Under the pieces are notes generated by a model that was not told the origin of the DNA, ran no database searches, and was given only the letters and a program-made list of their open reading frames with translations. A DNA stretch of 64,000 nt from a bacterium (lineage in GTDB: Bacteria; Zhuqueibacterota; Zhuqueibacteria; Residuimicrobiales; Krinioviventaceae): positions 1-64,000 of the forward strand of contig JAKQIY010000044.1 in the NCBI GenBank assembly GCA_029561455.1. Direction: 5' to 3'. The translations under genes and the position numbers were made by a program. This document shows, piece by piece, positions 1 to 64,000 of the stretch (position 1 is the first letter of the stretch; each line of letters starts with the position of its first letter).

Positions 1-32
1 ATTAATATTTCTTCAGAAATTTTTGTAGACAT
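1..32 (-). CDS. 5' end of a leftward gene, cut by the window edge
   Basis: An ATG on the minus strand at 32 is preceded by a near-perfect Shine-Dalgarno (GGAGG, five bases upstream, positions 38-42). It opens a frame reading MSTKISEEIL before the window ends. Only ten codons are visible, so no function can be given. The strong ribosome binding site is the reason to call it. Confidence 0.5.
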   Translation of the reverse strand, partial: MSTKISEEIL

Positions 33-712
33 AGTATCCTCCAAATTAAATGTAATGCTGGAAGATACAAAATAATATATGTAATGTCAAGTGAATTATG
101 CAACATACATTATTTTTTTCTTAAAATGTCCAATGTCGAGGCCACGTCATTTATGACGTGGTAAATATAATTATATTGAACTGACTTTAGTCTAACAATA
201 ATTTAGGCTAAAGCCCTGTTTTTGCATTATTTACTCCACGACCTGAAGGTCGTGGCAATGCCGGAATTTGTTTATCCGGCTGATCGCGCCGGGGCTTGGC
301 TCCGATACGTTACTAATGGCAGGGCTGTGTCCTGGGTCGATCATTGGGTCATCACGGTACGTCTCGATACGTCCGGTCTCGTCAGGCTTGGCTGGATTAC
401 TCGACGACCGGGATTTGGCAGAGTCGAGCTATACTGGTGCGGGCAGTTTATTTTTCGGGGGCGCAGCCCCCGATGCTTGTCCGACCCGGGGCACAACCCA
501 GGGTCGATCATATGAAAGGGCGACCCAGCGGGTCGCCCTTACCGGAACCTCAATATAATAAAACAGATTATTAATATTTGTTAATCAGGCAATTGTTTTG
601 TAAATTTTACTTAAAGGTTTAAATTTAACCGACATGGCAAGCCGGTAACATTTTGGCAGGTTTAACATCAGGCGCTTTTTAGTATGAATCGCGGAATAAA
701 CATGTTACGGCC
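33..712. repeat. Hairpin-rich intergenic repeat zone
   Basis: No convincing gene. The stretch holds a series of short perfect inverted repeats. They are 142-150/153-161 (ccacgtcat arms), 183-192 (gact-tt-agtc), 206-215 (ggct-aa-agcc), 236-244/247-255 (ccacgacct arms), 456-462/466-472 (cgggggc arms) and 516-526/530-540 (aagggcgaccc arms). The part from about 260 to 560 is clearly more GC-rich than its flanks. An 18-base word at 283-300 recurs at 2885-2902. Overlapping frames here have no protein-like character. The pattern resembles REP-type or IS200/IS605-derived palindromic repeats, but no transposase is present. Confidence 0.5.
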
Positions 713-754
713 GTGCAAATGGAATCTTTTTTAAATAAACGGGAGAGAGGCAAA

Positions 755-2842
755 ATGCAAAACAAAAATCTGTATTTACTACTGTTCTTGTCATTTTTAA
801 TCAGCATTACCGGCTGTTCGAAACAAACTACTCCACAAAATACGACCGTCACTTCACCGTCCGGCAATATTCTGGTCGCTTTTCAACTCGATAAAAACGG
901 TGCGCCGGTATACCTTGTGAATTATAAGGACAAAGCCGTTATCGATACTTCCTCACTGGGATTCGAATTCAAAGACCAGGCGCCGATGGCCAATGGTTTC
1001 AAATTGATAGGAGCGGCTAACACGTCATTTGCAGAAACCTGGGAAATGCCCTGGGGCGAGCAACGGGTGGTCAACAATAATTATAATGAATTGATTGTGA
1101 GATTGCAGGAGATCAATGCTCCCAAACGAAAATTAAATATTTATTTCCGGGCGCATGATGACGGCATCGGTTTCCGCTACGAATTTCCGCAACAAAAAGG
1201 CGTCGACAGTTTGATCATCATGGATGAAAATACCCAATTTAAACTGACTGCCGATCATACTGTGTGGTGGTGCCCAGGGGACTGGGATAGTTATGAGCAT
1301 CCGTACTATACCACCCGGTTTTCCGCAATTGACGCCCAGAAAATGAACGGCAGCGCCCTGGTTAACACATCTTGCATACCTGAAAATGCCGTTAATACCC
1401 CTGTAACCATGCGTACCGACAACGGATTGTATCTCAGTTTCCATGAAGCTGACCTGCTGGATTATGCCGGAATTACCCTCAAAATAAATCCGGTGAGTTT
1501 ATCCATGACGAGCGCGCTGGTGGGTTCGGAACGATTGGGGTACAAGGTCAAGCGGGCGCTGCCTTTTAAAACACCCTGGCGTACCATACAAATTAGTGAA
1601 TCGGCTAAGGACTTGATTACCTCCAGGTTGATTCTCAATCTCAATGAACCCAACAAGATTGGCGACGTTAGCTGGGTCAAACCCCAAAAGTACGTGGGTG
1701 TGTGGTGGGAAATGCATATCGACAAAGCCACCTGGGATATGGCCAGCGGCAGACACGGCGCGACCACAGCTAATGCCAAAAGATATATCGATTTTGCAGC
1801 GGCGAACAATATTGGCGGTGTATTGGTCGAAGGCTGGAATACCGGCTGGGAGCACTGGGTCGGTTTTGAGGATCGGGAAGGTGTGTTTGATTTTGTAACG
1901 CCATATCCTGATTACGATCTGCCTGAAGTAGTGCGTTATGCCAAAGAAAAGGGTGTGGATATCATTATGCACCACGAGACCTCTTCTGCTCCGCGTACCT
2001 ATGAACAACAACTGGAAAAAGCCTATACTCTTATGCAAAGTCTGGGCATCCATGCCGTCAAGACAGGCTATGTCGGTAAAATCATCCCCAATGGCGAACA
2101 CCATCACAGCCAATGGATGGTGCGGCATTATCAAAAAGTTTACGAAACGGCAGCAAAATACCAGATTGCTGTAGACGTGCATGAACCTATAATGGATACC
2201 GGAACTCGCAGGACATATCCCAATGCCATATCCCGGGAAGGTTTGCGGGGTCAGGAGTATAACGCCTGGTCTGCCGATGGCGGTAACCTGCCCGAACACA
2301 TTTCCATTGTTGCCTTTACCAGAATGCTGGCCGGTCCGATTGATTTTACCCCCGGCGTTTTTGATATTGCTATTGCCAGCAAGCCCAATAACCAGGTAAA
2401 TACCACCCTGGCGCAGCAATTGGCGCTTTATGTGGTTATTTACAGTCCCATTCAAATGGCGTGTGATCTGCCGGAGAATTATGAGGGACAGCCCGCTTTC
2501 CAGTTCATCAGGGATGTTGGTGTGGACTGGGAGCAGACGGTAGTGTTGAATGGCGAGGTTGGTGATTTTGTAACTATAGCCAGGGAAGAAAGAGGCACCG
2601 GCAACTGGTTTATTGGCAGCGTTACGGATGAGAACAAACGGGATATTGAAGTCATTTTTAATTTCTTGCCGGCAGGTGTCAATTACCAGGCTAAAATATA
2701 CCAGGATGGCCCCAGGGCTCATTACCGTGATAATCCACGGGACATAAAAATTGAAGAAATGATAGTTACGAATGAAACGGTAAAAATATTTACCCTGGCC
2801 CCCGGCGGCGGGTTGGCGATCAGTTTAAAGACTGTAAAATAA
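755..2842 (+). CDS. GH97 family alpha-glucosidase-like lipoprotein (SusB-like)
   Basis: Predicted inverting alpha-glycosidase of family GH97, the SusB type, acting on alpha-glucans at the cell envelope. The start at 755 is chosen over an upstream in-frame ATG at 713 because GGGAGAGAGG lies just before it and because it begins a lipoprotein signal peptide ending SITGC. The 695-residue product has the family layout: an N-terminal beta-sandwich, then a TIM barrel from about residue 300. Three glutamates, E408 (MHHETS), E477 (VHEPIMD) and E501 (RGQEYNAW), are spaced 69 and 24 residues apart. As I recall it, this is the same as the catalytic E439, E508 and E532 of Bacteroides SusB, placing the protein in the inverting branch. 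The next gene is another secreted carbohydrate-type protein. No SusC/SusD pair is in view. Confidence 0.9.
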   Translation: MQNKNLYLLLFLSFLISITGCSKQTTPQNTTVTSPSGNILVAFQLDKNGAPVYLVNYKDKAVIDTSSLGFEFKDQAPMANGFKLIGAANTSFAETWEMPWGEQRVVNNNYNELIVRLQEINAPKRKLNIYFRAHDDGIGFRYEFPQQKGVDSLIIMDENTQFKLTADHTVWWCPGDWDSYEHPYYTTRFSAIDAQKMNGSALVNTSCIPENAVNTPVTMRTDNGLYLSFHEADLLDYAGITLKINPVSLSMTSALVGSERLGYKVKRALPFKTPWRTIQISESAKDLITSRLILNLNEPNKIGDVSWVKPQKYVGVWWEMHIDKATWDMASGRHGATTANAKRYIDFAAANNIGGVLVEGWNTGWEHWVGFEDREGVFDFVTPYPDYDLPEVVRYAKEKGVDIIMHHETSSAPRTYEQQLEKAYTLMQSLGIHAVKTGYVGKIIPNGEHHHSQWMVRHYQKVYETAAKYQIAVDVHEPIMDTGTRRTYPNAISREGLRGQEYNAWSADGGNLPEHISIVAFTRMLAGPIDFTPGVFDIAIASKPNNQVNTTLAQQLALYVVIYSPIQMACDLPENYEGQPAFQFIRDVGVDWEQTVVLNGEVGDFVTIAREERGTGNWFIGSVTDENKRDIEVIFNFLPAGVNYQAKIYQDGPRAHYRDNPRDIKIEEMIVTNETVKIFTLAPGGGLAISLKTVK

Positions 2843-3173
2843 GAGTTTGGTGTTAGAGAATAAGAGTCTATTACACAAATATTAATCGCGCCGGGGCTTG
2901 GCCCCTGGACGAGCAATAATTCTGCAAAGCGAAAAAGGCCGGACAATATGTGAGGTTTTAATGTGCGGACCGGGGATCATCCCCGGTCTGAGCTGCAGAA
3001 TGTAAAAGCCAGGTTGTTAGCGCTCGCTTGCCGGTTGCTCTGATTCAACAAGAGTTGGAGAGCAGTCCCTTTATGAACTGTAGGCCGCCGCAGACGGCAT
3101 CGAATAGTTTTATTGCTATTATAAAATATATAGCTGCCTGTTTCAATAATCACATTTTAATGCTGAGGGTCGT
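2843..3173. other. Intergenic region with repeat copy and palindrome
   Basis: No gene seen. Positions 2885-2902 repeat the 18-base word at 283-300. Positions 2968-2988 form an almost gapless palindrome (gaccggggat arms), but no T-run follows, so it is not a standard intrinsic terminator. A GAGGG ribosome binding site precedes the gene at 3174. Confidence 0.5.
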
Positions 3174-4838
3174 ATGAAAAAGTGTACCGGCATGTGTAAA
3201 TTGGTATTGGTTATACTGGTAATGATTTTTGCTACCACAACTTTAGCGCAAACACACTATTATGATAGAACCCGTGCAGGTTTTTTGGTTTTTCATCCCA
3301 TTAAAACTGATGCGCAGGGTAAAATTGTATCCTGGGTTGGCGCTGAACCAGGGCAGGCGTTTGATTTTGTTATTAACGCGGTCTGGAGTTTTTGGGATAC
3401 TATGCGTACCGATATGAACGGCCTGCCGTATTATATGAACCACCAGGTTTGGCGGCCCGGCATTAACGACCGGCGCGGCATCGGCGGGGATCAGTTGGCT
3501 ATGGCGTTGTCTGCCTGGCGGCTGCTTTACCAATATAGCGGCAATGAAAAGGTCAAGGAGAATATGAAATTCATTGCCGATTATTATTTATCCCATTCTC
3601 TTTCGCCCACGGATGCAGTCTGGCCGAATATTCCTTTTCCCTATAATTGCCTGATCTATTCCGGCCGCTATGACGGCGACATGGTCATTGGCCAGGGCTA
3701 CACCCAGCCGGATAAAGCCGGTGCCTTTGGCGATGAACAGGTGGATATGTTTAAAATGACCGGCAATCAGGGTTATATCAATGCCGCCATAAAAATTGCC
3801 AATACCCTGGCCAAACATACCGAGCTGGGAGATAATGACTTTTCCCCACTACCATTCAAAGTGAACGCCCTGACCGGAGAAGTTGGTGTATTAAAAAGAA
3901 ATTATGGCGATCATGATGTAACCGGTTTATCATCGTATACTACCAATTGGGTGGGAACCTTGCAGCTTTTTGAAAAACTGATCGATCTGAATCTGGGGGA
4001 GGTTGAGCAGTATGAACAGGCCCGTTCTATTATTCTGGACTGGATGCAAGAATTCCCTTTGCAAACCAATAAATGGGGACCGTTTTTTGAGGATATCCCC
4101 GGCTGGTCCGATACGCAGATCAACGCTGTTACCTTTGCCCGTTATATGATGGAGAACAAGATAATATTCCCGGACTGGGAAAAGCAGGTCGCCGGTATTT
4201 TCGCCTGGGTTTATGAAAAGCTGGGAAATAAGGACTGGGCCAAGTATGGCGTGGTTGTTGTTAATGAGCAGACTGCCTATCAAACCCCCGGCAACAGTCA
4301 TTCATCGCGGCAGGCGGCGGCGGAATTAATGTATGATGCCCTGAGCGGCAAGAATAACTATACTGAAAACGCTATCCGGCAGTTATTGTGGGCGACCTAT
4401 ATGGTCGATAATGACGGCAAGAATTGCTATCCCCGCGACGAGGTATGGCTGACCGATGGTTATGGCGACTATGTGCGGCATTTTTTACGGGCGATGGCGG
4501 TTAAACCTGAACTTGCACCCGCCAACGCCAACCATATTTTGCATTCAACCTCGGTCATCAGCCAGGCGGATTATGCGCCAAATTTCAACAAGACCCTGGC
4601 GCAGGATATTCACGGCGTCGATATTAGCAAGGCGCTGATTTTTTACCGGACGTTTGATAATGCGGGAACAGAGACCCTCAGGCTGACGGCAAAACCGGCC
4701 CAGGTGTTGTTAAATTACAAACCGGCGCCGGAATTGCCGGACCCGTCCGCGCAGGGATGGTCATGGCGGCCCCTGGGTAACGGCGGGGTGTTGACGGTCA
4801 TTCGCGCCGATGCGAATAATGTGATTGTTGCAAAATAA
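3174..4838 (+). CDS. Secreted alpha/alpha-toroid protein, putative glycosidase or lyase
   Basis: Begins with a clear signal peptide (about residues 1-26, cleavage after TTLAQ), so the product is exported. The rest of the 554 residues is rich in aromatic and helical segments of the kind seen in (alpha/alpha)6 barrel sugar enzymes. Examples are WSFWDTMRTD, GDQLAMALSAWRLLYQYSG, KENMKFIADYYLS, INAAIKIANTLAKHTE, and NSHSSRQAAAELMYDA near the end of the barrel. I cannot assign a numbered glycoside hydrolase or lyase family. It starts 331 bases after the GH97 gene in the same direction and probably works on the same class of substrate. An inactive binding protein is also possible. Confidence 0.55.
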   Translation: MKKCTGMCKLVLVILVMIFATTTLAQTHYYDRTRAGFLVFHPIKTDAQGKIVSWVGAEPGQAFDFVINAVWSFWDTMRTDMNGLPYYMNHQVWRPGINDRRGIGGDQLAMALSAWRLLYQYSGNEKVKENMKFIADYYLSHSLSPTDAVWPNIPFPYNCLIYSGRYDGDMVIGQGYTQPDKAGAFGDEQVDMFKMTGNQGYINAAIKIANTLAKHTELGDNDFSPLPFKVNALTGEVGVLKRNYGDHDVTGLSSYTTNWVGTLQLFEKLIDLNLGEVEQYEQARSIILDWMQEFPLQTNKWGPFFEDIPGWSDTQINAVTFARYMMENKIIFPDWEKQVAGIFAWVYEKLGNKDWAKYGVVVVNEQTAYQTPGNSHSSRQAAAELMYDALSGKNNYTENAIRQLLWATYMVDNDGKNCYPRDEVWLTDGYGDYVRHFLRAMAVKPELAPANANHILHSTSVISQADYAPNFNKTLAQDIHGVDISKALIFYRTFDNAGTETLRLTAKPAQVLLNYKPAPELPDPSAQGWSWRPLGNGGVLTVIRADANNVIVAK

Positions 4839-4953
4839 GCATATCCCGAAAATATCGGCGCCGGAGCAGGAATATTCCTTTTGCAGGCGGCAGTTACATG
4901 GAGACAATTAAAAAAGGTCAGGATTCAAGCCGGTAACTGCCGGAGAAAGCAGA

Positions 4954-5379
4954 GTGAGTATGAATAACCCTACAAAGATATTCGTTAACCTGCCGGTGCA
5001 GGATTTACTCAAGTCGGTACAGTTTTTCAGCGAGCTTGGTTTCACTTTTAATCCACAGTTTACCGATGAAAATGCCGCCTGTATGGTGGTAAATAATGAT
5101 ATTTACGCCATGCTGTTGACGGAAAAGTTTTTTCGGTCTTTTACCAATAAAGAGATACCGGATACGACCAGGAGTTCTGAAGTCATTCTGGCCTTGTCGG
5201 TTGAAAGCCGGGCAAAGGTCGATGATCTGGTCAATAAAGCGTTTGCCGCCGGAGCTGAAAAATATAATGAGCCGAGCGACAACGGCTGGATGTATGGTTG
5301 GAGTTTTCAGGATTTGGATCATCATTTGTGGGAAGTGTTTTCTATGGATATGAAGGCGGCTTCTCAAAAGCAAGAGTGA
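4954..5379 (+). CDS. VOC-fold (glyoxalase/bleomycin-resistance-like) protein
   Basis: A 141-residue single-domain protein of the vicinal oxygen chelate superfamily. It starts with the typical KIFVNLPVQDLLKSVQFFSELGF strand-helix unit and ends with the second half-motif DLDHHLWEVFSMD, where H and E would be metal ligands. VOC proteins include glyoxalases, dioxygenases and resistance proteins; the substrate here is unknown. GGAG at 4942-4945 is eight bases before the GTG at 4954, so I keep GTG as start; the ATG at 4960 is an alternative. It stands alone between the carbohydrate genes and a toxin-antitoxin pair. Confidence 0.75.
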   Translation: MSMNNPTKIFVNLPVQDLLKSVQFFSELGFTFNPQFTDENAACMVVNNDIYAMLLTEKFFRSFTNKEIPDTTRSSEVILALSVESRAKVDDLVNKAFAAGAEKYNEPSDNGWMYGWSFQDLDHHLWEVFSMDMKAASQKQE

Positions 5380-5505
5380 TGGATTATCCGGCAGCCGGTG
5401 TTACAGCATACCAATTTATTGAAAAATGTGGTGTGGTTGGTCCTGAAATTGAGAATAATCCGGTGTTATATCTTGGTCTTTTCCTGACAAGATTGGCATA
5501 GCCGG

Positions 5506-5937
5506 TTAATTAGAAGCCAGAGTTTGCAGCATTGCCATGTATTCATAAGCGTTCAGGATATGGATTTCGGCCTGGTCATAGTCTTTTTTATTACGAGTGA
5601 TAAAATATTCGAGTCCATTTTGTTTCGCGCAATGATACTGTACAGCATCTTCAAAATCAGGAAAAGATGAATTAAGCGCTAATTCGATTGTGCGGACGTC
5701 GACAGGAAGAATTTGCAGCAATGTTTTTAAATAATTGAGGTAGGTCCTTGTTTGTTCACCGGAAACCTGTTTTCTTAATAAATAATGAATGTTGACAAAA
5801 ACAATTACAGATGTAAATCCTTTAATTTTATTACTTTCGAGCAATGAGAAAAGCGCAGCGGCAGACTGGTAAAATGGTTCTCTGTTCGCCAGAACATCGA
5901 GAATGATGTCCGAATCAATGAATACATGGTGTTTCAC
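5506..5937 (-). CDS. PIN-domain ribonuclease toxin (VapC-like)
   Basis: A 143-residue PIN-domain protein. The first acidic cluster is in FIDSDIILDVL, with the hallmark 'NREPF' after it. The second is in FPDFEDAVQYHCA, followed by the closing strand FITRNKKDY. Toxins of this fold usually cut tRNA or rRNA and are held inactive by a small antitoxin. Its ATG overlaps the stop of the upstream gene (5934) by four bases, so the two are translationally coupled in the usual antitoxin-first order. It is convergent with the VOC gene. Confidence 0.85.
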   Translation of the reverse strand: MKHHVFIDSDIILDVLANREPFYQSAAALFSLLESNKIKGFTSVIVFVNIHYLLRKQVSGEQTRTYLNYLKTLLQILPVDVRTIELALNSSFPDFEDAVQYHCAKQNGLEYFITRNKKDYDQAEIHILNAYEYMAMLQTLASN

Positions 5938-6182
5938 TTGTATTTTTCCAAAAGTCTTGCAGCTTTTTCCCGTTTGAGATCAAAGTCAGGATCAAGTTTG
6001 ATGACGCCGGATAGTTTTTTTACTACAGGCGTTAGTTCGCTTTTTTTGTCAGCTTCCGTATCCGATAAAAATGCAAAGTATTTTTCTACCAGCGCAGATA
6101 AACTCGTTTTTTGTTTGGCAGCATATTCCTTTGCTTTATTGATATGTTCTTTATCGAGTTTTAAAGTCAATTTCGTATCCAT
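5934..6182 (-). CDS. Small antitoxin partner of the PIN toxin
   Basis: An 82-residue, charged, helical protein starting MDTKLTLKLDKEHINKAKEYA and containing KQKTSLSALVEKYFAFL, a ribbon-helix-helix-like arrangement seen in antitoxins of the DUF6364 type. The start at 6182 has GAGG a few bases upstream (tatagaggcaat). A longer frame reaches 6332 but lacks a ribosome binding site and would add AT-rich, non-protein-like sequence. The C-terminal half (DPDFDLKREKAARLLEKYK) is probably the toxin-binding tail. The gene probably autoregulates the pair. Confidence 0.75.
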   Translation of the reverse strand: MDTKLTLKLDKEHINKAKEYAAKQKTSLSALVEKYFAFLSDTEADKKSELTPVVKKLSGVIKLDPDFDLKREKAARLLEKYK

Positions 6183-6387
6183 ATTGCCTCTATAAAAAAT
6201 ACGTATTAATATAAAGTCCTGGTACGTAATACGCAACCACTTTTTTCGTATTTTAAAACCGATTGTACTTGCTGTTAAAATACTGTTTTTACCAAACAAA
6301 TAAAGTGAAAGGTCATAAATCTGTGTGATCACCGGCAGGTTTGCAAGTAAATCTACTTCGGTTATACAATCCTTAAATATAAAATTT

Positions 6388-6632
6388 CAGGGGAAAATTT
6401 TGTAATCAGGTAATTGATTTTAATCCTGATATTGTATATATTTCCACGGGTTATGACAAGGAACAGAATTCCCTGCACTTTGATAAGGTAAAAGTTTGGA
6501 TCCAGGTGGTTTTCAGTGGGTAATTTAACCGGTTGGCTGTTATCTTTAAAAGATTTCAGTATAGCTGTCGAGAATAATCATCCTTATTTTACCGATAGTA
6601 ATTTATTATCAAAAAAACCCGAATTGACCTAA
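6388..6632 (+). pseudogene. Possible degraded coding remnant with a frameshift
   Basis: Two short plus-strand frames in succession read like protein. The first, ending at 6521-6523, includes VIDFNPDIVYISTGYDKEQ and then HFDKVKVWIQVV. The second, one frame over and ending at 6630-6632, includes NLTGWLLSLKDFSIAVE and NHPYFTDSNLLSKKPELT. Together they look like the C-terminal part of one protein broken by an indel near 6500-6520. No start or ribosome binding site is present. I do not recognise a family, and chance frames in AT-rich DNA are a real alternative. The rest of 6333-6732 shows nothing else. Confidence 0.22.
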
Positions 6633-6732
6633 CTTTACAGTAAACATATTCTTTGAAGCTGATTTTTAATAATTATAATCTTATGTGAATTTGAGAACTA
6701 TCCCCTACAAACAATCTAGAGTCTCTTTTATA

Positions 6733-7794
6733 TTAGCTTAATAATTCTATGCGGGCAAAGATATAATCCAGCGTTTCTTCTTTGATGATGAGGCGGTAAA
6801 AATCGGTTTGGCCGAGCCGTTCGGGCTGGTGAACGTTATATTCATTATATTTCTGGTTTTTATTACCATTGAACCAGTAGACGAGAAAAATCTTGCCTTG
6901 TGAGATTTCAAGGGCAGTGATACCTCTTTTGCCAACGCCGCAGCCGGAGTTGAACAGGCAGGGAACCAGCATGTTGCTGTTGTACAAACTGCTGCGCAAG
7001 CCTAATTTGGGATTTTTATTATTAAAATAGAGCATTTCCTCTTTTAAAAGAGCGATTTTGTTTTTGATTTCTGCTTTACCCTGTATGCTGGCAGTTGTGT
7101 ATACACGGCATAATTTTTCTATTTCAAATTTTATAGTATCGACTTTGGATAGCGACTCAAAGAGCGGGCGATGAGTATGCCCGATTATGGAAATCAATTT
7201 AAATTTACTGGAAAAACGATAGGCGTTACTCTCGACCTGGAATTTTTTTTTGCTGTCATAAGCGGTTGAGTAGTTATTTATACCAAGAGGTTTAATAATA
7301 AAGCGAACGATATAACCAAATAAGGTATTATATTTTTCTAAAAAGTGGTGAGCCTGGTGACCATGATACAGGAAAAGGTTATACTGTTGATAATTGAGTT
7401 TGACTGCCTGGTGAATCTTTAGTGGGTAGCGTTTGTTTATAAAAACAAGGTTGTAATCATGGTTGCCAATTATTTTAATTAGTTTATTTGCAGCCTGAAA
7501 TTTTTTGAATAAAGAATATACTTTTTTCCAGCGGGTAATTATAGAATGCAAGGTGAATTTTTGCAAGTCTTCAATATCCCCATTCAGTACCAGGTTAAAT
7601 TCTTTTTTCCAGTAAAATGATTTGAGGATCTTTTTAAATAATTTGGCATTTTTAGCAAAATCATCTTTGCCGCCGCCGTCGCCCAAATGCAGATCACTGA
7701 AAATCACATAGCTATCCTCATTATGCAAAGGGATTTCCGGGGTTTTAGTGAACAGATCGTAAAGGTTTTTTTCAAATTTGCTTTTTTGTTCCAT
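6733..7794 (-). CDS. Calcineurin-like metallophosphoesterase
   Basis: A 353-residue metallophosphoesterase with all five metal-site motifs in order: SDLHLGDGG (D34, H36), NGDIEDL (D73), GNHDYN (N111, H112), HGHQAHH, and GHTHRP. The fold uses two metal ions to hydrolyse phosphoesters. The substrate cannot be told; the layout resembles UDP-diacylglucosamine hydrolases and similar soluble family members, but the protein is longer and has an insert between the HGH and GHTH motifs. No signal peptide. It is a single gene, transcribed away from the exopolysaccharide operon. Confidence 0.85.
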   Translation of the reverse strand: MEQKSKFEKNLYDLFTKTPEIPLHNEDSYVIFSDLHLGDGGGKDDFAKNAKLFKKILKSFYWKKEFNLVLNGDIEDLQKFTLHSIITRWKKVYSLFKKFQAANKLIKIIGNHDYNLVFINKRYPLKIHQAVKLNYQQYNLFLYHGHQAHHFLEKYNTLFGYIVRFIIKPLGINNYSTAYDSKKKFQVESNAYRFSSKFKLISIIGHTHRPLFESLSKVDTIKFEIEKLCRVYTTASIQGKAEIKNKIALLKEEMLYFNNKNPKLGLRSSLYNSNMLVPCLFNSGCGVGKRGITALEISQGKIFLVYWFNGNKNQKYNEYNVHQPERLGQTDFYRLIIKEETLDYIFARIELLS

Positions 7795-8403
7795 AAGCCA
7801 GGTCCTGGAATATTTTTTGTGAAAAAGTTTATAAATTCATTATAGCATGTAAAAAAAAACAATTAATTTATCCAATATTACTCATTCTTTCAACTGGATT
7901 TAATTGAAATATTTGACAACGTCTATCTATGGATTATTTTTTCTGATAATTGTAGTAAAGTGGGATATTAACTGGAGAAAATAATGTTTCTTTTTTCCAT
8001 TAGTAACAAATATTGTCACTTACGAAATTGTAATTAGTGTCTTTTATGTAATTAAAAAACCCGGAGAATACATGCTCCGGAGAACAACTTTTTGCATTGT
8101 TTGTAAGTAAAATAGATTTATGAGTTTAGATTTCCTGATTTGAGTATGATGATATGGAAAGTGGTATTGTTTTTGCATAAAAAGCTTTGCCTTTATATGG
8201 AACCGGTTCATATTGTGGTTGAAATTTGATAGCTGTAAAGTTACTGTATATTAAATGAATATGTAAGATAATATGTTTTTTGGTGGGGAATTTTACAAAG
8301 CAAGAAAAGAGTTATTATGATGAACATATTTTTCAGTACTATATACAAATTGTTGTATAATTTATATATAAATTTGGGTGTATATTAATATTAAAGGGTT
8401 GAA
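7795..8403. other. AT-rich divergent intergenic region
   Basis: About 600 bases between two divergently transcribed genes, very AT-rich, with no coding frame of note. It should hold the promoters of both the phosphoesterase and the exopolysaccharide operon. A TATAAT at 8356-8361 is a possible -10 for the latter but lacks a good -35. AAGGG sits just before the ATG at 8404. A minus-strand terminator-like hairpin is listed separately. Confidence 0.5.
8053..8080 (-). terminator. Terminator-like hairpin on the minus strand, without an obvious gene
   Basis: Read on the minus strand, a six-base stem (CCGGAG/CTCCGG, 8061-8066 with 8075-8080) is followed at once by six Ts. That is the form of an intrinsic terminator for leftward transcription. 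No leftward gene lies between here and 8404, so it would end either a short non-coding transcript or stray antisense transcription. Confidence 0.35.
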
Positions 8404-11400
8404 ATGACATATTGGCAATGGTTTGGTTACAAGATTTATTTTAAAAGTAATATTTTCATTTTATCATGCCTGTTAATAGTTCAAATTAATAGAGTAAGCG
8501 CAAAAAATATTAATCTATCGCTCGATCCGGAACCCAACCGGATCAATGCAGTTCGGTTCGACCCCTCTTATTATTACAATTCTCCATTAAAAATTGAACA
8601 AATGGCAGCAGAACTGACCGATCAATGGAAAAGGCATGGCATTAATACAATATATTTTAAAGCATACGATCCTCTTTATGGAGCAAAATATAAAACCACA
8701 TATACGCTTAATACAGTAGCTGATTATGGTAAACTCGATTTATTAAAATATATCCTCAAAGCTGCGCATGAAAAGGATATGCAGGTTATTGCCTGGATTC
8801 CGGCGTTTCTGCATAAAGCTGCCTGGGAAAAACACCCGGAATGGCGTATTAAAAACCAGGATGGAAGCGATTACCAACTCACATCGGATAATTATCCTCT
8901 CTGTCCGGCAACCCCGGCAGTAAGAACGTGGTGGCTCGGTTTTATCCGTGACTTGATGAAAAATTATAAAGACCTTGACGGTATTGATATTGCCGAACCG
9001 ATCATTACCTGGAACGGTAATCACTGTTATTGTGATTATTGCCGGGGTTCACAGAGTACTCCGACGATCTCTGCTGATGGTCTTAATGAAACTATAACGC
9101 AAACGGTCGGCTTGATTCATTCTTATAAAAAAATTGCCAGTATTACCACTGTAGCTAGTATTCATGATAATGGTTCCATAATGTCACCCCGCGAACAGAT
9201 GAGTAAGACCGGTTTTGATCTGAACAGAATTTTAGATAATGAATTTAGGCCCGATTGGCTGAATGTTGAATTGATGTGGCAGCAATGGGCTAGTTTGCAT
9301 AATAATGATGTTGTATTTACCCCGGAATGGATTCGCAGCGCTGCTTATACTGTACTACAGCAAATTGATTCCAGAAGCAACGCCATAGCCCATGTGGAAA
9401 TTACATCTTTTCCCGGTGTTCGTGTGAATGCAGAATTGCTTTCGCAAACCATAATAAATGCCAAAGAAAGTGGTTTTGAGAATATTGATGTTTATGATAC
9501 CCATTTACTGGATTCCCTGCGCGCCTGGAGCGATATTGCTCCGGCGCTGGATTATGTACCACAAAAGAGAATCCTGGTGCTTTGTGACGGCAGGGGAGAA
9601 AATGACGCCCGACAGGTTGCCAGCTTGTTGAGCCATTTTAAAACCAGCGTAGAACTGCATTTTTTAAATGATAAAGACGACAATTTTTATATACCATTGG
9701 ATAGTATAGATGTGGTATTTTTTGTGGGGGTTGATCCGGCATTCACCATACCGGCCGGGGTTTTGCGTGACCTCCGCCAGTACCGGGGTACAATATGTTG
9801 GGTCCATTATGGGATTGACCAGTATCTGGGTAATTCGACTGCTAATCGTTACCGGTTTACCTATATACAAACAGCAAATGATTCCCTGGTTACTCGTGTC
9901 AACTACAAGGGATACGAACTGCCCAGAATCGATCCAACTTATGATGTGATATCGGTCAGTGATTCATCCCGCTGCAAAATTATGGCAGAAATGACCGACG
10001 GCACCCGTGTTCTACCTTACGTTGTACATTGCGGTAATTTATGGTATTTTGCAGACTTGCCGACAGCTTTTGTAACGGAAGGCGGGAGTTATATTGTGTT
10101 ATGCGATCTGCTGCATGAAATAGTTCGAGAGGATCATAAACCTAAAAAGCTGGCCATGGTCAGGATAGAAGATATTAGTCCGTTATCCGATATTGACGCC
10201 ATGAAAAGTGTAGCCAGGTACCTTAAATCGCAGGATGCACTATTTTCCGTTTCCCTGGTACCCTATTACCTCGATCCGGAATCCAATACCGCGGCAACAC
10301 TATCGGATATTCCGAAATTTGTGCAGGCAATCAATTTCATGCAAAAATCTGGCGGAACTGTGGTAATGCATGGTTCCACGCACCAATTCCGTGGCGAGAC
10401 CACTGCGGATTATGAGTTTTGGGATGGAATGACCTCCAGGCCATTGTTTGCCGATTCCCGCGAATATGTCCGCCAGAAAATTGAAACCGGTTTAAACGAA
10501 TTGAGGAAAAACGGCTTGTATCCGTTAGTGTGGGAAACACCTCACTATGCCGCCTCACAGCTCGATTACCCGGTGATCAATACTTTTTTCAGCACCGCGT
10601 ATGAACGCCGCCAGACCGTGGATTTACACGGTTCCGACCAGCTATTACCCTATATGATCTATCGACACACTTCAGGCGGCAAGGTCATTCCGGAGAATCT
10701 TGGTTATATCCCCCTGGAGTCGCCTGATCCCGGCCCCATGCTGCAAGCGGCGCGCAACAACTTGGCAATTCGCGATGGGGTGGCCAGCTTTTTCTTTCAT
10801 GTATTTGTCGATCATACGGCCCTGAAAAAGATCGTTCCCGGACTCAAACAAATGGGCTATACCTTTACCTCGCCGTGTTATACTAATAACCGGGTTCGGG
10901 ATAATAATTTTAATGTCATCAGCGGTCAGGGCGAGGTCGATCTCAGTCTCGATGGCGAATATTATCATGAGTTTTATGTGGATGAAAACGGAGTGACCAG
11001 GAATGAAAGTTATTCCGATTCTCTGCTCTATGGTGTTGTACAGAAACAGGTTACTATACCGCAAGGCAGTTACTTTGTAGCTGAAAAAGTAGCCGACCGG
11101 CCGGCATCATGGTGGCGAAAGACTATAAACAAGATAACTCCCTCTGTACCGTCTTTATCCAATACTGTTTTTACCGCCAACAACCAGTCACTGATGGATG
11201 CTGACGTATTACCGGTGCGGGCGGCTGTGGTTTTAGACAGCAGCGTTACCGGTGTTCCAGGCAGAGATCAATATAATTTTCTTAATGCCCTGGCGAGTGT
11301 GGGTATTGATGCTCAACCGATCAATATAACTGCTTTTTTAGAAATACCCAGGAATATCAATTTATTAATTATCCCGCAGGCGGCGGCCCGGAATTTAAGT

Positions 11401-13404
11401 GAGCATCAGAATTTGTTTGTTATACATGCTTTGCAAAACGGCTTGAATATTATCCTCGAAAAACAATCGCTGTTGAGCAATAATATCGGAATGGAATACA
11501 CCGGTGAATATACTATTGTCAAAAAGATACGTGATGAATATTATCCGCAAGTGGAAATGAACTGGAAGATTTCCGATTCATTGCAAGCGTTCTCCATGAG
11601 TGTCGATTATGAAACCTATTACAGTGATGTTGATTCCGAATGGCCGGTAATTATTGGTGGCGAATATGGGGATGGAAATTATCTGTATCTGGGAACATTT
11701 TTCGATCCGGGTACGAATGAAGGGTATGGCCGATTTCCATATTTCATTGACTTGTTGAAGAGGCATTTTAACTTTGCACCAACCATCCGGCGTAACAGTG
11801 TTGAAATTTATTTTGAGCCGGGCGACCGTGAAGATATTAGTGTTGAAGATTTGATAAAAATATGGCGCAATAATGGGGTGCGGCGTATTTATGTTTCCGG
11901 ATGGCATTTTTACGCCAATTATACTTATGATTATGAACGGCTCATCGAACTGGCCCATGAAAACGCCATGCTGGTCTATATTTGGCTTGAACTGCCGCAT
12001 GTGACTGATGGCTTTTGGGAGCAGCATCCCGAATGGCGGGAAAAGACCGCCACCGGCCGAGACGCGCAAATCGACTGGCGTAAAAACATGGCCCTGGAAA
12101 TTAAAGCCTGCAAGCAGGCAGTGTTTGCCGAATTAGACTCGGTTTTAAGCCGTTATGACTGGGATGGGATTAATTTCGCTGAATTGTATTATGAATCTCC
12201 AAAGGGATTTGAACAACCGGAAAACATGACGCCTTTTAATGACGCAGCACGAAAAATGTTTGCCGATGAATATGGTTTTGATCCCCTTTCTTTATTTGAT
12301 AAAAAATCCAAATTTTACTGGAAATTAAACCAGACAGCGGTGGACAAGTTTTGGTTATTCCGGGAAAACCGCATCATACAATTGCACAAGGATTTTCTTG
12401 AATTCCTGTATCAATTAAAAGAACAGCAGAAAAAGGATTGGGAGATCATGCTGACCACAGTGGATAATGTTTTTTCACCGGACGTGGGTCAGGGTATAGC
12501 TATCAATACGAGGCGGCTGCTGGAATTAGCCGGTACCTATCCATTTACCTTACAAATAGAAGATCCTTTGCCTTTGTGGTCCTTGGGGCCGGAGAGGTAT
12601 GTAAAAATATTGCAGGCTTATGCTCCGCTTGTGAAAGCCAGTTCACTGGTTCTCGATATTAACGTTGTGCCGATCCGCGATATGGATATTACCCTGGCGC
12701 CGACCAGGCAACCCACCGGGTTAGAATTATACAATCTGACAAGGGCCGCCAGTGGCATACTTAACCGTGTAGCTATCTATTCTGAAGCCAGTCTATACGA
12801 GATAGATTTCCCGGTTATTCCTTATGTGCTAGCCGGCCCGGCCCGTGAACGGCTAACAAATGAGGCATGGGAAGTGGAAACCCCGTTTACCGTTAATGCC
12901 TTGCTGGATGCCGATGCTCATAAAGATATACTGGTAAATGGCGTTATTTGGCCGGCATATTATCGCGGTCGGGTCATCATTCCGCCCGGACACCATAAAA
13001 TACAACCTGTATATGGTACCAGCCGATTTGTTAAACGTTTCAAATCCAATACGCGGCTGGTGGATATATCCGGAGAATTGCTTGCCGCCGCTTCCATTTC
13101 ACGCGGCCTCGAACTGGAATATGAATCCAATACTCCCAATATCGTTATTCTGACGGAAGAACCCCGCGAGGTTTACCTGGATGATACGCATTTTGTTGTT
13201 AAAGCATTACACGGTGAACAGGGGTATTCCATCCGCTTACCGGCGGGCAGGCATAATGTTAAATTTTATACCCAAAGCAAAGGCACACAGAGTCTCAAAT
13301 ATGCAAGTATGGTCATCTCCGGGTTTATAGTCATTCTCGGAGCTTTGGCCGGTATAGTACTGTCTTCATTATATATAAAAAGCTCAGTTCGACGCCGGAA
13401 ATGA
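8404..13404 (+). CDS. Giant membrane-anchored TIM-barrel/DUF2334 deacetylase/TIM-barrel fusion
   Basis: A 1666-residue exported protein that probably trims and deacetylates an exopolysaccharide during export. Domains in order: signal segment (about 15-34); GHL10-like TIM barrel (about 45-375, acidic residues in DGIDIAEP, D195 and E198); a Rossmann/glutamine-amidotransferase-like segment (about 390-570); a DUF2334 polysaccharide-deacetylase domain (about 580-830) with RIEDIS at 587-592, zinc motif HGSTH (H656, H660) and WETPHY (710-715). Then come a second Rossmann-like segment (about 935-1105), a second TIM barrel (about 1120-1450, E1260 in NFAELYYES), a beta-rich region, and a C-terminal membrane helix (about 1640-1660) followed by SSVRRRK. 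Both barrels contain HPEWR at the same place, so one is a duplicate of the other. The family parallels are PgaB, PelA and Bacillus YdaL. The GT2 synthase gene follows after 25 bases. Confidence 0.75.
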   Translation: MTYWQWFGYKIYFKSNIFILSCLLIVQINRVSAKNINLSLDPEPNRINAVRFDPSYYYNSPLKIEQMAAELTDQWKRHGINTIYFKAYDPLYGAKYKTTYTLNTVADYGKLDLLKYILKAAHEKDMQVIAWIPAFLHKAAWEKHPEWRIKNQDGSDYQLTSDNYPLCPATPAVRTWWLGFIRDLMKNYKDLDGIDIAEPIITWNGNHCYCDYCRGSQSTPTISADGLNETITQTVGLIHSYKKIASITTVASIHDNGSIMSPREQMSKTGFDLNRILDNEFRPDWLNVELMWQQWASLHNNDVVFTPEWIRSAAYTVLQQIDSRSNAIAHVEITSFPGVRVNAELLSQTIINAKESGFENIDVYDTHLLDSLRAWSDIAPALDYVPQKRILVLCDGRGENDARQVASLLSHFKTSVELHFLNDKDDNFYIPLDSIDVVFFVGVDPAFTIPAGVLRDLRQYRGTICWVHYGIDQYLGNSTANRYRFTYIQTANDSLVTRVNYKGYELPRIDPTYDVISVSDSSRCKIMAEMTDGTRVLPYVVHCGNLWYFADLPTAFVTEGGSYIVLCDLLHEIVREDHKPKKLAMVRIEDISPLSDIDAMKSVARYLKSQDALFSVSLVPYYLDPESNTAATLSDIPKFVQAINFMQKSGGTVVMHGSTHQFRGETTADYEFWDGMTSRPLFADSREYVRQKIETGLNELRKNGLYPLVWETPHYAASQLDYPVINTFFSTAYERRQTVDLHGSDQLLPYMIYRHTSGGKVIPENLGYIPLESPDPGPMLQAARNNLAIRDGVASFFFHVFVDHTALKKIVPGLKQMGYTFTSPCYTNNRVRDNNFNVISGQGEVDLSLDGEYYHEFYVDENGVTRNESYSDSLLYGVVQKQVTIPQGSYFVAEKVADRPASWWRKTINKITPSVPSLSNTVFTANNQSLMDADVLPVRAAVVLDSSVTGVPGRDQYNFLNALASVGIDAQPINITAFLEIPRNINLLIIPQAAARNLSEHQNLFVIHALQNGLNIILEKQSLLSNNIGMEYTGEYTIVKKIRDEYYPQVEMNWKISDSLQAFSMSVDYETYYSDVDSEWPVIIGGEYGDGNYLYLGTFFDPGTNEGYGRFPYFIDLLKRHFNFAPTIRRNSVEIYFEPGDREDISVEDLIKIWRNNGVRRIYVSGWHFYANYTYDYERLIELAHENAMLVYIWLELPHVTDGFWEQHPEWREKTATGRDAQIDWRKNMALEIKACKQAVFAELDSVLSRYDWDGINFAELYYESPKGFEQPENMTPFNDAARKMFADEYGFDPLSLFDKKSKFYWKLNQTAVDKFWLFRENRIIQLHKDFLEFLYQLKEQQKKDWEIMLTTVDNVFSPDVGQGIAINTRRLLELAGTYPFTLQIEDPLPLWSLGPERYVKILQAYAPLVKASSLVLDINVVPIRDMDITLAPTRQPTGLELYNLTRAASGILNRVAIYSEASLYEIDFPVIPYVLAGPARERLTNEAWEVETPFTVNALLDADAHKDILVNGVIWPAYYRGRVIIPPGHHKIQPVYGTSRFVKRFKSNTRLVDISGELLAAASISRGLELEYESNTPNIVILTEEPREVYLDDTHFVVKALHGEQGYSIRLPAGRHNVKFYTQSKGTQSLKYASMVISGFIVILGALAGIVLSSLYIKSSVRRRK

Positions 13405-13429
13405 TTGCAACAGATTAAAGGAGAACATT

Positions 13430-14710
13430 TTGCCCTTTTCACATGCCGTTCTGGATTTATTGTTTCTTGTCAGTGTTTCTATTACCTGGTTGATGATCGT
13501 TTACCAGCTATTTTTAACAATTGCGGGATACCGGTATCGTTCCAGTGTGAATGTGGAACAACAGGTTATTAACAGCCGTGAACTGAAACCGAAACCGGTT
13601 TCGATCATGATCCCGGCGCGCAATGAAGCGCTGGTTATTGAAAAGACCCTGGACCGCATATCCCGTCTGGATTATCCTGCTGAATTGATTCAAGTCGTCG
13701 TTATCAATGATGCTTCGACCGACAACACAGCGGAACTGGTGCAAAACCGGGCCGACAAGGATATGCGCATTAAACTGGTAACATTACCCGGCGATACCGG
13801 GCATGGCAAAGCATACGCGCTAAACCAGGGTTTGCAGTATTGTTCCCATGAAATTATTGCCATTTACGATGCGGACAATAATCCCCAGCCGGATTCGATC
13901 AAAATTCTGGTGCAATATCTTCAGAATGATCCTGAACTGGCGGCGGTTATCGGCAAGTTCCGCACGATCAACCGTAATAAAAACTGGCTGACACGCTTTA
14001 TAAATATAGAAACGATGGCCTTTCAGTGGATTTTACAGGCTGGACGATTTCAGGCTTCCAGGGTGGCTATTTTGCCGGGAACGAATTATGTGATCCGTAA
14101 AACCGTGTTATTAGAGTGTGGCGGGTGGGACGAAAAAGCCATAACTGAAGATTCGGAAATCAGCGTTCGTATTTATGAAAAGGGCTATAAAATTAAGTTT
14201 GTGCCGTTAAGCGTCACCTGGGAGCAGGAGCCGGAAAAACTGGCGGTTTGGGTGCGGCAGCGTACCCGCTGGGTACGGGGAAATAACTATGTGTTACGCA
14301 AGTTTGCTCCGGCTACATTCAAATTTAAAAGCAAATTCTTACTTATGGAATTCTTTTACTTGTTTGCGTTGTATTATTTATTCCTGTTGGCTATTGTCTT
14401 GTCGCATTCGCTATTTATTTTAAGCAGTCTTGGTGTTGTGGCATTAAATGTTCCCGGCCCTTATTTTGGAGTATGGGTGTCTGCGTTCGTATTGTTTGTA
14501 TTAGAAATTATTATAGTTTTATCTTATGAAGCGGAAGATTCGGGACTCAATATCCTCTATACGATTTTTATGTACTTTACTTATTGCCAGTTATGGCTGT
14601 ATGTGGTTTTCAAAGCGATTATTCTGGACGCACGCCGGCACCAGGTAGGGGTGTGGGATAAAACCGAAAGATTTTTGGTTGTGGAAACGGAGAAGGAACA
14701 CGTATCATAA
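13430..14710 (+). CDS. Processive GT2 polysaccharide synthase, membrane-bound
   Basis: Family 2 glycosyltransferase of 426 residues, like PgaC, YdaM and BcsA. It has an N-terminal membrane helix (about 9-30), then the catalytic domain with every processive-synthase motif: D94 in VINDAS, DAD at 147-149, TED at 239-241, and QRTRW at 277-281. Two or three membrane helices follow (about 305-400) and would form the export channel. It should polymerise a nucleotide sugar at the inner membrane and push the chain into the periplasm. The start is TTG at 13430, with AAGGAG about eight bases upstream. No PilZ c-di-GMP domain is seen. Its position between the deacetylase/hydrolase and a barrel protein fits a synthase-dependent secretion operon. 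Confidence 0.9.
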   Translation: MPFSHAVLDLLFLVSVSITWLMIVYQLFLTIAGYRYRSSVNVEQQVINSRELKPKPVSIMIPARNEALVIEKTLDRISRLDYPAELIQVVVINDASTDNTAELVQNRADKDMRIKLVTLPGDTGHGKAYALNQGLQYCSHEIIAIYDADNNPQPDSIKILVQYLQNDPELAAVIGKFRTINRNKNWLTRFINIETMAFQWILQAGRFQASRVAILPGTNYVIRKTVLLECGGWDEKAITEDSEISVRIYEKGYKIKFVPLSVTWEQEPEKLAVWVRQRTRWVRGNNYVLRKFAPATFKFKSKFLLMEFFYLFALYYLFLLAIVLSHSLFILSSLGVVALNVPGPYFGVWVSAFVLFVLEIIIVLSYEAEDSGLNILYTIFMYFTYCQLWLYVVFKAIILDARRHQVGVWDKTERFLVVETEKEHVS

Positions 14711-14727
14711 AGAGAACTGGATTCTAT

Positions 14728-15576
14728 ATGCAAGCATGGAGCAATACCGAAAGAAAGGTATTAACCGGAATTATATTTCAATTATTGTTGTATTCTGTAG
14801 TTTTTGCAGATATAAATGTTGGCAAAAAATTATTTGCTGAATGTTATGATGAAACTATCAATTTTCAGCGGGAAGGAGACAATACAATTACATCAGCCCA
14901 GGTATTGGAAGGTGTAAGATTGACTTTTCCCAAAATAACAACAATGGACATCTATTTAAAACAACGCTATGGCAGCGATGCCAACCGGGATTACTGGAAT
15001 AATCGCACCGAGTTGATGCTGGGAGCGCGGGCGCGGTTTTTTTCCAAGATCTACCTGGCTCTGTTCTATGAATATATCCGGGGATTTTATGTGAGTCGCA
15101 AGAACAGCGCATATCCGAATCCTTATGGCGACAGATACGAGGATGTCCGTTGGGGCTTGCTTTTTTGGCATGGTTTTGATAATGAGGAAGAACATAGCTG
15201 GAAAGAGCATATACCCTTGAGTTTATGGGATGAAATTTATGCGGATGCCATTTTTTATCAGCGTGACCGGCATAATTTTATATCTTATACCAATATTCGC
15301 GCCGGCAGCCGTTTGTTGCGGGTATATAAAACTGTATTTGATCCCTATTTTGTCTCTTATTATGGTATTGATAAAAATGGGGATTTTTGGAATAACAAAA
15401 TTGATAATGGATTTGGATTCCGTATAAAGCCATGGGCAGACCTGGAATTAAGCCTGTTTGTGGAATATTTGTATGGCACTTTTATTATGCGGCAAGGTGA
15501 TTACGAGAATCCTTATGCGAAAAATTATTATGACAGACGTATGGGGATTTTATTCTGGTACGGACTTGGTTTTTAA
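14728..15576 (+). CDS. Predicted outer-membrane beta-barrel of the exopolysaccharide operon
   Basis: A 282-residue protein with an N-terminal signal-like helix (LTGIIFQLLLYSVVFA), strongly alternating aromatic/polar strands, and a terminal phenylalanine, all typical of outer-membrane barrels. It contains an internal duplication: about residues 70-150 (YGSDANRDYWNN through WGLLFWHGF) match about 205-282 (YGIDKNGDFWNN through MGILFWYGLGF). By position it would be the export pore, as the barrel part of PgaA or BcsC is, but it lacks their TPR domain and I cannot name a family. It starts 17 bases after the synthase stop, with a weak ribosome binding site. Confidence 0.55.
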   Translation: MQAWSNTERKVLTGIIFQLLLYSVVFADINVGKKLFAECYDETINFQREGDNTITSAQVLEGVRLTFPKITTMDIYLKQRYGSDANRDYWNNRTELMLGARARFFSKIYLALFYEYIRGFYVSRKNSAYPNPYGDRYEDVRWGLLFWHGFDNEEEHSWKEHIPLSLWDEIYADAIFYQRDRHNFISYTNIRAGSRLLRVYKTVFDPYFVSYYGIDKNGDFWNNKIDNGFGFRIKPWADLELSLFVEYLYGTFIMRQGDYENPYAKNYYDRRMGILFWYGLGF

Positions 15577-15604
15577 TAGTATTAGTTATGAAAGGAGAAA
15601 TAAA

Positions 15605-17413
15605 ATGATAAAAAATTTCCGGCATATTTTACTAGTTACCGTGGGGTTATTCTTTAGTATAACCGCAATAACATTTGCCGATACTGCAGTTATCTGGTCT
15701 TATTTTACAGATTGGTATGTCAATTCGGTTGCTGTAATTCCAGACCTGAATAAAAATGGCTGCGATGATGTGCTGGCCGGGGTTTCGGATAATAAAGTTT
15801 ATTGTATCGACGGAGGCAGCGCTGTTGACGGTTCTTTGTTATGGTCCGCTTCTGTTAGCGCCGATGTGTGGGATGTAGCCGCAATTACCGATGTAAATAG
15901 CGATGGCAGGGATGATTGCCTGGCCGGAGCTGCGGATAATAATGTTTATTGCTTTTCAGGAAGTCCCGCTGACGGCGGGTTGCAACTCTGGTCTTATGCC
16001 GGCGGAGGTGATTTTTTCAGTGTAATTTCAATTAATGATATAAATAGTGATGGTTGGGTAGAATGTATTGCCGGTTGTACCGATAATTATGTTTATTGTA
16101 TTTCCGGCGGCAGTTCCGGTACCGGTCAACTTTTATGGAGTTTTGCCGCCGGTGACGGTATTAAAGATGTTGCCAATGCCGGTGATGTGAATAATGACGG
16201 TTATGATGATGTATTTGCAGTTTCTTATGATGATTATGTTTATTGTATTTCTGGCAAATTATCCGTTAGCGGCAGCCGGCAATTATGGCGATATAGTTCC
16301 GGGGATGTCCGTGTTGTTGCCACTATTAATGATGTGAACAGTGACGGTAAAAAGGATTGCCTGGCCGGAGGAATGAATGACCAGGTGTTGTGTCTTTCGG
16401 GGAGCGGTGGAGCGTTGTTATGGTCTTTTTCCGCCGGTTCGAATATTAATTGCATTACCTCTATTAATGATATCAATTCCGATAACAAACAGGAATGCGC
16501 TTTGGGTTCGGCAGACAACAAAGTTTACCTGCTCTCCGGCAGCAATGGTGCCAAAATTTGGGAAAAGTCTTACGATGGTGACGTGTGGAGCGTCGCTGCC
16601 GTTGGTGATGTTGATGGCGACAGCAAACCGGATTGTTTGGTTGGAACGGGTGATGATAAACTGGAATGCCTGAGTGGAGATTCCAAGGATACACCTACAG
16701 TGATCTGGTCGCAGAGTTTTGCCGGCTCGGTAAAATCAGTTGCGGTTCTTGATGATGTGAATGGGAATGGTGTTCAGGATGTAGTAGCCGGTTCGATGGA
16801 CTTTTATGTCAAGGCATTTGAAGGAAATGCCTCGGTTACGCCGGTGGAATTACAAAGTTTTACCGCCAAGATAACCGGGAATGATGTTGTATTACAATGG
16901 GAAACCGCCAGTGAAACCAATAATTACGGCTTCCAGGTGCAACGTTCCAGCAATAATTTTGATTATGTTACCATACAGTTTATACCCGGTAACGGCACCA
17001 AGGCCTCCCGGCAAAAATTTGAATTTATGGATACCAACCTGCAGCCGAATAAATATTATTACCGGCTGATGCAAATAGATAGCGACGGCACAGTTGCATT
17101 ACTGGATACTTTAGAGGTATCGATCCATTCGCCGGAAAAATTTGCCCTTTATGCCAATTATCCCAACCCTTTCAATGCCGGAACCACCATTGAGTATTCT
17201 ATACCTGGCAACGAGCATGTCGAAATTGTTATATGTAATATAATCGGTAGACATATTGCAACACTATACGACGGGCCGGGGCAGGCTGGGTTACATCGTA
17301 TTACCTGGGACGGTAAAGATCGAAATCGGTTACCGGTTGCCAGCGGTATATATCTCTGTATGATAAAGTACGCCGACCAGGTTAAAACCATAGCCGTTAC
17401 GCTGCTAAAATAA
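15605..17413 (+). CDS. Secreted beta-propeller protein with type IX-like sorting domain
   Basis: A 602-residue exported protein. The start at 15605 has AAAGGAGAAA before it and opens a clear signal peptide (cleavage after TITFAD or nearby); a longer frame from 15458 would overlap the previous gene. Residues about 30-430 are seven or eight repeats of the pattern D(V/I)NSDG..DCLAG..DN.VYC(I/F)SG, an FG-GAP/PQQ-like propeller. This is followed by an immunoglobulin-like module (ELQSFTAKITG through YRLMQIDSDG). The C-terminal sorting domain carries YANYPNPFNAGTTIEY and ends in SGIYLCMIKY. The domain suggests surface attachment or release through a Por-type system. In this operon it may hold or bind the polysaccharide at the surface. 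Confidence 0.85.
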   Translation: MIKNFRHILLVTVGLFFSITAITFADTAVIWSYFTDWYVNSVAVIPDLNKNGCDDVLAGVSDNKVYCIDGGSAVDGSLLWSASVSADVWDVAAITDVNSDGRDDCLAGAADNNVYCFSGSPADGGLQLWSYAGGGDFFSVISINDINSDGWVECIAGCTDNYVYCISGGSSGTGQLLWSFAAGDGIKDVANAGDVNNDGYDDVFAVSYDDYVYCISGKLSVSGSRQLWRYSSGDVRVVATINDVNSDGKKDCLAGGMNDQVLCLSGSGGALLWSFSAGSNINCITSINDINSDNKQECALGSADNKVYLLSGSNGAKIWEKSYDGDVWSVAAVGDVDGDSKPDCLVGTGDDKLECLSGDSKDTPTVIWSQSFAGSVKSVAVLDDVNGNGVQDVVAGSMDFYVKAFEGNASVTPVELQSFTAKITGNDVVLQWETASETNNYGFQVQRSSNNFDYVTIQFIPGNGTKASRQKFEFMDTNLQPNKYYYRLMQIDSDGTVALLDTLEVSIHSPEKFALYANYPNPFNAGTTIEYSIPGNEHVEIVICNIIGRHIATLYDGPGQAGLHRITWDGKDRNRLPVASGIYLCMIKYADQVKTIAVTLLK

Positions 17414-17435
17414 ACATTGAATAAGGAATTGATAT

Positions 17436-18548
17436 TTGGCTGGTAATTATAATAAAGTAATGGTCGTGTTCGGCACACGACCGGAGGCAATAAAAATGGC
17501 GCCAGTGGTGATGGAACTGCAACAACGTCCGGGTATTGAACCGGTCATTGTCGCCACGTCACAACACCGCGAAATGTTGCAGCAGGTGCTGGAATTGTTC
17601 GCAATTACCCCGGATTATGATCTGGATATTATGCAACCAAATCAAACATTAACCCAAATCGTCGAACGCGCCATGCGGGGCTTTCAGCAAGTGTTTAGCC
17701 AAGTGCGACCCGATCTGATTTTGGTGCAGGGGGATACGACTACGGCATTTATTGGCGCATTAGCCGGGTTTTATGAAGGTATAGCGGTCGGCCATGTTGA
17801 GGCAGGGTTGCGCACCGGCGATATTTACTCTCCTTATCCCGAAGAGGCGAATCGGAAAATGATCAGTGTGATTGCCACTCATCATTTTGCGCCAACTGAA
17901 GGTAATAAAGCAAACCTGCTTCATGAGGGCGCCGATCCTGCAGATGTTCAGATAACCGGCAATACCGGCATAGACGCCCTGCTCTATGTATTAAAATTTA
18001 AAGTATCCAACGGTTTTGCCGGACAATTTTGTCCGCCGGGGCACAGGTTGATCCTGGTAACAGCGCACCGGCGCGAGAATTTTGGCGAGCCGATCCGCAA
18101 CATTTGCCGGGCAATTCTGGATATTACTGCAAAACATCCGGATGTTGAAATTGTTTATCCGGTACATTTGAATAATAATATTCAACAGCCGGTTTATTCA
18201 CTGCTTGGGGGACAGGAGCGTATCCATCTGATAAAACCGGTAAATTATGGAGAAATTGCCTCCTTGATTAATGCATCATACCTGGTCCTTACCGATTCCG
18301 GGGGATTGCAGGAAGAGGCGCCTGCGGTCGGCAAGCCGGTGGTTGTGATGCGCACCGAAACGGAACGTCCTGAAGCCATTACCGCGGGCACTGCTGTGAT
18401 TGCCGGAGTCGAGACCGGGGCCATTTTTGCGCGGGTCAATGAATTACTCGTCGATTCGCAGGTTTATCAGCGGATGGCCCGGGCTGTTAATCCTTATGGG
18501 GATGGTCATGCGGCGCAAAGGATAGTGGATTTTATTGTTGCGGTTTGA
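17436..18548 (+). CDS. wecB: UDP-N-acetylglucosamine 2-epimerase, non-hydrolysing
   Basis: A 370-residue WecB/MnaA-type epimerase that interconverts UDP-GlcNAc and UDP-ManNAc. Family landmarks: VFGTRPEAIKMAPV at the N terminus, QGDTTT (D100), GHVEAGLRTG (E122), SPYPEEANR (E136), HRRENFG near residue 210, and the C-terminal LTDSGGLQEEAP and RTETERPEA signatures. Start is TTG at 17436 with AAGGA eight bases before it; an ATG at 17460 would clip the first beta-strand. It is the last gene of the tight operon and suggests that the exported polymer contains N-acetyl-hexosamine, which would also explain the deacetylase. Confidence 0.92.
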   Translation: MAGNYNKVMVVFGTRPEAIKMAPVVMELQQRPGIEPVIVATSQHREMLQQVLELFAITPDYDLDIMQPNQTLTQIVERAMRGFQQVFSQVRPDLILVQGDTTTAFIGALAGFYEGIAVGHVEAGLRTGDIYSPYPEEANRKMISVIATHHFAPTEGNKANLLHEGADPADVQITGNTGIDALLYVLKFKVSNGFAGQFCPPGHRLILVTAHRRENFGEPIRNICRAILDITAKHPDVEIVYPVHLNNNIQQPVYSLLGGQERIHLIKPVNYGEIASLINASYLVLTDSGGLQEEAPAVGKPVVVMRTETERPEAITAGTAVIAGVETGAIFARVNELLVDSQVYQRMARAVNPYGDGHAAQRIVDFIVAV

Positions 18549-18737
18549 TTTTTTGAATTTTATTAATAAACGGATTAGTATTTGGTTTGTTTACAGGACA
18601 ACTAACATTATATAGTATACATACGGATAAAATACTTGGCAGTGTAATACAGAGATTATCAATCCACTCTTGATAGATCACAATACATATTTTGTTGTTT
18701 ATATTATATCAATCGATATATGAATAGAGGAATTTTT

Positions 18738-20066
18738 ATGCGTAATTCCGGAGTTTTAATAATTTTATTTTTGGTAACCGGATCGATAGCCAGGTCACAG
18801 CATGCACCGTTAACCTTTTCTGCCCCCTGGACATCTCCATACCATGTTGATGCGGCCAGCAAATTCCATTTTGTCAATGATGAGGGAACCCATTTGTTTA
18901 TACTCAACAAAACCGCCTGGGCCTATTTCGCGTGTAAAAATCCAGAACAGGTTTTACAGCGGGCTGTTGATCAGGGTGTCAATGTCATCCGCGTTGCTTT
19001 GGAAGGAAGACCATATTATAAACAATTAGGGCTGGATATGTGGCCCTGGGGTGGAAACAGGGAAAATCCGCTTTGGCACGAGTTCAACCAGGATTACTGG
19101 CAGCAAGTGGAAGACCGGATACGTCTGGCCGGGGAATATGGTGTGGGATTGGACCTGGTGTTGTATTTTACATTATTCCCGGATGCTGCAGACACTGTTA
19201 ATCAGCGGGCTTATTGGCAATATACCTTAACACGGCTGGCAAAATATAGTAATATTCTGATCTGGGAAATTGCCAACGAGTACATTGAAAATGAGCTTTT
19301 TCAGGATACTGCCGGATATTACCTGCAATTGCATGACCCATTCAATCGCCCGGTATGCAGTTCGGACGGGACGACGGATGATGCTGTGTGGCCTGATAAA
19401 AGCTGGATGGATGTAGCCGTCAACCATTCCTGCACTTCCTCAACCGACGCCTATCCGCTGGATAAATGGTATTTAGCGGTAGCGCAAAATACCCGCGCGC
19501 ATGGCAAACCGGCGTTCTGTAATGAATCCGGGCGGGAGAAGCGGCATAAAAATGATGATGGAGTTCACCGCCGCAAGCAAGGGTGGTTGTGGTGTTCCGC
19601 CGGTTGTTACTGGACCTGGCATAGTTGGGATGGCTGTGAAGGGATAGATGATATTGATTATTATACTCCAGGTCAGGAGTTCCTTAAACCTATGGCCGAT
19701 TATTTCCGCGCTATGCCTTTTTACCGGTTGGCGCCAAATTATACAGTGGTAACGATAGATTCCACACAGTTGGTCAGTGTAACGCTGGCTGATGCCGGGC
19801 GTAACCTGATTTCTGCTTATGTTTGCAGTAAAACTAGCGGCGACATGGTGACCGGTGTTGTCGCTGCGCTGCGATTACCGGACGGGGAGTACCTCGTAAA
19901 ATTTAAAAGCCCGGTAAACCTGGCAGTTGTAGAAGAGAAGCAAGTTATTTCATCCGGTTTGAAGAAAATAAATATGTTGGCGTTACCCGCTTTTAAGGAC
20001 GACCTGATAATTAGAATAGAAAAAGTGTTATCCGCAGAAAAAACAAAAATCCCCGGAACAGAATAG
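18738..20066 (+). CDS. Secreted GH5-like (DUF4038/GH140-type) glycoside hydrolase
   Basis: A 442-residue exported TIM-barrel hydrolase. The start at 18738 has AGAGGA before it and begins a signal peptide (LIILFLVTGSIARS); an in-frame ATG at 18720 has no ribosome binding site. The opening KFHFVNDEGTHLFILNKTAWAYF is the DUF4038/apiosidase-like signature. Likely acid/base is E181 in IANEYIE and likely nucleophile is E263 in FCNESGRE. The large protein at 60994 has the same core (shared GVHRRKQ/GIHRRKQ, YWTWHSWDGCEGI). It lies 190 bases after the epimerase, perhaps under its own promoter, and could trim the operon's polymer or act on plant glycans. Confidence 0.75.
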   Translation: MRNSGVLIILFLVTGSIARSQHAPLTFSAPWTSPYHVDAASKFHFVNDEGTHLFILNKTAWAYFACKNPEQVLQRAVDQGVNVIRVALEGRPYYKQLGLDMWPWGGNRENPLWHEFNQDYWQQVEDRIRLAGEYGVGLDLVLYFTLFPDAADTVNQRAYWQYTLTRLAKYSNILIWEIANEYIENELFQDTAGYYLQLHDPFNRPVCSSDGTTDDAVWPDKSWMDVAVNHSCTSSTDAYPLDKWYLAVAQNTRAHGKPAFCNESGREKRHKNDDGVHRRKQGWLWCSAGCYWTWHSWDGCEGIDDIDYYTPGQEFLKPMADYFRAMPFYRLAPNYTVVTIDSTQLVSVTLADAGRNLISAYVCSKTSGDMVTGVVAALRLPDGEYLVKFKSPVNLAVVEEKQVISSGLKKINMLALPAFKDDLIIRIEKVLSAEKTKIPGTE

Positions 20067-20150
20067 CAAAAAAGGGCCGTAAAAGTATAATGGTGGTTAA
20101 AAGCGCTGCCCGGAATTTTTGATGGTAATAAAAGAACGGTAAAGATATAA

Positions 20151-21170
20151 TCAGGAGCAGAGTTGTACGCCAAAATCGCGTAAAGCCTGGGCCTGGGCCA
20201 GCAGGTTTTCCACCGGGGTGCCGTCCGGGATTTCGCAGCCGGCCATGCTGATGCAGGTGGCGCCGCCCTGCTGCATACATTGCAGCGTCGCCTGGCGGAC
20301 GCTTGCCGGTGAACTTTGCAGCATCACCGCTACCGGGTCAAAGTTCCCGCAAATTGCCGGATAGCCGCCATACAGTGCGGCGGCTTGGCCAAAATCCACC
20401 ATCCAGTCCAGGTCGATAATATCAGCGCCGCTCTGCACCATTTCGTTCAAAATCAACGAGGTATTGCCGCAAATATGCAGGCGCGGAATGGCGCCCATTT
20501 CCTTAACTGCCGCAAAGATGCGCTGCTGGTACGGCAGGGCAAATTCGCGGTACAGCGCCGGAGAGATTTGCGACACAACCGAATCGCCCAGGCCGATGAT
20601 ATTCGCCCCGGCCTGAACCTGGGCGCGGGCAAAATTGATCGCTACAGTAACGCACAATTCCAGCAATTCTTTGACCCATTGCGGTCTTTCGTACAGATCC
20701 ATCATTAAAGCGCTAACACCGCGCAGATCCGCGGCTTCGGCCAGCGCGCCTTCCACCCAGCCCATTACCGGCATAGTATCGCCAGCCTGTTCCCGGAAAC
20801 GGGTTATAGCTTGCAGCCTGTCGGTCATGCGTTTGCCGTCTTCCGGTTTTACAAGAGTCATCTTTAATAGATCTGTTTCATTTTGCAACAGGGGAATTTT
20901 GCACACCGGCAGGCCGTCATAAGGGAATTCAATCTGCGCGCCCAAATCCGCCGCTTCGCGGTAAGGATCGGAAATTGCCTGCAAAATATCAAGAGCAAAC
21001 GCTTCGGCCACTGCAAAATTAGCGTCACACAATACCCGGTAGTCGAGGTAATAGCGGGACAATGGCTGCTTGATATAATGAGCGGCAAAGGTCATCATAA
21101 TATTAAAGTTGGGGGGACGATCAACCGGTTCGCCCCGCAGCCGCTTTTGCACGCGTTGTATAGCATTCAT
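20151..21170 (-). CDS. UROD-family corrinoid methyltransferase (MtaA/CmuA-like)
   Basis: A 339-residue member of the uroporphyrinogen-decarboxylase fold. The decarboxylase itself is unlikely, because the operon carries corrinoid and homocysteine methyl-transfer genes. The zinc site of MtaA-type methyltransferases is present: HICGN in the middle (H-x-C) and a third Cys in SMAGCEIPDGTP near the C terminus. Other family landmarks are VEGALAEAADLRG and the repeated ICGNFDP. It would move a methyl group between a corrinoid protein and a thiol or another acceptor in the cytoplasm. Last gene of the operon. No intrinsic terminator is obvious in the 84 bases to the convergent gene. Confidence 0.85.
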   Translation of the reverse strand: MNAIQRVQKRLRGEPVDRPPNFNIMMTFAAHYIKQPLSRYYLDYRVLCDANFAVAEAFALDILQAISDPYREAADLGAQIEFPYDGLPVCKIPLLQNETDLLKMTLVKPEDGKRMTDRLQAITRFREQAGDTMPVMGWVEGALAEAADLRGVSALMMDLYERPQWVKELLELCVTVAINFARAQVQAGANIIGLGDSVVSQISPALYREFALPYQQRIFAAVKEMGAIPRLHICGNTSLILNEMVQSGADIIDLDWMVDFGQAAALYGGYPAICGNFDPVAVMLQSSPASVRQATLQCMQQGGATCISMAGCEIPDGTPVENLLAQAQALRDFGVQLCS

Positions 21171-21188
21171 AACAACAGACCACTGGTT

Positions 21189-22265
21189 TTATTTATAATT
21201 GATAACAGTTTCAACCAAGGCGCAGTAATTTCTGGCCGGGATATAATCGGAAATTGAATTGCCGGAGCCGATTGCCAAACCACCCTTGTCGCCGGCAATC
21301 CGCAACAGGTTGGTCACCCGTTTACGGACATCGGCAGTGGTTTTTTTCGCCATAAAGTTCATATCAATGCCGCCCATTATACCGATCCGGTCTCCCCAGC
21401 AGGTATAAGCCTCTTCAACCGGAAAGATGTTATCTTCGAAGGAATGTTTGGCGTCGAATTTCATATCGTCGGTTATATCCGGCAGCACTTGTTCCAGGTT
21501 GCCGCAGGAGTGGAGAATGACCGGTTTGCCGGCCTGGTGACAGAGTTCCACCAATTTTTTATACCATGGGAAAATATAGGCGCGCAGGGCGTCGGGACTG
21601 AGCATGGTTTGGGTCTTGAACCCCCAGTCATCATTGGCCAACAAGGCGCCGACGGCGTCATATTGCAGGCAGTTTTGGTAAAATTGCAGAATACGGGAAC
21701 CGACATTGTTAAATATTTCTCCGGCCAGTTCCGGGTCTTCGAACAGCATGATGCACAGGTTTTCAAAACCGACAATGTTGATCACAGTTTCCAGCACTCC
21801 CTCATAACCGCTAACGATCAGCTTCATGCCGGCAGGTAATTCGGCGGCAATTTTGTGCAGCGCCGAATAATCACCAGACAGTGGATCGGGCCAGTTATAG
21901 TCGGCAAAACCGGCGCGGTCGGTGATCATGGCGCCATCATTCAATGATTTTGAGGCTTTTTTATGAACGTTTGCAGTCGGGAAGATCATGGCGCGCAAGT
22001 GCCAGCCGCCAATGACGGCATAATCGTACCCGGCATTATAAAAACCCCGGGTCAGAAAGCGGCACCAGCCCAGCGCGTCGTCCTGCGGCGGTATCGGCAG
22101 GCCGCTGATCCTGGAGATGAATTTATCATTTATTATGAACTCGAATAAAGTGGGGCGAGAGGGACGTTGCCGCCGGCATATTGATAAAATATTCCCGAAA
22201 TCCGGCTTTCTGTTCAGATCTTGTATCTTTTTTACCAGTTTTTCCAGGATGACCAAATCAGGCAT
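21189..22265 (-). CDS. UROD-family methyltransferase-like protein, incomplete zinc site
   Basis: A 358-residue UROD-fold protein. It keeps HSCGN (H-x-C) in the position of the zinc motif, but the late Cys of MtaA-type enzymes is replaced by a Ser/Gly stretch (LAIGSGNSISDYIP). The ending SGNSISDYIP..N is common in UROD paralogues of corrinoid clusters, whose substrates mostly remain unknown. It may bind the methyl donor substrate rather than a thiol acceptor. Spacing to the next gene downstream is 18 bases. Confidence 0.8.
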   Translation of the reverse strand: MPDLVILEKLVKKIQDLNRKPDFGNILSICRRQRPSRPTLFEFIINDKFISRISGLPIPPQDDALGWCRFLTRGFYNAGYDYAVIGGWHLRAMIFPTANVHKKASKSLNDGAMITDRAGFADYNWPDPLSGDYSALHKIAAELPAGMKLIVSGYEGVLETVINIVGFENLCIMLFEDPELAGEIFNNVGSRILQFYQNCLQYDAVGALLANDDWGFKTQTMLSPDALRAYIFPWYKKLVELCHQAGKPVILHSCGNLEQVLPDITDDMKFDAKHSFEDNIFPVEEAYTCWGDRIGIMGGIDMNFMAKKTTADVRKRVTNLLRIAGDKGGLAIGSGNSISDYIPARNYCALVETVINYK

Positions 22266-22299
22266 TCAATAATTCACTTTATGTTGATAATGCAGCTCA

Positions 22300-23019
22300 T
22301 CAGGTTTTGATTTTTCTATAAATACACTGTTTATCATCGCACAAGTTACAGGCATAGCCGCGGCGTTTGACATCCGGGCCTATACCGATAATGCCGCTAA
22401 CAGATTTTATCGGTATCATCAGGGCGGTTTCGGTCAGCCGGATGCCGCAATAACCCGGCGGCAGCAGGGAAAAAAGTAAATGCTGTTCCGCAACCGGCCA
22501 GTTGCAATATCCGGGACTGTAGCGGTTGGTTATTCCCAAACCCAGTTCGCGCATTTGCGCTTCAAGATAATTGTGGGTTTGTTCAACAGCCTGTTCCACC
22601 GCTTCAGAGGCTACGGCATCGACAATATAGCCTTTGAGGTAATCGCCGTTATCGATCAGTTGCCGCGACCAGTTTTCCATGCCGGGGCCGATAGTACAGA
22701 GAAATACTGCCACAGCGACAGCTTTTTTCATTTGCACGGTAATAATTTTTTCCGTCCTGAAATCGAGTCCGCCAAAATGCAGAGTTTTATAATCCGGCTC
22801 GGCCAAAAGATCATTAAATATTTTATAGCCACTGGCCGGTTCCATCCGGCGCCGGGATTCACTAATTATTTTGTCGATCATATCATCGATGTGCCGGTCG
22901 GAGTGGTTGAGCGGATAGCCAATTCCAACCCGGATGATGGCTGGGTCTATAACCAGCTTTTCAAGTAGTGGTTGAATAGAGACCAATTCTTCAACCGGTA
23001 AGGCGCTCGTCTCCGTCAT
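22300..23019 (-). CDS. Stand-alone MetH reactivation-domain protein
   Basis: A 239-residue homologue of the C-terminal SAM-binding activation domain of cobalamin-dependent methionine synthase. The key stretch is NRYSPGYCNWPVAEQHLLF (RxxPGY-type SAM site), followed by GIRLTETALMIPIKSVSGIIG. A cysteine tail, CNLCDDKQC, is not in canonical MetH and could bind a metal or iron-sulfur centre. In MetH this domain re-methylates cob(II)alamin using SAM and an electron. Here it would rescue the separate corrinoid protein encoded at 26153-26818. Its start overlaps the stop of the homocysteine-methyltransferase gene by four bases. Confidence 0.85.
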   Translation of the reverse strand: MTETSALPVEELVSIQPLLEKLVIDPAIIRVGIGYPLNHSDRHIDDMIDKIISESRRRMEPASGYKIFNDLLAEPDYKTLHFGGLDFRTEKIITVQMKKAVAVAVFLCTIGPGMENWSRQLIDNGDYLKGYIVDAVASEAVEQAVEQTHNYLEAQMRELGLGITNRYSPGYCNWPVAEQHLLFSLLPPGYCGIRLTETALMIPIKSVSGIIGIGPDVKRRGYACNLCDDKQCIYRKIKT

Positions 23020-23909
23020 ACTTTTTTATACTGTTTTACAGCCAGTTTGAGTTGTTGAATGTGTTCCGGTCCTGTACCGCAGCAGCCACCGATAATATTA
23101 GCTCCGGCCTGAATTAACTGCGGAACCAGAGCGGCCATTTCCTGCGGGGTTTCCGGAAAGACGGTTTTACCGTCCTGAAGGAGCGGTTTGCCGGCATTGG
23201 CGTGTACCAATATGGGAATATCGCGGTTGGCAGTACGGAGTTCCCGGACGATTTCAACCATGCGGCTCATCCCGTTACCGCAATTGGTACCGATGATATC
23301 TACACCCAGTTTTTGCGTCATTTCCAGCATTTGGCGGGGAGAAACGCCCATCATAGTACGGTAATCGCCGTTTATAGTTCTTTCAAAGGTGAATGTACAA
23401 ACAATTTCCAGATCGGTATTTTCTTTGACGGCTCTGATGGCCTGTTCGGCTTCATCCAGCGCCGACATGGTTTCGATACAGACGGCATCGACGCCGCCAT
23501 CGTAAAGCCCCTGCGCCTGAATTTTAAAGCCTTCATATAATTCCTGTTCGGTTACATCGCCCATCATCAGGATGACCCCGGTAGGGCCTATGGAGCCGAG
23601 AACAAAATAATCCTTTCCGGCAGCCCGCCGCGATATGGCGGCAGCCGCTTTATTGATCTCGTACACCTTATCCGACAGGTTATAATGCTGTAATTTAAAG
23701 GGGTTGGCGCCAAAGCTGTTGGTGAGCACCATGTCGGCTCCGGCCTGAATGTATTGATGTGGAATATCTTCCACCAGTTCGGGATGCGTCAGGTTCCATG
23801 ATTCCGGGCATTCGCCGGACTGCAAGCCTTTTTTATGTAAAAACGTACCCCAGGCGCCGTCTGAAACCAATATGCGGCCGGTTTTGAGTATATCGGTGAT
23901 TTTTTTCAT
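23016..23909 (-). CDS. Homocysteine S-methyltransferase domain protein (MetH N-terminal-like)
   Basis: A 297-residue betaine/homocysteine methyltransferase-family protein, equivalent to the first domain of MetH. The opening ILVSDGAWGTFLHKKG, the TNSFGAN motif, and the zinc cysteines in GTNCGNG and GGCCGTGPEHI are all present. The start at 23909 (MKKITDILKTG) has TGGGAA a few bases before it; a longer frame from 23936 has no ribosome binding site. It should methylate homocysteine from a methyl-corrinoid protein. No folate-binding domain is fused to it or present nearby, so the methyl group probably comes from the UROD-type enzymes. It is separated from the upstream gene by about 180 bases, the only sizeable gap in the operon. 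Confidence 0.88.
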   Translation of the reverse strand: MKKITDILKTGRILVSDGAWGTFLHKKGLQSGECPESWNLTHPELVEDIPHQYIQAGADMVLTNSFGANPFKLQHYNLSDKVYEINKAAAAISRRAAGKDYFVLGSIGPTGVILMMGDVTEQELYEGFKIQAQGLYDGGVDAVCIETMSALDEAEQAIRAVKENTDLEIVCTFTFERTINGDYRTMMGVSPRQMLEMTQKLGVDIIGTNCGNGMSRMVEIVRELRTANRDIPILVHANAGKPLLQDGKTVFPETPQEMAALVPQLIQAGANIIGGCCGTGPEHIQQLKLAVKQYKKV

Positions 23910-24092
23910 ATTATTCCCAGCTTGGTAACATAACAACCGGCTCGTACCCGGTGATTATCAGTATTAAAAGTAAATTTATGGAAAAAGTTTATTTGGCTGA
24001 TCAGTACCAATGAACAACCGGTTATTTGAAATATAGGAAATGATTAGCAGTTTTCAAAATACTTATGTAAAAACCTGGATAAAAAATTATTT

Positions 24093-25187
24093 TTAACCAA
24101 GTACTTTGGCCTGGGGAGTGAACCCGCGTTCGTCAAACAAGTCAAACATCTTTTCCAGCACCTCCGGTTTTGATTGCATGTCGCCGATCCAGAAATACAT
24201 GCTGGTATTATGCTGCATACAATCAAGCATATAGTGCAGCATATCGGCTTCGTCGGAAAAATCTCCCCATTTGCGTGTATCTTCAGTTAGATGCATTCCG
24301 GCGCAAAGGTGCGGAGCCAGCACCGCCCGTCCGGAAAATTCACGGATAATTATTTTTGCATCCACAGAATTACCGGGATTCCAGTTATATGCCCGGATAT
24401 TGGGAATTTTTTTAATATTTTCAAAATACTCTTCCCGCCAGGTGCAGGAATGATAAAACAGCGGGCCACAGGCTTGCGCGATTTTTATCACCCAAGGCAG
24501 ACTGAACTGTTCGTGCATCGCAGGAGACAGCAGTGAAAGAGTATCATCAGAACATAAGGTGCCTTCATTATTATTCCAGATATATGGGAATTGTGTGCCA
24601 TTCAATCTGTTACCGCAGATTTTACGCATCTCATTGATAAAACGAATGATAAAGCTGGTAATATCCTGAAGCAGCGCTTGTATCGGTTCAGGATTGAGCA
24701 GTAATGCCGTGTACAGACCAGAGCCACAAATCACTTCGGCAATGCCCAGCGGGGACTGGATATCGACGGCGCGGATTTGTTCATTATCTTTTAAACCGGT
24801 CATCAGCTTTTGCATGGCGCACAGCAACTCACCGCTTTTACCTTCCCAAACATCATTGTTCGGCAAGGGTAAAGACGACCGGTTAAGTAAATCCTCTTCA
24901 GTAAACAAAGGCTCTGCCCATTCCTTGCCATCCTCCATGATAATAGTACGGCATCCCACTGCCAGGGGAAAAATGCAGGTACTGTTTCCCGGCACTTGAA
25001 CCGCTGATTGTGGTGACCAGTCCCATATCGCCAGCTTGTTCAGTTTATTACTGCTCGAAGAAATGCCATTCAGCGAGTAAAAACAATTTTTTTCCGCGGG
25101 ATGGGTAAAAGCGTGCAGCAACATATCTTGCATTTGCATGTTTATCCGGGACTGGTCAGCTTTTGTTATCATTTCCGTATTGTCCAT
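24093..25187 (-). CDS. Divergent UROD-family protein (HSCTW variant)
   Basis: A 364-residue UROD-fold protein, the most divergent of the five here. The zinc motif position reads YHSCTWREEY (H-x-C kept, following Gly-Asn lost), and the late Cys is missing. The segment SRLNG..FPYIWNNNEGTLCSDD and the ending IGDMQSKPEVLEKM are recognisable family features. ATG at 25187 is preferred over TTG at 25205, both of which overlap the upstream gene's end. Function is unknown; a substrate-specific methyltransferase or a binding partner are both possible. Confidence 0.65.
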   Translation of the reverse strand: MDNTEMITKADQSRINMQMQDMLLHAFTHPAEKNCFYSLNGISSSSNKLNKLAIWDWSPQSAVQVPGNSTCIFPLAVGCRTIIMEDGKEWAEPLFTEEDLLNRSSLPLPNNDVWEGKSGELLCAMQKLMTGLKDNEQIRAVDIQSPLGIAEVICGSGLYTALLLNPEPIQALLQDITSFIIRFINEMRKICGNRLNGTQFPYIWNNNEGTLCSDDTLSLLSPAMHEQFSLPWVIKIAQACGPLFYHSCTWREEYFENIKKIPNIRAYNWNPGNSVDAKIIIREFSGRAVLAPHLCAGMHLTEDTRKWGDFSDEADMLHYMLDCMQHNTSMYFWIGDMQSKPEVLEKMFDLFDERGFTPQAKVLG

Positions 25188-26163
25188 ATTCTCGCCATGC
25201 CTCAATCATTGCCATGAAATTTTCTTTATGCGTTTGCGGTTGTATTACATTGGATGCGCCTAGTACAAAACCGCCGCCCGGTTTGTTCAATTGCAGTAAG
25301 CGGCTTGTTTCCTCAAATACCTGTTCAGGCGCGCCTTGCAGAAACAGACCGCAATCCACATTTCCGCACAGGCACACCTTATTTAACGCTTGTTTTTTTA
25401 CATTCGCAAGCTCTATTCCGGCAACGGGGTCGAGCGCCTGGAGGGCCATAATCCCGCTCGACAGCAGTTCAGCAAGGCAGGGCATGATATTACCATCCGA
25501 ATGTAAAATGGGAAATGCCTGTAATTTTTTAATTTCCCCGGCCCAGCGCCGCAGCCAGGGCAGAATGAACTCCTGCATTTGCTGAGGGTTAAAATAGGGA
25601 CCCCGGTTATCGGCCAGATCCGAGGCAGTGATAAAGCCTTCCACTCCGGCATCCCGCAGTCTTTTCGCATTTTCCAGGCCCTGGCTATAACAATCTTGCG
25701 CTTGACTGGCAATTTTCTCAGGCTCTTCCAGCATTTGTATGGAAAAGGATAGATAATTGTCAGCGCCGGGCATAGCCAGTACCCCGCCGGTGATAGCCAT
25801 GAGCAGCACGTCGTTATGTGCTATATTATACAATAATTTCGCCTGTTGTATGCGTTTCTGCGGCGGCAGCCAGAACCAGGCTGGTGCACCGGGCGCTATT
25901 TCCCAGTAGCCGCCAGGAATGGTCAGCGCTGCAAATTTATATTCACTGCTAACCCAATACATAATTTCTGCATTAGTATGCAGTGCCCGTTCCTGCTCTT
26001 TACGGGTTAGTTTGGTAAACTCTGTACCCAAGATTACCCGTTGGTCACTGAATCTATCCCAAAGATGAAATTCCAGTTCCCACAACGGCACTGCGCCCTG
26101 CGGCTGACGGCAATGCAGGGCATCTAGAATGTCAGTTAATGGTGAACTCAAATCAGGCGACAT
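25156..26163 (-). CDS. UROD-family protein with Asp in place of the zinc Cys
   Basis: A 335-residue UROD-fold protein. The centre reads FPILHSDGNIMPCLAELL, the HSDGN form in which the metal-binding Cys of MtaA-type enzymes is Asp. It also lacks the late Cys (FVLGASNVIQPQTH). HSDGN members are frequent among uncharacterised UROD paralogues and may act on the methylated substrate rather than on a thiol. The start overlaps the corrinoid-protein stop by 11 bases, which points to co-translation and possibly a direct methyltransferase-corrinoid pair. Confidence 0.8.
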   Translation of the reverse strand: MSPDLSSPLTDILDALHCRQPQGAVPLWELEFHLWDRFSDQRVILGTEFTKLTRKEQERALHTNAEIMYWVSSEYKFAALTIPGGYWEIAPGAPAWFWLPPQKRIQQAKLLYNIAHNDVLLMAITGGVLAMPGADNYLSFSIQMLEEPEKIASQAQDCYSQGLENAKRLRDAGVEGFITASDLADNRGPYFNPQQMQEFILPWLRRWAGEIKKLQAFPILHSDGNIMPCLAELLSSGIMALQALDPVAGIELANVKKQALNKVCLCGNVDCGLFLQGAPEQVFEETSRLLQLNKPGGGFVLGASNVIQPQTHKENFMAMIEAWREYGQYGNDNKS

Positions 26164-26818
26164 AACTGTTTAGTAATTTCACTGCCGCCTGCGGATCAGG
26201 AGCATAACCATCGGCATGGATCTTGTTGGCAAAATCCTGGGTCAGAGGCGCGCCGCCAACCAGCACTTTGGTGGCAGGGTACTTGGCTTTGATGGCCTGA
26301 ATGGATTTTTCCATATTGACCATGGTGGTCGTGAGCAAGGCGCTCATACCGACGATGGCGTTCGGATGCTGAGCTATAGCTGCCAAATATTTATCGGTGG
26401 AGACATCCACGCCCAGGTCGATCACTTCCCAGCCGTTGCCTTCAACCACCATGCTCACCAGTTTTTTGCCAATGTCGTGTAAATCGCCGGCAACGGTGCC
26501 GATGATGAATTTGCCTTTGCGCTGCACACTGCCGGACTGGAAGAAGGGCTTTAAATGCACCATGACTGCGTTCATTGCCTTGGCGGACATGAGCAGTTCC
26601 GGCACGAATGCTTCATTCTTTGCAAATTTTTCACCGATGCTCTGCATGCCCTGCATACAAGCGCCGAGGATCCGGTTGGCATCGATCCCGGCTTCGATAG
26701 CCTGTTTGGCCAGTTCATCGGCGCCATCCTGTTCGCGTAAATCCGGGGGGTACGGCGAGGTTTTATTGGTTTTGCCCCGTTCAATACATATAGCTAGTTT
26801 CACGATTATCTCGTCCAT
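26153..26818 (-). CDS. Corrinoid (B12-binding) methyl-carrier protein, MtaC/MtbC-like
   Basis: A 221-residue two-domain corrinoid protein like the cobalamin module of MetH and the MtaC/MtbC family. Residues about 30-100 form the helical cap (GIDANRILGACMQGMQSIGEKF, then FVPELLMSAKAMN). Residues about 103-221 form the Rossmann B12 domain with the signature GDLHDIGKKL (His114 as lower cobalt ligand), SALLTTTM (about 159-166) and GGAP (188-191). It should carry the methyl group between the UROD-type enzymes and the homocysteine methyltransferase. Strong position evidence: directly upstream of the HSDGN UROD gene. Confidence 0.93.
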   Translation of the reverse strand: MDEIIVKLAICIERGKTNKTSPYPPDLREQDGADELAKQAIEAGIDANRILGACMQGMQSIGEKFAKNEAFVPELLMSAKAMNAVMVHLKPFFQSGSVQRKGKFIIGTVAGDLHDIGKKLVSMVVEGNGWEVIDLGVDVSTDKYLAAIAQHPNAIVGMSALLTTTMVNMEKSIQAIKAKYPATKVLVGGAPLTQDFANKIHADGYAPDPQAAVKLLNSYVA

Positions 26819-26839
26819 GTGGTTTCCTTTCGTACGTTG

Positions 26840-27760
26840 TTATATATGAAAAAATGATAATGATTGTCTGAATTCCGCATTATCCAGTCCGGGGCCGAGT
26901 GCGATCAGTTCGGTTTGCCCGGAATAGTCCGTTATTATTTCTATGGTCGTTCTACCAAAGCATGATTGTACAGCCGCCATTTTTCCATCATCTAATTTAA
27001 CAAATCCTTTTAAACGATGGATTTTATTTTCTGCGGACCGGACAAATTTTTCCAGCGTTTCCCGCGAAACCGGCCGGGTATGGCGGTAGACCACCGAGCC
27101 GATGTCCGGACGGGGACCGGACTGTTCATTTACAGGCAGTTGCGCCGCATTGCGCCCCGGTTCCGTATATTCGGCCAATTGCCCGGCAAAAGGAATGTCG
27201 CAAAATTGGGTGACGCGGATGTCGGCAAACGGGTTCAGTTCCCTGATCCTGTTGTGGATTGCTGGTTCATTACAGTTCCCCAGATCCGTTTTGTTGATGA
27301 GCACGGTGTCGGCAATGCGCACCTGGTGTATGACCCGTGTAATATTTCGCGCGTATTTAAGGAAATTCACTGCGTCCACCACACACCAGATATGCGCCAG
27401 ATACAGTCGGTTTTTCAGAGACTCCGCTTCCAGCAATTGTCCAATCGCAATGGGATCGGCCAGACCGGTGGCTTCCAGGATGATGGCGTCAAACGATTGC
27501 GATTGTACCAGTTCCGTAAGTTGTTTTATAAAATCGCCCAGCAGGCACACACAGAAAACCGAACCTTTATTGATTTCCACAATTGTAAAGGATTTGCCGG
27601 TGCGCTGCAATTCACGGCTGTCGGCATGGCCGGTAGAAAATTCATTCTGGATGACCGCGATTTTTTTCGTATCCGCATAAGAATCGATAAACCGTTTCAG
27701 CAGGGTGGTTTTGCCGCTGCCCAGAAAACCGGTGATGAGGAAAAAAGGCACGCTGCTCAT
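26840..27760 (-). CDS. CobW/COG0523-family GTPase
   Basis: A 306-residue P-loop GTPase with Walker A GFLGSGKT at residues 11-18, the Cys-containing switch region GSVFCVC in place of the usual CxCC metal motif, EATGLADP, and the NKTD guanine-specificity motif. The C-terminal CobW domain includes HRLKGFVKLDDGK. COG0523 proteins deliver metals (cobalt, zinc, nickel) or support cofactor loading. Here it may load zinc into the UROD-type enzymes or help corrinoid assembly. ATG at 27760 is preferred because it forms a TTATGA overlap with the previous stop and has AAGGAT upstream; a frame from 27778 also exists. Confidence 0.85.
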   Translation of the reverse strand: MSSVPFFLITGFLGSGKTTLLKRFIDSYADTKKIAVIQNEFSTGHADSRELQRTGKSFTIVEINKGSVFCVCLLGDFIKQLTELVQSQSFDAIILEATGLADPIAIGQLLEAESLKNRLYLAHIWCVVDAVNFLKYARNITRVIHQVRIADTVLINKTDLGNCNEPAIHNRIRELNPFADIRVTQFCDIPFAGQLAEYTEPGRNAAQLPVNEQSGPRPDIGSVVYRHTRPVSRETLEKFVRSAENKIHRLKGFVKLDDGKMAAVQSCFGRTTIEIITDYSGQTELIALGPGLDNAEFRQSLSFFHI

Positions 27761-29379
27761 AACAGATCCTTTACCCATTCTTTAATGAGCAGCGCCGGGG
27801 GGATTTTTGCTTCGGACCTGATCTTGTAAATTGCCGTAACAATCGCCGGGGTGCGGCTAACGCCAAACGAGGCAATTTCTTTATTATCGGTAATTTCCAC
27901 GACCGGCACGTCTGCGCCCAGTTCCCGGATAGCTTTATCAACTTCAGGCCGGAGTTTTAGTATTTCTTCACTGGTGCGACCCAGGATAAACACCGAACCC
28001 TTGCGTATCCTGATCTTGTGATATAATTTTTCATTGATCCGGTTTTGAATGGCCTGGATCAATTCCTGCTTGCCGGGAATACGGGAGACAAAGGTGATCT
28101 TGCCGTCTATACAGATGGTGGGAATGTTTTTAACCATCAGGGCGGTCATGAACTGGATGGATTCCTGGTGTTTGATCTTGTGTTCGTGCCATTCGACAAT
28201 TGCCTCGAAATGCGGGGCAACCTGTTTGACCGCTTCCACCATGTACTGGCAGGGGGCGCAGGATTCGGAATCCAGGGTAATAATATCTATGATTACTTTA
28301 TCCGCCACGCCATAGTCGCTCATATCGGGCACTGCTTCGGCGGAGGGTTGTTTTTCCAGGGTTATAATAACCTGCTGTTGATAAGGATTGTGCAGCAGGT
28401 TGGTTACCGCTTTTAGATTGGCGGGCGGCGTAGCGTAGGGCAGGTCGCAGCCGGGCGCCAGGATAAAGCCGGTATTGCCGGCAATTTGCAGGCATTCCAT
28501 GGCGTTACGCTGCGCATCGGTCTCGTCGCCCAGCAACAGGGTAATGGTAAGCTGCAGATTGCCGCCAAAGCTGATGCCCTGGCGGGCGCAAATATCGCGG
28601 ACATAATCGAGTGGTATATTTTCATCAATGGAGACATTGTCCGGTTTGCATTCGGCCATAGCCTGAATGATATGCCGGGCGTGGCCGCAGACGAAGAATG
28701 ATCCCAGCCTTTTCAATTTTTTAATGTGGCGGAATATCTCCGCAGCCGGCCCGGCAACAAACTGGCGGAACTGTTCTTCGCTGATCTGGCTGGTGAGGGG
28801 ATCGACCACGGCGATCACATCGCAGCCGGCGTCGCTATAGTATTTGGTTATTGCCATACATACATCGCGGCAAAAGTCGATCAGGCGCTGCACGGCTTCC
28901 GGATCTTCGTACATGTGCATAAACAGATCAGTGCCGGCCAGGTGCATAGCCAGGGTAAAGGGTCCGGTGACGGCGCCGTACAGGGCAATGTCCGGGAACT
29001 CGGCACGGATGGTTTGAGCGGCGCCGAGCATAATCGGCAGGCGACCTTCAGATGGTAGAGGAATATGCAGATCCTGTAAGGATTTACCTTCCGCCAGGGG
29101 ATGGCTGGCGACCGCCGGGGGATTCTCATCGGCCCACACCAAGTTGCAGCCGAGAATTTCGGCCTCGATTTGCAGATCAAAGGCGACCGGAATGCCGTCC
29201 GGCCGGTAGCTGCGAATGGCGGCACGGATACCGTTTTCTATATGCTGCCGGTTGGTGAGATAGTCACGGGCGCTAACGTTGATGAGGGCGCCGCCGTGGC
29301 AGCCGACAAAAGGCACCCAAGGAACCCGTTCCACCGGGCGACGCTGCATGGCTGCTGTAACTAGTTGTTTACCGGTCAT
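27757..29379 (-). CDS. UROD-family methyltransferase fused to two thioredoxin-like domains
   Basis: A 540-residue fusion. Residues about 1-340 are a UROD-fold methyltransferase. Its middle motif is SFFVCGHARHI, with Cys but with the preceding His replaced by Phe and a His two residues later. The late Cys is kept (LAPGCDLPYATP). Residues about 362-440 form a thioredoxin-like domain with a CAPC redox pair (C374, C377) and a cis-proline site NIPTICIDGK. About 450-540 form a second thioredoxin-like unit with SRTPAIV but no CxxC. It is the first gene of the operon, with AGGAG eight bases before ATG. The redox domain may recycle a thiol acceptor or keep zinc cysteines reduced. Confidence 0.85.
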   Translation of the reverse strand: MTGKQLVTAAMQRRPVERVPWVPFVGCHGGALINVSARDYLTNRQHIENGIRAAIRSYRPDGIPVAFDLQIEAEILGCNLVWADENPPAVASHPLAEGKSLQDLHIPLPSEGRLPIMLGAAQTIRAEFPDIALYGAVTGPFTLAMHLAGTDLFMHMYEDPEAVQRLIDFCRDVCMAITKYYSDAGCDVIAVVDPLTSQISEEQFRQFVAGPAAEIFRHIKKLKRLGSFFVCGHARHIIQAMAECKPDNVSIDENIPLDYVRDICARQGISFGGNLQLTITLLLGDETDAQRNAMECLQIAGNTGFILAPGCDLPYATPPANLKAVTNLLHNPYQQQVIITLEKQPSAEAVPDMSDYGVADKVIIDIITLDSESCAPCQYMVEAVKQVAPHFEAIVEWHEHKIKHQESIQFMTALMVKNIPTICIDGKITFVSRIPGKQELIQAIQNRINEKLYHKIRIRKGSVFILGRTSEEILKLRPEVDKAIRELGADVPVVEITDNKEIASFGVSRTPAIVTAIYKIRSEAKIPPALLIKEWVKDLL

Positions 29380-29472
29380 ATAAGAACTCCTGATAATTTA
29401 TAATTTATTTGAAACAGAGTTTCAGGGCCAATTTCCTATCCAAACTGGAGTTTGAACGGGAGAGAAGGGAAT

Positions 29473-29570
29473 GTGTAGCACACCTTTCTGCAAATTCCAT
29501 AAAAACAAAGTGATATTCCAATGTATAGATTGAAAACTTATAGCGAACAATTTTCGTAGGTGTACTACAC
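29473..29570. promoter_or_regulatory. Pair of palindromic candidate operators upstream of the corrinoid operon
   Basis: Two copies of the pseudo-palindrome GTGTRSYACAC occur at 29473-29483 and 29560-29570. Each sits within a longer inverted copy (arms 29464-29485 and 29558-29580, about 20 of 22 bases matching). They lie between the regulator gene and the first methyltransferase gene. The form GTGT-N3-ACAC suits a dimeric GntR-type regulator, and the 87-base spacing could allow looping. The other 29380-29673 sequence has no gene. Confidence 0.45.
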
Positions 29571-29610
29571 ATTCCCGTTCTATACCTTTTGATACAGCCT
29601 TGTTATTGTG

Positions 29611-29635
29611 CGCCCTGGGGAACATCCCCAGGGCG
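29611..29635. terminator. Strong GC-rich hairpin after the regulator gene
   Basis: An 11-base perfect stem (cgccctgggga/tccccagggcg) with a three-base loop lies just beyond the stop of the leftward regulator gene. There is no T-run on either side, so termination is only a guess; it may be another repeat-type palindrome like the one at 2968-2988. Confidence 0.3.
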
Positions 29636-29673
29636 AGCTTGACGCTATGCCCTTATACATTGCATAATCATCA

Positions 29674-30714
29674 TTACGTCTCCCTGATTACCAGGTCCGG
29701 TTGAATGACATACTGGCAATAGCGGGTATCGCGGCCCTGCAAATGCTGGTCGATAATATCGGCGGTGCGGGCGGCCATGTCCCGGCAATGGCAGTCGATG
29801 GATGTGATGCCCGGCGTGAAATATTGCGCCAGTTCGGTATTGCCATAGCTGATGATGGAAATATCGTCCGGAATAAGGAAATTCCATTGCTGCAAGCGGC
29901 CAATGACGCGGATCGCGTCGGCGTCGTCGCTGCACAGGATGCCGGTAATATGGCGCTGTAATAAAAACTCGCGGCTCAGGGTTTGCAGGTTGTCCAGCAC
30001 CATGGCCTGGCGTTCGGGCGTCTCCTGGCCGACAAAACTTTTAAAAGTCTCTTCCATCAGTTCCTGCACCATATTGCGCCCCGCCCACAGGCTGTTTTTT
30101 ATAAATACCAGGTTGCCGGGATTTTTACCAGTCAGGTAGTGAACGGCGCGTTTGACGCCGAGATCGTAGCTTTGAATGGTATAGGTAAAATACGAGCCGG
30201 TCATAGTGTGGTCGAGCAGGGTGACGACCGTGCCGCCGGAGACCAGGTTGCGGTAGAACCCCGCGGTGCGGGTTTCGTCAAAAGTGGGAATGACAATGAC
30301 GGCCTCATAGCGCTGCCGGATCATGGAACCGACCAGGCGGATCTCCTCGCGCCAGTTATTATAATCGATATAATGTTCCAGTTTTTTATCGGCCAGCGAG
30401 GCGAATTCGTGCAGGTACCCCAGCAGGCTGTCGATTTGCGCGGAAAAGAACGGCACGACCACACCCCACAGTTGCTGGCGGGGGCCGAGGTCGGCGACAA
30501 ACGATCCCTTGCCGGCTTTTTTAACAATGAGTTTTTCCGCAGCCAGCTTTTGCAGCACCAGCTTGGCGGTTTCGCGGGATACGTTAAAGCGATCCATCAT
30601 GAGAGTAATGGAATCGATACGCGCGCCGGGCGGTGATTGCTGGGTGAGGATAGCCTGGCGGTAATATTCAACCAATTGCCGGTAAAGAGGAATGTGTTGC
30701 GGTTCGTTTTCCAT
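29674..30714 (-). CDS. GntR-type regulator with LacI-like sensor domain
   Basis: A 346-residue transcription factor of the AraR-type hybrid family. Residues about 1-75 are a GntR winged helix (HIPLYRQLVEYYRQAILT, then RFNVSRETAKLVLQKLAAEKLI, KKAGKGSFVA). The rest is a periplasmic-binding-protein fold ending DDISIISYGNTELAQYFTPGITSID, typical of LacI-family sensors. Such sensors usually bind sugars. The start at 30714 begins exactly at the GntR domain; a longer frame from 30768 would add a hydrophobic, unlikely extension. It is encoded just upstream of, and in the same direction as, the corrinoid operon, so it is the likely regulator of it, and a sugar-like ligand would hint at methylated sugars as substrate. 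Confidence 0.88.
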   Translation of the reverse strand: MENEPQHIPLYRQLVEYYRQAILTQQSPPGARIDSITLMMDRFNVSRETAKLVLQKLAAEKLIVKKAGKGSFVADLGPRQQLWGVVVPFFSAQIDSLLGYLHEFASLADKKLEHYIDYNNWREEIRLVGSMIRQRYEAVIVIPTFDETRTAGFYRNLVSGGTVVTLLDHTMTGSYFTYTIQSYDLGVKRAVHYLTGKNPGNLVFIKNSLWAGRNMVQELMEETFKSFVGQETPERQAMVLDNLQTLSREFLLQRHITGILCSDDADAIRVIGRLQQWNFLIPDDISIISYGNTELAQYFTPGITSIDCHCRDMAARTADIIDQHLQGRDTRYCQYVIQPDLVIRET

Positions 30715-30860
30715 AATACACCAATATAATAAAAAATGACGCAGGGAACAAGTAAAAAAATACATCACATCACATCACAGTTGGATTGTCTGAACAATTA
30801 CCGCCTCTACCTGTTCGGCAACGGGGTAATTGTCCTATGGAAATGGCGTGTTGACCAGGT

Positions 30861-31379
30861 TTATTCGAGGCGTACCAGTTTGAGCGAGGTTCTGTACAGG
30901 GCAATGCCGGAATCAACCACACCGTCGCGGGATATAGTATTTAAAATGGATACCCACAGGGAATCTTCCCGGGTATAATAAGAGTATAACGCGCTGCCGC
31001 CGACAAATTCCGGGGTTTTGGCGACCAGCGGCCTGGTGGTAAAAGTGGAATCCGTTTGCTCATAGGTACCGGAGTTGACGATAATGGTGTTGAAATCAGC
31101 AATTTTTTCTTCGTCGGTGGGGCTCCAAATGGTTTGCGAATCCTGGCGGGGTTCGCGGCCGGGCGTCCAGATCATGCTGTAATGCTTTTGTGTAAAGATG
31201 AACAGGCTGGGCTGGAGTTCGTAATAGGCTTCGTCAACATCCGGGCCGACGGTAGCGATTTCCGTAACCTTCCAGGCGCCTAGCAGCGACGGCGCGGCGT
31301 TTTCCTGGATTCGCTGGCAGCCGGTTAGCAGGACAAAACAAATGATTAACAACGACAAAACAGTATAATATGTTTTCAT
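30861..31379 (-). CDS. Small lipoprotein, lipocalin-like
   Basis: A 172-residue protein with a lipoprotein signal peptide ending in LLTGC, followed by a beta-rich domain (LLGAWKVTEIATVGPD, HYSMIWTPGREP, SGTYEQTDSTFTTR, YYTREDSLWVSILN). This matches lipocalin-like or DUF-type envelope lipoproteins common in FCB bacteria, which bind small hydrophobic ligands in known cases. No operon partner is evident; the regulator gene downstream starts about 146 bases away. Function unknown. Confidence 0.65.
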   Translation of the reverse strand: MKTYYTVLSLLIICFVLLTGCQRIQENAAPSLLGAWKVTEIATVGPDVDEAYYELQPSLFIFTQKHYSMIWTPGREPRQDSQTIWSPTDEEKIADFNTIIVNSGTYEQTDSTFTTRPLVAKTPEFVGGSALYSYYTREDSLWVSILNTISRDGVVDSGIALYRTSLKLVRLE

Positions 31380-31489
31380 TGCGAGTTCCTTTTAAGGTTA
31401 AGGTTGGTTGGCAGGTATCAGCTATCATCCTTCAGCTAATAAATTAAAGTATTGAAAATGGGGGATAATAGCAAGGGGTTTTGTTGAAT

Positions 31490-31543
31490 AGTTATCAGTT
31501 GGCAGCTAACAGTTATAAGTTATCAGCTATCGGCGATCAGTTG
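31490..31543. repeat. Degenerate short tandem repeat (ATCAGTT/CAGCTA type)
   Basis: A run of imperfect units such as gttatcagtt, ggcagctaac, agttataagt and tatcagctat. Similar units occur at 31415-31440 and at 42775-42820, so this is a dispersed simple-repeat family of the genome. Units are too variable and spacers absent, so it is not a CRISPR. Confidence 0.5.
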
Positions 31544-31613
31544 TTTGTGAGGCCAGAGTTGTGGAAAGGGGCAATGAGGAGAGGCAGAAAAAACCGGATT
31601 TAATTTTTATCTT

Positions 31614-31730
31614 TCCCTTGTGACCTTTGTGTTAAAGCTTTAATATAATTTTCTTTACCGGTATATTGTAAACAGTAAAAGAAAATAATTAAAACAAAGA
31701 ACGCAAAGGAATCACAAAGGACACAAGGGA
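31614..31730. repeat. MITE-like fold-back element
   Basis: A 117-base imperfect palindrome. The 18-base ends (31614-31631 and 31713-31730) are inverted copies with one mismatch (tcccttgtgNcctttgtg). The inner arms also pair (ataattttctttac with gtaaaagaaaataat), apart from an extra stretch in one arm. Its right end touches the truncated propeller-gene copy at 31731. No coding capacity. Confidence 0.55.
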
Positions 31731-31783
31731 AAAAGCAGGCAGGTGATCATTATAATAATTTTCTTTATCGACACTCCTTTTTT
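31731..31783 (-). pseudogene. 5' remnant of a third beta-propeller paralogue
   Basis: This stretch is almost identical to the start region of the gene at 31811-33088 (33051-33103): ribosome binding site AAAGGAG, the start region and the first fifteen or so codons (KKIIIMITCLLF). The ATG is changed to ATA (at about 31766-31768) and coding similarity stops at 31731, where the fold-back element begins. It is the leftover of a third tandem copy. Confidence 0.7.
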
Positions 31784-31810
31784 TAATGAGGCAAAGCCCC
31801 TTAAAAATTT

Positions 31811-33088
31811 TCATTTTATCCTGTCCACAACCCGCATTTTAACCAGCCATAAATAACCTTCATTATCAATATCAAAGAAATACAGGTAACCATTTTTGTA
31901 CTTGAAATTTCCAACTTTTACATGTGTTTTTATTGGAATGCGCATCAGATACTCGCCATAAGAATCAAAAATATCAAAAGCGTAAAAATAGGTACTTTTT
32001 TCATCTGTATTTTTTTTTATACCTTTGAATGATTCATTGCTTAAAACCCATAATCGCTCTTTATCATCATTAAAAAGACCACGAATGCTTGAAGAATTAA
32101 TTATAATTGGATTGTTTTTAAGCACTTTATATTTTACTTTATCTTTTGTATAAAGCTTCTCATGTCTTTGGGCATACTTCTCATCTAGTTTGTATTGTTG
32201 AACACTCTTTACGGGGGGGGTAAAATCACGACTAATAACTTTGAGCAATGCACCCGAATTGTTATAGAAAAAAACTTGATAATCATAAGGATAAGGAATT
32301 ACTGCAATGGTATTATTTTTGTTTTCACACCAGGAAATTTCAGTATGCATACGATCATCTTGTTTTCGCATTTTGTCTGCATTAAGATCCGCATCTTTTT
32401 TAGAATGGACATAAACTTGCCGGGAGACCTTGTTTTGTAAATCATACCAAAATAATGCTTGAAAACTTTCCTTATTCATATAGTCATAATATTGAGCTTC
32501 AAGCCAAAGATTCCCATCAACACATCGTGCATTATGAACCATCCTGGATTCCATTAAAATTTTTCCTTTGTCTTCATTAGTATTGGCAGTATTGACATTT
32601 AATGGAGTTTCGGCACCCAGTAAAATATCTTCATTGTCGATAAAAGTCCCATCGTAAGTAAAATAATTAAAGCGATTATAAGGTCTGACAATCCTGCTGT
32701 CAATTATCATTAATTTATCATTTGATAAACTTACAATTGACTCATTAAAGTCAAATTCACCCGGGCCATTGCCTTGTGAACCAAACTTTTCTTCCATTTT
32801 CCTGTTTGGGCTAAAAATTTTCACATCATGTTCAAGCATATCTGTAACCAGTATGCGGCCGACATCATCCACATCAATACATGTCGGGTTATTAAAAATA
32901 AAGCCGGGGTCTTCGCCGCCGATGCGCCATTCTTCTTTTAATTCTATGGTCGGCTGGCTAAATTTGGGGGTTTTGGTATTGTGTATGTAGGTTATACCGT
33001 CTACTACTTTTACAGTAGCAGCAAATACATTATTCATTAGCCCGGTTATAAAAAGCAGGCAGGTGATCATTATAATAATTTTTTTCAT
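31811..33088 (-). CDS. Secreted 6-bladed beta-propeller protein (copy 2)
   Basis: A 425-residue exported protein. ATG at 33088 has AAAGGAG five bases upstream; a GTG two codons earlier is too close to that site. A signal peptide (MKKIIIMITCLLFITGLMNN, cleavage after VFA) precedes a propeller of NHL/6-bladed type: EDPGFIFNNPTCIDVDDVGRILVTDM is the hallmark first blade, followed by HDVKIFSPNRKMEEKFGSQG and GPGEFDF. Such proteins are common in FCB genomes with unknown ligands. The C terminus has no sorting domain. Its paralogue lies 42 bases upstream on the same strand, with high similarity in both protein and DNA. Confidence 0.85.
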   Translation of the reverse strand: MKKIIIMITCLLFITGLMNNVFAATVKVVDGITYIHNTKTPKFSQPTIELKEEWRIGGEDPGFIFNNPTCIDVDDVGRILVTDMLEHDVKIFSPNRKMEEKFGSQGNGPGEFDFNESIVSLSNDKLMIIDSRIVRPYNRFNYFTYDGTFIDNEDILLGAETPLNVNTANTNEDKGKILMESRMVHNARCVDGNLWLEAQYYDYMNKESFQALFWYDLQNKVSRQVYVHSKKDADLNADKMRKQDDRMHTEISWCENKNNTIAVIPYPYDYQVFFYNNSGALLKVISRDFTPPVKSVQQYKLDEKYAQRHEKLYTKDKVKYKVLKNNPIIINSSSIRGLFNDDKERLWVLSNESFKGIKKNTDEKSTYFYAFDIFDSYGEYLMRIPIKTHVKVGNFKYKNGYLYFFDIDNEGYLWLVKMRVVDRIK

Positions 33089-33130
33089 CGACACTCCTTT
33101 TTTTAATGAGGCAAAGCCCCTTAAAAATTT

Positions 33131-34405
33131 TCATTTTATCCTGTCCACAACCCGTATTTTAACCAACCATTTAAATCCTGCATCATCAATATCAAAGAAA
33201 TAAAGGAAACCATTTTTGTACTTGAAATTATCTGCTCTTATATGTGTTTTTATTGGCATACGCATCAGGTACTCGCCATGAGAATCAAAAATATCAAAAG
33301 CTGAAAAAAAGTCAATATTTTCATTTACATTTTTTCTTTTTCCTGTGAACGATTCATTGGTTAACACCCATAACCGCTCTTCATTATCATAAAAAAGACC
33401 GCGAGTATTATCATAATCATTCTTTATGATTGAATTGTTTTTAAGCACGTTAAAGTTTATTTTTTTTTTATTTTTATAAAGCTCTATCGTGGCTTGGGCA
33501 TTATGTAGGTCTCTTCCGTATTGATTTTTACTTTTCAAAGGGAGAGTAAAATCACGACTAAGAACATTAAGTAAAGAACCCGAATTATTATAAATGTAAA
33601 CCCGATAATCATAGAGGTCCGGAATAACTGTAATGGTATTGTTTTTATTTTCACACCATACAATTTCTGTTTGCATACGATCATCTATTTTTTGCATCAT
33701 ATCCTCGTTAAGATATGGATTTTTCTGGGAAAAGACATAAACTTGCCGGGAGGCTTTGTTTTGCAAGTCATACAAAAAAATTGCCCGACATCTTTCTTTA
33801 TCAGTATAGTTAGTATAATGAACCCGAAGCCAAAGATTTCCATCAACTAACCGTGCATCATAAACCATCCTGGTTTCCGCTGAAGTTATTTTATAGTCTT
33901 CATATTTATCTTTTCCTTTTACAGGAGACCATGTACCCAGTAAAATATCTTCATTCCTAAAAAAAGTTCCATCGTAAGCAAAATAGTTAAAGCGATTATA
34001 AGGTTGTGCAATTCCACTATCAATTACCAACAATTTTTCTTTTGCTAAACTAACAATTGGAAAATTAAACATAAATTCACCCGGTCCATTGCCTTTCCTA
34101 CCAAACTTTTTTTCGAATTTCCCGGTCGGGCTAAATATTTTTATATCTTTTTCAAGTATATCTACAACTAGTATACGGCCGTCCTCATCTACATCAATAC
34201 ATGATGGACTATTAAAAATAAAACCGGGGTCTTCGCCGCCGATGCGCCATTCTTCTTTTAATTCTATAGTCGGTTCGCTAAATTTGGGTGTTTCGGTATT
34301 GTGTATGTAGGTTACGCCATCGACTGTCTTTACGGTAGCAGCAAATACATTATTCATTAGCCCGGTTATAAAAAGCAGGCAGGTGATCAGTAATAAGCGC
34401 TTCAT
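33131..34405 (-). CDS. Secreted 6-bladed beta-propeller protein (copy 1)
   Basis: A 424-residue paralogue of the next gene. It shares the signal peptide core (CLLFITGLMNNVFAATVK), the first blade EDPGFIFNSPSCIDVDEDGRIL, FGRKGNGPGEFMF, and the C-terminal YLMRMPIKTHIRADNFKYKNGFLYFFDID. Divergence is concentrated in the middle blades. AGGAA precedes the ATG at 34405. It is the first of what were three tandem copies. Probable envelope or surface protein; ligand unknown. Confidence 0.85.
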   Translation of the reverse strand: MKRLLLITCLLFITGLMNNVFAATVKTVDGVTYIHNTETPKFSEPTIELKEEWRIGGEDPGFIFNSPSCIDVDEDGRILVVDILEKDIKIFSPTGKFEKKFGRKGNGPGEFMFNFPIVSLAKEKLLVIDSGIAQPYNRFNYFAYDGTFFRNEDILLGTWSPVKGKDKYEDYKITSAETRMVYDARLVDGNLWLRVHYTNYTDKERCRAIFLYDLQNKASRQVYVFSQKNPYLNEDMMQKIDDRMQTEIVWCENKNNTITVIPDLYDYRVYIYNNSGSLLNVLSRDFTLPLKSKNQYGRDLHNAQATIELYKNKKKINFNVLKNNSIIKNDYDNTRGLFYDNEERLWVLTNESFTGKRKNVNENIDFFSAFDIFDSHGEYLMRMPIKTHIRADNFKYKNGFLYFFDIDDAGFKWLVKIRVVDRIK

Positions 34406-35339
34406 TAAAATTCCTTTCTATGTACCGGTCTTAGATCAATAAAACTGGAATTATAATAATGAAAATGAAAAACTCATTTTTCAGAGACGAAACAAAAGTC
34501 CCTGGTAGAGAATGATCCCTTTTTTTGTGTTAATGTTCATCCTGAAATCTTGTCATGTCGAGCCAGGCGGGGAATCTTGTTATGATAATATGTCAACATA
34601 GCACAATTCCTCATCGCTTCACTCCTCGGAATGACAACAAAAGGATTTTAAATTAACATTAAATGGTAATTCCGCTTTTAGAGGGCTATATATTACAACC
34701 TCAAATATTATCTTTCCAAACAAGGAACAATTTCTTGCTTTGGAAAAACATTAACGGAACACAAAAAATGAATTGCACAGGTCGGTATCAATTGCCGACT
34801 TAAAAAATATGAAAATGTGTAACCAAAATACCCACCACTACCCACAATTGGTACCTTTAAACTCCAATTTGGTTAAAAATAAATATTCAATTTGCTAAAG
34901 TCAAGAAAAACAATTTAACAAAAAAAATACCGATATATCGTGAACGAGTCCGAAAAAAACTCTTGACATTGTCGTATAAAACTGTAATTTTAATCTATTC
35001 ATGCCCGGTTATTGTGGGTAACAAAAAAGATTTACTTGAATATCTTATATGGAAACCCGGCTTGAATAATTTATGGATAAATTATCGTTCCGTTTGATAT
35101 GCTTTGGGAAATTTGAATATTTGCAGTTTACTGCATTTGGGCGTTTTAGGTTTATAATTTCTAATGTTTTACCTGTTATTTTTGGTTTTTTATTGCGTGA
35201 GCAGTAATGAATTAAAGCAAAGAAAAATGAATTTTTATTTGCCAAATAATTTAATCAAAACCAAGCGCTTCTTTCTTTAAAAGCTCGGTTTAAGATTAAC
35301 TGATTTTCAAAATTCTTTATATACTAGCGGAGCAAAATC
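34406..35339. other. Long AT-rich intergenic region
   Basis: No convincing gene; a 66-codon minus-strand frame at 35045-35245 lacks a ribosome binding site and protein-like composition. It contains a fold-back repeat (34530-34662, listed separately), a TTGACA at 34973-34978 that may be a -35 element with TAATTT sixteen bases later, and the upstream regions of two divergent transcription units: the propeller genes and the efflux operon. Confidence 0.45.
34530..34662. repeat. Second fold-back repeat element
   Basis: A 133-base imperfect palindrome. The outer arms are TTAATGTT (34530-34537) and AACATTAA (34655-34662). The inner arms tgtcatgtcgag (34551-34562) and ctcggaatgaca pair at ten of twelve positions. 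The 'ctcggaatgaca' word is typical of dispersed intergenic repeats in many genomes. No coding capacity. Confidence 0.45.
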
Positions 35340-36503
35340 ATGAAACGGGGTCTGTGGTTTTTTATTCCATTACTAATTTATTCATGTTCGCCTCGTGAAG
35401 AGGCTGAACAATCGGTTTCAGGTTTAGAAGCGGCCCAAACCAGTGTCAGGATCGACAGCGCCTTTACGGGAACGCTGATCATGCAGGCGTCCGCATCGGG
35501 CTTGTGCCGCGCGGTAGAGTCTTTTTCCGTGCGCCCGCGGGTAACGGGGATTGTCAAACGCTGCCCGGTTAAAGACGGGCAGTTTGTACAGAAAGAGGAG
35601 GTTTTGCTGGAACTGGCGGCTGACGAGTATAAAAACCAATATGAGCAGGTACGGGCCTCTTTTATGAAAACGAGCATAGATTACGGCCGGATGCGCGGCG
35701 AGCGGGTGAGCGGCGCCAAAAGCAATTTACTGGATCTGGAACAGGCAAAGGAAAATTATGAAAAAGCTGCCCGATCCGGCGATGAACTGGAAATTGTGTG
35801 GTCGACTGCCGAATATGAAGTAGCCAAAATGTTTAGCAATCCCAACAAAGAGCAAATGCTGGCGTTTCAGAGCGGGCTGTTGCAATCTTATTATCAATTG
35901 AAAAAAGCGGAATTTGATTATAATAACTGTATCATCAAAGCGCCGTTTAGCGGCGTTATCGGCGGCGTGAGCATTCAGGCCGGCGACCCGGTGTCGCCCG
36001 GTACAGAGTGTTTTCAACTGCTCAACCTGGACCAGGTAATTGTTGAGGTGGGCTTGTTAGAGTCTGAAATAAATACGGTAAAACCGGGAAACGACGCCCG
36101 GGTTTCCTTAACCGCGGTTCCTCAAACATTTACCAGTAAAGTGCAATCCGTTAGTCCTATTGTTGACCGAAAAAACCGCACCTGCGCGGTGCAAATTCTT
36201 GTTAATAATCCACAACGTATTATCAAGGATGGCATGTATGCCTCGGTAAAGATCGACGCCGATAAATATAGCAATTTACTGCTGGTACCCAAAGAGGCTA
36301 TACTGGAACGGGATAACGGTAAACTATTATTTATTGTTCGCGAAGAAAGGGCGGTTTGGTGCTATGTGGAGACCGGCCGGGAAAACGGCCAATATGTAGA
36401 GATCTGTTCATCCAAATTTGATTTAAAACCGGGCGAGCCGGTTATTATCGACGGCCATTTTACCCTGGCTCACGATGCTCAGGTAAAAATCACTCAAGAA
36501 TAG
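35340..36503 (+). CDS. RND efflux periplasmic adaptor lipoprotein (HlyD/AcrA family)
   Basis: A 387-residue membrane-fusion protein. Lipoprotein signal LLIYSC at the N terminus anchors it in the inner membrane. Order of domains: barrel-sandwich half (VRPRVTGIVKRCPVKDGQFVQKEEVLLEL), a helical hairpin of about 90 residues, the second sandwich half (CIIKAPFSGVIGGVSIQAGDPVSPG), the beta-barrel (INTVKPGNDARVSLTAVPQTF), and the membrane-proximal domain (LLVPKEAILERDNGKLLFIV). It would link an RND pump to an outer-membrane channel. The two permease genes follow at once. No TolC-type gene is in the window. Confidence 0.92.
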   Translation: MKRGLWFFIPLLIYSCSPREEAEQSVSGLEAAQTSVRIDSAFTGTLIMQASASGLCRAVESFSVRPRVTGIVKRCPVKDGQFVQKEEVLLELAADEYKNQYEQVRASFMKTSIDYGRMRGERVSGAKSNLLDLEQAKENYEKAARSGDELEIVWSTAEYEVAKMFSNPNKEQMLAFQSGLLQSYYQLKKAEFDYNNCIIKAPFSGVIGGVSIQAGDPVSPGTECFQLLNLDQVIVEVGLLESEINTVKPGNDARVSLTAVPQTFTSKVQSVSPIVDRKNRTCAVQILVNNPQRIIKDGMYASVKIDADKYSNLLLVPKEAILERDNGKLLFIVREERAVWCYVETGRENGQYVEICSSKFDLKPGEPVIIDGHFTLAHDAQVKITQE

Positions 36504-36556
36504 ACGCAAGTGGGGAGTAAATCCATGCAAAACAATCATTCTTTTAGAATCTGTCT

Positions 36557-39500
36557 ATGAATCTATCGCATTTTGCTGTAAAACGGCCGGTGGCGGCCAT
36601 AATGATCTTTTTAGCGTTAACGTTGTTGGGACTCACCTCCGCGCGGAGGTTAGCTGTTGATCTGCTGCCGGACTTGTCCTACCCGGTATTTGCGGTTCGA
36701 ACAGATTGCAGCGGTATGGCGCCGCTAGATATCGAAAACCGGGTAACCCGCCAGGTTGAAGAGGCGGTTAGCAGTGTTCCCGGGATTATTAAATTAACAT
36801 CTACCTCATCCGACGAGGTTTCCGTGGTTACGGTCGAGTTCGCCTGGGGAACGGATATGAATTTTGCCGCTTTGCATGTTCGTGAAAAGCTGGATCAACA
36901 AGCGGCAGGTTTGCCGGAACAAGCGGAACGGCCGACAATCGTCAAGCTCGATCCTTCGGCGGAACCGGTTATTGTTTTAGCGGTCAGTTCCTCGTCCCTG
37001 CTAAACACAAAACGACTGGCGGAGAATATCATCAAACGTCGTTTGGAGCAGATTGAGGGCGTGGCTGCGGCCCAGGTAACCGGCGGTGTGGAACGGGAAA
37101 TACATATCGACGTGGATATGGAACGAGCCGCCGGCCTGAACATATCGATGGATGAAATCGCCCGGGCATTGAACAATGCCAATTACTCCTTCCCCGGCGG
37201 CACCATTCGCAAAGGACGGTTTCGTTATTCATTGCGCACGCTTGGCGAATATCAATCGCTCGATGATATTCGCAATGTTGTGGTTGCGGATAAAGCCAAC
37301 GGCGCGCTTGTGCATTTAAAGCAGATCGCTCAAGTTACGGACGGTATAGCCGAGCGGACGGGGCTGGTACGCCTGGATCAAAAAGAGGCGGTCGGGATTC
37401 TCATCGTAAAAGAGGCCGGGGCGAACACCGTGGCTGTTTCAAAACTGGTGAAAAGTGTTCTAAAGGAATTAGCGGCGCAATACCCGGAATTGAGTATATC
37501 TGAAATCTACAACCAGGCTAACTTTATTTCAATGGCTTTGTCCAACGTTAAACAAGCCATTATCTTCGGTAGTGTTCTAGCCGTAGTGATATTGTTTCTG
37601 TTCTTGCCAAATGTTCGTTCGCCCCTGGTTATTGGAACCTCAATTCCGGTTTCAGTAATAACGGGTTTTATCCTGTTTGACATTTTTCACGTCCAACTCA
37701 ACATCATGTCGTTAGGCGGGTTGGCGCTTGGCGTTGGTTTGCTGGTTGATAATTCCATTATCGTTCTTGAAAATATTTTTCGTCTCAAAGAGAGCGGTAT
37801 GGATAAATTTAAAGCCGCCTGGCAGGGCGCTTACGAAGTGGCCATGCCGCTGCTCGCCTCCACATTGACCACTATCGCCGTTTTTTTGCCCATTACCTAT
37901 ATTGAAGGCGTGGCCGGACGACTGTTTCGCGATCTGGCGTTTGCAGTGTCGTGCTCGCTTTTAGCGTCGCTGCTCGTTGCCTTAACGCTGGTTCCGGTTT
38001 TGGCCAACCTGCTGTTATCCCGTAAACTTGTGAACATAAAAATTTTTGAAAAACAACTGGATAAAGTTTTCAACATTTATGAAACTGGATTAAACAAAGT
38101 CCTGGCAAAGCCAAAACGTACGTTAGTCTATGCGGGGCTTTTGTTATTATTAAGCATGCTTGCTTTTGCCGGTGTAAAGCAAGAACTTATGCCGTCAACC
38201 CCATCATCGGCTATTATAGCGGAACTACAGTTGCCCAAGGGCGCGTCGCTGGAATGGGTCACGGAAGCCACGGCCCAGCTTGAACAAAAATTTTCCGAAT
38301 ATAAATATGTTAGCGGCGTTTTTTCCCAGGTCGGTTTAGCCAGGTACGGGGCGGAATCCGCCACAGATCAAGCCGGGTTGGAAAACAGTCGTTTACGGGT
38401 GCAGTTTATAAAAGGCGCTCCAATTGAACATATATTGACGGACGTCAAGTCTTCGCTCATTCTGCCGCCGGGCGCGGAGCTTGCCTTTAAACCGGAAGAA
38501 AACCTGGTTGGGCAGCTTTTTAGCTTGAACGATGGCGATATTGAAATTTCAGTGAGCGGCGCGGATTTGATAAAGATCAATTCAATTTTAGAATCTGTCA
38601 AGCCCTTAATTGAACAAACTGCCGGTATTAAAAGCGTGTGGAGTAATTACAGCCAGGGCATGCCAGAAATACGCTTAACCATAGACCAGGAAATGGCCGG
38701 ACACTATGGCGTTTCGATTTCAACAATCGCTGATATTATTGAAAAAAACATTAACGGGGTGTTACTTGAGCCGTTAAACGAATTCGATCGTAAAACAACC
38801 ATTCGTTTGCGGGCGGAGTATTTACAAACCGACGATCAATTGGCAACATTACTAGAACGAACCGTATTGGCAGATTCGACCGCCATTCCTTTAAAAACAT
38901 TGATCCATATAGAAAATGGCCGTTCGCCCTCCCGGATTAAACGCGTCAGCCAGGCGCGTCAATTATCCCTTTTTGCGGATAGTGATGGCCGCTCTGTCAA
39001 GCCTGTTATTGCAAAATTACAAGATAAAATGAGTGATATTGATTTGCCGACAGGATATGAACTTCACATCGGCGGGGTTGCTGAAGAAATGAAAAAGACT
39101 TTTCGGGACTTGATATTCGCCCTGGTTTTGTCCATCGCCCTGGTATACATGATTTTGGCGGGGCAGTTTGAATCACTGCGGCATCCTTTCCTTATTATTT
39201 TATCCATACCCATGGCATTGATCGGCGTGGTCTGGGCTTTGTTGCTAACCGGCGTCAGTCTTAATATTCTTTCATTTATCGGCGTCATTGTGCTGGTAGG
39301 AATTTCGGTAAACGATGCCATCGTTAAAATCGATTTTATTAATCAACGACGCAAAGAGGGGCTGGAGCTTTTGCCGGCTATTTTAAATGCCGGGAAAATG
39401 CGGTTCAGGCCAATTGTTATGACCAGCGTAACCACAATTTTGGGCATGGCGCCGTTAGCGCTATCGCTTGGTCCGGGTGGATTAATAGGCAAACCCCTGG

Positions 39501-39601
39501 CCGTTGCGATTATGGGCGGTTTATTTTCTTCAACCGTTCTTACCCTGATCGTCATACCAGTGTTGTATTATTTATTTGAAAAAAAGCGCGCCGGGTTATG
39601 A
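36557..39601 (+). CDS. RND-family efflux permease, first subunit
   Basis: A 1014-residue AcrB/HAE1-type transporter with the standard duplicated layout: membrane helix 1 (AIMIFLALTLLGLTSARRLAV), a periplasmic porter half, helices 2-6 including GLALGVGLLVDNSIIVLENIF (the proton-relay Asp in helix 4), a second porter half, and helices 8-12 with GQFESLRHPFLIILSIPMALIG. It probably exports lipophilic compounds by proton exchange together with the adaptor. No good ribosome binding site is visible before the ATG. Its stop overlaps the start of the second permease (ATGA). Confidence 0.93.
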   Translation: MNLSHFAVKRPVAAIMIFLALTLLGLTSARRLAVDLLPDLSYPVFAVRTDCSGMAPLDIENRVTRQVEEAVSSVPGIIKLTSTSSDEVSVVTVEFAWGTDMNFAALHVREKLDQQAAGLPEQAERPTIVKLDPSAEPVIVLAVSSSSLLNTKRLAENIIKRRLEQIEGVAAAQVTGGVEREIHIDVDMERAAGLNISMDEIARALNNANYSFPGGTIRKGRFRYSLRTLGEYQSLDDIRNVVVADKANGALVHLKQIAQVTDGIAERTGLVRLDQKEAVGILIVKEAGANTVAVSKLVKSVLKELAAQYPELSISEIYNQANFISMALSNVKQAIIFGSVLAVVILFLFLPNVRSPLVIGTSIPVSVITGFILFDIFHVQLNIMSLGGLALGVGLLVDNSIIVLENIFRLKESGMDKFKAAWQGAYEVAMPLLASTLTTIAVFLPITYIEGVAGRLFRDLAFAVSCSLLASLLVALTLVPVLANLLLSRKLVNIKIFEKQLDKVFNIYETGLNKVLAKPKRTLVYAGLLLLLSMLAFAGVKQELMPSTPSSAIIAELQLPKGASLEWVTEATAQLEQKFSEYKYVSGVFSQVGLARYGAESATDQAGLENSRLRVQFIKGAPIEHILTDVKSSLILPPGAELAFKPEENLVGQLFSLNDGDIEISVSGADLIKINSILESVKPLIEQTAGIKSVWSNYSQGMPEIRLTIDQEMAGHYGVSISTIADIIEKNINGVLLEPLNEFDRKTTIRLRAEYLQTDDQLATLLERTVLADSTAIPLKTLIHIENGRSPSRIKRVSQARQLSLFADSDGRSVKPVIAKLQDKMSDIDLPTGYELHIGGVAEEMKKTFRDLIFALVLSIALVYMILAGQFESLRHPFLIILSIPMALIGVVWALLLTGVSLNILSFIGVIVLVGISVNDAIVKIDFINQRRKEGLELLPAILNAGKMRFRPIVMTSVTTILGMAPLALSLGPGGLIGKPLAVAIMGGLFSSTVLTLIVIPVLYYLFEKKRAGL

Positions 39602-42600
39602 AAATTTTAGAACACATAACCGGGCGGCCTGTTGCCGTCAGTATGGTTTTCCTGGTCATTCTAACGACCGGTATTGTGTCCTTTTTTCACCTGCCGCTTG
39701 AATTAATGCCGGGGGCGGAATTCCCGGAGTTATCCGTACAAACTACCTGGCCGCAGGCATCGCCGGAAACCGTTGAAGCGTTTGTAACTTCACCCATTGA
39801 AGGTGTGTGCAATACATTGTCCGGTATGCGCACTGTTTCAAGTATATCAAGATATGGCAGTTCAATCGTTACCGTAAAATTTAATCGTGATACGAATATG
39901 AATTTTGCGGCGCTGGAATTGAATGAAAAACTGGCAACCATTCGACAAAATCTTCCCTATAGCGTCTTGACACCGCAAATCATTAAATACGTCCCAAAAG
40001 AATTTTCAACCGGCGCCTTTATTACCTACCATATTTGCGGCGATATGCCGTTATCCGATTTACGTTTTTATGCATTGGATAAAATTCGCGGCCCGTTAAT
40101 GGGCGTTCCCGGAATAGCTTCGGCCGAAGTGCAGGGCGGCGTCGATCCTGTTGTCGAGATCGAGCTTGACCCTCAAGCCTGCACAGCTTTTGGAATTAGT
40201 ACCTATCAAATCCACCAGGCATTGACCGAGGCGTCCGACACCCGGGGCCTGGGAATTATACAACAACAGGGTATGCGGTTTAGTATTTGTATGAACCACC
40301 AACTTGACACATTATATGATATTGAAAATGTGCTCGTCATTAACAATCAATCCCGGCAAATAAAAATTAAAGATATAGCCGTGGTGAAAATGGGCAGTTC
40401 GATCCCGCATAACCTGAAACGAATCAACGCCAAACCTGCTGTTGTTGTTAATGTGTACAAAGAGCCCGGCGCCAATGCAATACATACCGCCGACGGTGTT
40501 TTTGCCAAAATGGCGGTGTTGCAAAAATCTTTTCCGCCGGGAATGAATGTGTTCAAGGTAAACGATCAAAGCGAGCAAATAAGAGCCGAATTGCGCGACA
40601 TAACTTCGCGGGCGCTGTATTCGCTGGCGGTGGTTTTTATCATCCTGCTGCTGTTTTTGCGGCAATTATCCTCGCCTGTGATTATTTTATCCACTATATT
40701 TTTCGCAGTTCTCATGTGCATAAACCTGTTTTATGCCTGTGGAGTAACTTTAAACATGTTGACCCTGGCCGGTCTGGCCCTGGGCTTTGGCATGCTGGTG
40801 GACAATTCGGTTGTTGTATTGGATAATATTTTTCGCTGCCGTCAATCCGGGCTGTCGCCGCACCGCGCCTCGGTAGAGGGCGTACGGGAGGTCATCATGC
40901 CGGTGATGGCTTGCACTCTGACCACTATTGCCGCGTTGGGGCCGTTTTTGTATATGACCGGTGAAAGCAGAATATTTTATATTCCCTTTGTGCAGGCTGT
41001 GGTTTTTTCGCTGGCGGCATCCGTTATTGTTGCCTTTACATTTACCCCGGCTTTAACCGCCCAATTATTAACCTGGTCGCCCCCCAAAGCAGTTCAGCAA
41101 CAAGAACGATATATAGACATTTATGCCCGAATTCTTGTAATTTTCATCAGGCATAAAATTATTATTTTGTCGATATTGGTTTTAATTGCCGGGCTGAGCG
41201 GCTGGGCATTTGTTAAATACGTAGAACGTGGTGAAATTTTAGGTGGTTCATTTCGGGAACGGTTGTCGGTAAGAATTCAATTTCCTAAAGGAACGGAACT
41301 GGAATTTATTGATAAAACCGCAAGTATGTTTGAACAGGAAGCCCTGAAGGATACAGTGACCGAAATGGTAACCTGTGACATTTACGAACAAAGCGCCAAC
41401 ATTGATATATTATTTCCCCTGGAGATCGAGCAATCTATTTATCCCTACATGCTGCATGAAAAGCTTGTCGCAAAAGCGACAAGCGTAGGCGGGGCGCAAA
41501 TCACTATTAACGGTTTTGGCGAGGGCTTTAGCGGCGGCGGTATTGGAAAAGTATCATCATTCCGTATCAAAGTGTTGGGATATAATTATAAAAAGGTAAA
41601 AGAATACGCCGAAATGGTCGGTGCGCGTCTTGGCCGTCATGCTCGTGTTGATGAGATAAATACCAATGCCAATCGTTGGTTTTTACCTAATGATACCTGG
41701 GAGATGACATTGACGCCCGACCGCGAAAAACTTGATCTGAATAGAATATCTGTGTTTAACGCCCTGGCGCAAATTCAACCGCATTTGCGGGAAAATACCA
41801 GCCAGCAAACGGTTATATTGGGCGGTAAAGAAGAACTGCTATTAATCAAAAATAAAGGAGCTGCTTATTTTGATGTGAATGCTTTGAATGATTTACATTT
41901 ACAAAATAAGAATTACAGCCCGGTACGCTCTGCGGATATTATAGATATTGTCCAAAAACCGGTATTAACATTAATTGACCGCGAAAACCAGCAGTATCAA
42001 AGAGGCATTTCTTTTGAATTTCATGGACCAGGCAATATAGGCGAAAAGCTTATAGACGACATAATCAAAACCACGCAATTACCGCCGGGTTTTTCAATTG
42101 AAAATGATCCGCCTTTTGGAGCAATAACAGAAGAAGAAAATAAACAAATTTATATTGTTATTAGCTTGTCTTTATTATTGGTCTATATGACAACCGCTAT
42201 TTTGTTTGAATCGCTTGTGCGTCCCTTTGTTGTAATGTTAACCGTGCCATTGGGTTTAATTGGAGTATTTATAACCTACCTCATTTTGGATAGAAATTTT
42301 GATCGCGGCGCCTATATCGGCTTGGTGCTGCTGGGAGGAATTGTTGTTAACAATTCTATTTTATTGGTCGCACACATTCAACATCTGGAAAAGAGCGGTT
42401 TATCTAAATTAGAAGCCGTAATCCAGGGCGCTCAGCATCGCATTCGCCCGATTTTAATGACCTCGGCGACGACAATTTTCGGGCTCTTGCCGCTTATCAT
42501 TGAAAGCAGCGAGAAAACTCTGTGGAGTTCACTTGCCCTTACAACGATGGGCGGTCTTACAAGTTCAACAGCGCTGGTTTTATTGATAACGCCGCTGTTG

Positions 42601-42633
42601 TATATTATTTTTATTAAAAGCAGATCATTATAG
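39598..42633 (+). CDS. RND-family efflux permease, second subunit
   Basis: A 1011-residue RND permease, clearly different from the preceding one. It keeps GLALGFGMLVDNSVVVLDNIF in helix 4 and the duplicated 12-helix architecture, but helix 10 reads GGIVVNNSILLVAHIQ, where the first permease has GISVNDAIVKIDF. Two unlike permeases behind one adaptor recall MdtABC, where two RND subunits form a mixed trimer. Translational coupling (four-base overlap) supports fixed stoichiometry. Substrate not predictable. Confidence 0.92.
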   Translation: MKILEHITGRPVAVSMVFLVILTTGIVSFFHLPLELMPGAEFPELSVQTTWPQASPETVEAFVTSPIEGVCNTLSGMRTVSSISRYGSSIVTVKFNRDTNMNFAALELNEKLATIRQNLPYSVLTPQIIKYVPKEFSTGAFITYHICGDMPLSDLRFYALDKIRGPLMGVPGIASAEVQGGVDPVVEIELDPQACTAFGISTYQIHQALTEASDTRGLGIIQQQGMRFSICMNHQLDTLYDIENVLVINNQSRQIKIKDIAVVKMGSSIPHNLKRINAKPAVVVNVYKEPGANAIHTADGVFAKMAVLQKSFPPGMNVFKVNDQSEQIRAELRDITSRALYSLAVVFIILLLFLRQLSSPVIILSTIFFAVLMCINLFYACGVTLNMLTLAGLALGFGMLVDNSVVVLDNIFRCRQSGLSPHRASVEGVREVIMPVMACTLTTIAALGPFLYMTGESRIFYIPFVQAVVFSLAASVIVAFTFTPALTAQLLTWSPPKAVQQQERYIDIYARILVIFIRHKIIILSILVLIAGLSGWAFVKYVERGEILGGSFRERLSVRIQFPKGTELEFIDKTASMFEQEALKDTVTEMVTCDIYEQSANIDILFPLEIEQSIYPYMLHEKLVAKATSVGGAQITINGFGEGFSGGGIGKVSSFRIKVLGYNYKKVKEYAEMVGARLGRHARVDEINTNANRWFLPNDTWEMTLTPDREKLDLNRISVFNALAQIQPHLRENTSQQTVILGGKEELLLIKNKGAAYFDVNALNDLHLQNKNYSPVRSADIIDIVQKPVLTLIDRENQQYQRGISFEFHGPGNIGEKLIDDIIKTTQLPPGFSIENDPPFGAITEEENKQIYIVISLSLLLVYMTTAILFESLVRPFVVMLTVPLGLIGVFITYLILDRNFDRGAYIGLVLLGGIVVNNSILLVAHIQHLEKSGLSKLEAVIQGAQHRIRPILMTSATTIFGLLPLIIESSEKTLWSSLALTTMGGLTSSTALVLLITPLLYIIFIKSRSL

Positions 42634-43240
42634 ATTATTATTTTGCAGGATAGTATTGTTTTAATATCCCAGACGGCACAAGGATATGGTTCCCGGGGCG
42701 TGCCGGCGGGTTGTCGTGATTCTGGCGTTAAATTGAGAATGTCAATGTGAGAAGTGAGGCGTGAAACGCCTAAAGCTATCAGTTTACAGTTATCAGTTCT
42801 CAGTAAACAGCTTTCAGCCGTTTACATGTTGACTGTATGGACAGCGTGGACGAGATTGTGTGTTTAGCCCTGGTTTCAGGTTTTCCGGTAAAAGCGGTTT
42901 CTACCTAAAAACTGAGGGTGTCCGGGATTTCAAAACATCGGACAGGCAATAAAGCCGGGATTCTCACCCCGGCAACCTGTGTTCGGGCTTGCGGCCCGGC
43001 AGCGTTTCAGTGTGGTCCACCTGGGGTAAGAGTCTGTTACAGAGAAAATTCTTTGAATTCGAACCTGGTCGGTCATTTGCCGTATTTGCGGCGAGGTGGG
43101 CTACCCTTTTACATACGTGGCATGATTGTACCAAAACAAATTAAAAAATGTCAGGAAAGATTAAAAATTTTCATATTTCCAGTTGAATTTTTAACAAATT
43201 TTTACTATAATAGGTTTGTATAAAGTTTGGCGTAACCACG
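42634..43240. other. Intergenic region with repeats before the sigma factor gene
   Basis: No convincing gene; a 101-codon frame at 42918-43223 is Cys/Gly/Pro-rich and lacks a ribosome binding site. It holds a small hairpin (42757-42771, aggcgt arms), a copy of the degenerate tandem repeat (42775-42820), and GC-rich palindromic words around 42954-42999. The promoter of the next operon is at its right end. Confidence 0.5.
43183..43211 (+). promoter_or_regulatory. Sigma-70-type promoter for the sigma/CHAT locus
   Basis: TTGAAT (43183-43188), a 17-base spacer and TATAAT (43206-43211) form a near-consensus housekeeping promoter. Transcription would start near 43218, about 23 bases before the ATG of the sigma factor gene. 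No ECF-type promoter was recognised. Confidence 0.6.
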
Positions 43241-43894
43241 ATGAACGATACAAACCCAAAAGAAGAAATTCCACTCAGTCATTTACTTGACTACTGTACG
43301 AACCCTTCTTCCCCCCACTGGAATTACGGCTGGAATGTATTTATCAGACGTTATAAAAGTACCATCACCGGCATTATTATTAACCGTTGCCATTCCTGGC
43401 GGCTGGAAACGTTAAAGAAGCAGTTCCCGGAAATTGTTAATGATATTTTATCCCGTATTTTTATCTTATTAATACAGAACGATTATGCCTTGTTGAAAAG
43501 ATTTCAGGCCAGAGATAACCATTACCAGTTTGTAGCTTATTTAGTGACAATATGCGACCGGATAACGCGCAGTTATATCCTGGAATTCTTTCGTGATTCT
43601 TTCCCGGACCGGCAGAAGCAACTGGCCCGCTTGTACCTGCAAGAGATTGAGGGTGATCAGGGTTGGGAATTATATGAGCAACTGGTTGGAGCCTTGCGCG
43701 GCGCTGCCGGTATCCGCAAAAAAAACAATGAACGGGATATTCATTTATTTATGATGTATATATGGGGTGATTTTTCAACAAAAAGTGTGCAGCAGCACAA
43801 GTTTTATTCGGGAATGGGTGAGCGGGTGCTTGATTTGGTCATTAGCAGAATGCGACAAGTCTTGAAAAATTGTAAATTTTTACCTTTGAGTTGA
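43241..43894 (+). CDS. ECF-like RNA polymerase sigma factor
   Basis: A 217-residue protein resembling ECF-type sigma factors. Residues about 25-110 match a region 2 pattern (WNVFIRRYKSTITGIIINRC, then VNDILSRIFILLIQNDYALLKRF, and the region 2.4-like YQFVAYLVTICDRITRSYI). Residues about 150-210 form a weaker region 4-like helical part ending GERVLDLVISRMRQVLKN. This divergent sigma type often precedes TPR/CHAT genes in FCB and planctomycete genomes. The gene after it encodes a zinc-motif protein that may be its anti-sigma factor. Confidence in the family is fair, not certain. Confidence 0.65.
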   Translation: MNDTNPKEEIPLSHLLDYCTNPSSPHWNYGWNVFIRRYKSTITGIIINRCHSWRLETLKKQFPEIVNDILSRIFILLIQNDYALLKRFQARDNHYQFVAYLVTICDRITRSYILEFFRDSFPDRQKQLARLYLQEIEGDQGWELYEQLVGALRGAAGIRKKNNERDIHLFMMYIWGDFSTKSVQQHKFYSGMGERVLDLVISRMRQVLKNCKFLPLS

Positions 43895-43997
43895 GAGTTT
43901 TTCAGATTTGAAACCCACTTTATAATAGAAAAATGAAGGTGGTTTTTATAATGAGTGATATATTATAAATACCATATTCACAAGCTTGTGGTAAATT

Positions 43998-44399
43998 ATG
44001 CAACATAATTCATGTTCAATCGGCCGGGTATTGGCGCATATCAATTTTGATGACCGAAACAATGGTAGCAGTGGAATTGCCGGGAGTTACTCTGGTGAAC
44101 CGGAATTCCATAATATAAAGTCCCGGTATATTCAATTGAACAGTACGCCGGATTTACCGCTTGAAATTATAAGAACCATACCGCAGCGTTGCTGCTTTTC
44201 GGATGATGCTTTTCTTGATAAAAACGCAGATTTTTTTATTGCTTATTATATATTAAGTGAAACCGGCAAGATAAATATAGCCACCGAGGGGCGGCTGGTA
44301 AAACATTTAAATGATTGTTACTGGTGTTTTATTACTTTTAATCAATTCATCAGGGATTATCATTTAACCCTTTTGCAATTACAAGGGGGGAATAAATGA
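43998..44399 (+). CDS. Small protein with HxxxCxxC motif, putative anti-sigma factor
   Basis: A 133-residue protein with H103-x3-C107-x2-C110 (KHLNDCYWC), the zinc motif of zf-HC2/ZAS anti-sigma factors, followed by a helix. Unlike typical members it has a 100-residue N-terminal extension and no membrane helix. It would bind and restrain the sigma factor encoded 103 bases upstream. A 12-base perfect palindrome (cacaagcttgtg, 43979-43990) lies just before its start and could be a regulatory site or cover the ribosome binding site. Its stop overlaps the next start (ATGA). Confidence 0.5.
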   Translation: MQHNSCSIGRVLAHINFDDRNNGSSGIAGSYSGEPEFHNIKSRYIQLNSTPDLPLEIIRTIPQRCCFSDDAFLDKNADFFIAYYILSETGKINIATEGRLVKHLNDCYWCFITFNQFIRDYHLTLLQLQGGNK

Positions 44400-45520
44400 C
44401 CGAGAAAAAAATAATCATAACACAGCACATTACTGCTAACTATATAAATGGTAATTTGTCCGAACAGGAATATCGTGACCTGGAGAAATTGCGCGGCATT
44501 GATCCGCAGGTGGAATTGCTGTTTACCATGGTCGATCAATGTATGGCCAGGAGTGGAAAGCGTGTTAAACCGCTCTCAACTTTGGGATGCAGCGCCTCCG
44601 CATTGCTCGATATGTTGTTGCCGGAAATATCCGGCGGCTATTGCAGCGCCCGCAATGCCCGGTTGTTCCTGGCAGCTATAATACAATCAGCTGATTTTTA
44701 TAACCTGCTGTACCGTAAACTAGATTCATATAGCAGCGCGCAAACCGATAAAACAACCTTGCCGGAATTTGTCCCGCTTAGCGATGCAGAATTGTTCAAG
44801 CTGGTAAAGGACAATGCTCCGCAACCCGGCTTGTCGGTGGTTGGGAGGCTTGCAAGAAAAGTTAAGGAAATTATCGGGCTGATAAAAACCGGGCCGGATC
44901 TTTATCGTTTGGCTTTTGCATCATTACTGATCATAATCATTGCATCCGGCAGTTACTTTTATCTGGCCGGACGAAATGAAAATGTTGTCTATAACAGTTA
45001 TTTTAATAAACAAAAATCCCCATATATATTTACCGACAGTTCGTTGCGGGGCGGGGGAAAGGATTTGCCAGGCAATCCGGCTTTTTATGCGCTGCTTGGC
45101 GAGTTTAAAATGGGTATCAGTTATTATTTAACCGGTGACTATGATGAAGCGTTACAAATCTTTAACCGGGTGTTGGTTGTATGCGGTTCGCAACAGACCA
45201 GAATTGACAGTGAGCAATACCGGGTGTTGCTACGTGATACTTATTTCTATGCCGGGTTAAGCAGTATGGCCCTTGCCGGGGAAAAGCAGGGCGCCAGGAA
45301 TCGTTTTATGCAGCAAGCCATTGTCTATCTAAACAGTGCGAATCATTTAGTTGCGGACTATAAACTGAAAGGAGGCGACCGGGAATTATTTTTTGCAGGA
45401 CTGGCGTTAAGCCAGGTGGGAGAAAATGAACTGGCCAGGCAATCTCTGGAGGCCATTCCGGATACCAGTTCATATACTAACGATTGCCAAAAACTCTTGC
45501 AACATCTCAAATCCAGATAA
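44396..45520 (+). CDS. Single-pass membrane protein with C-terminal TPR
   Basis: A 374-residue protein with a cytoplasmic N-terminal part (about 1-170), one membrane helix (about 172-191, LAFASLLIIIIASGSYFYLA), and an outer part containing TPR-like repeats (FKMGISYYLTGDYDEALQIFNRVL, then YLNSANHLVADYK, and LSQVGENELARQSLEAI). The N-terminal start HITANYINGNLSEQEYRDLEKL and YCSARNARLFLAAIIQSADF recall anti-sigma proteins, so this may be the membrane part of the sigma control. The TPRs could sense or bind the CHAT proteins or their partners. It overlaps the HxxxCxxC gene by four bases. Confidence 0.6.
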   Translation: MTEKKIIITQHITANYINGNLSEQEYRDLEKLRGIDPQVELLFTMVDQCMARSGKRVKPLSTLGCSASALLDMLLPEISGGYCSARNARLFLAAIIQSADFYNLLYRKLDSYSSAQTDKTTLPEFVPLSDAELFKLVKDNAPQPGLSVVGRLARKVKEIIGLIKTGPDLYRLAFASLLIIIIASGSYFYLAGRNENVVYNSYFNKQKSPYIFTDSSLRGGGKDLPGNPAFYALLGEFKMGISYYLTGDYDEALQIFNRVLVVCGSQQTRIDSEQYRVLLRDTYFYAGLSSMALAGEKQGARNRFMQQAIVYLNSANHLVADYKLKGGDRELFFAGLALSQVGENELARQSLEAIPDTSSYTNDCQKLLQHLKSR

Positions 45521-45545
45521 TCAATTTTTAAAAACAGGGGTCAGT

Positions 45546-45731
45546 ATGGACAATATCATTATTGTATTGTTAGTGGCTATTTTTGTGCTTGTACTTGGCC
45601 AGTTGTTCATGATTATCGGCATGAACAAAAAAATTAATATTTTAAAGAAAAATCTTGGTGTGGATGGGTATGATGAGAAAGATCCTCCCCCGCCTCCGCC
45701 GCCACCGCCACCGCCAACCGGTCCAAAATAG
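45546..45731 (+). CDS. 61-residue membrane peptide with polyproline tail
   Basis: A very small protein: membrane helix at about residues 4-25 (IIIVLLVAIFVLVLGQLFMIIG), a lysine-rich linker (MNKKINILKKNLG), an acidic patch (DGYDEKD), and then eleven consecutive prolines ending TGPK. AGGGGT stands just before the ATG at 45546; a longer frame from 45426 only overlaps the previous gene. It is the last gene before a strong terminator. A possible membrane-attached ligand or substrate for the CHAT proteases, or a scaffold; nothing similar is known to me. Confidence 0.65.
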   Translation: MDNIIIVLLVAIFVLVLGQLFMIIGMNKKINILKKNLGVDGYDEKDPPPPPPPPPPPTGPK

Positions 45732-45755
45732 CTAACATGGTTTTTAACTTATTTG

Positions 45756-45797
45756 AAAACTCTGATCCGATAATCTAAAATTGGATCAGAGTTTTTT
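45756..45797 (+). terminator. Intrinsic terminator
   Basis: A 13-base perfect stem (aaaactctgatcc, 45756-45768, with ggatcagagtttt, 45783-45795) and a T-run, directly after the polyproline peptide gene. It separates the regulatory part of the locus from the CHAT genes, which then need their own promoter or read-through. Confidence 0.85.
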
Positions 45798-45893
45798 AAT
45801 TTTCACCCTTTTTTCCCCCGCCTCTTTTTTTATTGGTTTTATCTCCGGATTCGGTTATATTAAAGAAAATCATAAAAATAATCCGGTGCGGCT

Positions 45894-48800
45894 GTGTATT
45901 GTTTTTATATACATATACTGCTGTTTTTATACCTGGCGAATATCGTATTGCCGGTAAAAGCAAACGTCGGCGGGGATAGCCCGGCGGCATGGTCGCAATT
46001 TCTGGAATCTCTGCCGGCCAGGAGCGACCAGGAACAACTCCTCCTGCTCAAAAGATATTTACAAAAGCATCCCGATTGTGAGCGGGTGTATTTTAAAATA
46101 TTAAATCTCTACCGGGGGAAAAATGATGTGAGGGGCGCCGAACAATTTTTTGAAAATAAATGTCTGAAACCTGAATGCCGTCATAACAGTTACTGGGCGC
46201 TTGCCAACCTCTATGCAAAAGAGAAAAATTTTAGTAAAGCATTGTCCGCTTTTCATATTGCCTTGCGCGATGATATACCACAAGCGGAATTGTATAAAGA
46301 CTATATTAAGTTTCTCAGCTTTTCAAAAGTGCAACCCGGCGCCGCCGACACACTTTTTATAGTGGAATTGGCGGCTGTACACCGGTCTCTGTTTTATGCC
46401 TGCCGTGATTATTACACTAAAAAATTCAACCCGGCCATTGTTAAATTGCAGTTATTGATGCAAACAACAATGGATAAAAAGCCCATTTTATACATGCTTG
46501 GCTATTCTCTGGTAGAATCGGGACGTTACGCACAGGCAGATTCTGTCATTTCCGCCGGACTTGCACTTGCTCAACAAGAACAGGATCAGGAGTATGTTAT
46601 AAAGTTTACCTGTTTGTCGGGCTATCGTTATCTGGTCCAAAAAAATTACCAAAATGCTGAAACTGATTTATGCGCCGCCCTGGAACAGGCGAACAAACTG
46701 GAGAGTGTTGATTTTCTTGATTTGATTAATGAAAGTCTGGCGACGCTTTATTATTCACAGCAAGATTATGCTGCTGCCAGCATATATTATGAACATGCTT
46801 TGATTGCGGATTCACTTTTTGATATTAGAGAAAATACCGGGATTTTTTATTATTTCCTGGCAAATTCCCGATATATGATGCGCCAATTTTCTCAAGCCCT
46901 GAATTGTTTGGAGAACAGTCAAAGGTATATTCAACAAGCTGATAATAAAGCGCTGCTTTTCAATATTCATCTTTTTAAAAGAAGTATATATGATGCCTTG
47001 CTGCAATATGAAATGTCTGAAAGCGAATATAATAAAGCAGTAACATTGGCAGAAAAGGAAAATTTACTTACCCCGGAGCTATCCAGTCAACTGGCGTCTA
47101 TCCGGGCGGGTTATTGTTTGAACAATGGGGAATATGCCCGGGGGAGAGATATGTATCTGCAAGTTATTCCACATTATAGCGAAAGGAAGGACAGTTCTAA
47201 CCTGGCTAATGGCCTGGCTCAGATCGGCTGGAGTTGGTGGAAGCAAAAAGAGCATAATAAAGCCGCTGATTATTACCGTCAGGCTTGCAAATGCGCGCCA
47301 AAGAATGATCCGACAAATGCGGCCTGGTATCATCTTAAAGCCGCCGAAAACGAGGCTTTATGTGGCAAGTATGATAATGCACTTGCCGGGATTGATTCAA
47401 TAATACAGCAGGGGCAAGCAGTCGGGAATATATATTTGTTGCGGAACGCTTATTTACGTAAGGGCCGGGTCTATGAATGGACCGGTAATTTTGATCAGGC
47501 TATATTGAATTACATGTTGGCTATTCCTTATATCGAATCATACCGGGAAGCGCTTAAAGAAGAGGAATTTCGCATTGGTTATTTTTCGGACAATTACCAG
47601 GTTTACCGGGGCCTGGTGCGGTGTTATTACGCTCGTTACCTGCAATCGGCCGATCCTGCCGAACTTGATAGTCTCTATTTGTATGAAGAAATGCAACGCG
47701 GGCGGGCGTTAAAAGATATTATTCAGGAAAAGCAGAAAAGACCTGGAACGGGCGCTGAAAATCCTGCTTTCAGCGAAGCATGTGTGAATTTGCAACAAAA
47801 GCAACGCGAGATGCGCTTGCGGGCCGGGGTTTCGCATTCGGATGAGCAATGGGATCGGTTGATGAGCGAGTTGGAGGCCGCCAGGTATGAATTGATTGTC
47901 CGCAAAATACATGCGCCGGATTCGCTGGAATATGACCGGGCAAAAAACCAGCAAAACTCTTTACTTTCACTTGAGCATTTGCAAAACAACCTGCGCCGGC
48001 ATAATTGTGGACTGATCATGTATCACCTCGACGATAGCAGCTCTTTTGCGTTGGTAGCGACTCTGGATACAGCCGGTGTGGTTCCCCTCTCTGTTGACGC
48101 GGACACTTTACAACAAATGGTTATGCAGCTTGTAATCCCATTACGCGAATCAGACGAATTGACCATTTCTGAAATCCCATTCAATGCGCGCCTGGCCTAT
48201 CGTCTTTATACATTATTGTTCCAGCCAATTGCAGAGCGATATGATTTGCCTGAGCGATTATTTATTGTGCCGGATGGTGCGCTTTTAAACCTGCCTTTTG
48301 AATTACTTTTACATCAAGCCCCGGAGAAACCGGTATATACCCCGGCAGATCCCCCGGTTTATGCCGGGTATTTCTTGCAACAAAAGCATGCTTTTTTTTA
48401 TAGCCCAACCAGTGCGGTTTTTAGGGAAAAGAAATTTACTAGGCCGGGCAGAAAAGCAATGTTGATTGTTGCCAATCCTTATACAAGTATGGCAGAAAAT
48501 GCTGATAAAATGCTACAGTTCCGCGCCCGTACCGGCTGGCGTTTCGAGCCTTTACCGTTTGCCGATATTGAAGGGCAGCGTATTAAAGAGTTATCCCCCG
48601 GCGCCCGGTTGTTCAACCGCGACAAGGCGATAGAGGATGTGGTATTTCAGCAAGCCGGGCAGTATAATATTATGCATTTTGCTACCCATGCCTTTGTTGA
48701 TACCAGTTTTGATGCTTTTTCCGGGTTGATCCTGTCGGCGGGGGAGGATTCTACCCGGGATGGTATTATTATGGGATATGAAATAAAGTCCATGCAGTTG

Positions 48801-49220
48801 GATTGTGACCTGGTGACGTTGAGCGCCTGCGAGACCGGTCGGGGCAAGGTTGTACAAGCCGAGGGGGTGCTCGGCCTGCCGCGGTTGTTCCTTGGCGCCG
48901 GAGCCCGTGCTGTGCTGATTTCGCACTGGAAGGTGGATGATCGTTTTACATCGCAGCTTATGCCTGAATTCTATCGTTTGTATTTACAGGAAAAGATGAC
49001 CCGCGCCGATGCGCTGGCCTGCGCCCGGCGTAACTTGCTTGCAACTGATGGTGATGCAGATGGACTTTATTATCAGCACCCGTTTTTCTGGGCGGCTTTT
49101 ACGCTCTATGGCGATCCGGGGCCGGCGACGACCAACCCAATGCCGGTAGTGGCGCTGGCTGGGGGAGTATTGGGTATTATTACTGGGCTGTGTTGGTTTT
49201 TTAAAAAGAAGAAAAAATAG
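45894..49220 (+). CDS. TPR-CHAT protease 1
   Basis: An 1108-residue secreted or membrane-anchored caspase-like protease. An N-terminal hydrophobic segment (ILLFLYLANIVLPVKA) acts as signal peptide. About residues 40-590 are TPR repeats. About 740-1080 form the CHAT domain with the catalytic dyad His932 (MHFATHAF) and Cys979 (LSACETGRG), followed by GVLGLPRLFLGAGARAVLISHW and RNLLATDGDA..YYQHPFFWAAFTLYGDPG. A C-terminal membrane helix (VVALAGGVLGIITGLCWFF) ends in lysines. CHAT proteases cut protein partners in cell-death and defence pathways (for example with type III-E CRISPR). The GTG start at 45894 has only a weak ribosome binding site. A close paralogue follows. Confidence 0.88.
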   Translation: MYCFYIHILLFLYLANIVLPVKANVGGDSPAAWSQFLESLPARSDQEQLLLLKRYLQKHPDCERVYFKILNLYRGKNDVRGAEQFFENKCLKPECRHNSYWALANLYAKEKNFSKALSAFHIALRDDIPQAELYKDYIKFLSFSKVQPGAADTLFIVELAAVHRSLFYACRDYYTKKFNPAIVKLQLLMQTTMDKKPILYMLGYSLVESGRYAQADSVISAGLALAQQEQDQEYVIKFTCLSGYRYLVQKNYQNAETDLCAALEQANKLESVDFLDLINESLATLYYSQQDYAAASIYYEHALIADSLFDIRENTGIFYYFLANSRYMMRQFSQALNCLENSQRYIQQADNKALLFNIHLFKRSIYDALLQYEMSESEYNKAVTLAEKENLLTPELSSQLASIRAGYCLNNGEYARGRDMYLQVIPHYSERKDSSNLANGLAQIGWSWWKQKEHNKAADYYRQACKCAPKNDPTNAAWYHLKAAENEALCGKYDNALAGIDSIIQQGQAVGNIYLLRNAYLRKGRVYEWTGNFDQAILNYMLAIPYIESYREALKEEEFRIGYFSDNYQVYRGLVRCYYARYLQSADPAELDSLYLYEEMQRGRALKDIIQEKQKRPGTGAENPAFSEACVNLQQKQREMRLRAGVSHSDEQWDRLMSELEAARYELIVRKIHAPDSLEYDRAKNQQNSLLSLEHLQNNLRRHNCGLIMYHLDDSSSFALVATLDTAGVVPLSVDADTLQQMVMQLVIPLRESDELTISEIPFNARLAYRLYTLLFQPIAERYDLPERLFIVPDGALLNLPFELLLHQAPEKPVYTPADPPVYAGYFLQQKHAFFYSPTSAVFREKKFTRPGRKAMLIVANPYTSMAENADKMLQFRARTGWRFEPLPFADIEGQRIKELSPGARLFNRDKAIEDVVFQQAGQYNIMHFATHAFVDTSFDAFSGLILSAGEDSTRDGIIMGYEIKSMQLDCDLVTLSACETGRGKVVQAEGVLGLPRLFLGAGARAVLISHWKVDDRFTSQLMPEFYRLYLQEKMTRADALACARRNLLATDGDADGLYYQHPFFWAAFTLYGDPGPATTNPMPVVALAGGVLGIITGLCWFFKKKKK

Positions 49221-49515
49221 TGAAAAAATAGATAACATTTGCATTTCTCTAAAAATAATTTATATTACCTGAACAAGATTTGACCATTGCTGTAAGATGA
49301 TATTATTTCGATATATGGTGCAGTTTTGAAAAATGGAAATCGGTTAAGAAGGAAGGCAAAGCAGGTTAGTAATTAATATATCCCCTGTTGTGAAAAGTTT
49401 TATCCTACCGGAATTATCCGTAAAACTATTCTTAACTTTCTACCATAGTTACTTGTTTTTTCATTACCACTATCGTCATTTTTTTGAACAACTCAACATC
49501 AGACCCTGGTATTGT

Positions 49516-52500
49516 ATGCAACGGTTTAGTATTCATTTTATAATATTATGGTTATTTTTTGCCGGTTCTCTTTTCTCCGCTGTATCAATTCCCAAAGAAA
49601 ATTCCAACGCTTCCTGGTATCAATTCCTTAATAAAATTTCCGGAAAACCATACCTGGAACAACTTGGAGCGCTTGAAAAGTATATGGCGTGCTACCCCGA
49701 ATCTGAAATGGTTTTTCACAAAATACTAAATACATATTTGTCCACAAAGGATTTACAGGGCGCAGAACAATTTTTTTTGAAAGCTGCAATGAAACCGGAA
49801 TGCCGGTTTTATAGTCAATGGATGCTTGCTAATTTATACTTTAAACAAAAAAGATATAACGAAGCGTTTGCTGCGTTCCATATCGCCCTGGAATGTAAAG
49901 CCCCGCCGGTAAGATTATGTAATGATTATTGGAAATTTCTTTATTATTCACCGATACAACCCACGGCAAAAGATACTCTGTTTGTTGCCGAGTATGAAAA
50001 AAATACCCGGGATGTATTTTATATTTATCGGGATTTTTGGCAATCGAATTATGCCGAAACAGTAAATAAGATACTCCATATTGAAAAAAAGGTAATAGAA
50101 AAAGAACCACTATTATATACTCTTGGTTATAGTTTGATAAAATTAAAAAAATACGACCAGGCGGATTCCATCATCCAGGTTGGTCTTGAATACGCTCAAA
50201 ATGATCAGAATTGTGTTTATAAAATCAAATTTCTTTTTTTATGGGGATTTCTTTATTACAACAAATCTGACTATAACAAAGCAATAAAATTCTTTCATTC
50301 TGCATTTGATTTAGGAAATGCTATTAATGTGCCTGAATACTTGACTTTTGTTTATGAATATTTAGGAGCATTATATTTTTATAAACAAGAATTTATTCCT
50401 TCCCAGGATTTTTACCAAAGAGCCAGGGATGCTTATATTCTATATCAAGATTTTGATAATTCTGATTTTTGTAACTATAGAATTGCATGGTTAAAATTTA
50501 AGCGAGGACTATATTCACAGGCTTTGAATGATTTGGAGCAGTTAGAATTAAATGTAATAAAAAATGATAATAAAAATCTATTGGCGAACATAATCCATTT
50601 AAAAATTTTTATCTATGATTCTCTATATCAAAATGAAATGGCAGAGCGTGAATGCCAAAAATTGCTTGCATTAACGGCAAAAGGGAATTTTCTCGATGAA
50701 TATATGACAACTCAATTATCAGGTATACATGCAAATATATTCTACAAACGTGGTGAGTATAAAAAAGGGCGAACTGTATTATGGCATTTAATTAACCAGT
50801 TAGCACAAAAAAATGAATATGCATGCCGCGCATGGTGCATGGCATTAATTGGATATAGTTATAATAAACAACAGGAATTTGAAAAAGCCGAATATTATTT
50901 CAGGCAAGCAAATATGCTCTCGGCAAAAACAAATGAGAAATATCAGACCAATTATTATCTTTTATCTGTAATTGAAAATTCAGGTTTGTGTGGTAAATAC
51001 TTTTCTGCATTAAGCACTGCCGATACTGTTATTCAAGCTGGTTTGGATTTAGATAACCCTTTTTTATTACAAAATGCTTATTGGCGGAAGGGACAAATTT
51101 ACGAGAAAATTTCCAATTATAATAAAGCAATAAAAAACTATCAAAAGGCAATTTATTATACAGAAACATCGCGTGACGGAATAACGGTGGACGAGTTACG
51201 TATCGGGTATTTTCTGGCCAATTACAAAATATATCGCGGTCTGACCAGATGTTTCTATAATCGTTATCTGGAAACGGCAAATCCGGCCGACCTGGATAGT
51301 TTGTTTTATTATGAGGAAATGCAACGCGGCCGTTCATTCAAAGATAAAATCCTGGAGCCAAAGAACAGTCAAATATCGGAAAATGATAACACGGTTTACC
51401 AGGAGGCGTGCCGATATTTACAAGGGAAACAGCGCGACTTGCGCAGGCAGGCAGGAACTCCATATTCCAATGAACAATGGGACCTTTTAATGAGTGAACT
51501 TGAAGCCGCCAAGTATCAAGTCATTGCTCAAAAGATGAGTTCACCGGATTCATTGCATACCATGCATTTACGCCCCAGTTTTTCTGTATTCAGTCTCAAT
51601 ATGCTGCAACGTAATCTGGACAAGAATGATTGCGGATTGATTATGTATCATATCGACGAACAATGTTCATTTGCTCTGGTAGCGACTAAAGATACTGTCG
51701 GTGTGATTGCGTTAGCCGTTCACCCGGATTCGTTGCGTGAAATAGTTGATGCGCTTGTGGTGCCGATGCAGGAAGTAAATGATTTGACTATTTCAGAAAT
51801 ACCGTTTCGAGCCGGCCTTGCTTATCGTTTATGTAGTCTATTATATCAACCGGTAGCAGAACGGTTTGTTTTACCGGAACGTCTGCTCATTATTCCGGAG
51901 GGCGCGCTGTCATGTTTGCCTTTTGAAATACTATTACAACAAAAACCGGATAAATCTATTTATACACCAACTGATGCACCTGTATATGCACAAAACTTTT
52001 TACAACAGAAGCATGCTTTTTTTTACAGTCCAACCAGCGCTGTTTTTAGGGGGAAAAAGCTATCGTTCCCCGGTCGGAAATCAATGCTGATTTTGGCAAA
52101 TCCCCAAAATCCTGCTAATGAGTTAACCGATAATGTACGTGCATTACGTACCCGCACCGGCTGGAGTTTTGCTCCCTTGCCCTTTGCCGACCATGAAGGC
52201 CGGAGTATTAAGAAAATTGTCCGTAATGCTCAACTCATTAAACATGAGCAGGCGGATGAACAGGCATTTTTAAAGCGAGCCTGGCAATACAATATTGTGC
52301 ATTTTGCTACCCATGCCTTTGTCGATACCAGTTTTGATGCGTTTTCTGGGTTGATATTATCAACAGGTAACGATAGTACTGATGATGGCATTCTGATGGG
52401 ATATGAAATAAAATCAATAAAGCTAGATTGTGACCTGGTAACGCTCAGCGCGTGTGAGACGGGACGCGGGAAAAATGTTGTCGCAGAAGGTGTACTGGGT

Positions 52501-52860
52501 TTACCGCGCTTATTTCTCAGCGCCGGCGCCTGTGCTGCATTGGTTTCGCACTGGAAAGTGGATGACCGTTTTACTTCTTTGTTAATGCCGGAATTTTACC
52601 GTTATTACCTGCAAAAGAAGATGACCCGCGCCGATGCGCTGGCCTGCGCCCGGCGTAACTTGCTTGCAACTGCTGACAATGCGAATGGTCTTTATTATCA
52701 ACACCCGTTTTTCTGGGCGGCTTTTACGCTGTATGGCGATCCGGGGCCGGCAACGACCAACCCCATGTCGGTAGCAGTACTGGCAGGAGGAGTACTTTTA
52801 CTCGTTATTGTTGCCGGTGGATACAGATATAATAAAAAGCGACAGTCAGGGAATTCCTGA
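49516..52860 (+). CDS. TPR-CHAT protease 2 (paralogue)
   Basis: A 1114-residue paralogue of the previous protein. The start at 49516 is chosen because it begins a typical signal peptide (MQRFSIHFIILWLFFAGSLFS); a longer frame from a GTG at 49390 exists. It has N-terminal TPRs, then the CHAT domain with His933 (VHFATHAF) and Cys980 (LSACETGRG), and a C-terminal membrane helix (VAVLAGGVLLLVIVAGGYRY). Dyad positions match copy 1 to within one residue. The TPR-coding half is noticeably AT-richer than copy 1, while the last 150 bases are nearly identical to it in DNA. TPR divergence suggests different binding partners for the two proteases. Confidence 0.88.
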   Translation: MQRFSIHFIILWLFFAGSLFSAVSIPKENSNASWYQFLNKISGKPYLEQLGALEKYMACYPESEMVFHKILNTYLSTKDLQGAEQFFLKAAMKPECRFYSQWMLANLYFKQKRYNEAFAAFHIALECKAPPVRLCNDYWKFLYYSPIQPTAKDTLFVAEYEKNTRDVFYIYRDFWQSNYAETVNKILHIEKKVIEKEPLLYTLGYSLIKLKKYDQADSIIQVGLEYAQNDQNCVYKIKFLFLWGFLYYNKSDYNKAIKFFHSAFDLGNAINVPEYLTFVYEYLGALYFYKQEFIPSQDFYQRARDAYILYQDFDNSDFCNYRIAWLKFKRGLYSQALNDLEQLELNVIKNDNKNLLANIIHLKIFIYDSLYQNEMAERECQKLLALTAKGNFLDEYMTTQLSGIHANIFYKRGEYKKGRTVLWHLINQLAQKNEYACRAWCMALIGYSYNKQQEFEKAEYYFRQANMLSAKTNEKYQTNYYLLSVIENSGLCGKYFSALSTADTVIQAGLDLDNPFLLQNAYWRKGQIYEKISNYNKAIKNYQKAIYYTETSRDGITVDELRIGYFLANYKIYRGLTRCFYNRYLETANPADLDSLFYYEEMQRGRSFKDKILEPKNSQISENDNTVYQEACRYLQGKQRDLRRQAGTPYSNEQWDLLMSELEAAKYQVIAQKMSSPDSLHTMHLRPSFSVFSLNMLQRNLDKNDCGLIMYHIDEQCSFALVATKDTVGVIALAVHPDSLREIVDALVVPMQEVNDLTISEIPFRAGLAYRLCSLLYQPVAERFVLPERLLIIPEGALSCLPFEILLQQKPDKSIYTPTDAPVYAQNFLQQKHAFFYSPTSAVFRGKKLSFPGRKSMLILANPQNPANELTDNVRALRTRTGWSFAPLPFADHEGRSIKKIVRNAQLIKHEQADEQAFLKRAWQYNIVHFATHAFVDTSFDAFSGLILSTGNDSTDDGILMGYEIKSIKLDCDLVTLSACETGRGKNVVAEGVLGLPRLFLSAGACAALVSHWKVDDRFTSLLMPEFYRYYLQKKMTRADALACARRNLLATADNANGLYYQHPFFWAAFTLYGDPGPATTNPMSVAVLAGGVLLLVIVAGGYRYNKKRQSGNS

Positions 52861-53362
52861 CAGTATAATATCAGTTTATATTTTCTCGTTCCTTATCTCC
52901 CGATCAGAAACGAGAGTGATCAGGAATCTCTTTTCCCTTTCAAGCAGTTATTTTATTTATAATAAGGACTTTGCATTTCAAAGCATCGTGGTTATCACTT
53001 TACTATCAAATTACTATAAAACCTTGGAAGGGGTGAAGCATTTTTACAAAGATATTTTTAACTATTTGAAAAATTCTGGAACAAATGCTTCACCTCTACA
53101 AAAGTCATTTTTTAATCAAGCTCCAAATCTCTGTATAATAAAAAACAATTCCTCTTCATACAGTCTCGGGAGATTGGAAAACAGAAGCTAATTAGGAATA
53201 ATTGAAGTTTTTTTATCAAGGGGTAGGTATAAGGGTAAACGATTGTTGTTTATTTTTACCGGTAATTTTTTTATATTAACAAAATTCTGTAAATAAATAT
53301 ATTTGCCGGTCTATGAAGTAATACCCCGGCAAAATTTTGATTGATAGAGAAAGGGAAATCCG
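52861..53362. other. Intergenic region with large hairpin
   Basis: No convincing gene; a 127-codon frame from 52808 to 53191 overlaps the CHAT gene end and lacks a ribosome binding site. A 12-base perfect stem (ggtgaagcattt, 53032-53043, with aaatgcttcacc, 53083-53094) encloses a 39-base loop, and a CTCGTT/AACGAG stem lies around 52885-52912. A structured non-coding RNA or 3' UTR is possible but unproven. Confidence 0.35.
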
Positions 53363-54475
53363 GTGAAAATAGCATTTTTAACAGGCGGTGGAGACTGTGC
53401 GGGGATCAATTCGGCAATAGCCCGGGCAATAATTCAGGGCGCTGGCAAATACAATGATACTTTTATTGGAGTGAAAAAGGCATTCGAAGGTTTGGCCGCC
53501 GATGAGGTCGAAGATTCCGTGTTGCCGCTGGATGCGAACGATGCACTACGGATTTTCGATTCGCCCAGTACAATACTGGGGTCGTCTCGTTTTGCGCCGT
53601 TCAGCGATAAAAACAAATCCTGGGCGCCGGACAAGATGCTGCGCAACTTGAACAAACTGGGCGTTGATGCAATTATTGCCACCGGCGGCAATGATACAGT
53701 GAGCACAGCGCTGGGAATGCACAAGATCAAGTTCCCCATTGTTGCAATTCCCAAGAGCATTGATAATGATATCAGTTGTACGGACTGGATGCTGGGTGCG
53801 CATACAGCAATTGATTTTGCCGTTAAAGCATTTAAAAGTACCTCCGTCTCTGCGGAAACCCATGCGCGAATGTCGGTTAATGAAGTAATGGGTCGCAAAG
53901 CCGGCTGGCTGGCGTTTTTTGCCGGTGTCGGCAGCGGCGCCGATATTATTTTGGTGCCGGAAAAGAATTTCAGTCTATCTGCGCTCATGACGCGGGTCCG
54001 GGAGTTGAATGATAAACGGGGATATGTCAACCTGGTTGTTTCGGAAGGTGTTAATTTTAACCAAAGCGACCCGATTTTTAAAAAAGCCGTGGCGGCAAAT
54101 TCTGCCGATGATACCTTGCGGGCTATGCTTACGGAACAACCGGAAATTGATCCGCACGGCAATATGAAACTGGGCGGAGTGGGTATCATTATTCAGCGTT
54201 TTATTGCGCAGGAGTTGGGAGTCGGTCTAAGCCGGGTACGGCAGTCCAACGTCGGTTTTAGTTTACGCGGCCTGGCGCCGAACGCCTTTGATATTAATCT
54301 TGGCCAGCGATTCGGACGCAGCGCAGTAAACCTGTTGCACGAAAAGAAATCGGGTTTGATGGTGGGAGTGCGCGGTATGGAGATCATCACCGTCCCTATG
54401 GCCGATGCGCTACCGCAGTTTACTTTGAATGCTATCAATGATGAAGAATTGCGGGATTTGGGCGTGTTTTTTTAA
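53363..54475 (+). CDS. Phosphofructokinase, PPi-type signatures
   Basis: A 370-residue 6-phosphofructokinase of the ATP/PPi family, catalysing fructose-6-phosphate to fructose-1,6-bisphosphate. The opening IAFLTGGGDCAGINSAI, GGNDT, PKSIDNDI and the substrate loop SAETHARMSVNEVMGRKAGW are all present. PPi-dependent enzymes carry Asp where the ATP enzymes have Gly (bacterial residue 104) and Lys in PKTIDND where ATP enzymes have Gly. Here GGNDT and PKSIDND show the PPi pattern, though Asn replaces the first Asp of the usual GGDDT. Phosphate-donor choice should be tested. The start has GAAAGGGAAA before it. Single gene, housekeeping role. Confidence 0.9.
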   Translation: MKIAFLTGGGDCAGINSAIARAIIQGAGKYNDTFIGVKKAFEGLAADEVEDSVLPLDANDALRIFDSPSTILGSSRFAPFSDKNKSWAPDKMLRNLNKLGVDAIIATGGNDTVSTALGMHKIKFPIVAIPKSIDNDISCTDWMLGAHTAIDFAVKAFKSTSVSAETHARMSVNEVMGRKAGWLAFFAGVGSGADIILVPEKNFSLSALMTRVRELNDKRGYVNLVVSEGVNFNQSDPIFKKAVAANSADDTLRAMLTEQPEIDPHGNMKLGGVGIIIQRFIAQELGVGLSRVRQSNVGFSLRGLAPNAFDINLGQRFGRSAVNLLHEKKSGLMVGVRGMEIITVPMADALPQFTLNAINDEELRDLGVFF

Positions 54476-54540
54476 GTAACACATAAAACCTGTGCCGGTG
54501 AACCGGCAGAGTAAAGTGTACTTTAGCAGGAGTGGTAATT

Positions 54541-55032
54541 ATGGAAGAGATGAATCCTTCACAACCACAACAGCAGCAAAGCAAGTATGTAAACGCTTTA
54601 TGGGGCGGTTTGTTTATCGGCGCAGTAACCGGTATTCCATTGTTGAACCTGGTGAATTGCGCCTGTTGTTCAGGCATCATGGCCGGGGGGATGTTGACCA
54701 TTTATTTGTACCGCAACAATCTTAAAGACGGCCGGTCGGTGAGTCTTTCTGAAGGCGCAATGATGGGTTTGGTAGCCGGTTTGATCGGCGCTTTTGCCGG
54801 CGGAGTATTAAACGCCGTGTTTGGCGCCATGAGCCGTGATTTGATCGAATTGCTGTCAACGCATATTAATGATTTGGATATCAGTCCGTTACTGGAAGAG
54901 TTCAGCACTGCGGCGGTGGCACGCGGTTTTTTCCTGTTGAATATTTTAGGTAATTTTGTGCTCGATTGTATCTTTGGCACCATTGGCGGCATAATCGGCG
55001 CTGCGGTTTTTGGCAAGGCTAAAATGGTATAA
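54541..55032 (+). CDS. Small integral membrane protein, unknown
   Basis: A 163-residue protein with a short Gln-rich cytoplasmic start (NPSQPQQQQSK) and about four hydrophobic segments rich in glycine (WGGLFIGAVTGIPLLNLVNCACC, ACCSGIMAGGMLTIYLY, GAMMGLVAGLIGAFAGGVLNAVFG, and LLNILGNFVLDCIFGTIGGIIGAAVFG). ATG at 54541 is favoured over an overlapping GTG at 54532, since AGGAG lies eight bases before the ATG. I do not recognise the family. The GIY-YIG gene begins 13 bases after its stop, so they may be co-transcribed. Confidence 0.65.
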   Translation: MEEMNPSQPQQQQSKYVNALWGGLFIGAVTGIPLLNLVNCACCSGIMAGGMLTIYLYRNNLKDGRSVSLSEGAMMGLVAGLIGAFAGGVLNAVFGAMSRDLIELLSTHINDLDISPLLEEFSTAAVARGFFLLNILGNFVLDCIFGTIGGIIGAAVFGKAKMV

Positions 55033-55044
55033 CAGGCTGCATCT

Positions 55045-56436
55045 ATGCAGGAATCTATTGAAAAATATCTGCAGGGTAAATCCGTTCCGGTATCCGCAAT
55101 TGAGGTAGTGGAACAGGTGCTGAAAATCAAAACCGGCAATGCGGATACGGCAACGATGCTTTTGCAAGGTATTGTCAAGGACAGTAGTCAGATCTATATA
55201 ACCGGCGCCGGAATGCTGGCATTACGTAGCAAAGCCGAACCTGTACAATTGGCAAAGCAGCCGGTATGCTTGTGTATGATAGTACCGGCGCGAACCCCAT
55301 CATTCTTCAGTGGGGCCGTTTTGTTCTGCGCCCGGTTCACTGACGATAAGGAAGAAAGCCGGATTACACTGTCAAGTCATGAATTTAACGGGGTAAATAA
55401 CAATCCGGTTGTGGAATTACGTTTCCGACAGTTGGTGGAAATGATTGGTAACTGTCCCCTGGTTTTTGATGGTTTTGGTAACCAGATTTCGACCTTGCGC
55501 AAAGTTATTGCGCAGACAACTGGCCGGCGTCGGGAGGTTCCGGTAATCTCCTTGTACCGATTGACAAAAAGGCTGTATCCGGGAAGCGCAATACAAAATG
55601 CGGCGCAGCTTTCCATTGTGTTGGGAGAAAAAGCATATACCGACGCAGCTCCGGAGCTGCAATTTAGTGCATTTATTGAGCAATTCAAAAATATATGGCT
55701 ACATTGCCGGAACCAGGGGTATGCCGGGATAGATGATCTCATCAACCTGCAAAGCGGTGATAAAGTTAAGATAGACTATAAAGGCTATGCCTTTGATGAA
55801 TTGTTTTTAGCCGGTCTGCCGGAATCTGCCGGTGTTTATGTAATGAAAAACGCGGCGGGACAGGTGATCTATGTGGGTAAATCAAAAAATTTACGCCGCC
55901 GGCTGCATTCTTATTTTCTGGAAATGGAAGAACCAGGGAAAAAGCTGGAAATGATCCGCGAACAGGTTTATGAAATAAACATTACCTTGACAGGTTCAGA
56001 GTTGGAAGCATTACTGCTGGAACAACAGTTGATTGAAGAGTATCATCCGCAGATCAACAAGCAGGTTACAGTACATGAACGCGATAACAGAACCGCACCC
56101 TTGTATGAGCGGATTTTGTTGTTGCCGGGAGTGGAGCCAGATATGATCCGCTTGTATTTAATTAAACCGGGCCGTGATTATGAATGTATTGATTATAAAA
56201 CCGACGGCTCAGGTCCCGAGGAATTCCGCCGCCGGGCACAATTATTTTTTACCGGCGGTGCAACGCCTGATGCCGACAAACGGCTTGCTATTCTTGCCAG
56301 TTGGTTATGTCGAAATGAAGAACAAGTAAATAGTATAGATATGCGCAAGTATGCAGATTTACAACAAGTAGAGAAATTGATAAACGACTATGCGGTCAGC
56401 ATGCAAGTTGACAAGCGCAGGATTATTCATTATTAA
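55045..56436 (+). CDS. GIY-YIG nuclease-domain protein with unusual N-terminal half
   Basis: A 463-residue protein with a UvrC/Cho-like GIY-YIG domain at about residues 255-345: GVYVMKN (G263, Y265), VIYVGKSKNLRRRLHSYF, and the late LEALLLEQQLIEEYHPQIN, which holds the catalytic Glu. Such domains cut DNA next to lesions. The N-terminal 240 residues are the odd part: the segment VFDGFGNQISTLRKVIAQ and what surrounds it look like a decayed DnaQ-type exonuclease, a fusion known in some Cho-like proteins, though catalytic DEDD residues are not evident. The C-terminal 100 residues are unassigned. A role in DNA repair is the best guess. Confidence 0.75.
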   Translation: MQESIEKYLQGKSVPVSAIEVVEQVLKIKTGNADTATMLLQGIVKDSSQIYITGAGMLALRSKAEPVQLAKQPVCLCMIVPARTPSFFSGAVLFCARFTDDKEESRITLSSHEFNGVNNNPVVELRFRQLVEMIGNCPLVFDGFGNQISTLRKVIAQTTGRRREVPVISLYRLTKRLYPGSAIQNAAQLSIVLGEKAYTDAAPELQFSAFIEQFKNIWLHCRNQGYAGIDDLINLQSGDKVKIDYKGYAFDELFLAGLPESAGVYVMKNAAGQVIYVGKSKNLRRRLHSYFLEMEEPGKKLEMIREQVYEINITLTGSELEALLLEQQLIEEYHPQINKQVTVHERDNRTAPLYERILLLPGVEPDMIRLYLIKPGRDYECIDYKTDGSGPEEFRRRAQLFFTGGATPDADKRLAILASWLCRNEEQVNSIDMRKYADLQQVEKLINDYAVSMQVDKRRIIHY

Positions 56437-56522
56437 AGGATGTTGCCGGGATCACAGTCAGGTAATTATTGACAGGAATGTGCCTGGGAAAAACGTTGTT
56501 TATAAAAGAAAAAGGTGAGGAT

Positions 56523-57245
56523 ATGACAACTTTTATAAGCCCCTTTGTGGAAACCAACAAACCCTGGATTATCCGTAAGGTGATAGCAGATTATTTTCAC
56601 GCCCGTAATATTTTTTCCAAACTGTCTCAGGATTACCATTCCGGCAAGGAACTGCCCTTTGAAAAAATGAAGCAATTTTCCGAGTTGTTATATACAGCGA
56701 AAGAAGATCTGCATCTGGTTTTTAAGCGCCTGATAGACCCACAACATGGCGAGTTTGAAAAAGCAGCCAAGTATACACCCAATACGGATGAAATCGAATT
56801 TATGAACAATGTCGGTTTACTATTCCACAAAGCGACAGTAGCGCGGGAAATCAAGTATATGCTGGAATTTTATAAAACTGATACAGAGGATTACGCGCAA
56901 TTAAAAGTACTTTTAGATAATTACGTGGAAAAGATGCGGGTGTTGTTCAGTGAAGGGATTAGACAGATCAAATTGTTGTTGCGGGATTACAAAAATAACC
57001 TGGTTGTGATGCTTTACCTGGTGGAAAATGAAAAGTATGTAACAACCGCAACTGAACAAAGCCTTGCCGGTTTGCTCAAAGAAATAGAGGGTAATAATGA
57101 AATAGATAAAAAGTTGATCCAGATCGGCAAGTATTGTATTCAGAGCGGCTGGCCGGAACGCGCTTATACAATTTTCAGTAAAGCCATAGAGTATAATCCC
57201 AATAATAGCGAGGCAAAAAAGTATATGGCGCCAAGTCTGTTTTAG
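56523..57245 (+). CDS. Unknown helical protein with terminal TPR
   Basis: A 240-residue soluble, mainly helical protein. ATG at 56523 is preferred (GGTGAGG just before it) over an ATG at 56469 without such a site. The last 45 residues form a TPR-like hairpin (KYCIQSGWPERAYTIFSKAIEYNPNNSEAKKYM). No enzyme motif is visible and I do not recognise the family. It precedes the STAS anti-anti-sigma gene by 109 bases and might take part in the same signalling module. Confidence 0.6.
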   Translation: MTTFISPFVETNKPWIIRKVIADYFHARNIFSKLSQDYHSGKELPFEKMKQFSELLYTAKEDLHLVFKRLIDPQHGEFEKAAKYTPNTDEIEFMNNVGLLFHKATVAREIKYMLEFYKTDTEDYAQLKVLLDNYVEKMRVLFSEGIRQIKLLLRDYKNNLVVMLYLVENEKYVTTATEQSLAGLLKEIEGNNEIDKKLIQIGKYCIQSGWPERAYTIFSKAIEYNPNNSEAKKYMAPSLF

Positions 57246-57282
57246 GATGAAGGAATTAGTAAAAATACCCTTTTAAAATCAG

Positions 57283-57311
57283 TTGATTTCTTGACAAAAA
57301 TGTTTTATCTT
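57283..57311 (+). promoter_or_regulatory. Possible promoter of the STAS gene
   Basis: TTGATT (57283-57288) and TATCTT (57306-57311) with a 17-base spacer, ending about 44 bases before the ATG at 57355. It is a moderate match to a housekeeping promoter in an AT-rich spacer. Confidence 0.4.
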
Positions 57312-57354
57312 AAAAATCGAAAAACTCAATTAAATATCTAGTGGAGGATTTAAA

Positions 57355-57693
57355 ATGGCAATTAAAGAACAAATGCAGGGAGATGTTGCAGTAATTGAAT
57401 TAAAGGGGAAATTAATGGGCGGGCCAGAAACATCAGGGATTCATACCAAAGTCAAAGAACTGGTGAATAATGGTGTGAAAAAGGTAGTTATAGATTTAGG
57501 TAAAGTGACCTGGATGAACAGTACCGGTCTTGGCGCTTTAATGGGCTCCATGACAACATTGCGGAATGCCGGCGGCGATTTAAAACTGGCCCGGGTTACT
57601 GAAAAAGTTAAAAGTTTGTTTATGATCACAAAATTGATCACAATTTTTGATACATTAGACAGCGTGGAAGATGCCATAAAAGCATTTAAATAG
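57355..57693 (+). CDS. STAS-domain anti-anti-sigma factor (SpoIIAA-like)
   Basis: A 112-residue STAS protein in one complete domain. The phosphorylation site is S56 in WMNSTGLGALMGS, inside the family signature. VVIDLGKVTWMNSTG and GGDLKLARVTEKVKSLFMITKL complete the fold. In partner switching, the unphosphorylated form binds an anti-sigma kinase and frees a sigma factor, while the kinase inactivates it by phosphorylation. No kinase gene is adjacent; the partner must be elsewhere. GGAGG stands before the start. It could in principle regulate the sigma/CHAT locus 4.5 kb upstream, but nothing in the sequence links them. Confidence 0.92.
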   Translation: MAIKEQMQGDVAVIELKGKLMGGPETSGIHTKVKELVNNGVKKVVIDLGKVTWMNSTGLGALMGSMTTLRNAGGDLKLARVTEKVKSLFMITKLITIFDTLDSVEDAIKAFK

Positions 57694-57751
57694 AAAACAT
57701 TACTATTACCGCATCCCTCCACCGAGAATTATGATATTGGAAGGAGCGCTT

Positions 57752-60058
57752 ATGAATTATGTAAATAAATGCGCCATTAAATTATTGTTTTCAGTAGTAG
57801 TTTTTTTTACAAGTTTATTTTTATTTCAGGCGCATCTTATAGCCGCCGCAAACCGGCAATTTGAACCGATAGTGGTTACCGGTGATTCTCTCACAAATTT
57901 GTTGACCAGCAATACAGCCAACCTGGTTGTTTATTCTTATAATGCCGGATCAGATACCTGGACTGTCACCGCTTCCCAGGTTGATGAAAAGGGTGATGAT
58001 AACAAGTACCTTTTTTCAGGTCTTAATAATGTACTATCACCCAAAGACGAACTGGTATTCCTGGATCAGCAGCGCGGCGACAGGGCTCCTGCCAACAAGT
58101 GGATCAGTGATGTCAGTTCCCGGGCGTATTCCAGGTATGAGATCAAGGTAACCGATCCATATTATGGAAACAATGGATATTTTTATGTCTATCGCACCGA
58201 CGATCCGGGGGGGCATCCGGCTACTGCCGATATGATAACTGCCAATAGCAGCGCCGACGATATTACCAGTTCCTTTTATACTTTAGGCTTTGAAAGTAAT
58301 AAGGGATTGATGTCGAATGTTATTATACCTACGACAGGAGGCGGTACGAACGTCGATTTTCTGGAACGGATGAAACTGCGGTTGAATGGTACTATTGATT
58401 TGAGTGTAGTCGGTGGGATTGGTTCTATGGACGTCAAGATCAATGAACAGGATCATTTGAAAAAAGACGGCGCGCCTGAATTTGTTGATGGTAAGGTGAG
58501 AGTGTTACGTAACTGGAAAGCCAAGTTTGAATATAAAATTAGTCTTGGTTTAACGACGGTTACCTATCCGATTCCTTTTACCCTGATATTCAAGTTTTAT
58601 CCAAATTCTTCTACCATGGTTATGCCAAAAACTATAGTACTGCCAAATGGTTTTACGGCTTCGTTATTCCGGTTGTCGTTTGACTTGAATACCAACGCCA
58701 ACCTGATGAAATTATTTGCTTCCACAGAAGGTTTTGCAGCTGCATGGCCAAATGGAGCAATAATTGATGCAAAAAATGATGCCGGGGTACCGCGTCTTTT
58801 CCTGCCGCGTTATGGCTGGAACTGGTGGATGCAGACCGGCTCACAGGGAACATTGTTGACAGAGATGTTGATTTCAAATGTCGGCAATAACCAGTATTTA
58901 TATTATATCGATGCAGCTTCCGGAACGAATGACGGCACGCCGGATACCGGCGATGGCAAGTCCTGGGGGGATACGGGTGTGAAATATATGAATAATATCT
59001 CCCCCGGCGATACCCTGAATTTCGGTTTAAAATTTTATTTTGCCGGCGCCAATTTACCTGTAGACAGCGCCGAGGTATTCCGGCAATACAGCATGCTGCC
59101 GTTAGTCATAACCAGTGATGCGCAGAGTTATGATGTAACCGCACCGGCTATTGTATCTGATTTACGTATCTCCAATGTTAACAATAATTCGGTGACATTA
59201 GCCTGGACAACCCCCGGAGACGACGGCGTCGGTGGTGGGAACGCCAAATATTATATTTTTCGCTTTAGTACACAAGAACCAAATGCAGACATCAATACCT
59301 GGTGGCGAAATGCGGTTAATGTGGAATCTTTACCTGTGCCTGGTACACCCGGCGCAACCCAGACAATTACGATTAGCGGTTTAAATCCAAACGAGACCTA
59401 TTATTTCCGCATGCGCACCGGCGATGAAGTGCCCAACTGGGCAGGGCTTTCCAATGTAGCCACCACAGTTACCACCCCGGTAGAACTGGCCGGGTTTACA
59501 GCCAAGCAGCAGGAAAAGTATATCACCCTGTTGTGGCGGACTGTTAGCGAAACCAATAATCTGGGTTTTGATGTTGAGCGCCGAACAGACCTGGAAAATG
59601 AATGGAGTAAACTGGCATTTATTAAAGGCGCGGGCACTACGACTGTCGGCAAAAGCTATACCTTCCGCGACGATATTCAAAGCGGCGGGGTGGTAAAATA
59701 CCGCCTGCGGCAGCTTGACACGGACGGCACGGCTACGCTGAGCCCGGAAATTGCGATTACCGTTGCTGCACCGGAAAAGTTTGTCTTACACCAGAATTAC
59801 CCGAATCCATTTAATCCCGATACGTGGATAGAGTTTGAGATACCGGAAAATAACGGCGAGAATACCGAATTGTCTGTTTATGATCTGTTGGGACGTAAAG
59901 TGAGGAGTTTAGTCTCCGGCATGGTAAAGCCGGGTTATTATAAAGTAGAATGGAACGGCCTGGATGACAATGGCCGGGAAGTCGCTTCCGGCGCCTATTT
60001 TTACATGCTCGTAAGCGGTGAAAATAAAGCTATTTGTAAAATGCTTAAAATGAAATAA
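57752..60058 (+). CDS. Large secreted protein with FN3 and type IX-like sorting domain
   Basis: A 768-residue exported protein. AAGGAG five bases before ATG 57752 decides the start; the signal peptide is LLFSVVVFFTSLFLFQAHLIAA. The first 460 residues are beta-rich and unassigned. A fibronectin type III domain follows (PAIVSDLRISNVNNNSVTLAW through GLNPNETYYFRMRTGD), then a second module (LAGFTAKQQEKYITLLWRT), and the C-terminal sorting domain with QNYPNPFNPDTWIEFEIPE and ASGAYFYMLVSGENKA. A Por-type secretion system should recognise that tail. The gene ends at a strong terminator. Substrate or role unknown; surface adhesion or degradation of polymers is likely. Confidence 0.85.
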   Translation: MNYVNKCAIKLLFSVVVFFTSLFLFQAHLIAAANRQFEPIVVTGDSLTNLLTSNTANLVVYSYNAGSDTWTVTASQVDEKGDDNKYLFSGLNNVLSPKDELVFLDQQRGDRAPANKWISDVSSRAYSRYEIKVTDPYYGNNGYFYVYRTDDPGGHPATADMITANSSADDITSSFYTLGFESNKGLMSNVIIPTTGGGTNVDFLERMKLRLNGTIDLSVVGGIGSMDVKINEQDHLKKDGAPEFVDGKVRVLRNWKAKFEYKISLGLTTVTYPIPFTLIFKFYPNSSTMVMPKTIVLPNGFTASLFRLSFDLNTNANLMKLFASTEGFAAAWPNGAIIDAKNDAGVPRLFLPRYGWNWWMQTGSQGTLLTEMLISNVGNNQYLYYIDAASGTNDGTPDTGDGKSWGDTGVKYMNNISPGDTLNFGLKFYFAGANLPVDSAEVFRQYSMLPLVITSDAQSYDVTAPAIVSDLRISNVNNNSVTLAWTTPGDDGVGGGNAKYYIFRFSTQEPNADINTWWRNAVNVESLPVPGTPGATQTITISGLNPNETYYFRMRTGDEVPNWAGLSNVATTVTTPVELAGFTAKQQEKYITLLWRTVSETNNLGFDVERRTDLENEWSKLAFIKGAGTTTVGKSYTFRDDIQSGGVVKYRLRQLDTDGTATLSPEIAITVAAPEKFVLHQNYPNPFNPDTWIEFEIPENNGENTELSVYDLLGRKVRSLVSGMVKPGYYKVEWNGLDDNGREVASGAYFYMLVSGENKAICKMLKMK

Positions 60059-60066
60059 GTATGATC

Positions 60067-60109
60067 CCCGGATCGGAAATTATAAATATTCCGATCCGGG
60101 CTTTTCTTT
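60067..60109 (+). terminator. Intrinsic terminator
   Basis: A 12-base perfect stem (cccggatcggaa, 60067-60078, with ttccgatccggg, 60089-60100) and ttttcttt after it, nine bases after the stop of the secreted-protein gene. Confidence 0.88.
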
Positions 60110-60166
60110 GAAAAGAACCTCATACAATAGTTTTTAAAACCTTGAATTTTATTAACAGGTCGCGCA

Positions 60167-60814
60167 ATGTCCCCATGGTCGCCACGAACCGGAGATTCTA
60201 AAGATTATTCATCAGAAGTAGCTTTGGCCAGTTTTGTTGTTATTGCCTCAAAACAGAGTGTAGTATTAAACTGGGTAACAGCGCATGAGCTTGGCAATAT
60301 CGGTTTCTCTATAGAGCGCCGGTTTATAGAAGATGAAAACTGGTTGCAAATTGGTTTTATTTCGGGACAGGGCAAGCATTTTACTCAGCACGAATACAAC
60401 TATGAAGATCATCCGGGCAAGACCGGGTTGATCTCATACCGATTGCGGCAGACCAGCGCCGACGGTTCGTATAATTACAGCCGTCCGGTGAGCGTATCTA
60501 TAAAAAAGAATGATATTTTTACATTATTCCAGAATTATCCCAATCCATTTATCGAATCGACCAGTATTTCTTTTCAGTTACCAGAAGATGTTAAGAACAA
60601 TGTTCTGTTAAAAATACAGAATATGTTAAATGAAGATGTACGAAAGTTGTATGATAAACCGGCTGTGCCGGGATATTATAATATCGAATGGAACAGTTTG
60701 AATGAAAAAGGTCAGGCTGTTAGTCCGGGAGTATATAATTGCATTCTGGAAACTGATGCAGGCTATATGAGCAAAAAAATTGTCAAAATCAGTTTTAAAC
60801 CCCCAAAGGAATAA
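60167..60814 (+). CDS. Orphan sorting-domain protein, probably a 5'-truncated gene
   Basis: A 215-residue protein that consists almost only of the module and tail found at the C terminus of the gene before it: LASFVVIASKQSVVLNWVTAHELGNIGFSIERR, then FQNYPNPFIESTSISFQLPE and PGVYNCILETDAGYMSKKI. It has no signal peptide, so it could not be exported, and no clear ribosome binding site. It most likely is the remnant of a larger secreted protein that lost its front half, or a pseudogene. An alternative is a start further upstream not visible because of the terminator. Confidence 0.5.
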   Translation: MSPWSPRTGDSKDYSSEVALASFVVIASKQSVVLNWVTAHELGNIGFSIERRFIEDENWLQIGFISGQGKHFTQHEYNYEDHPGKTGLISYRLRQTSADGSYNYSRPVSVSIKKNDIFTLFQNYPNPFIESTSISFQLPEDVKNNVLLKIQNMLNEDVRKLYDKPAVPGYYNIEWNSLNEKGQAVSPGVYNCILETDAGYMSKKIVKISFKPPKE

Positions 60815-60993
60815 GTTATTTACAGTATTTTTAATTACCTTTAACTCCCCTTAGTAAAATCCCCGTTCCTGGTAGACACCTCTGAATTGTTAAAAAACTT
60901 AAAACGGGTACGTAAATTGCGTATTTATGTTAGACTGATAATGGTGAAAAATAACTGTAACGTAAACGTATAAATTACAACAGGTAGTGGCAG

Positions 60994-63900
60994 ATGGTGA
61001 AAAGCAGGCTCAGCAAAATTTGTTTTATCTTGATACAGTTATTGTTAATTGTATCATCCGGTTTACATGCACGAACAGTAAGTAAGGAGACACATACATC
61101 GAGCATTGCGGTGTATGATATTTTAGAGATCACCTTGACTGTAACCAGCCCGGCAACCGGCAATCCTTTTACCGGGACAACCGTTACCGCCGTATTTACT
61201 ACGCCATACGGACAAAAAACCGTCAAGGGGTTCTGTAATTCCGCGACCGGCAGCCAATACCTGGTGCGTTTCTGTCCTGAACAAGCCGGTTCTTACAGTT
61301 ATCAAATAACCTTCCAGGATGCTTTGGGCAGCCAACAGTTCTCCGGCAGTTTTTCGGCAACAACGAGCGGCGAGAAACACGGGTTTATAATTGCCGACCC
61401 GGAATATCCCACACGATTTAAGTACAAGAACGGCGGGCATCCTTTCATTTGTTCTAAAACCGCCTGGTTAATTGCAGGAACAAGCGCAGCAACCTACCAA
61501 CCATTTTTCGATAAAATGGTAACCAACACTTTGAATTGTATCCGTTTTGGATTGGAATTTGATTATTCATCCAAGTCTCCCTATATTGATGTTTGGCCAT
61601 TTGGCGGTAGCCGGACGTCGCCGGATTATACCCGCTTCAATGTTGATTTCTGGAAAAAAGTCGATGATATAATCCGCTATGCCGCCGAGCGGGATATATA
61701 TGGTGAAGCGGTGCTGTTTTCCAGTCTGCGCACAACACTGGCGTGGAATCATACACAACGTTACCTTGATTATATGCTGGCGAGGTTAGCTTGTTATCCT
61801 TCCATTATTTTATTTCAAATCAATAATGAGTTCAATGATACCGATCCTGATATTCCGATAGATAGTAAAGACTTTTTGGTTCAGGTGGCAAATTATATTC
61901 ACCAGAACGATCCTTATGGGCATTTGGTAGCCCCGGCGCGCCGCAGCACCGAAGATGCCGCCTGGGGAGGTGAAGATTGGGTAGATGTTGCTATAAATCA
62001 TTGGGCCCGGGCGAATGATCACGGTTTGAATAAAATTAATACCATAGCAAATCGTATAACCGGTTATAACAAACCGGGCTGGTGCGATGAAACCGCGCGC
62101 GAAAACCGGCATACCAATAACTGTGGTATTCACCGGCGCAAGCAATACTGGACCTGGAATTTAGCCGGGGCTTACTGGGCCTATCATTCCGAGGATGGCT
62201 GCGAAGGAATATTAGACCTCAGTTATAATGGGCCCGGTAGCGAGTATTTGCAATATATTCGCCCGTTTTGGGAAAAGACTGAATTTTGGAAGATGCGGCC
62301 CAATAATGCCCTTATCACCAATAATCCGTCGTCCTTGTATGAACGCTGCATTGCTTCGGATAAAGAAATTGTTATTTATATGTGCAACGGGCCGGACAAT
62401 ACTCAGTCTCTGTCCGTTATTCCGGATGCGATTACCAATTCGGCCACAATCAAAGTGCAGCTTGGCGCCGGCACGTTTACGGCTGAATTTTATAATCCCT
62501 CGAACGGAACCTATTATACGGCATATAAACAAACCGGCATCGAGGGAGGTAAAGCGGTTACGCTGACGTTCCCCACTTTTAATCAGGACCTGGTGTTGTA
62601 TATCAAACGCGACCAGGTTATCGTCTCGCCGGTCGCCAATTTTTCCGCAACGCCGACCTTCGGTTACGCGCCGTTGGCGGTGCAGTTTACCAATCTTTCC
62701 ACCGACGCCGCTACTTACGACTGGGATTTTGGCGACGGGTCGGTGCACAGCGCCCAAACGAATCCGCAGCATAGCTATAATACACCCGGCAGTTACCAGG
62801 TTACGCTTACCGCCACCGGTGAAGGCGGAACCGATACCGAGATCAAGAGCGGCTATATAGTAGTGAATTATCAACCTCCGGCGGCGGATTTTTCGGCAAC
62901 GCCGCTGACCGGCAAAGCGCCGTTGACGGTGCAGTTTACCAATCTTTCCACCAACGCAACGACTTTTGACTGGAATTTTGGCGATGGCTCGGCACATGTT
63001 GCCACAGTTAATCCCCAGCATGTTTATAATGCCCCGGGCAGTTACCAGGTAACCCTGGTTGCCACCGGAGCCGGGGGAACGGATACGGAAGTCAAGAACA
63101 GTTATATTTATATCGATGGCTATAGCGAATTGACCGCCCCAACCGCATTGACGGCAGCGAAAGCGGGCGTCAATAATCTGACTTTGACATGGACGGCGGT
63201 CACCGGGGCCACCGGGTATAATATTTATCGCTCCTTGGCGGCAGATTTTATTGCGGATAAGGTGTCCGGCAGTAACCGTGCAGCGCAAAACATTCAGGAC
63301 GGCAATTCAACACAGACCGGTATACAATGGACGGATACAGGGAATGTAACGGGTAATATTGCAGCCAATTATTTTTACCGGGTAACGGCGCTGCGCGGGA
63401 CTGAGGAGAGCGCCGTTTCAGCAGTCATAGGCGAGTTTGAATATGAATTGAAAACCACGACAAAAACCGACTATAATGATATAGCCCTTCCGGTGATGCC
63501 GGCCGGTATTGCTACCGCCGCCGATTTAATGGCGCTGGCGCCGAACTGCAATTCCATTGCGCGCTGGTCTACCGATGTGCAGAATTATGAACAATATGTG
63601 CCGGGAGTAAGTATCAGCAACTTTGCCCTGCAACCCGGCTATCCCTATTATGTGAATGTTACGGCGAACGGCATTATAACGTTAATCGGCGAACCGGTTT
63701 ACCCGCAATTTCAGTTACACACCACAACTCTGACCGATTTTAATGAAATTATGCTGCCCTTTGATAAAGCTGTTGTCAATAAAGCCTCGGCGCTGGTTAC
63801 CGATATTGCAAATTGCAACAGCGTGGCGCGCTGGAATACGGATACGCAGGGTTATGAGCAGTATGTGCCGGAATTGCCTTTTACGGACTTTGATGTCCGT

Positions 63901-64000
63901 GCCGGGTACCCGTATTATGTCAATGTTACCGGCAACTCGACCTGGCCGGAACGCGGCAGTTTAAAAAATGTTTTGACGATTGTAACTCAACCGGCGATCA
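60994..64000 (+). CDS. Large secreted GH5-like/PKD protein, 3' end outside the window
   Basis: An open frame from ATG 60994 to the window edge, over 1000 residues. A signal peptide (ILIQLLLIVSSGLHA) is followed by an N-terminal DUF5060-like beta domain (about 30-135), then a DUF4038/GH140-type TIM barrel (about 140-480). In that barrel FKYKNGGHPFICSKTAW opens it, E279 (INNEFND) is the likely acid/base and E366 (CDETARE) the likely nucleophile. Two PKD domains follow (about 547-625 and 627-707: DWDFGDGS, DWNFGDGS), then an FN3 unit (about 712-810), and two copies of a module with EQYVPG/EQYVPE and GYPYYVNVT. The barrel is similar to the protein at 18738. It probably hydrolyses a complex glycan at the surface, and may end in a sorting domain. 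Confidence 0.85.
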   Translation, partial: MVKSRLSKICFILIQLLLIVSSGLHARTVSKETHTSSIAVYDILEITLTVTSPATGNPFTGTTVTAVFTTPYGQKTVKGFCNSATGSQYLVRFCPEQAGSYSYQITFQDALGSQQFSGSFSATTSGEKHGFIIADPEYPTRFKYKNGGHPFICSKTAWLIAGTSAATYQPFFDKMVTNTLNCIRFGLEFDYSSKSPYIDVWPFGGSRTSPDYTRFNVDFWKKVDDIIRYAAERDIYGEAVLFSSLRTTLAWNHTQRYLDYMLARLACYPSIILFQINNEFNDTDPDIPIDSKDFLVQVANYIHQNDPYGHLVAPARRSTEDAAWGGEDWVDVAINHWARANDHGLNKINTIANRITGYNKPGWCDETARENRHTNNCGIHRRKQYWTWNLAGAYWAYHSEDGCEGILDLSYNGPGSEYLQYIRPFWEKTEFWKMRPNNALITNNPSSLYERCIASDKEIVIYMCNGPDNTQSLSVIPDAITNSATIKVQLGAGTFTAEFYNPSNGTYYTAYKQTGIEGGKAVTLTFPTFNQDLVLYIKRDQVIVSPVANFSATPTFGYAPLAVQFTNLSTDAATYDWDFGDGSVHSAQTNPQHSYNTPGSYQVTLTATGEGGTDTEIKSGYIVVNYQPPAADFSATPLTGKAPLTVQFTNLSTNATTFDWNFGDGSAHVATVNPQHVYNAPGSYQVTLVATGAGGTDTEVKNSYIYIDGYSELTAPTALTAAKAGVNNLTLTWTAVTGATGYNIYRSLAADFIADKVSGSNRAAQNIQDGNSTQTGIQWTDTGNVTGNIAANYFYRVTALRGTEESAVSAVIGEFEYELKTTTKTDYNDIALPVMPAGIATAADLMALAPNCNSIARWSTDVQNYEQYVPGVSISNFALQPGYPYYVNVTANGIITLIGEPVYPQFQLHTTTLTDFNEIMLPFDKAVVNKASALVTDIANCNSVARWNTDTQGYEQYVPELPFTDFDVRAGYPYYVNVTGNSTWPERGSLKNVLTIVTQPAI

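Follow-up and report, generated by a model that had tools for sequence, protein, structure and literature searches.

A candidate corrinoid methyl relay to methionine encoded by UROD-type and MetH-type genes in a Krinioviventaceae bacterium

Which methyl groups would reach homocysteine through an operon that encodes homocysteine methyltransferase, corrinoid, and activation proteins as separate genes, next to several UROD-type proteins and without a pterin domain? We addressed this question for nine genes, all on the minus strand, at positions 29379 to 20151 of the window, the whole 64,000-nt stretch of DNA analyzed (Table 1). Neighboring genes overlap or are separated by at most about 35 nt, except for a gap of 156 to 183 nt before HMT, and a GntR/LacI-type regulator gene (REG) lies upstream. 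The closely spaced, codirectional genes of the first-pass annotation were borne out by the coordinates, and the search for conserved synteny that it had called for recovered related gene sets in independent genomes, which rules out a chance association. Its gene calls also hold in Pfam searches, although the thioredoxin-like domains of U1 had been overlooked and the fifth UROD (U3) is a weak call. No Rfam riboswitch match was found in the window or in five related loci.

Table 1. Features of the operon and its upstream region
Feature	Description	Position	Strand	Basis
Element	Candidate operator/promoter element TGTGATGTGATGTGATGTA, upstream of REG	30761..30779	-	Shared core
REG	GntR DNA-binding domain and LacI-type sensor; GTG start, internal ATG of MENEPQH likelier	29674..30768	-	Pfam GntR, Peripla_BP_3
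U1trx (U1)	UROD domain and two thioredoxin-like domains; zinc His replaced by Phe (FxC...C)	27757..29379	-	Pfam (URO-D 200 bits), motif alignment
CobW	CobW/COG0523 GTPase, likely metallochaperone	26840..27778	-	Pfam cobW 129 bits; CxC motif
Cor	MtaC/MtgC-type corrinoid protein, DxHxxG motif	26153..26818	-	Pfam B12-binding and B12-binding_2
U2	UROD-type, H-x-D, third Cys absent	25156..26163	-	Pfam URO-D 70 bits; motif
U3	Divergent UROD-like, H-x-C, third Cys absent; ATG start about 25187	24093..25205	-	
HMT	Homocysteine S-methyltransferase domain; ATG start about 23909	23016..23936	-	Pfam S-methyl_trans 243 bits
ACT	Stand-alone MetH-type activation protein, C-terminal CxxCxxxxC	22300..23019	-	Met_synt_B12
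U4	UROD-type, H-x-C, third Cys absent	21189..22265	-	Pfam URO-D 73 bits; motif
U5	MtaA-like UROD, His232-Cys234-Cys312 site	20151..21170	-	Pfam URO-D 219 bits; motif, predicted fold

HMT belongs to PF02574 and retains the Cys and GGCC zinc ligands as well as the DGAxG and ET motifs; its best solved relative is T. maritima MetH (1q7m). It gave no Meth_synt_2 match in Pfam and so has no MetE-type (COG0620) domain. Cor is the only stand-alone methyl-carrier-type corrinoid protein of the genome, and ACT is its only PF02965 protein. ACT scored 44 bits against Met_synt_B12 (cut-off, 25 bits), and its predicted fold (pLDDT of 91.6) matches TM0269 (1j6r) with TM-scores of 0.71 and 0.84, while its CxxCxxxxC tail is absent from TM0269-like proteins. 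In the O-demethylases of acetogens, activation falls to a distinct ATP-dependent enzyme of the RACo/Ram kind, where the window operon has ACT. A RACo-type activase (PF14574) was not found anywhere in the genome of the window, which leaves ACT as the reactivase. RACo was not found in G000, G036, G040, G042, G043, G068, G069, and G016 and is present in G037, G041, and G054. From its sequence, ACT would be the reactivase of Cor, in place of RACo or Ram.

A minimal four-gene operon of U5, Cor, HMT, and ACT occurs in three genomes (G036, G042, and G043), with larger versions in G037 and G041. HMT also adjoins Cor in G040, G016, G121, and G054, and no pterin domain was found in those HMT-Cor loci. 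Four pairs of entries are apparently the same genome (G035/G126, G044/G119, G055/G130, and G056/G107), and counts across the two sets are kept separate. Synteny in relatives supports a conserved unit of stand-alone HMT, corrinoid, and activation proteins that has no pterin domain, and a pterin methyltransferase was likewise not found in the window. Two PF00809 proteins are encoded on other contigs of the genome: one of about 288 aa, the size of a dihydropteroate synthase, and a fused 800-aa MetH with pterin and B12 domains but without an activation domain. The missing pterin domain thus holds for the operon, the window, and the conserved unit but not for the genome, and the operon as the sole methionine synthase of the genome was rejected. 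The first-pass annotation had named a complete pterin-dependent MetH with the same corrinoid partner as speaking against its reading. The MetH found does not refute methyl feeding by the URODs, because it has a B12 domain of its own. It may borrow the ACT of the operon.

The earlier name "split methionine synthase" proved misleading. A complete MetH has four domains in one chain, whereas here the genes are separate and no pterin domain is present, nor does the operon encode the separate pterin subunit that charges the corrinoid protein in a Phaeobacter-type split MetH. A MetH of about 1140 aa, the full-length size, is found alongside the module in G036, G041, and G043, which marks the module as a second system and not a fragmented MetH; it would duplicate the output of MetH, not substitute for it. 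An ordinary methionine synthase dispersed over the genome, in which Cor receives its methyl group from the 800-aa MetH through its pterin domain, or from some other folate enzyme, ACT reactivates both B12 proteins, and the URODs are unrelated passengers, could explain why ACT is the only PF02965 protein beside a MetH without such a domain, and a stand-alone activation protein (1j6r) and a three-part MetH (PMC5764234) are already known. We consider this arrangement improbable, given that URODs accompany Cor and ACT even in distant loci, that the U5-Cor-HMT-ACT parts coexist with the 1140-aa MetH in three genomes, and that the 800-aa MetH carries its own B12 domain.

The pairwise identity of U1 to U5 is 13 to 22%, which rules out recent duplication as their origin. 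U3 scored 19.2 bits against URO-D, below the cut-off of 23.9, and its core aligned with the U5 family at an E value of 2e-4 and a probability of 48% in a profile comparison; U3 is therefore likely, but not proven, to be a fifth UROD-fold protein. In U1, the CAPC motif of the C-terminal thioredoxin-like domains is kept in four homologues, and a role in the relay is conjectural. Among the five, the His-Cys-Cys (HCC) zinc site of thiol methyltransferases is present only in U5, while the sites of U2 to U4 look like O-type or zinc-free sites. The five URODs are not equivalent, and U5 bears its closest resemblance to MtaA. A function as true uroporphyrinogen decarboxylase (HemE), which the first-pass annotation had also counted against its reading, was ruled out, as the best TIGR01464 score was 95.6 bits against a curated cut-off of 303.

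The HCC site of U5 is conserved in 86 of 86 sequences (third ligand, 84 of 84), and the solved structure nearest to its predicted fold is MtaA (Z of 41.8). U5 therefore has the fold and zinc site of the MtaA/MtbA coenzyme M methyltransferases, but it misses the curated MtaA/CmuA cut-off (TIGR01463; 167.7 versus 235.4 bits), and its identity to M. mazei MtaA is 27.6% over 210 columns and 23% over the whole fold. The HCC site and the MtaA-like fold would fit a salvage of methyl-sulfur or methyl-selenium compounds, in which U5, and possibly U1, demethylates thioethers or selenides as proposed for type 1 mlp clusters, with the other URODs minor and sugars irrelevant. U5 is the sole UROD of the four-gene operon, and ClMlp2 moves methyl groups between methylcobalamin and selenide (PMC10418091). 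However, the HCC set is absent from U2, U3, and U4, Ram is absent, and two related loci carry sugar transport or glycan genes (a sugar transporter, GFO/IDH oxidoreductases, and a sulfatase in L061; GH127 and a sugar transporter in L161), with no sulfur genes seen among those scanned in either. Such salvage as the main function appears rather unlikely.

U5 could instead be an acceptor-side, MtaA-like enzyme that passes surplus methyl groups to a thiol, with U2 to U4 and URODs elsewhere in the genome as donor enzymes. The relay would then have two outlets, biosynthesis through HMT and disposal through U5. MtaA itself works on the acceptor side, and U5 adjoins MtaB, Cor, and ACT in L161 and L163, which suggests an acceptor-side role there. 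The genome also holds five further URODs, adjoining carbohydrate, esterase, or similar genes. However, the four-gene operon has no other donor enzyme, and we offer this assignment tentatively. Homologues of U5 at 60 to 70% identity are mostly solitary, in Chloroflexi, and away from corrinoid genes, so U5 may act outside the methyl relay. Most homologues in the 80 named loci were solitary, and U5 was rejected as an operon marker; their neighbors had no common theme, and the operonic U5s did not form one clade in a tree with low support.

UROD-family proteins reach at least 22 per genome in the phylum. Their number is greater in genomes with a stand-alone methyl-carrier corrinoid protein (median of 6 versus 1, P = 1.7e-5, 82 genomes), in a comparison that treats genomes as independent, ignores shared ancestry, and takes the top counts as at least 22. 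Homologues of REG were found only beside HMT among the loci examined (L053/L093, which are the same locus, L262, and L264). The four REG sites, including that of the window, have in common a putative GTGAT-repeat promoter element, and the TGATGTGATGTGAT core precedes each regulator copy found without variation; allowing up to 3 mismatches, 0.02 matches to the element would be expected in the window.

We infer the catalytic steps and the methyl donors from the gene content, the synteny, the motifs, and the predicted folds of U5 and ACT, and on balance the operon is probably a corrinoid methyl relay ending in methionine. In this relay, a UROD would move the methyl group from its donor to Cor, and HMT would pass it from methyl-Cor to homocysteine. 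ACT would reactivate Co(II)-Cor much as the activation domain of MetH does, using AdoMet and an electron donor, and would fill the place of RACo or Ram in other systems, and CobW would probably supply metal, either zinc or cobalt. The most likely substrates of U2, U4, and probably U3 would be O-methyl compounds, which may derive from sugars. U5, being of the thiol type, would demethylate a thioether as the donor-side partner in the minimal operon, unless Cor there is charged by a donor enzyme encoded in trans. The design resembles a four-part demethylase, consisting of a substrate methyltransferase, a corrinoid protein, an acceptor methyltransferase, and an activating enzyme, with the MetH-type HMT and ACT in the last two places. 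With these two in place of a folate methyltransferase and an activase, the product would be methionine, and the methyl group would be assimilated without methyl-tetrahydrofolate. Because each methyl group would leave as one methionine, methyl groups in large amounts could not be cleared in this way, and catabolism would call for a further acceptor.

The first-pass annotation had proposed that the URODs feed methyl groups from methylated compounds, and took the sugar-type regulator as a hint of O-methylated sugars or the like. The URODs are indeed the only candidate donor enzymes in the unit, and a carbohydrate context recurs, but the donor is unproven: the carbohydrate contexts favor O-methyl sugars, and the U5 site favors a thioether or thiol. 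The full scheme, in which methionine would be made anaerobically with the methyl groups of O-methyl sugars, moved by a UROD-fed, MetH-type synthase through a shared Cor to homocysteine, with a Cys-tailed ACT and a sugar-sensor-like REG responding to a putative effector, is possible but speculative.

The nearest described systems each share a part of this design. The type 1 mlp gene clusters of Kountz and Balskus, for which a link to methionine salvage was proposed, are defined by at least two Mlps with >25% identity to a characterized SCMT and likewise combine several UROD-superfamily methyltransferases and a corrinoid protein in one operon, with no folate methyltransferase (PMC10418091). The window operon also has none within 20 kb. 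However, those clusters use Ram/RACE activation, their core genes lack a homocysteine methyltransferase, and their Mlps almost all have the HCC site (PMC10418091), whereas here ACT and HMT are present and only U5 has this site. The UROD-type O-demethylase and CdmBCA systems of acetogens have the same four functions, and their UROD substrate enzyme and corrinoid protein have apparent counterparts here, but their acceptor is tetrahydrofolate, via a pterin-binding enzyme, rather than homocysteine via HMT (PMC13222342); neither a tetrahydrofolate methyltransferase nor a RACo-type activase accompanies the window operon. MetH and Thermotoga TM0268/TM0269 share the HMT, B12, and activation modules, the latter with a separate activation protein, but the operon has no pterin domain, Cor is of the MtaC/MtgC type, and ACT has the extra tail. 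In the three-part methionine synthase of Phaeobacter inhibens, HMT and the corrinoid protein are also encoded separately, but a pterin protein is retained and reactivation is by RamA-like and DUF1638 proteins (PMC5764234). The core folate-independent synthases MesA to MesD also make methionine without methyl-folate, and MesA to MesC are thought to use corrinoid proteins, but these are MetE-type enzymes, in contrast to a PF02574 enzyme with a dedicated corrinoid protein (PMC7857596). No described system combining HMT, a corrinoid protein, a UROD, and ACT was found in the literature searched, with most subscription papers outside the search. The earlier claim that no system with this exact set is described holds to that extent, although the mlp clusters and the core methionine synthases are related. 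The components are all known, and within the literature found the novelty is their combination and the regulator.

If the proposed relay is correct, a MetH-type member would join the folate-independent methionine synthases, a group with four described families, every one of the MetE type (PMC7857596). Demethylase-like operons would have, in ACT, a corrinoid activase of a second kind, and some of the many UROD-family proteins of anaerobes would be given a job. The methyl groups of environmental compounds would then enter methionine directly.

The operon downstream of REG, a GntR/LacI-type regulator, lies in a genome of 5.85 Mb (98.8 percent complete). Its gene order is U1trx, CobW, Cor (an MtaC/MtgC-type corrinoid protein), U2, U3, HMT (a homocysteine S-methyltransferase domain protein), ACT (a stand-alone MetH-type activation protein), U4, and U5, with U denoting UROD-type or UROD-like genes. 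The families assigned to the nine genes in the first-pass annotation were borne out, with three refinements. The C-terminal end of U1 consists of two thioredoxin-like domains, U3 scores under the Pfam URO-D cutoff, and the true starts of HMT and U3 are probably internal ATGs. In the gap between REG and U1 lies a segment of 110 bp bounded by 19-bp inverted repeats (95 percent complementary). No counterpart was found in L053, a sister locus whose gap measures about 50 bp, and the segment appears to be a small element inserted here.

Features of the operon region (window positions) and of one compared locus
Feature	Position	Strand	Remark
REG	30768-29674	minus	precedes the operon
110-bp segment	29467-29576		in the REG-U1 gap
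Nine-gene operon	29379-20151	minus	
U1trx	27757-29379	minus	
Apiosidase-like glycoside hydrolase	18720-20066		adjoins the operon end, converging on it
REG-HMT locus	L264:4030-11110		downstream of the pair lie genes for a 399-aa uncharacterised protein, for CbiA/NifH-like ATPases, and for a protein of the prismane/CO-dehydrogenase family

The earlier description of a split methionine synthase without a pterin domain has to be qualified at the genome level: a pterin-dependent MetH is present elsewhere, with HMT, pterin, and B12 domains in 800 aa, and it lacks only the activation domain. Since ACT is the only PF02965 protein of the genome, it may serve both Cor and this MetH. Besides HMT and this MetH, one further PF02574 protein, about 620 aa long, is encoded in the genome. 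Cor is its only stand-alone corrinoid methyl carrier, the B12-binding proteins other than Cor and MetH being about 470 to 500 aa, and a search of the genome for the RACo C-terminal domain found none.

Among the relatives of this genome are contigs deposited under the name candidate division KSB1. Exactly four adjacent genes, U5-Cor-HMT-ACT, occur in three genomes of the same family (G036, G042, and G043). The same-genus genome G037 carries REG-U1trx-CobW-Cor-U2-HMT-ACT-U5 (L053; L093 on JAFGSB010000070.1 matches it in gene content, and the two were counted as one locus), and G041 has an enlarged version adjoined by RACo, a sugar transporter, GFO/IDH/MocA oxidoreductases, and a sulfatase. HMT also adjoins Cor, without a pterin gene, in G040, G016, G121, and G054. 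The unit in G036, G041, and G043 cannot simply be MetH in pieces, because an additional MetH of about 1135 to 1141 aa, which by its length could accommodate an activation domain of its own, coexists there. ACT and Cor occur without HMT together with the methanol methyltransferase MtaB (L059, L163, and L161) and in L092, where a pterin-type methyltransferase, Cor, and a UROD share one contig. These combinations suggest that ACT is a general activase of Cor-like corrinoid proteins and that HMT is one among several interchangeable acceptor enzymes. The three MtaB operons, from Bacteroidota and phylum mates, also carry U5 or U4; no description of a methanol system composed of MtaB, Cor, and a MetH-type ACT was found in the literature.

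Across the eight homologues examined, HMT retains all three zinc cysteines of MetH, together with the MetH motifs DGAxG and ET. The modeled fold of ACT (22300-23019, minus strand) resembles Thermotoga TM0269. Its C-terminal CxxCxxxxC is invariant in 9/9 operon-type homologues and missing from the TM0269-like group, and its cysteines are a possible metal or Fe-S site. Corrinoid-linked stand-alone activation proteins share this tail motif, and those of the operon type additionally have C172 and C191.

Gene context favors carbohydrate methyl donors. L061 contains a sugar transporter, oxidoreductases, and a sulfatase; L161 has GH127 and a sugar transporter alongside ACT, a 417-aa UROD, and U5; and some solitary Chloroflexi U5 genes adjoin GH127, fucose isomerase, or other sugar enzymes. 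The five other URODs of the window genome adjoin sulfatase, sugar transporter, PfkB-type kinase, esterase, or DUF6807 genes (one to two neighbors scanned each). Rhamnogalacturonan II contains apiose as well as 2-O-methyl-xylose and 2-O-methyl-fucose; together with the apiosidase-like gene beside the operon, these sugars are only a lead to the donor.

In UROD-superfamily methyltransferases, a His-Cys-Cys site points to a substrate with sulfur or selenium, and ligands that are carboxylates or absent point to O-methyl substrates (PMC10418091); some family members function without zinc (PMC13222342). The sites differ among the five proteins: H-x-D in U2 and H-x-C in U3 and U4, all without the third Cys, and F-x-C with the third Cys in U1. 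The change of the zinc His to Phe is found in 4/4 copies examined of the UROD with two thioredoxin-like domains (window, L053, L061, and L084). URODs of about 545 aa, similar in length to U1trx, are widespread in the phylum. U5 has H232, C234, and C312, and the His-Cys-Cys site is kept in 86/86 sequences (third ligand, 84/84, two being gapped). Its AlphaFold model (pLDDT, 95.7) best matches Methanosarcina mazei MtaA (Z, 41.8; rmsd, 1.9; 328 residues; 23 percent identity). This thiol-type site in the sole UROD of the minimal operon counts against carbohydrate donors. Thioether salvage and action of U5 on a thiol acceptor are both serious alternatives; they overlap with one another and with the best explanation, a corrinoid relay.

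Chloroflexi, Gemmatimonadota, Acidobacteria, and others have U5 homologues at 60 to 70 percent identity, most of them solitary. The lone genes of L094 to L145, mainly from Chloroflexi, lie away from corrinoid genes and fully keep the His-Cys-Cys site. Of 50 genomes tested with such homologues, half had an ACT-like match and all had at least a B12-domain match to Cor, which in some came from MetH alone. Across 82 genomes of the phylum, the median number of URODs was 6 with a stand-alone corrinoid protein versus 1 without (Mann-Whitney P = 1.7e-5, kinship ignored).

REG homologues were found at four places among loci chosen for corrinoid, HMT, or UROD genes, the scope to which their restriction to HMT applies. 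Two belong to operons of the window type (window and L053), and in L262 and L264 REG directly precedes HMT. The gene set of L264 suggests a Wood-Ljungdahl link in that genome. An invariant TGATGTGATGTGAT block immediately precedes a promoter-like TTG-TATA pair at all four loci; for the 19-mer of this element, 0.02 occurrences are expected in the window at ≤3 mismatches. Since it is HMT, and not the URODs, that REG accompanies, the output under regulation seems to be homocysteine methylation. Every single part of the operon is already known, but the searchable literature yielded no description of their combination, of the core of four genes, of an activase with the Cys tail, or of the regulator linked to HMT and its promoter element. 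A demethylase-type corrinoid relay whose output and activase parts are MetH-type is the best description of the operon.
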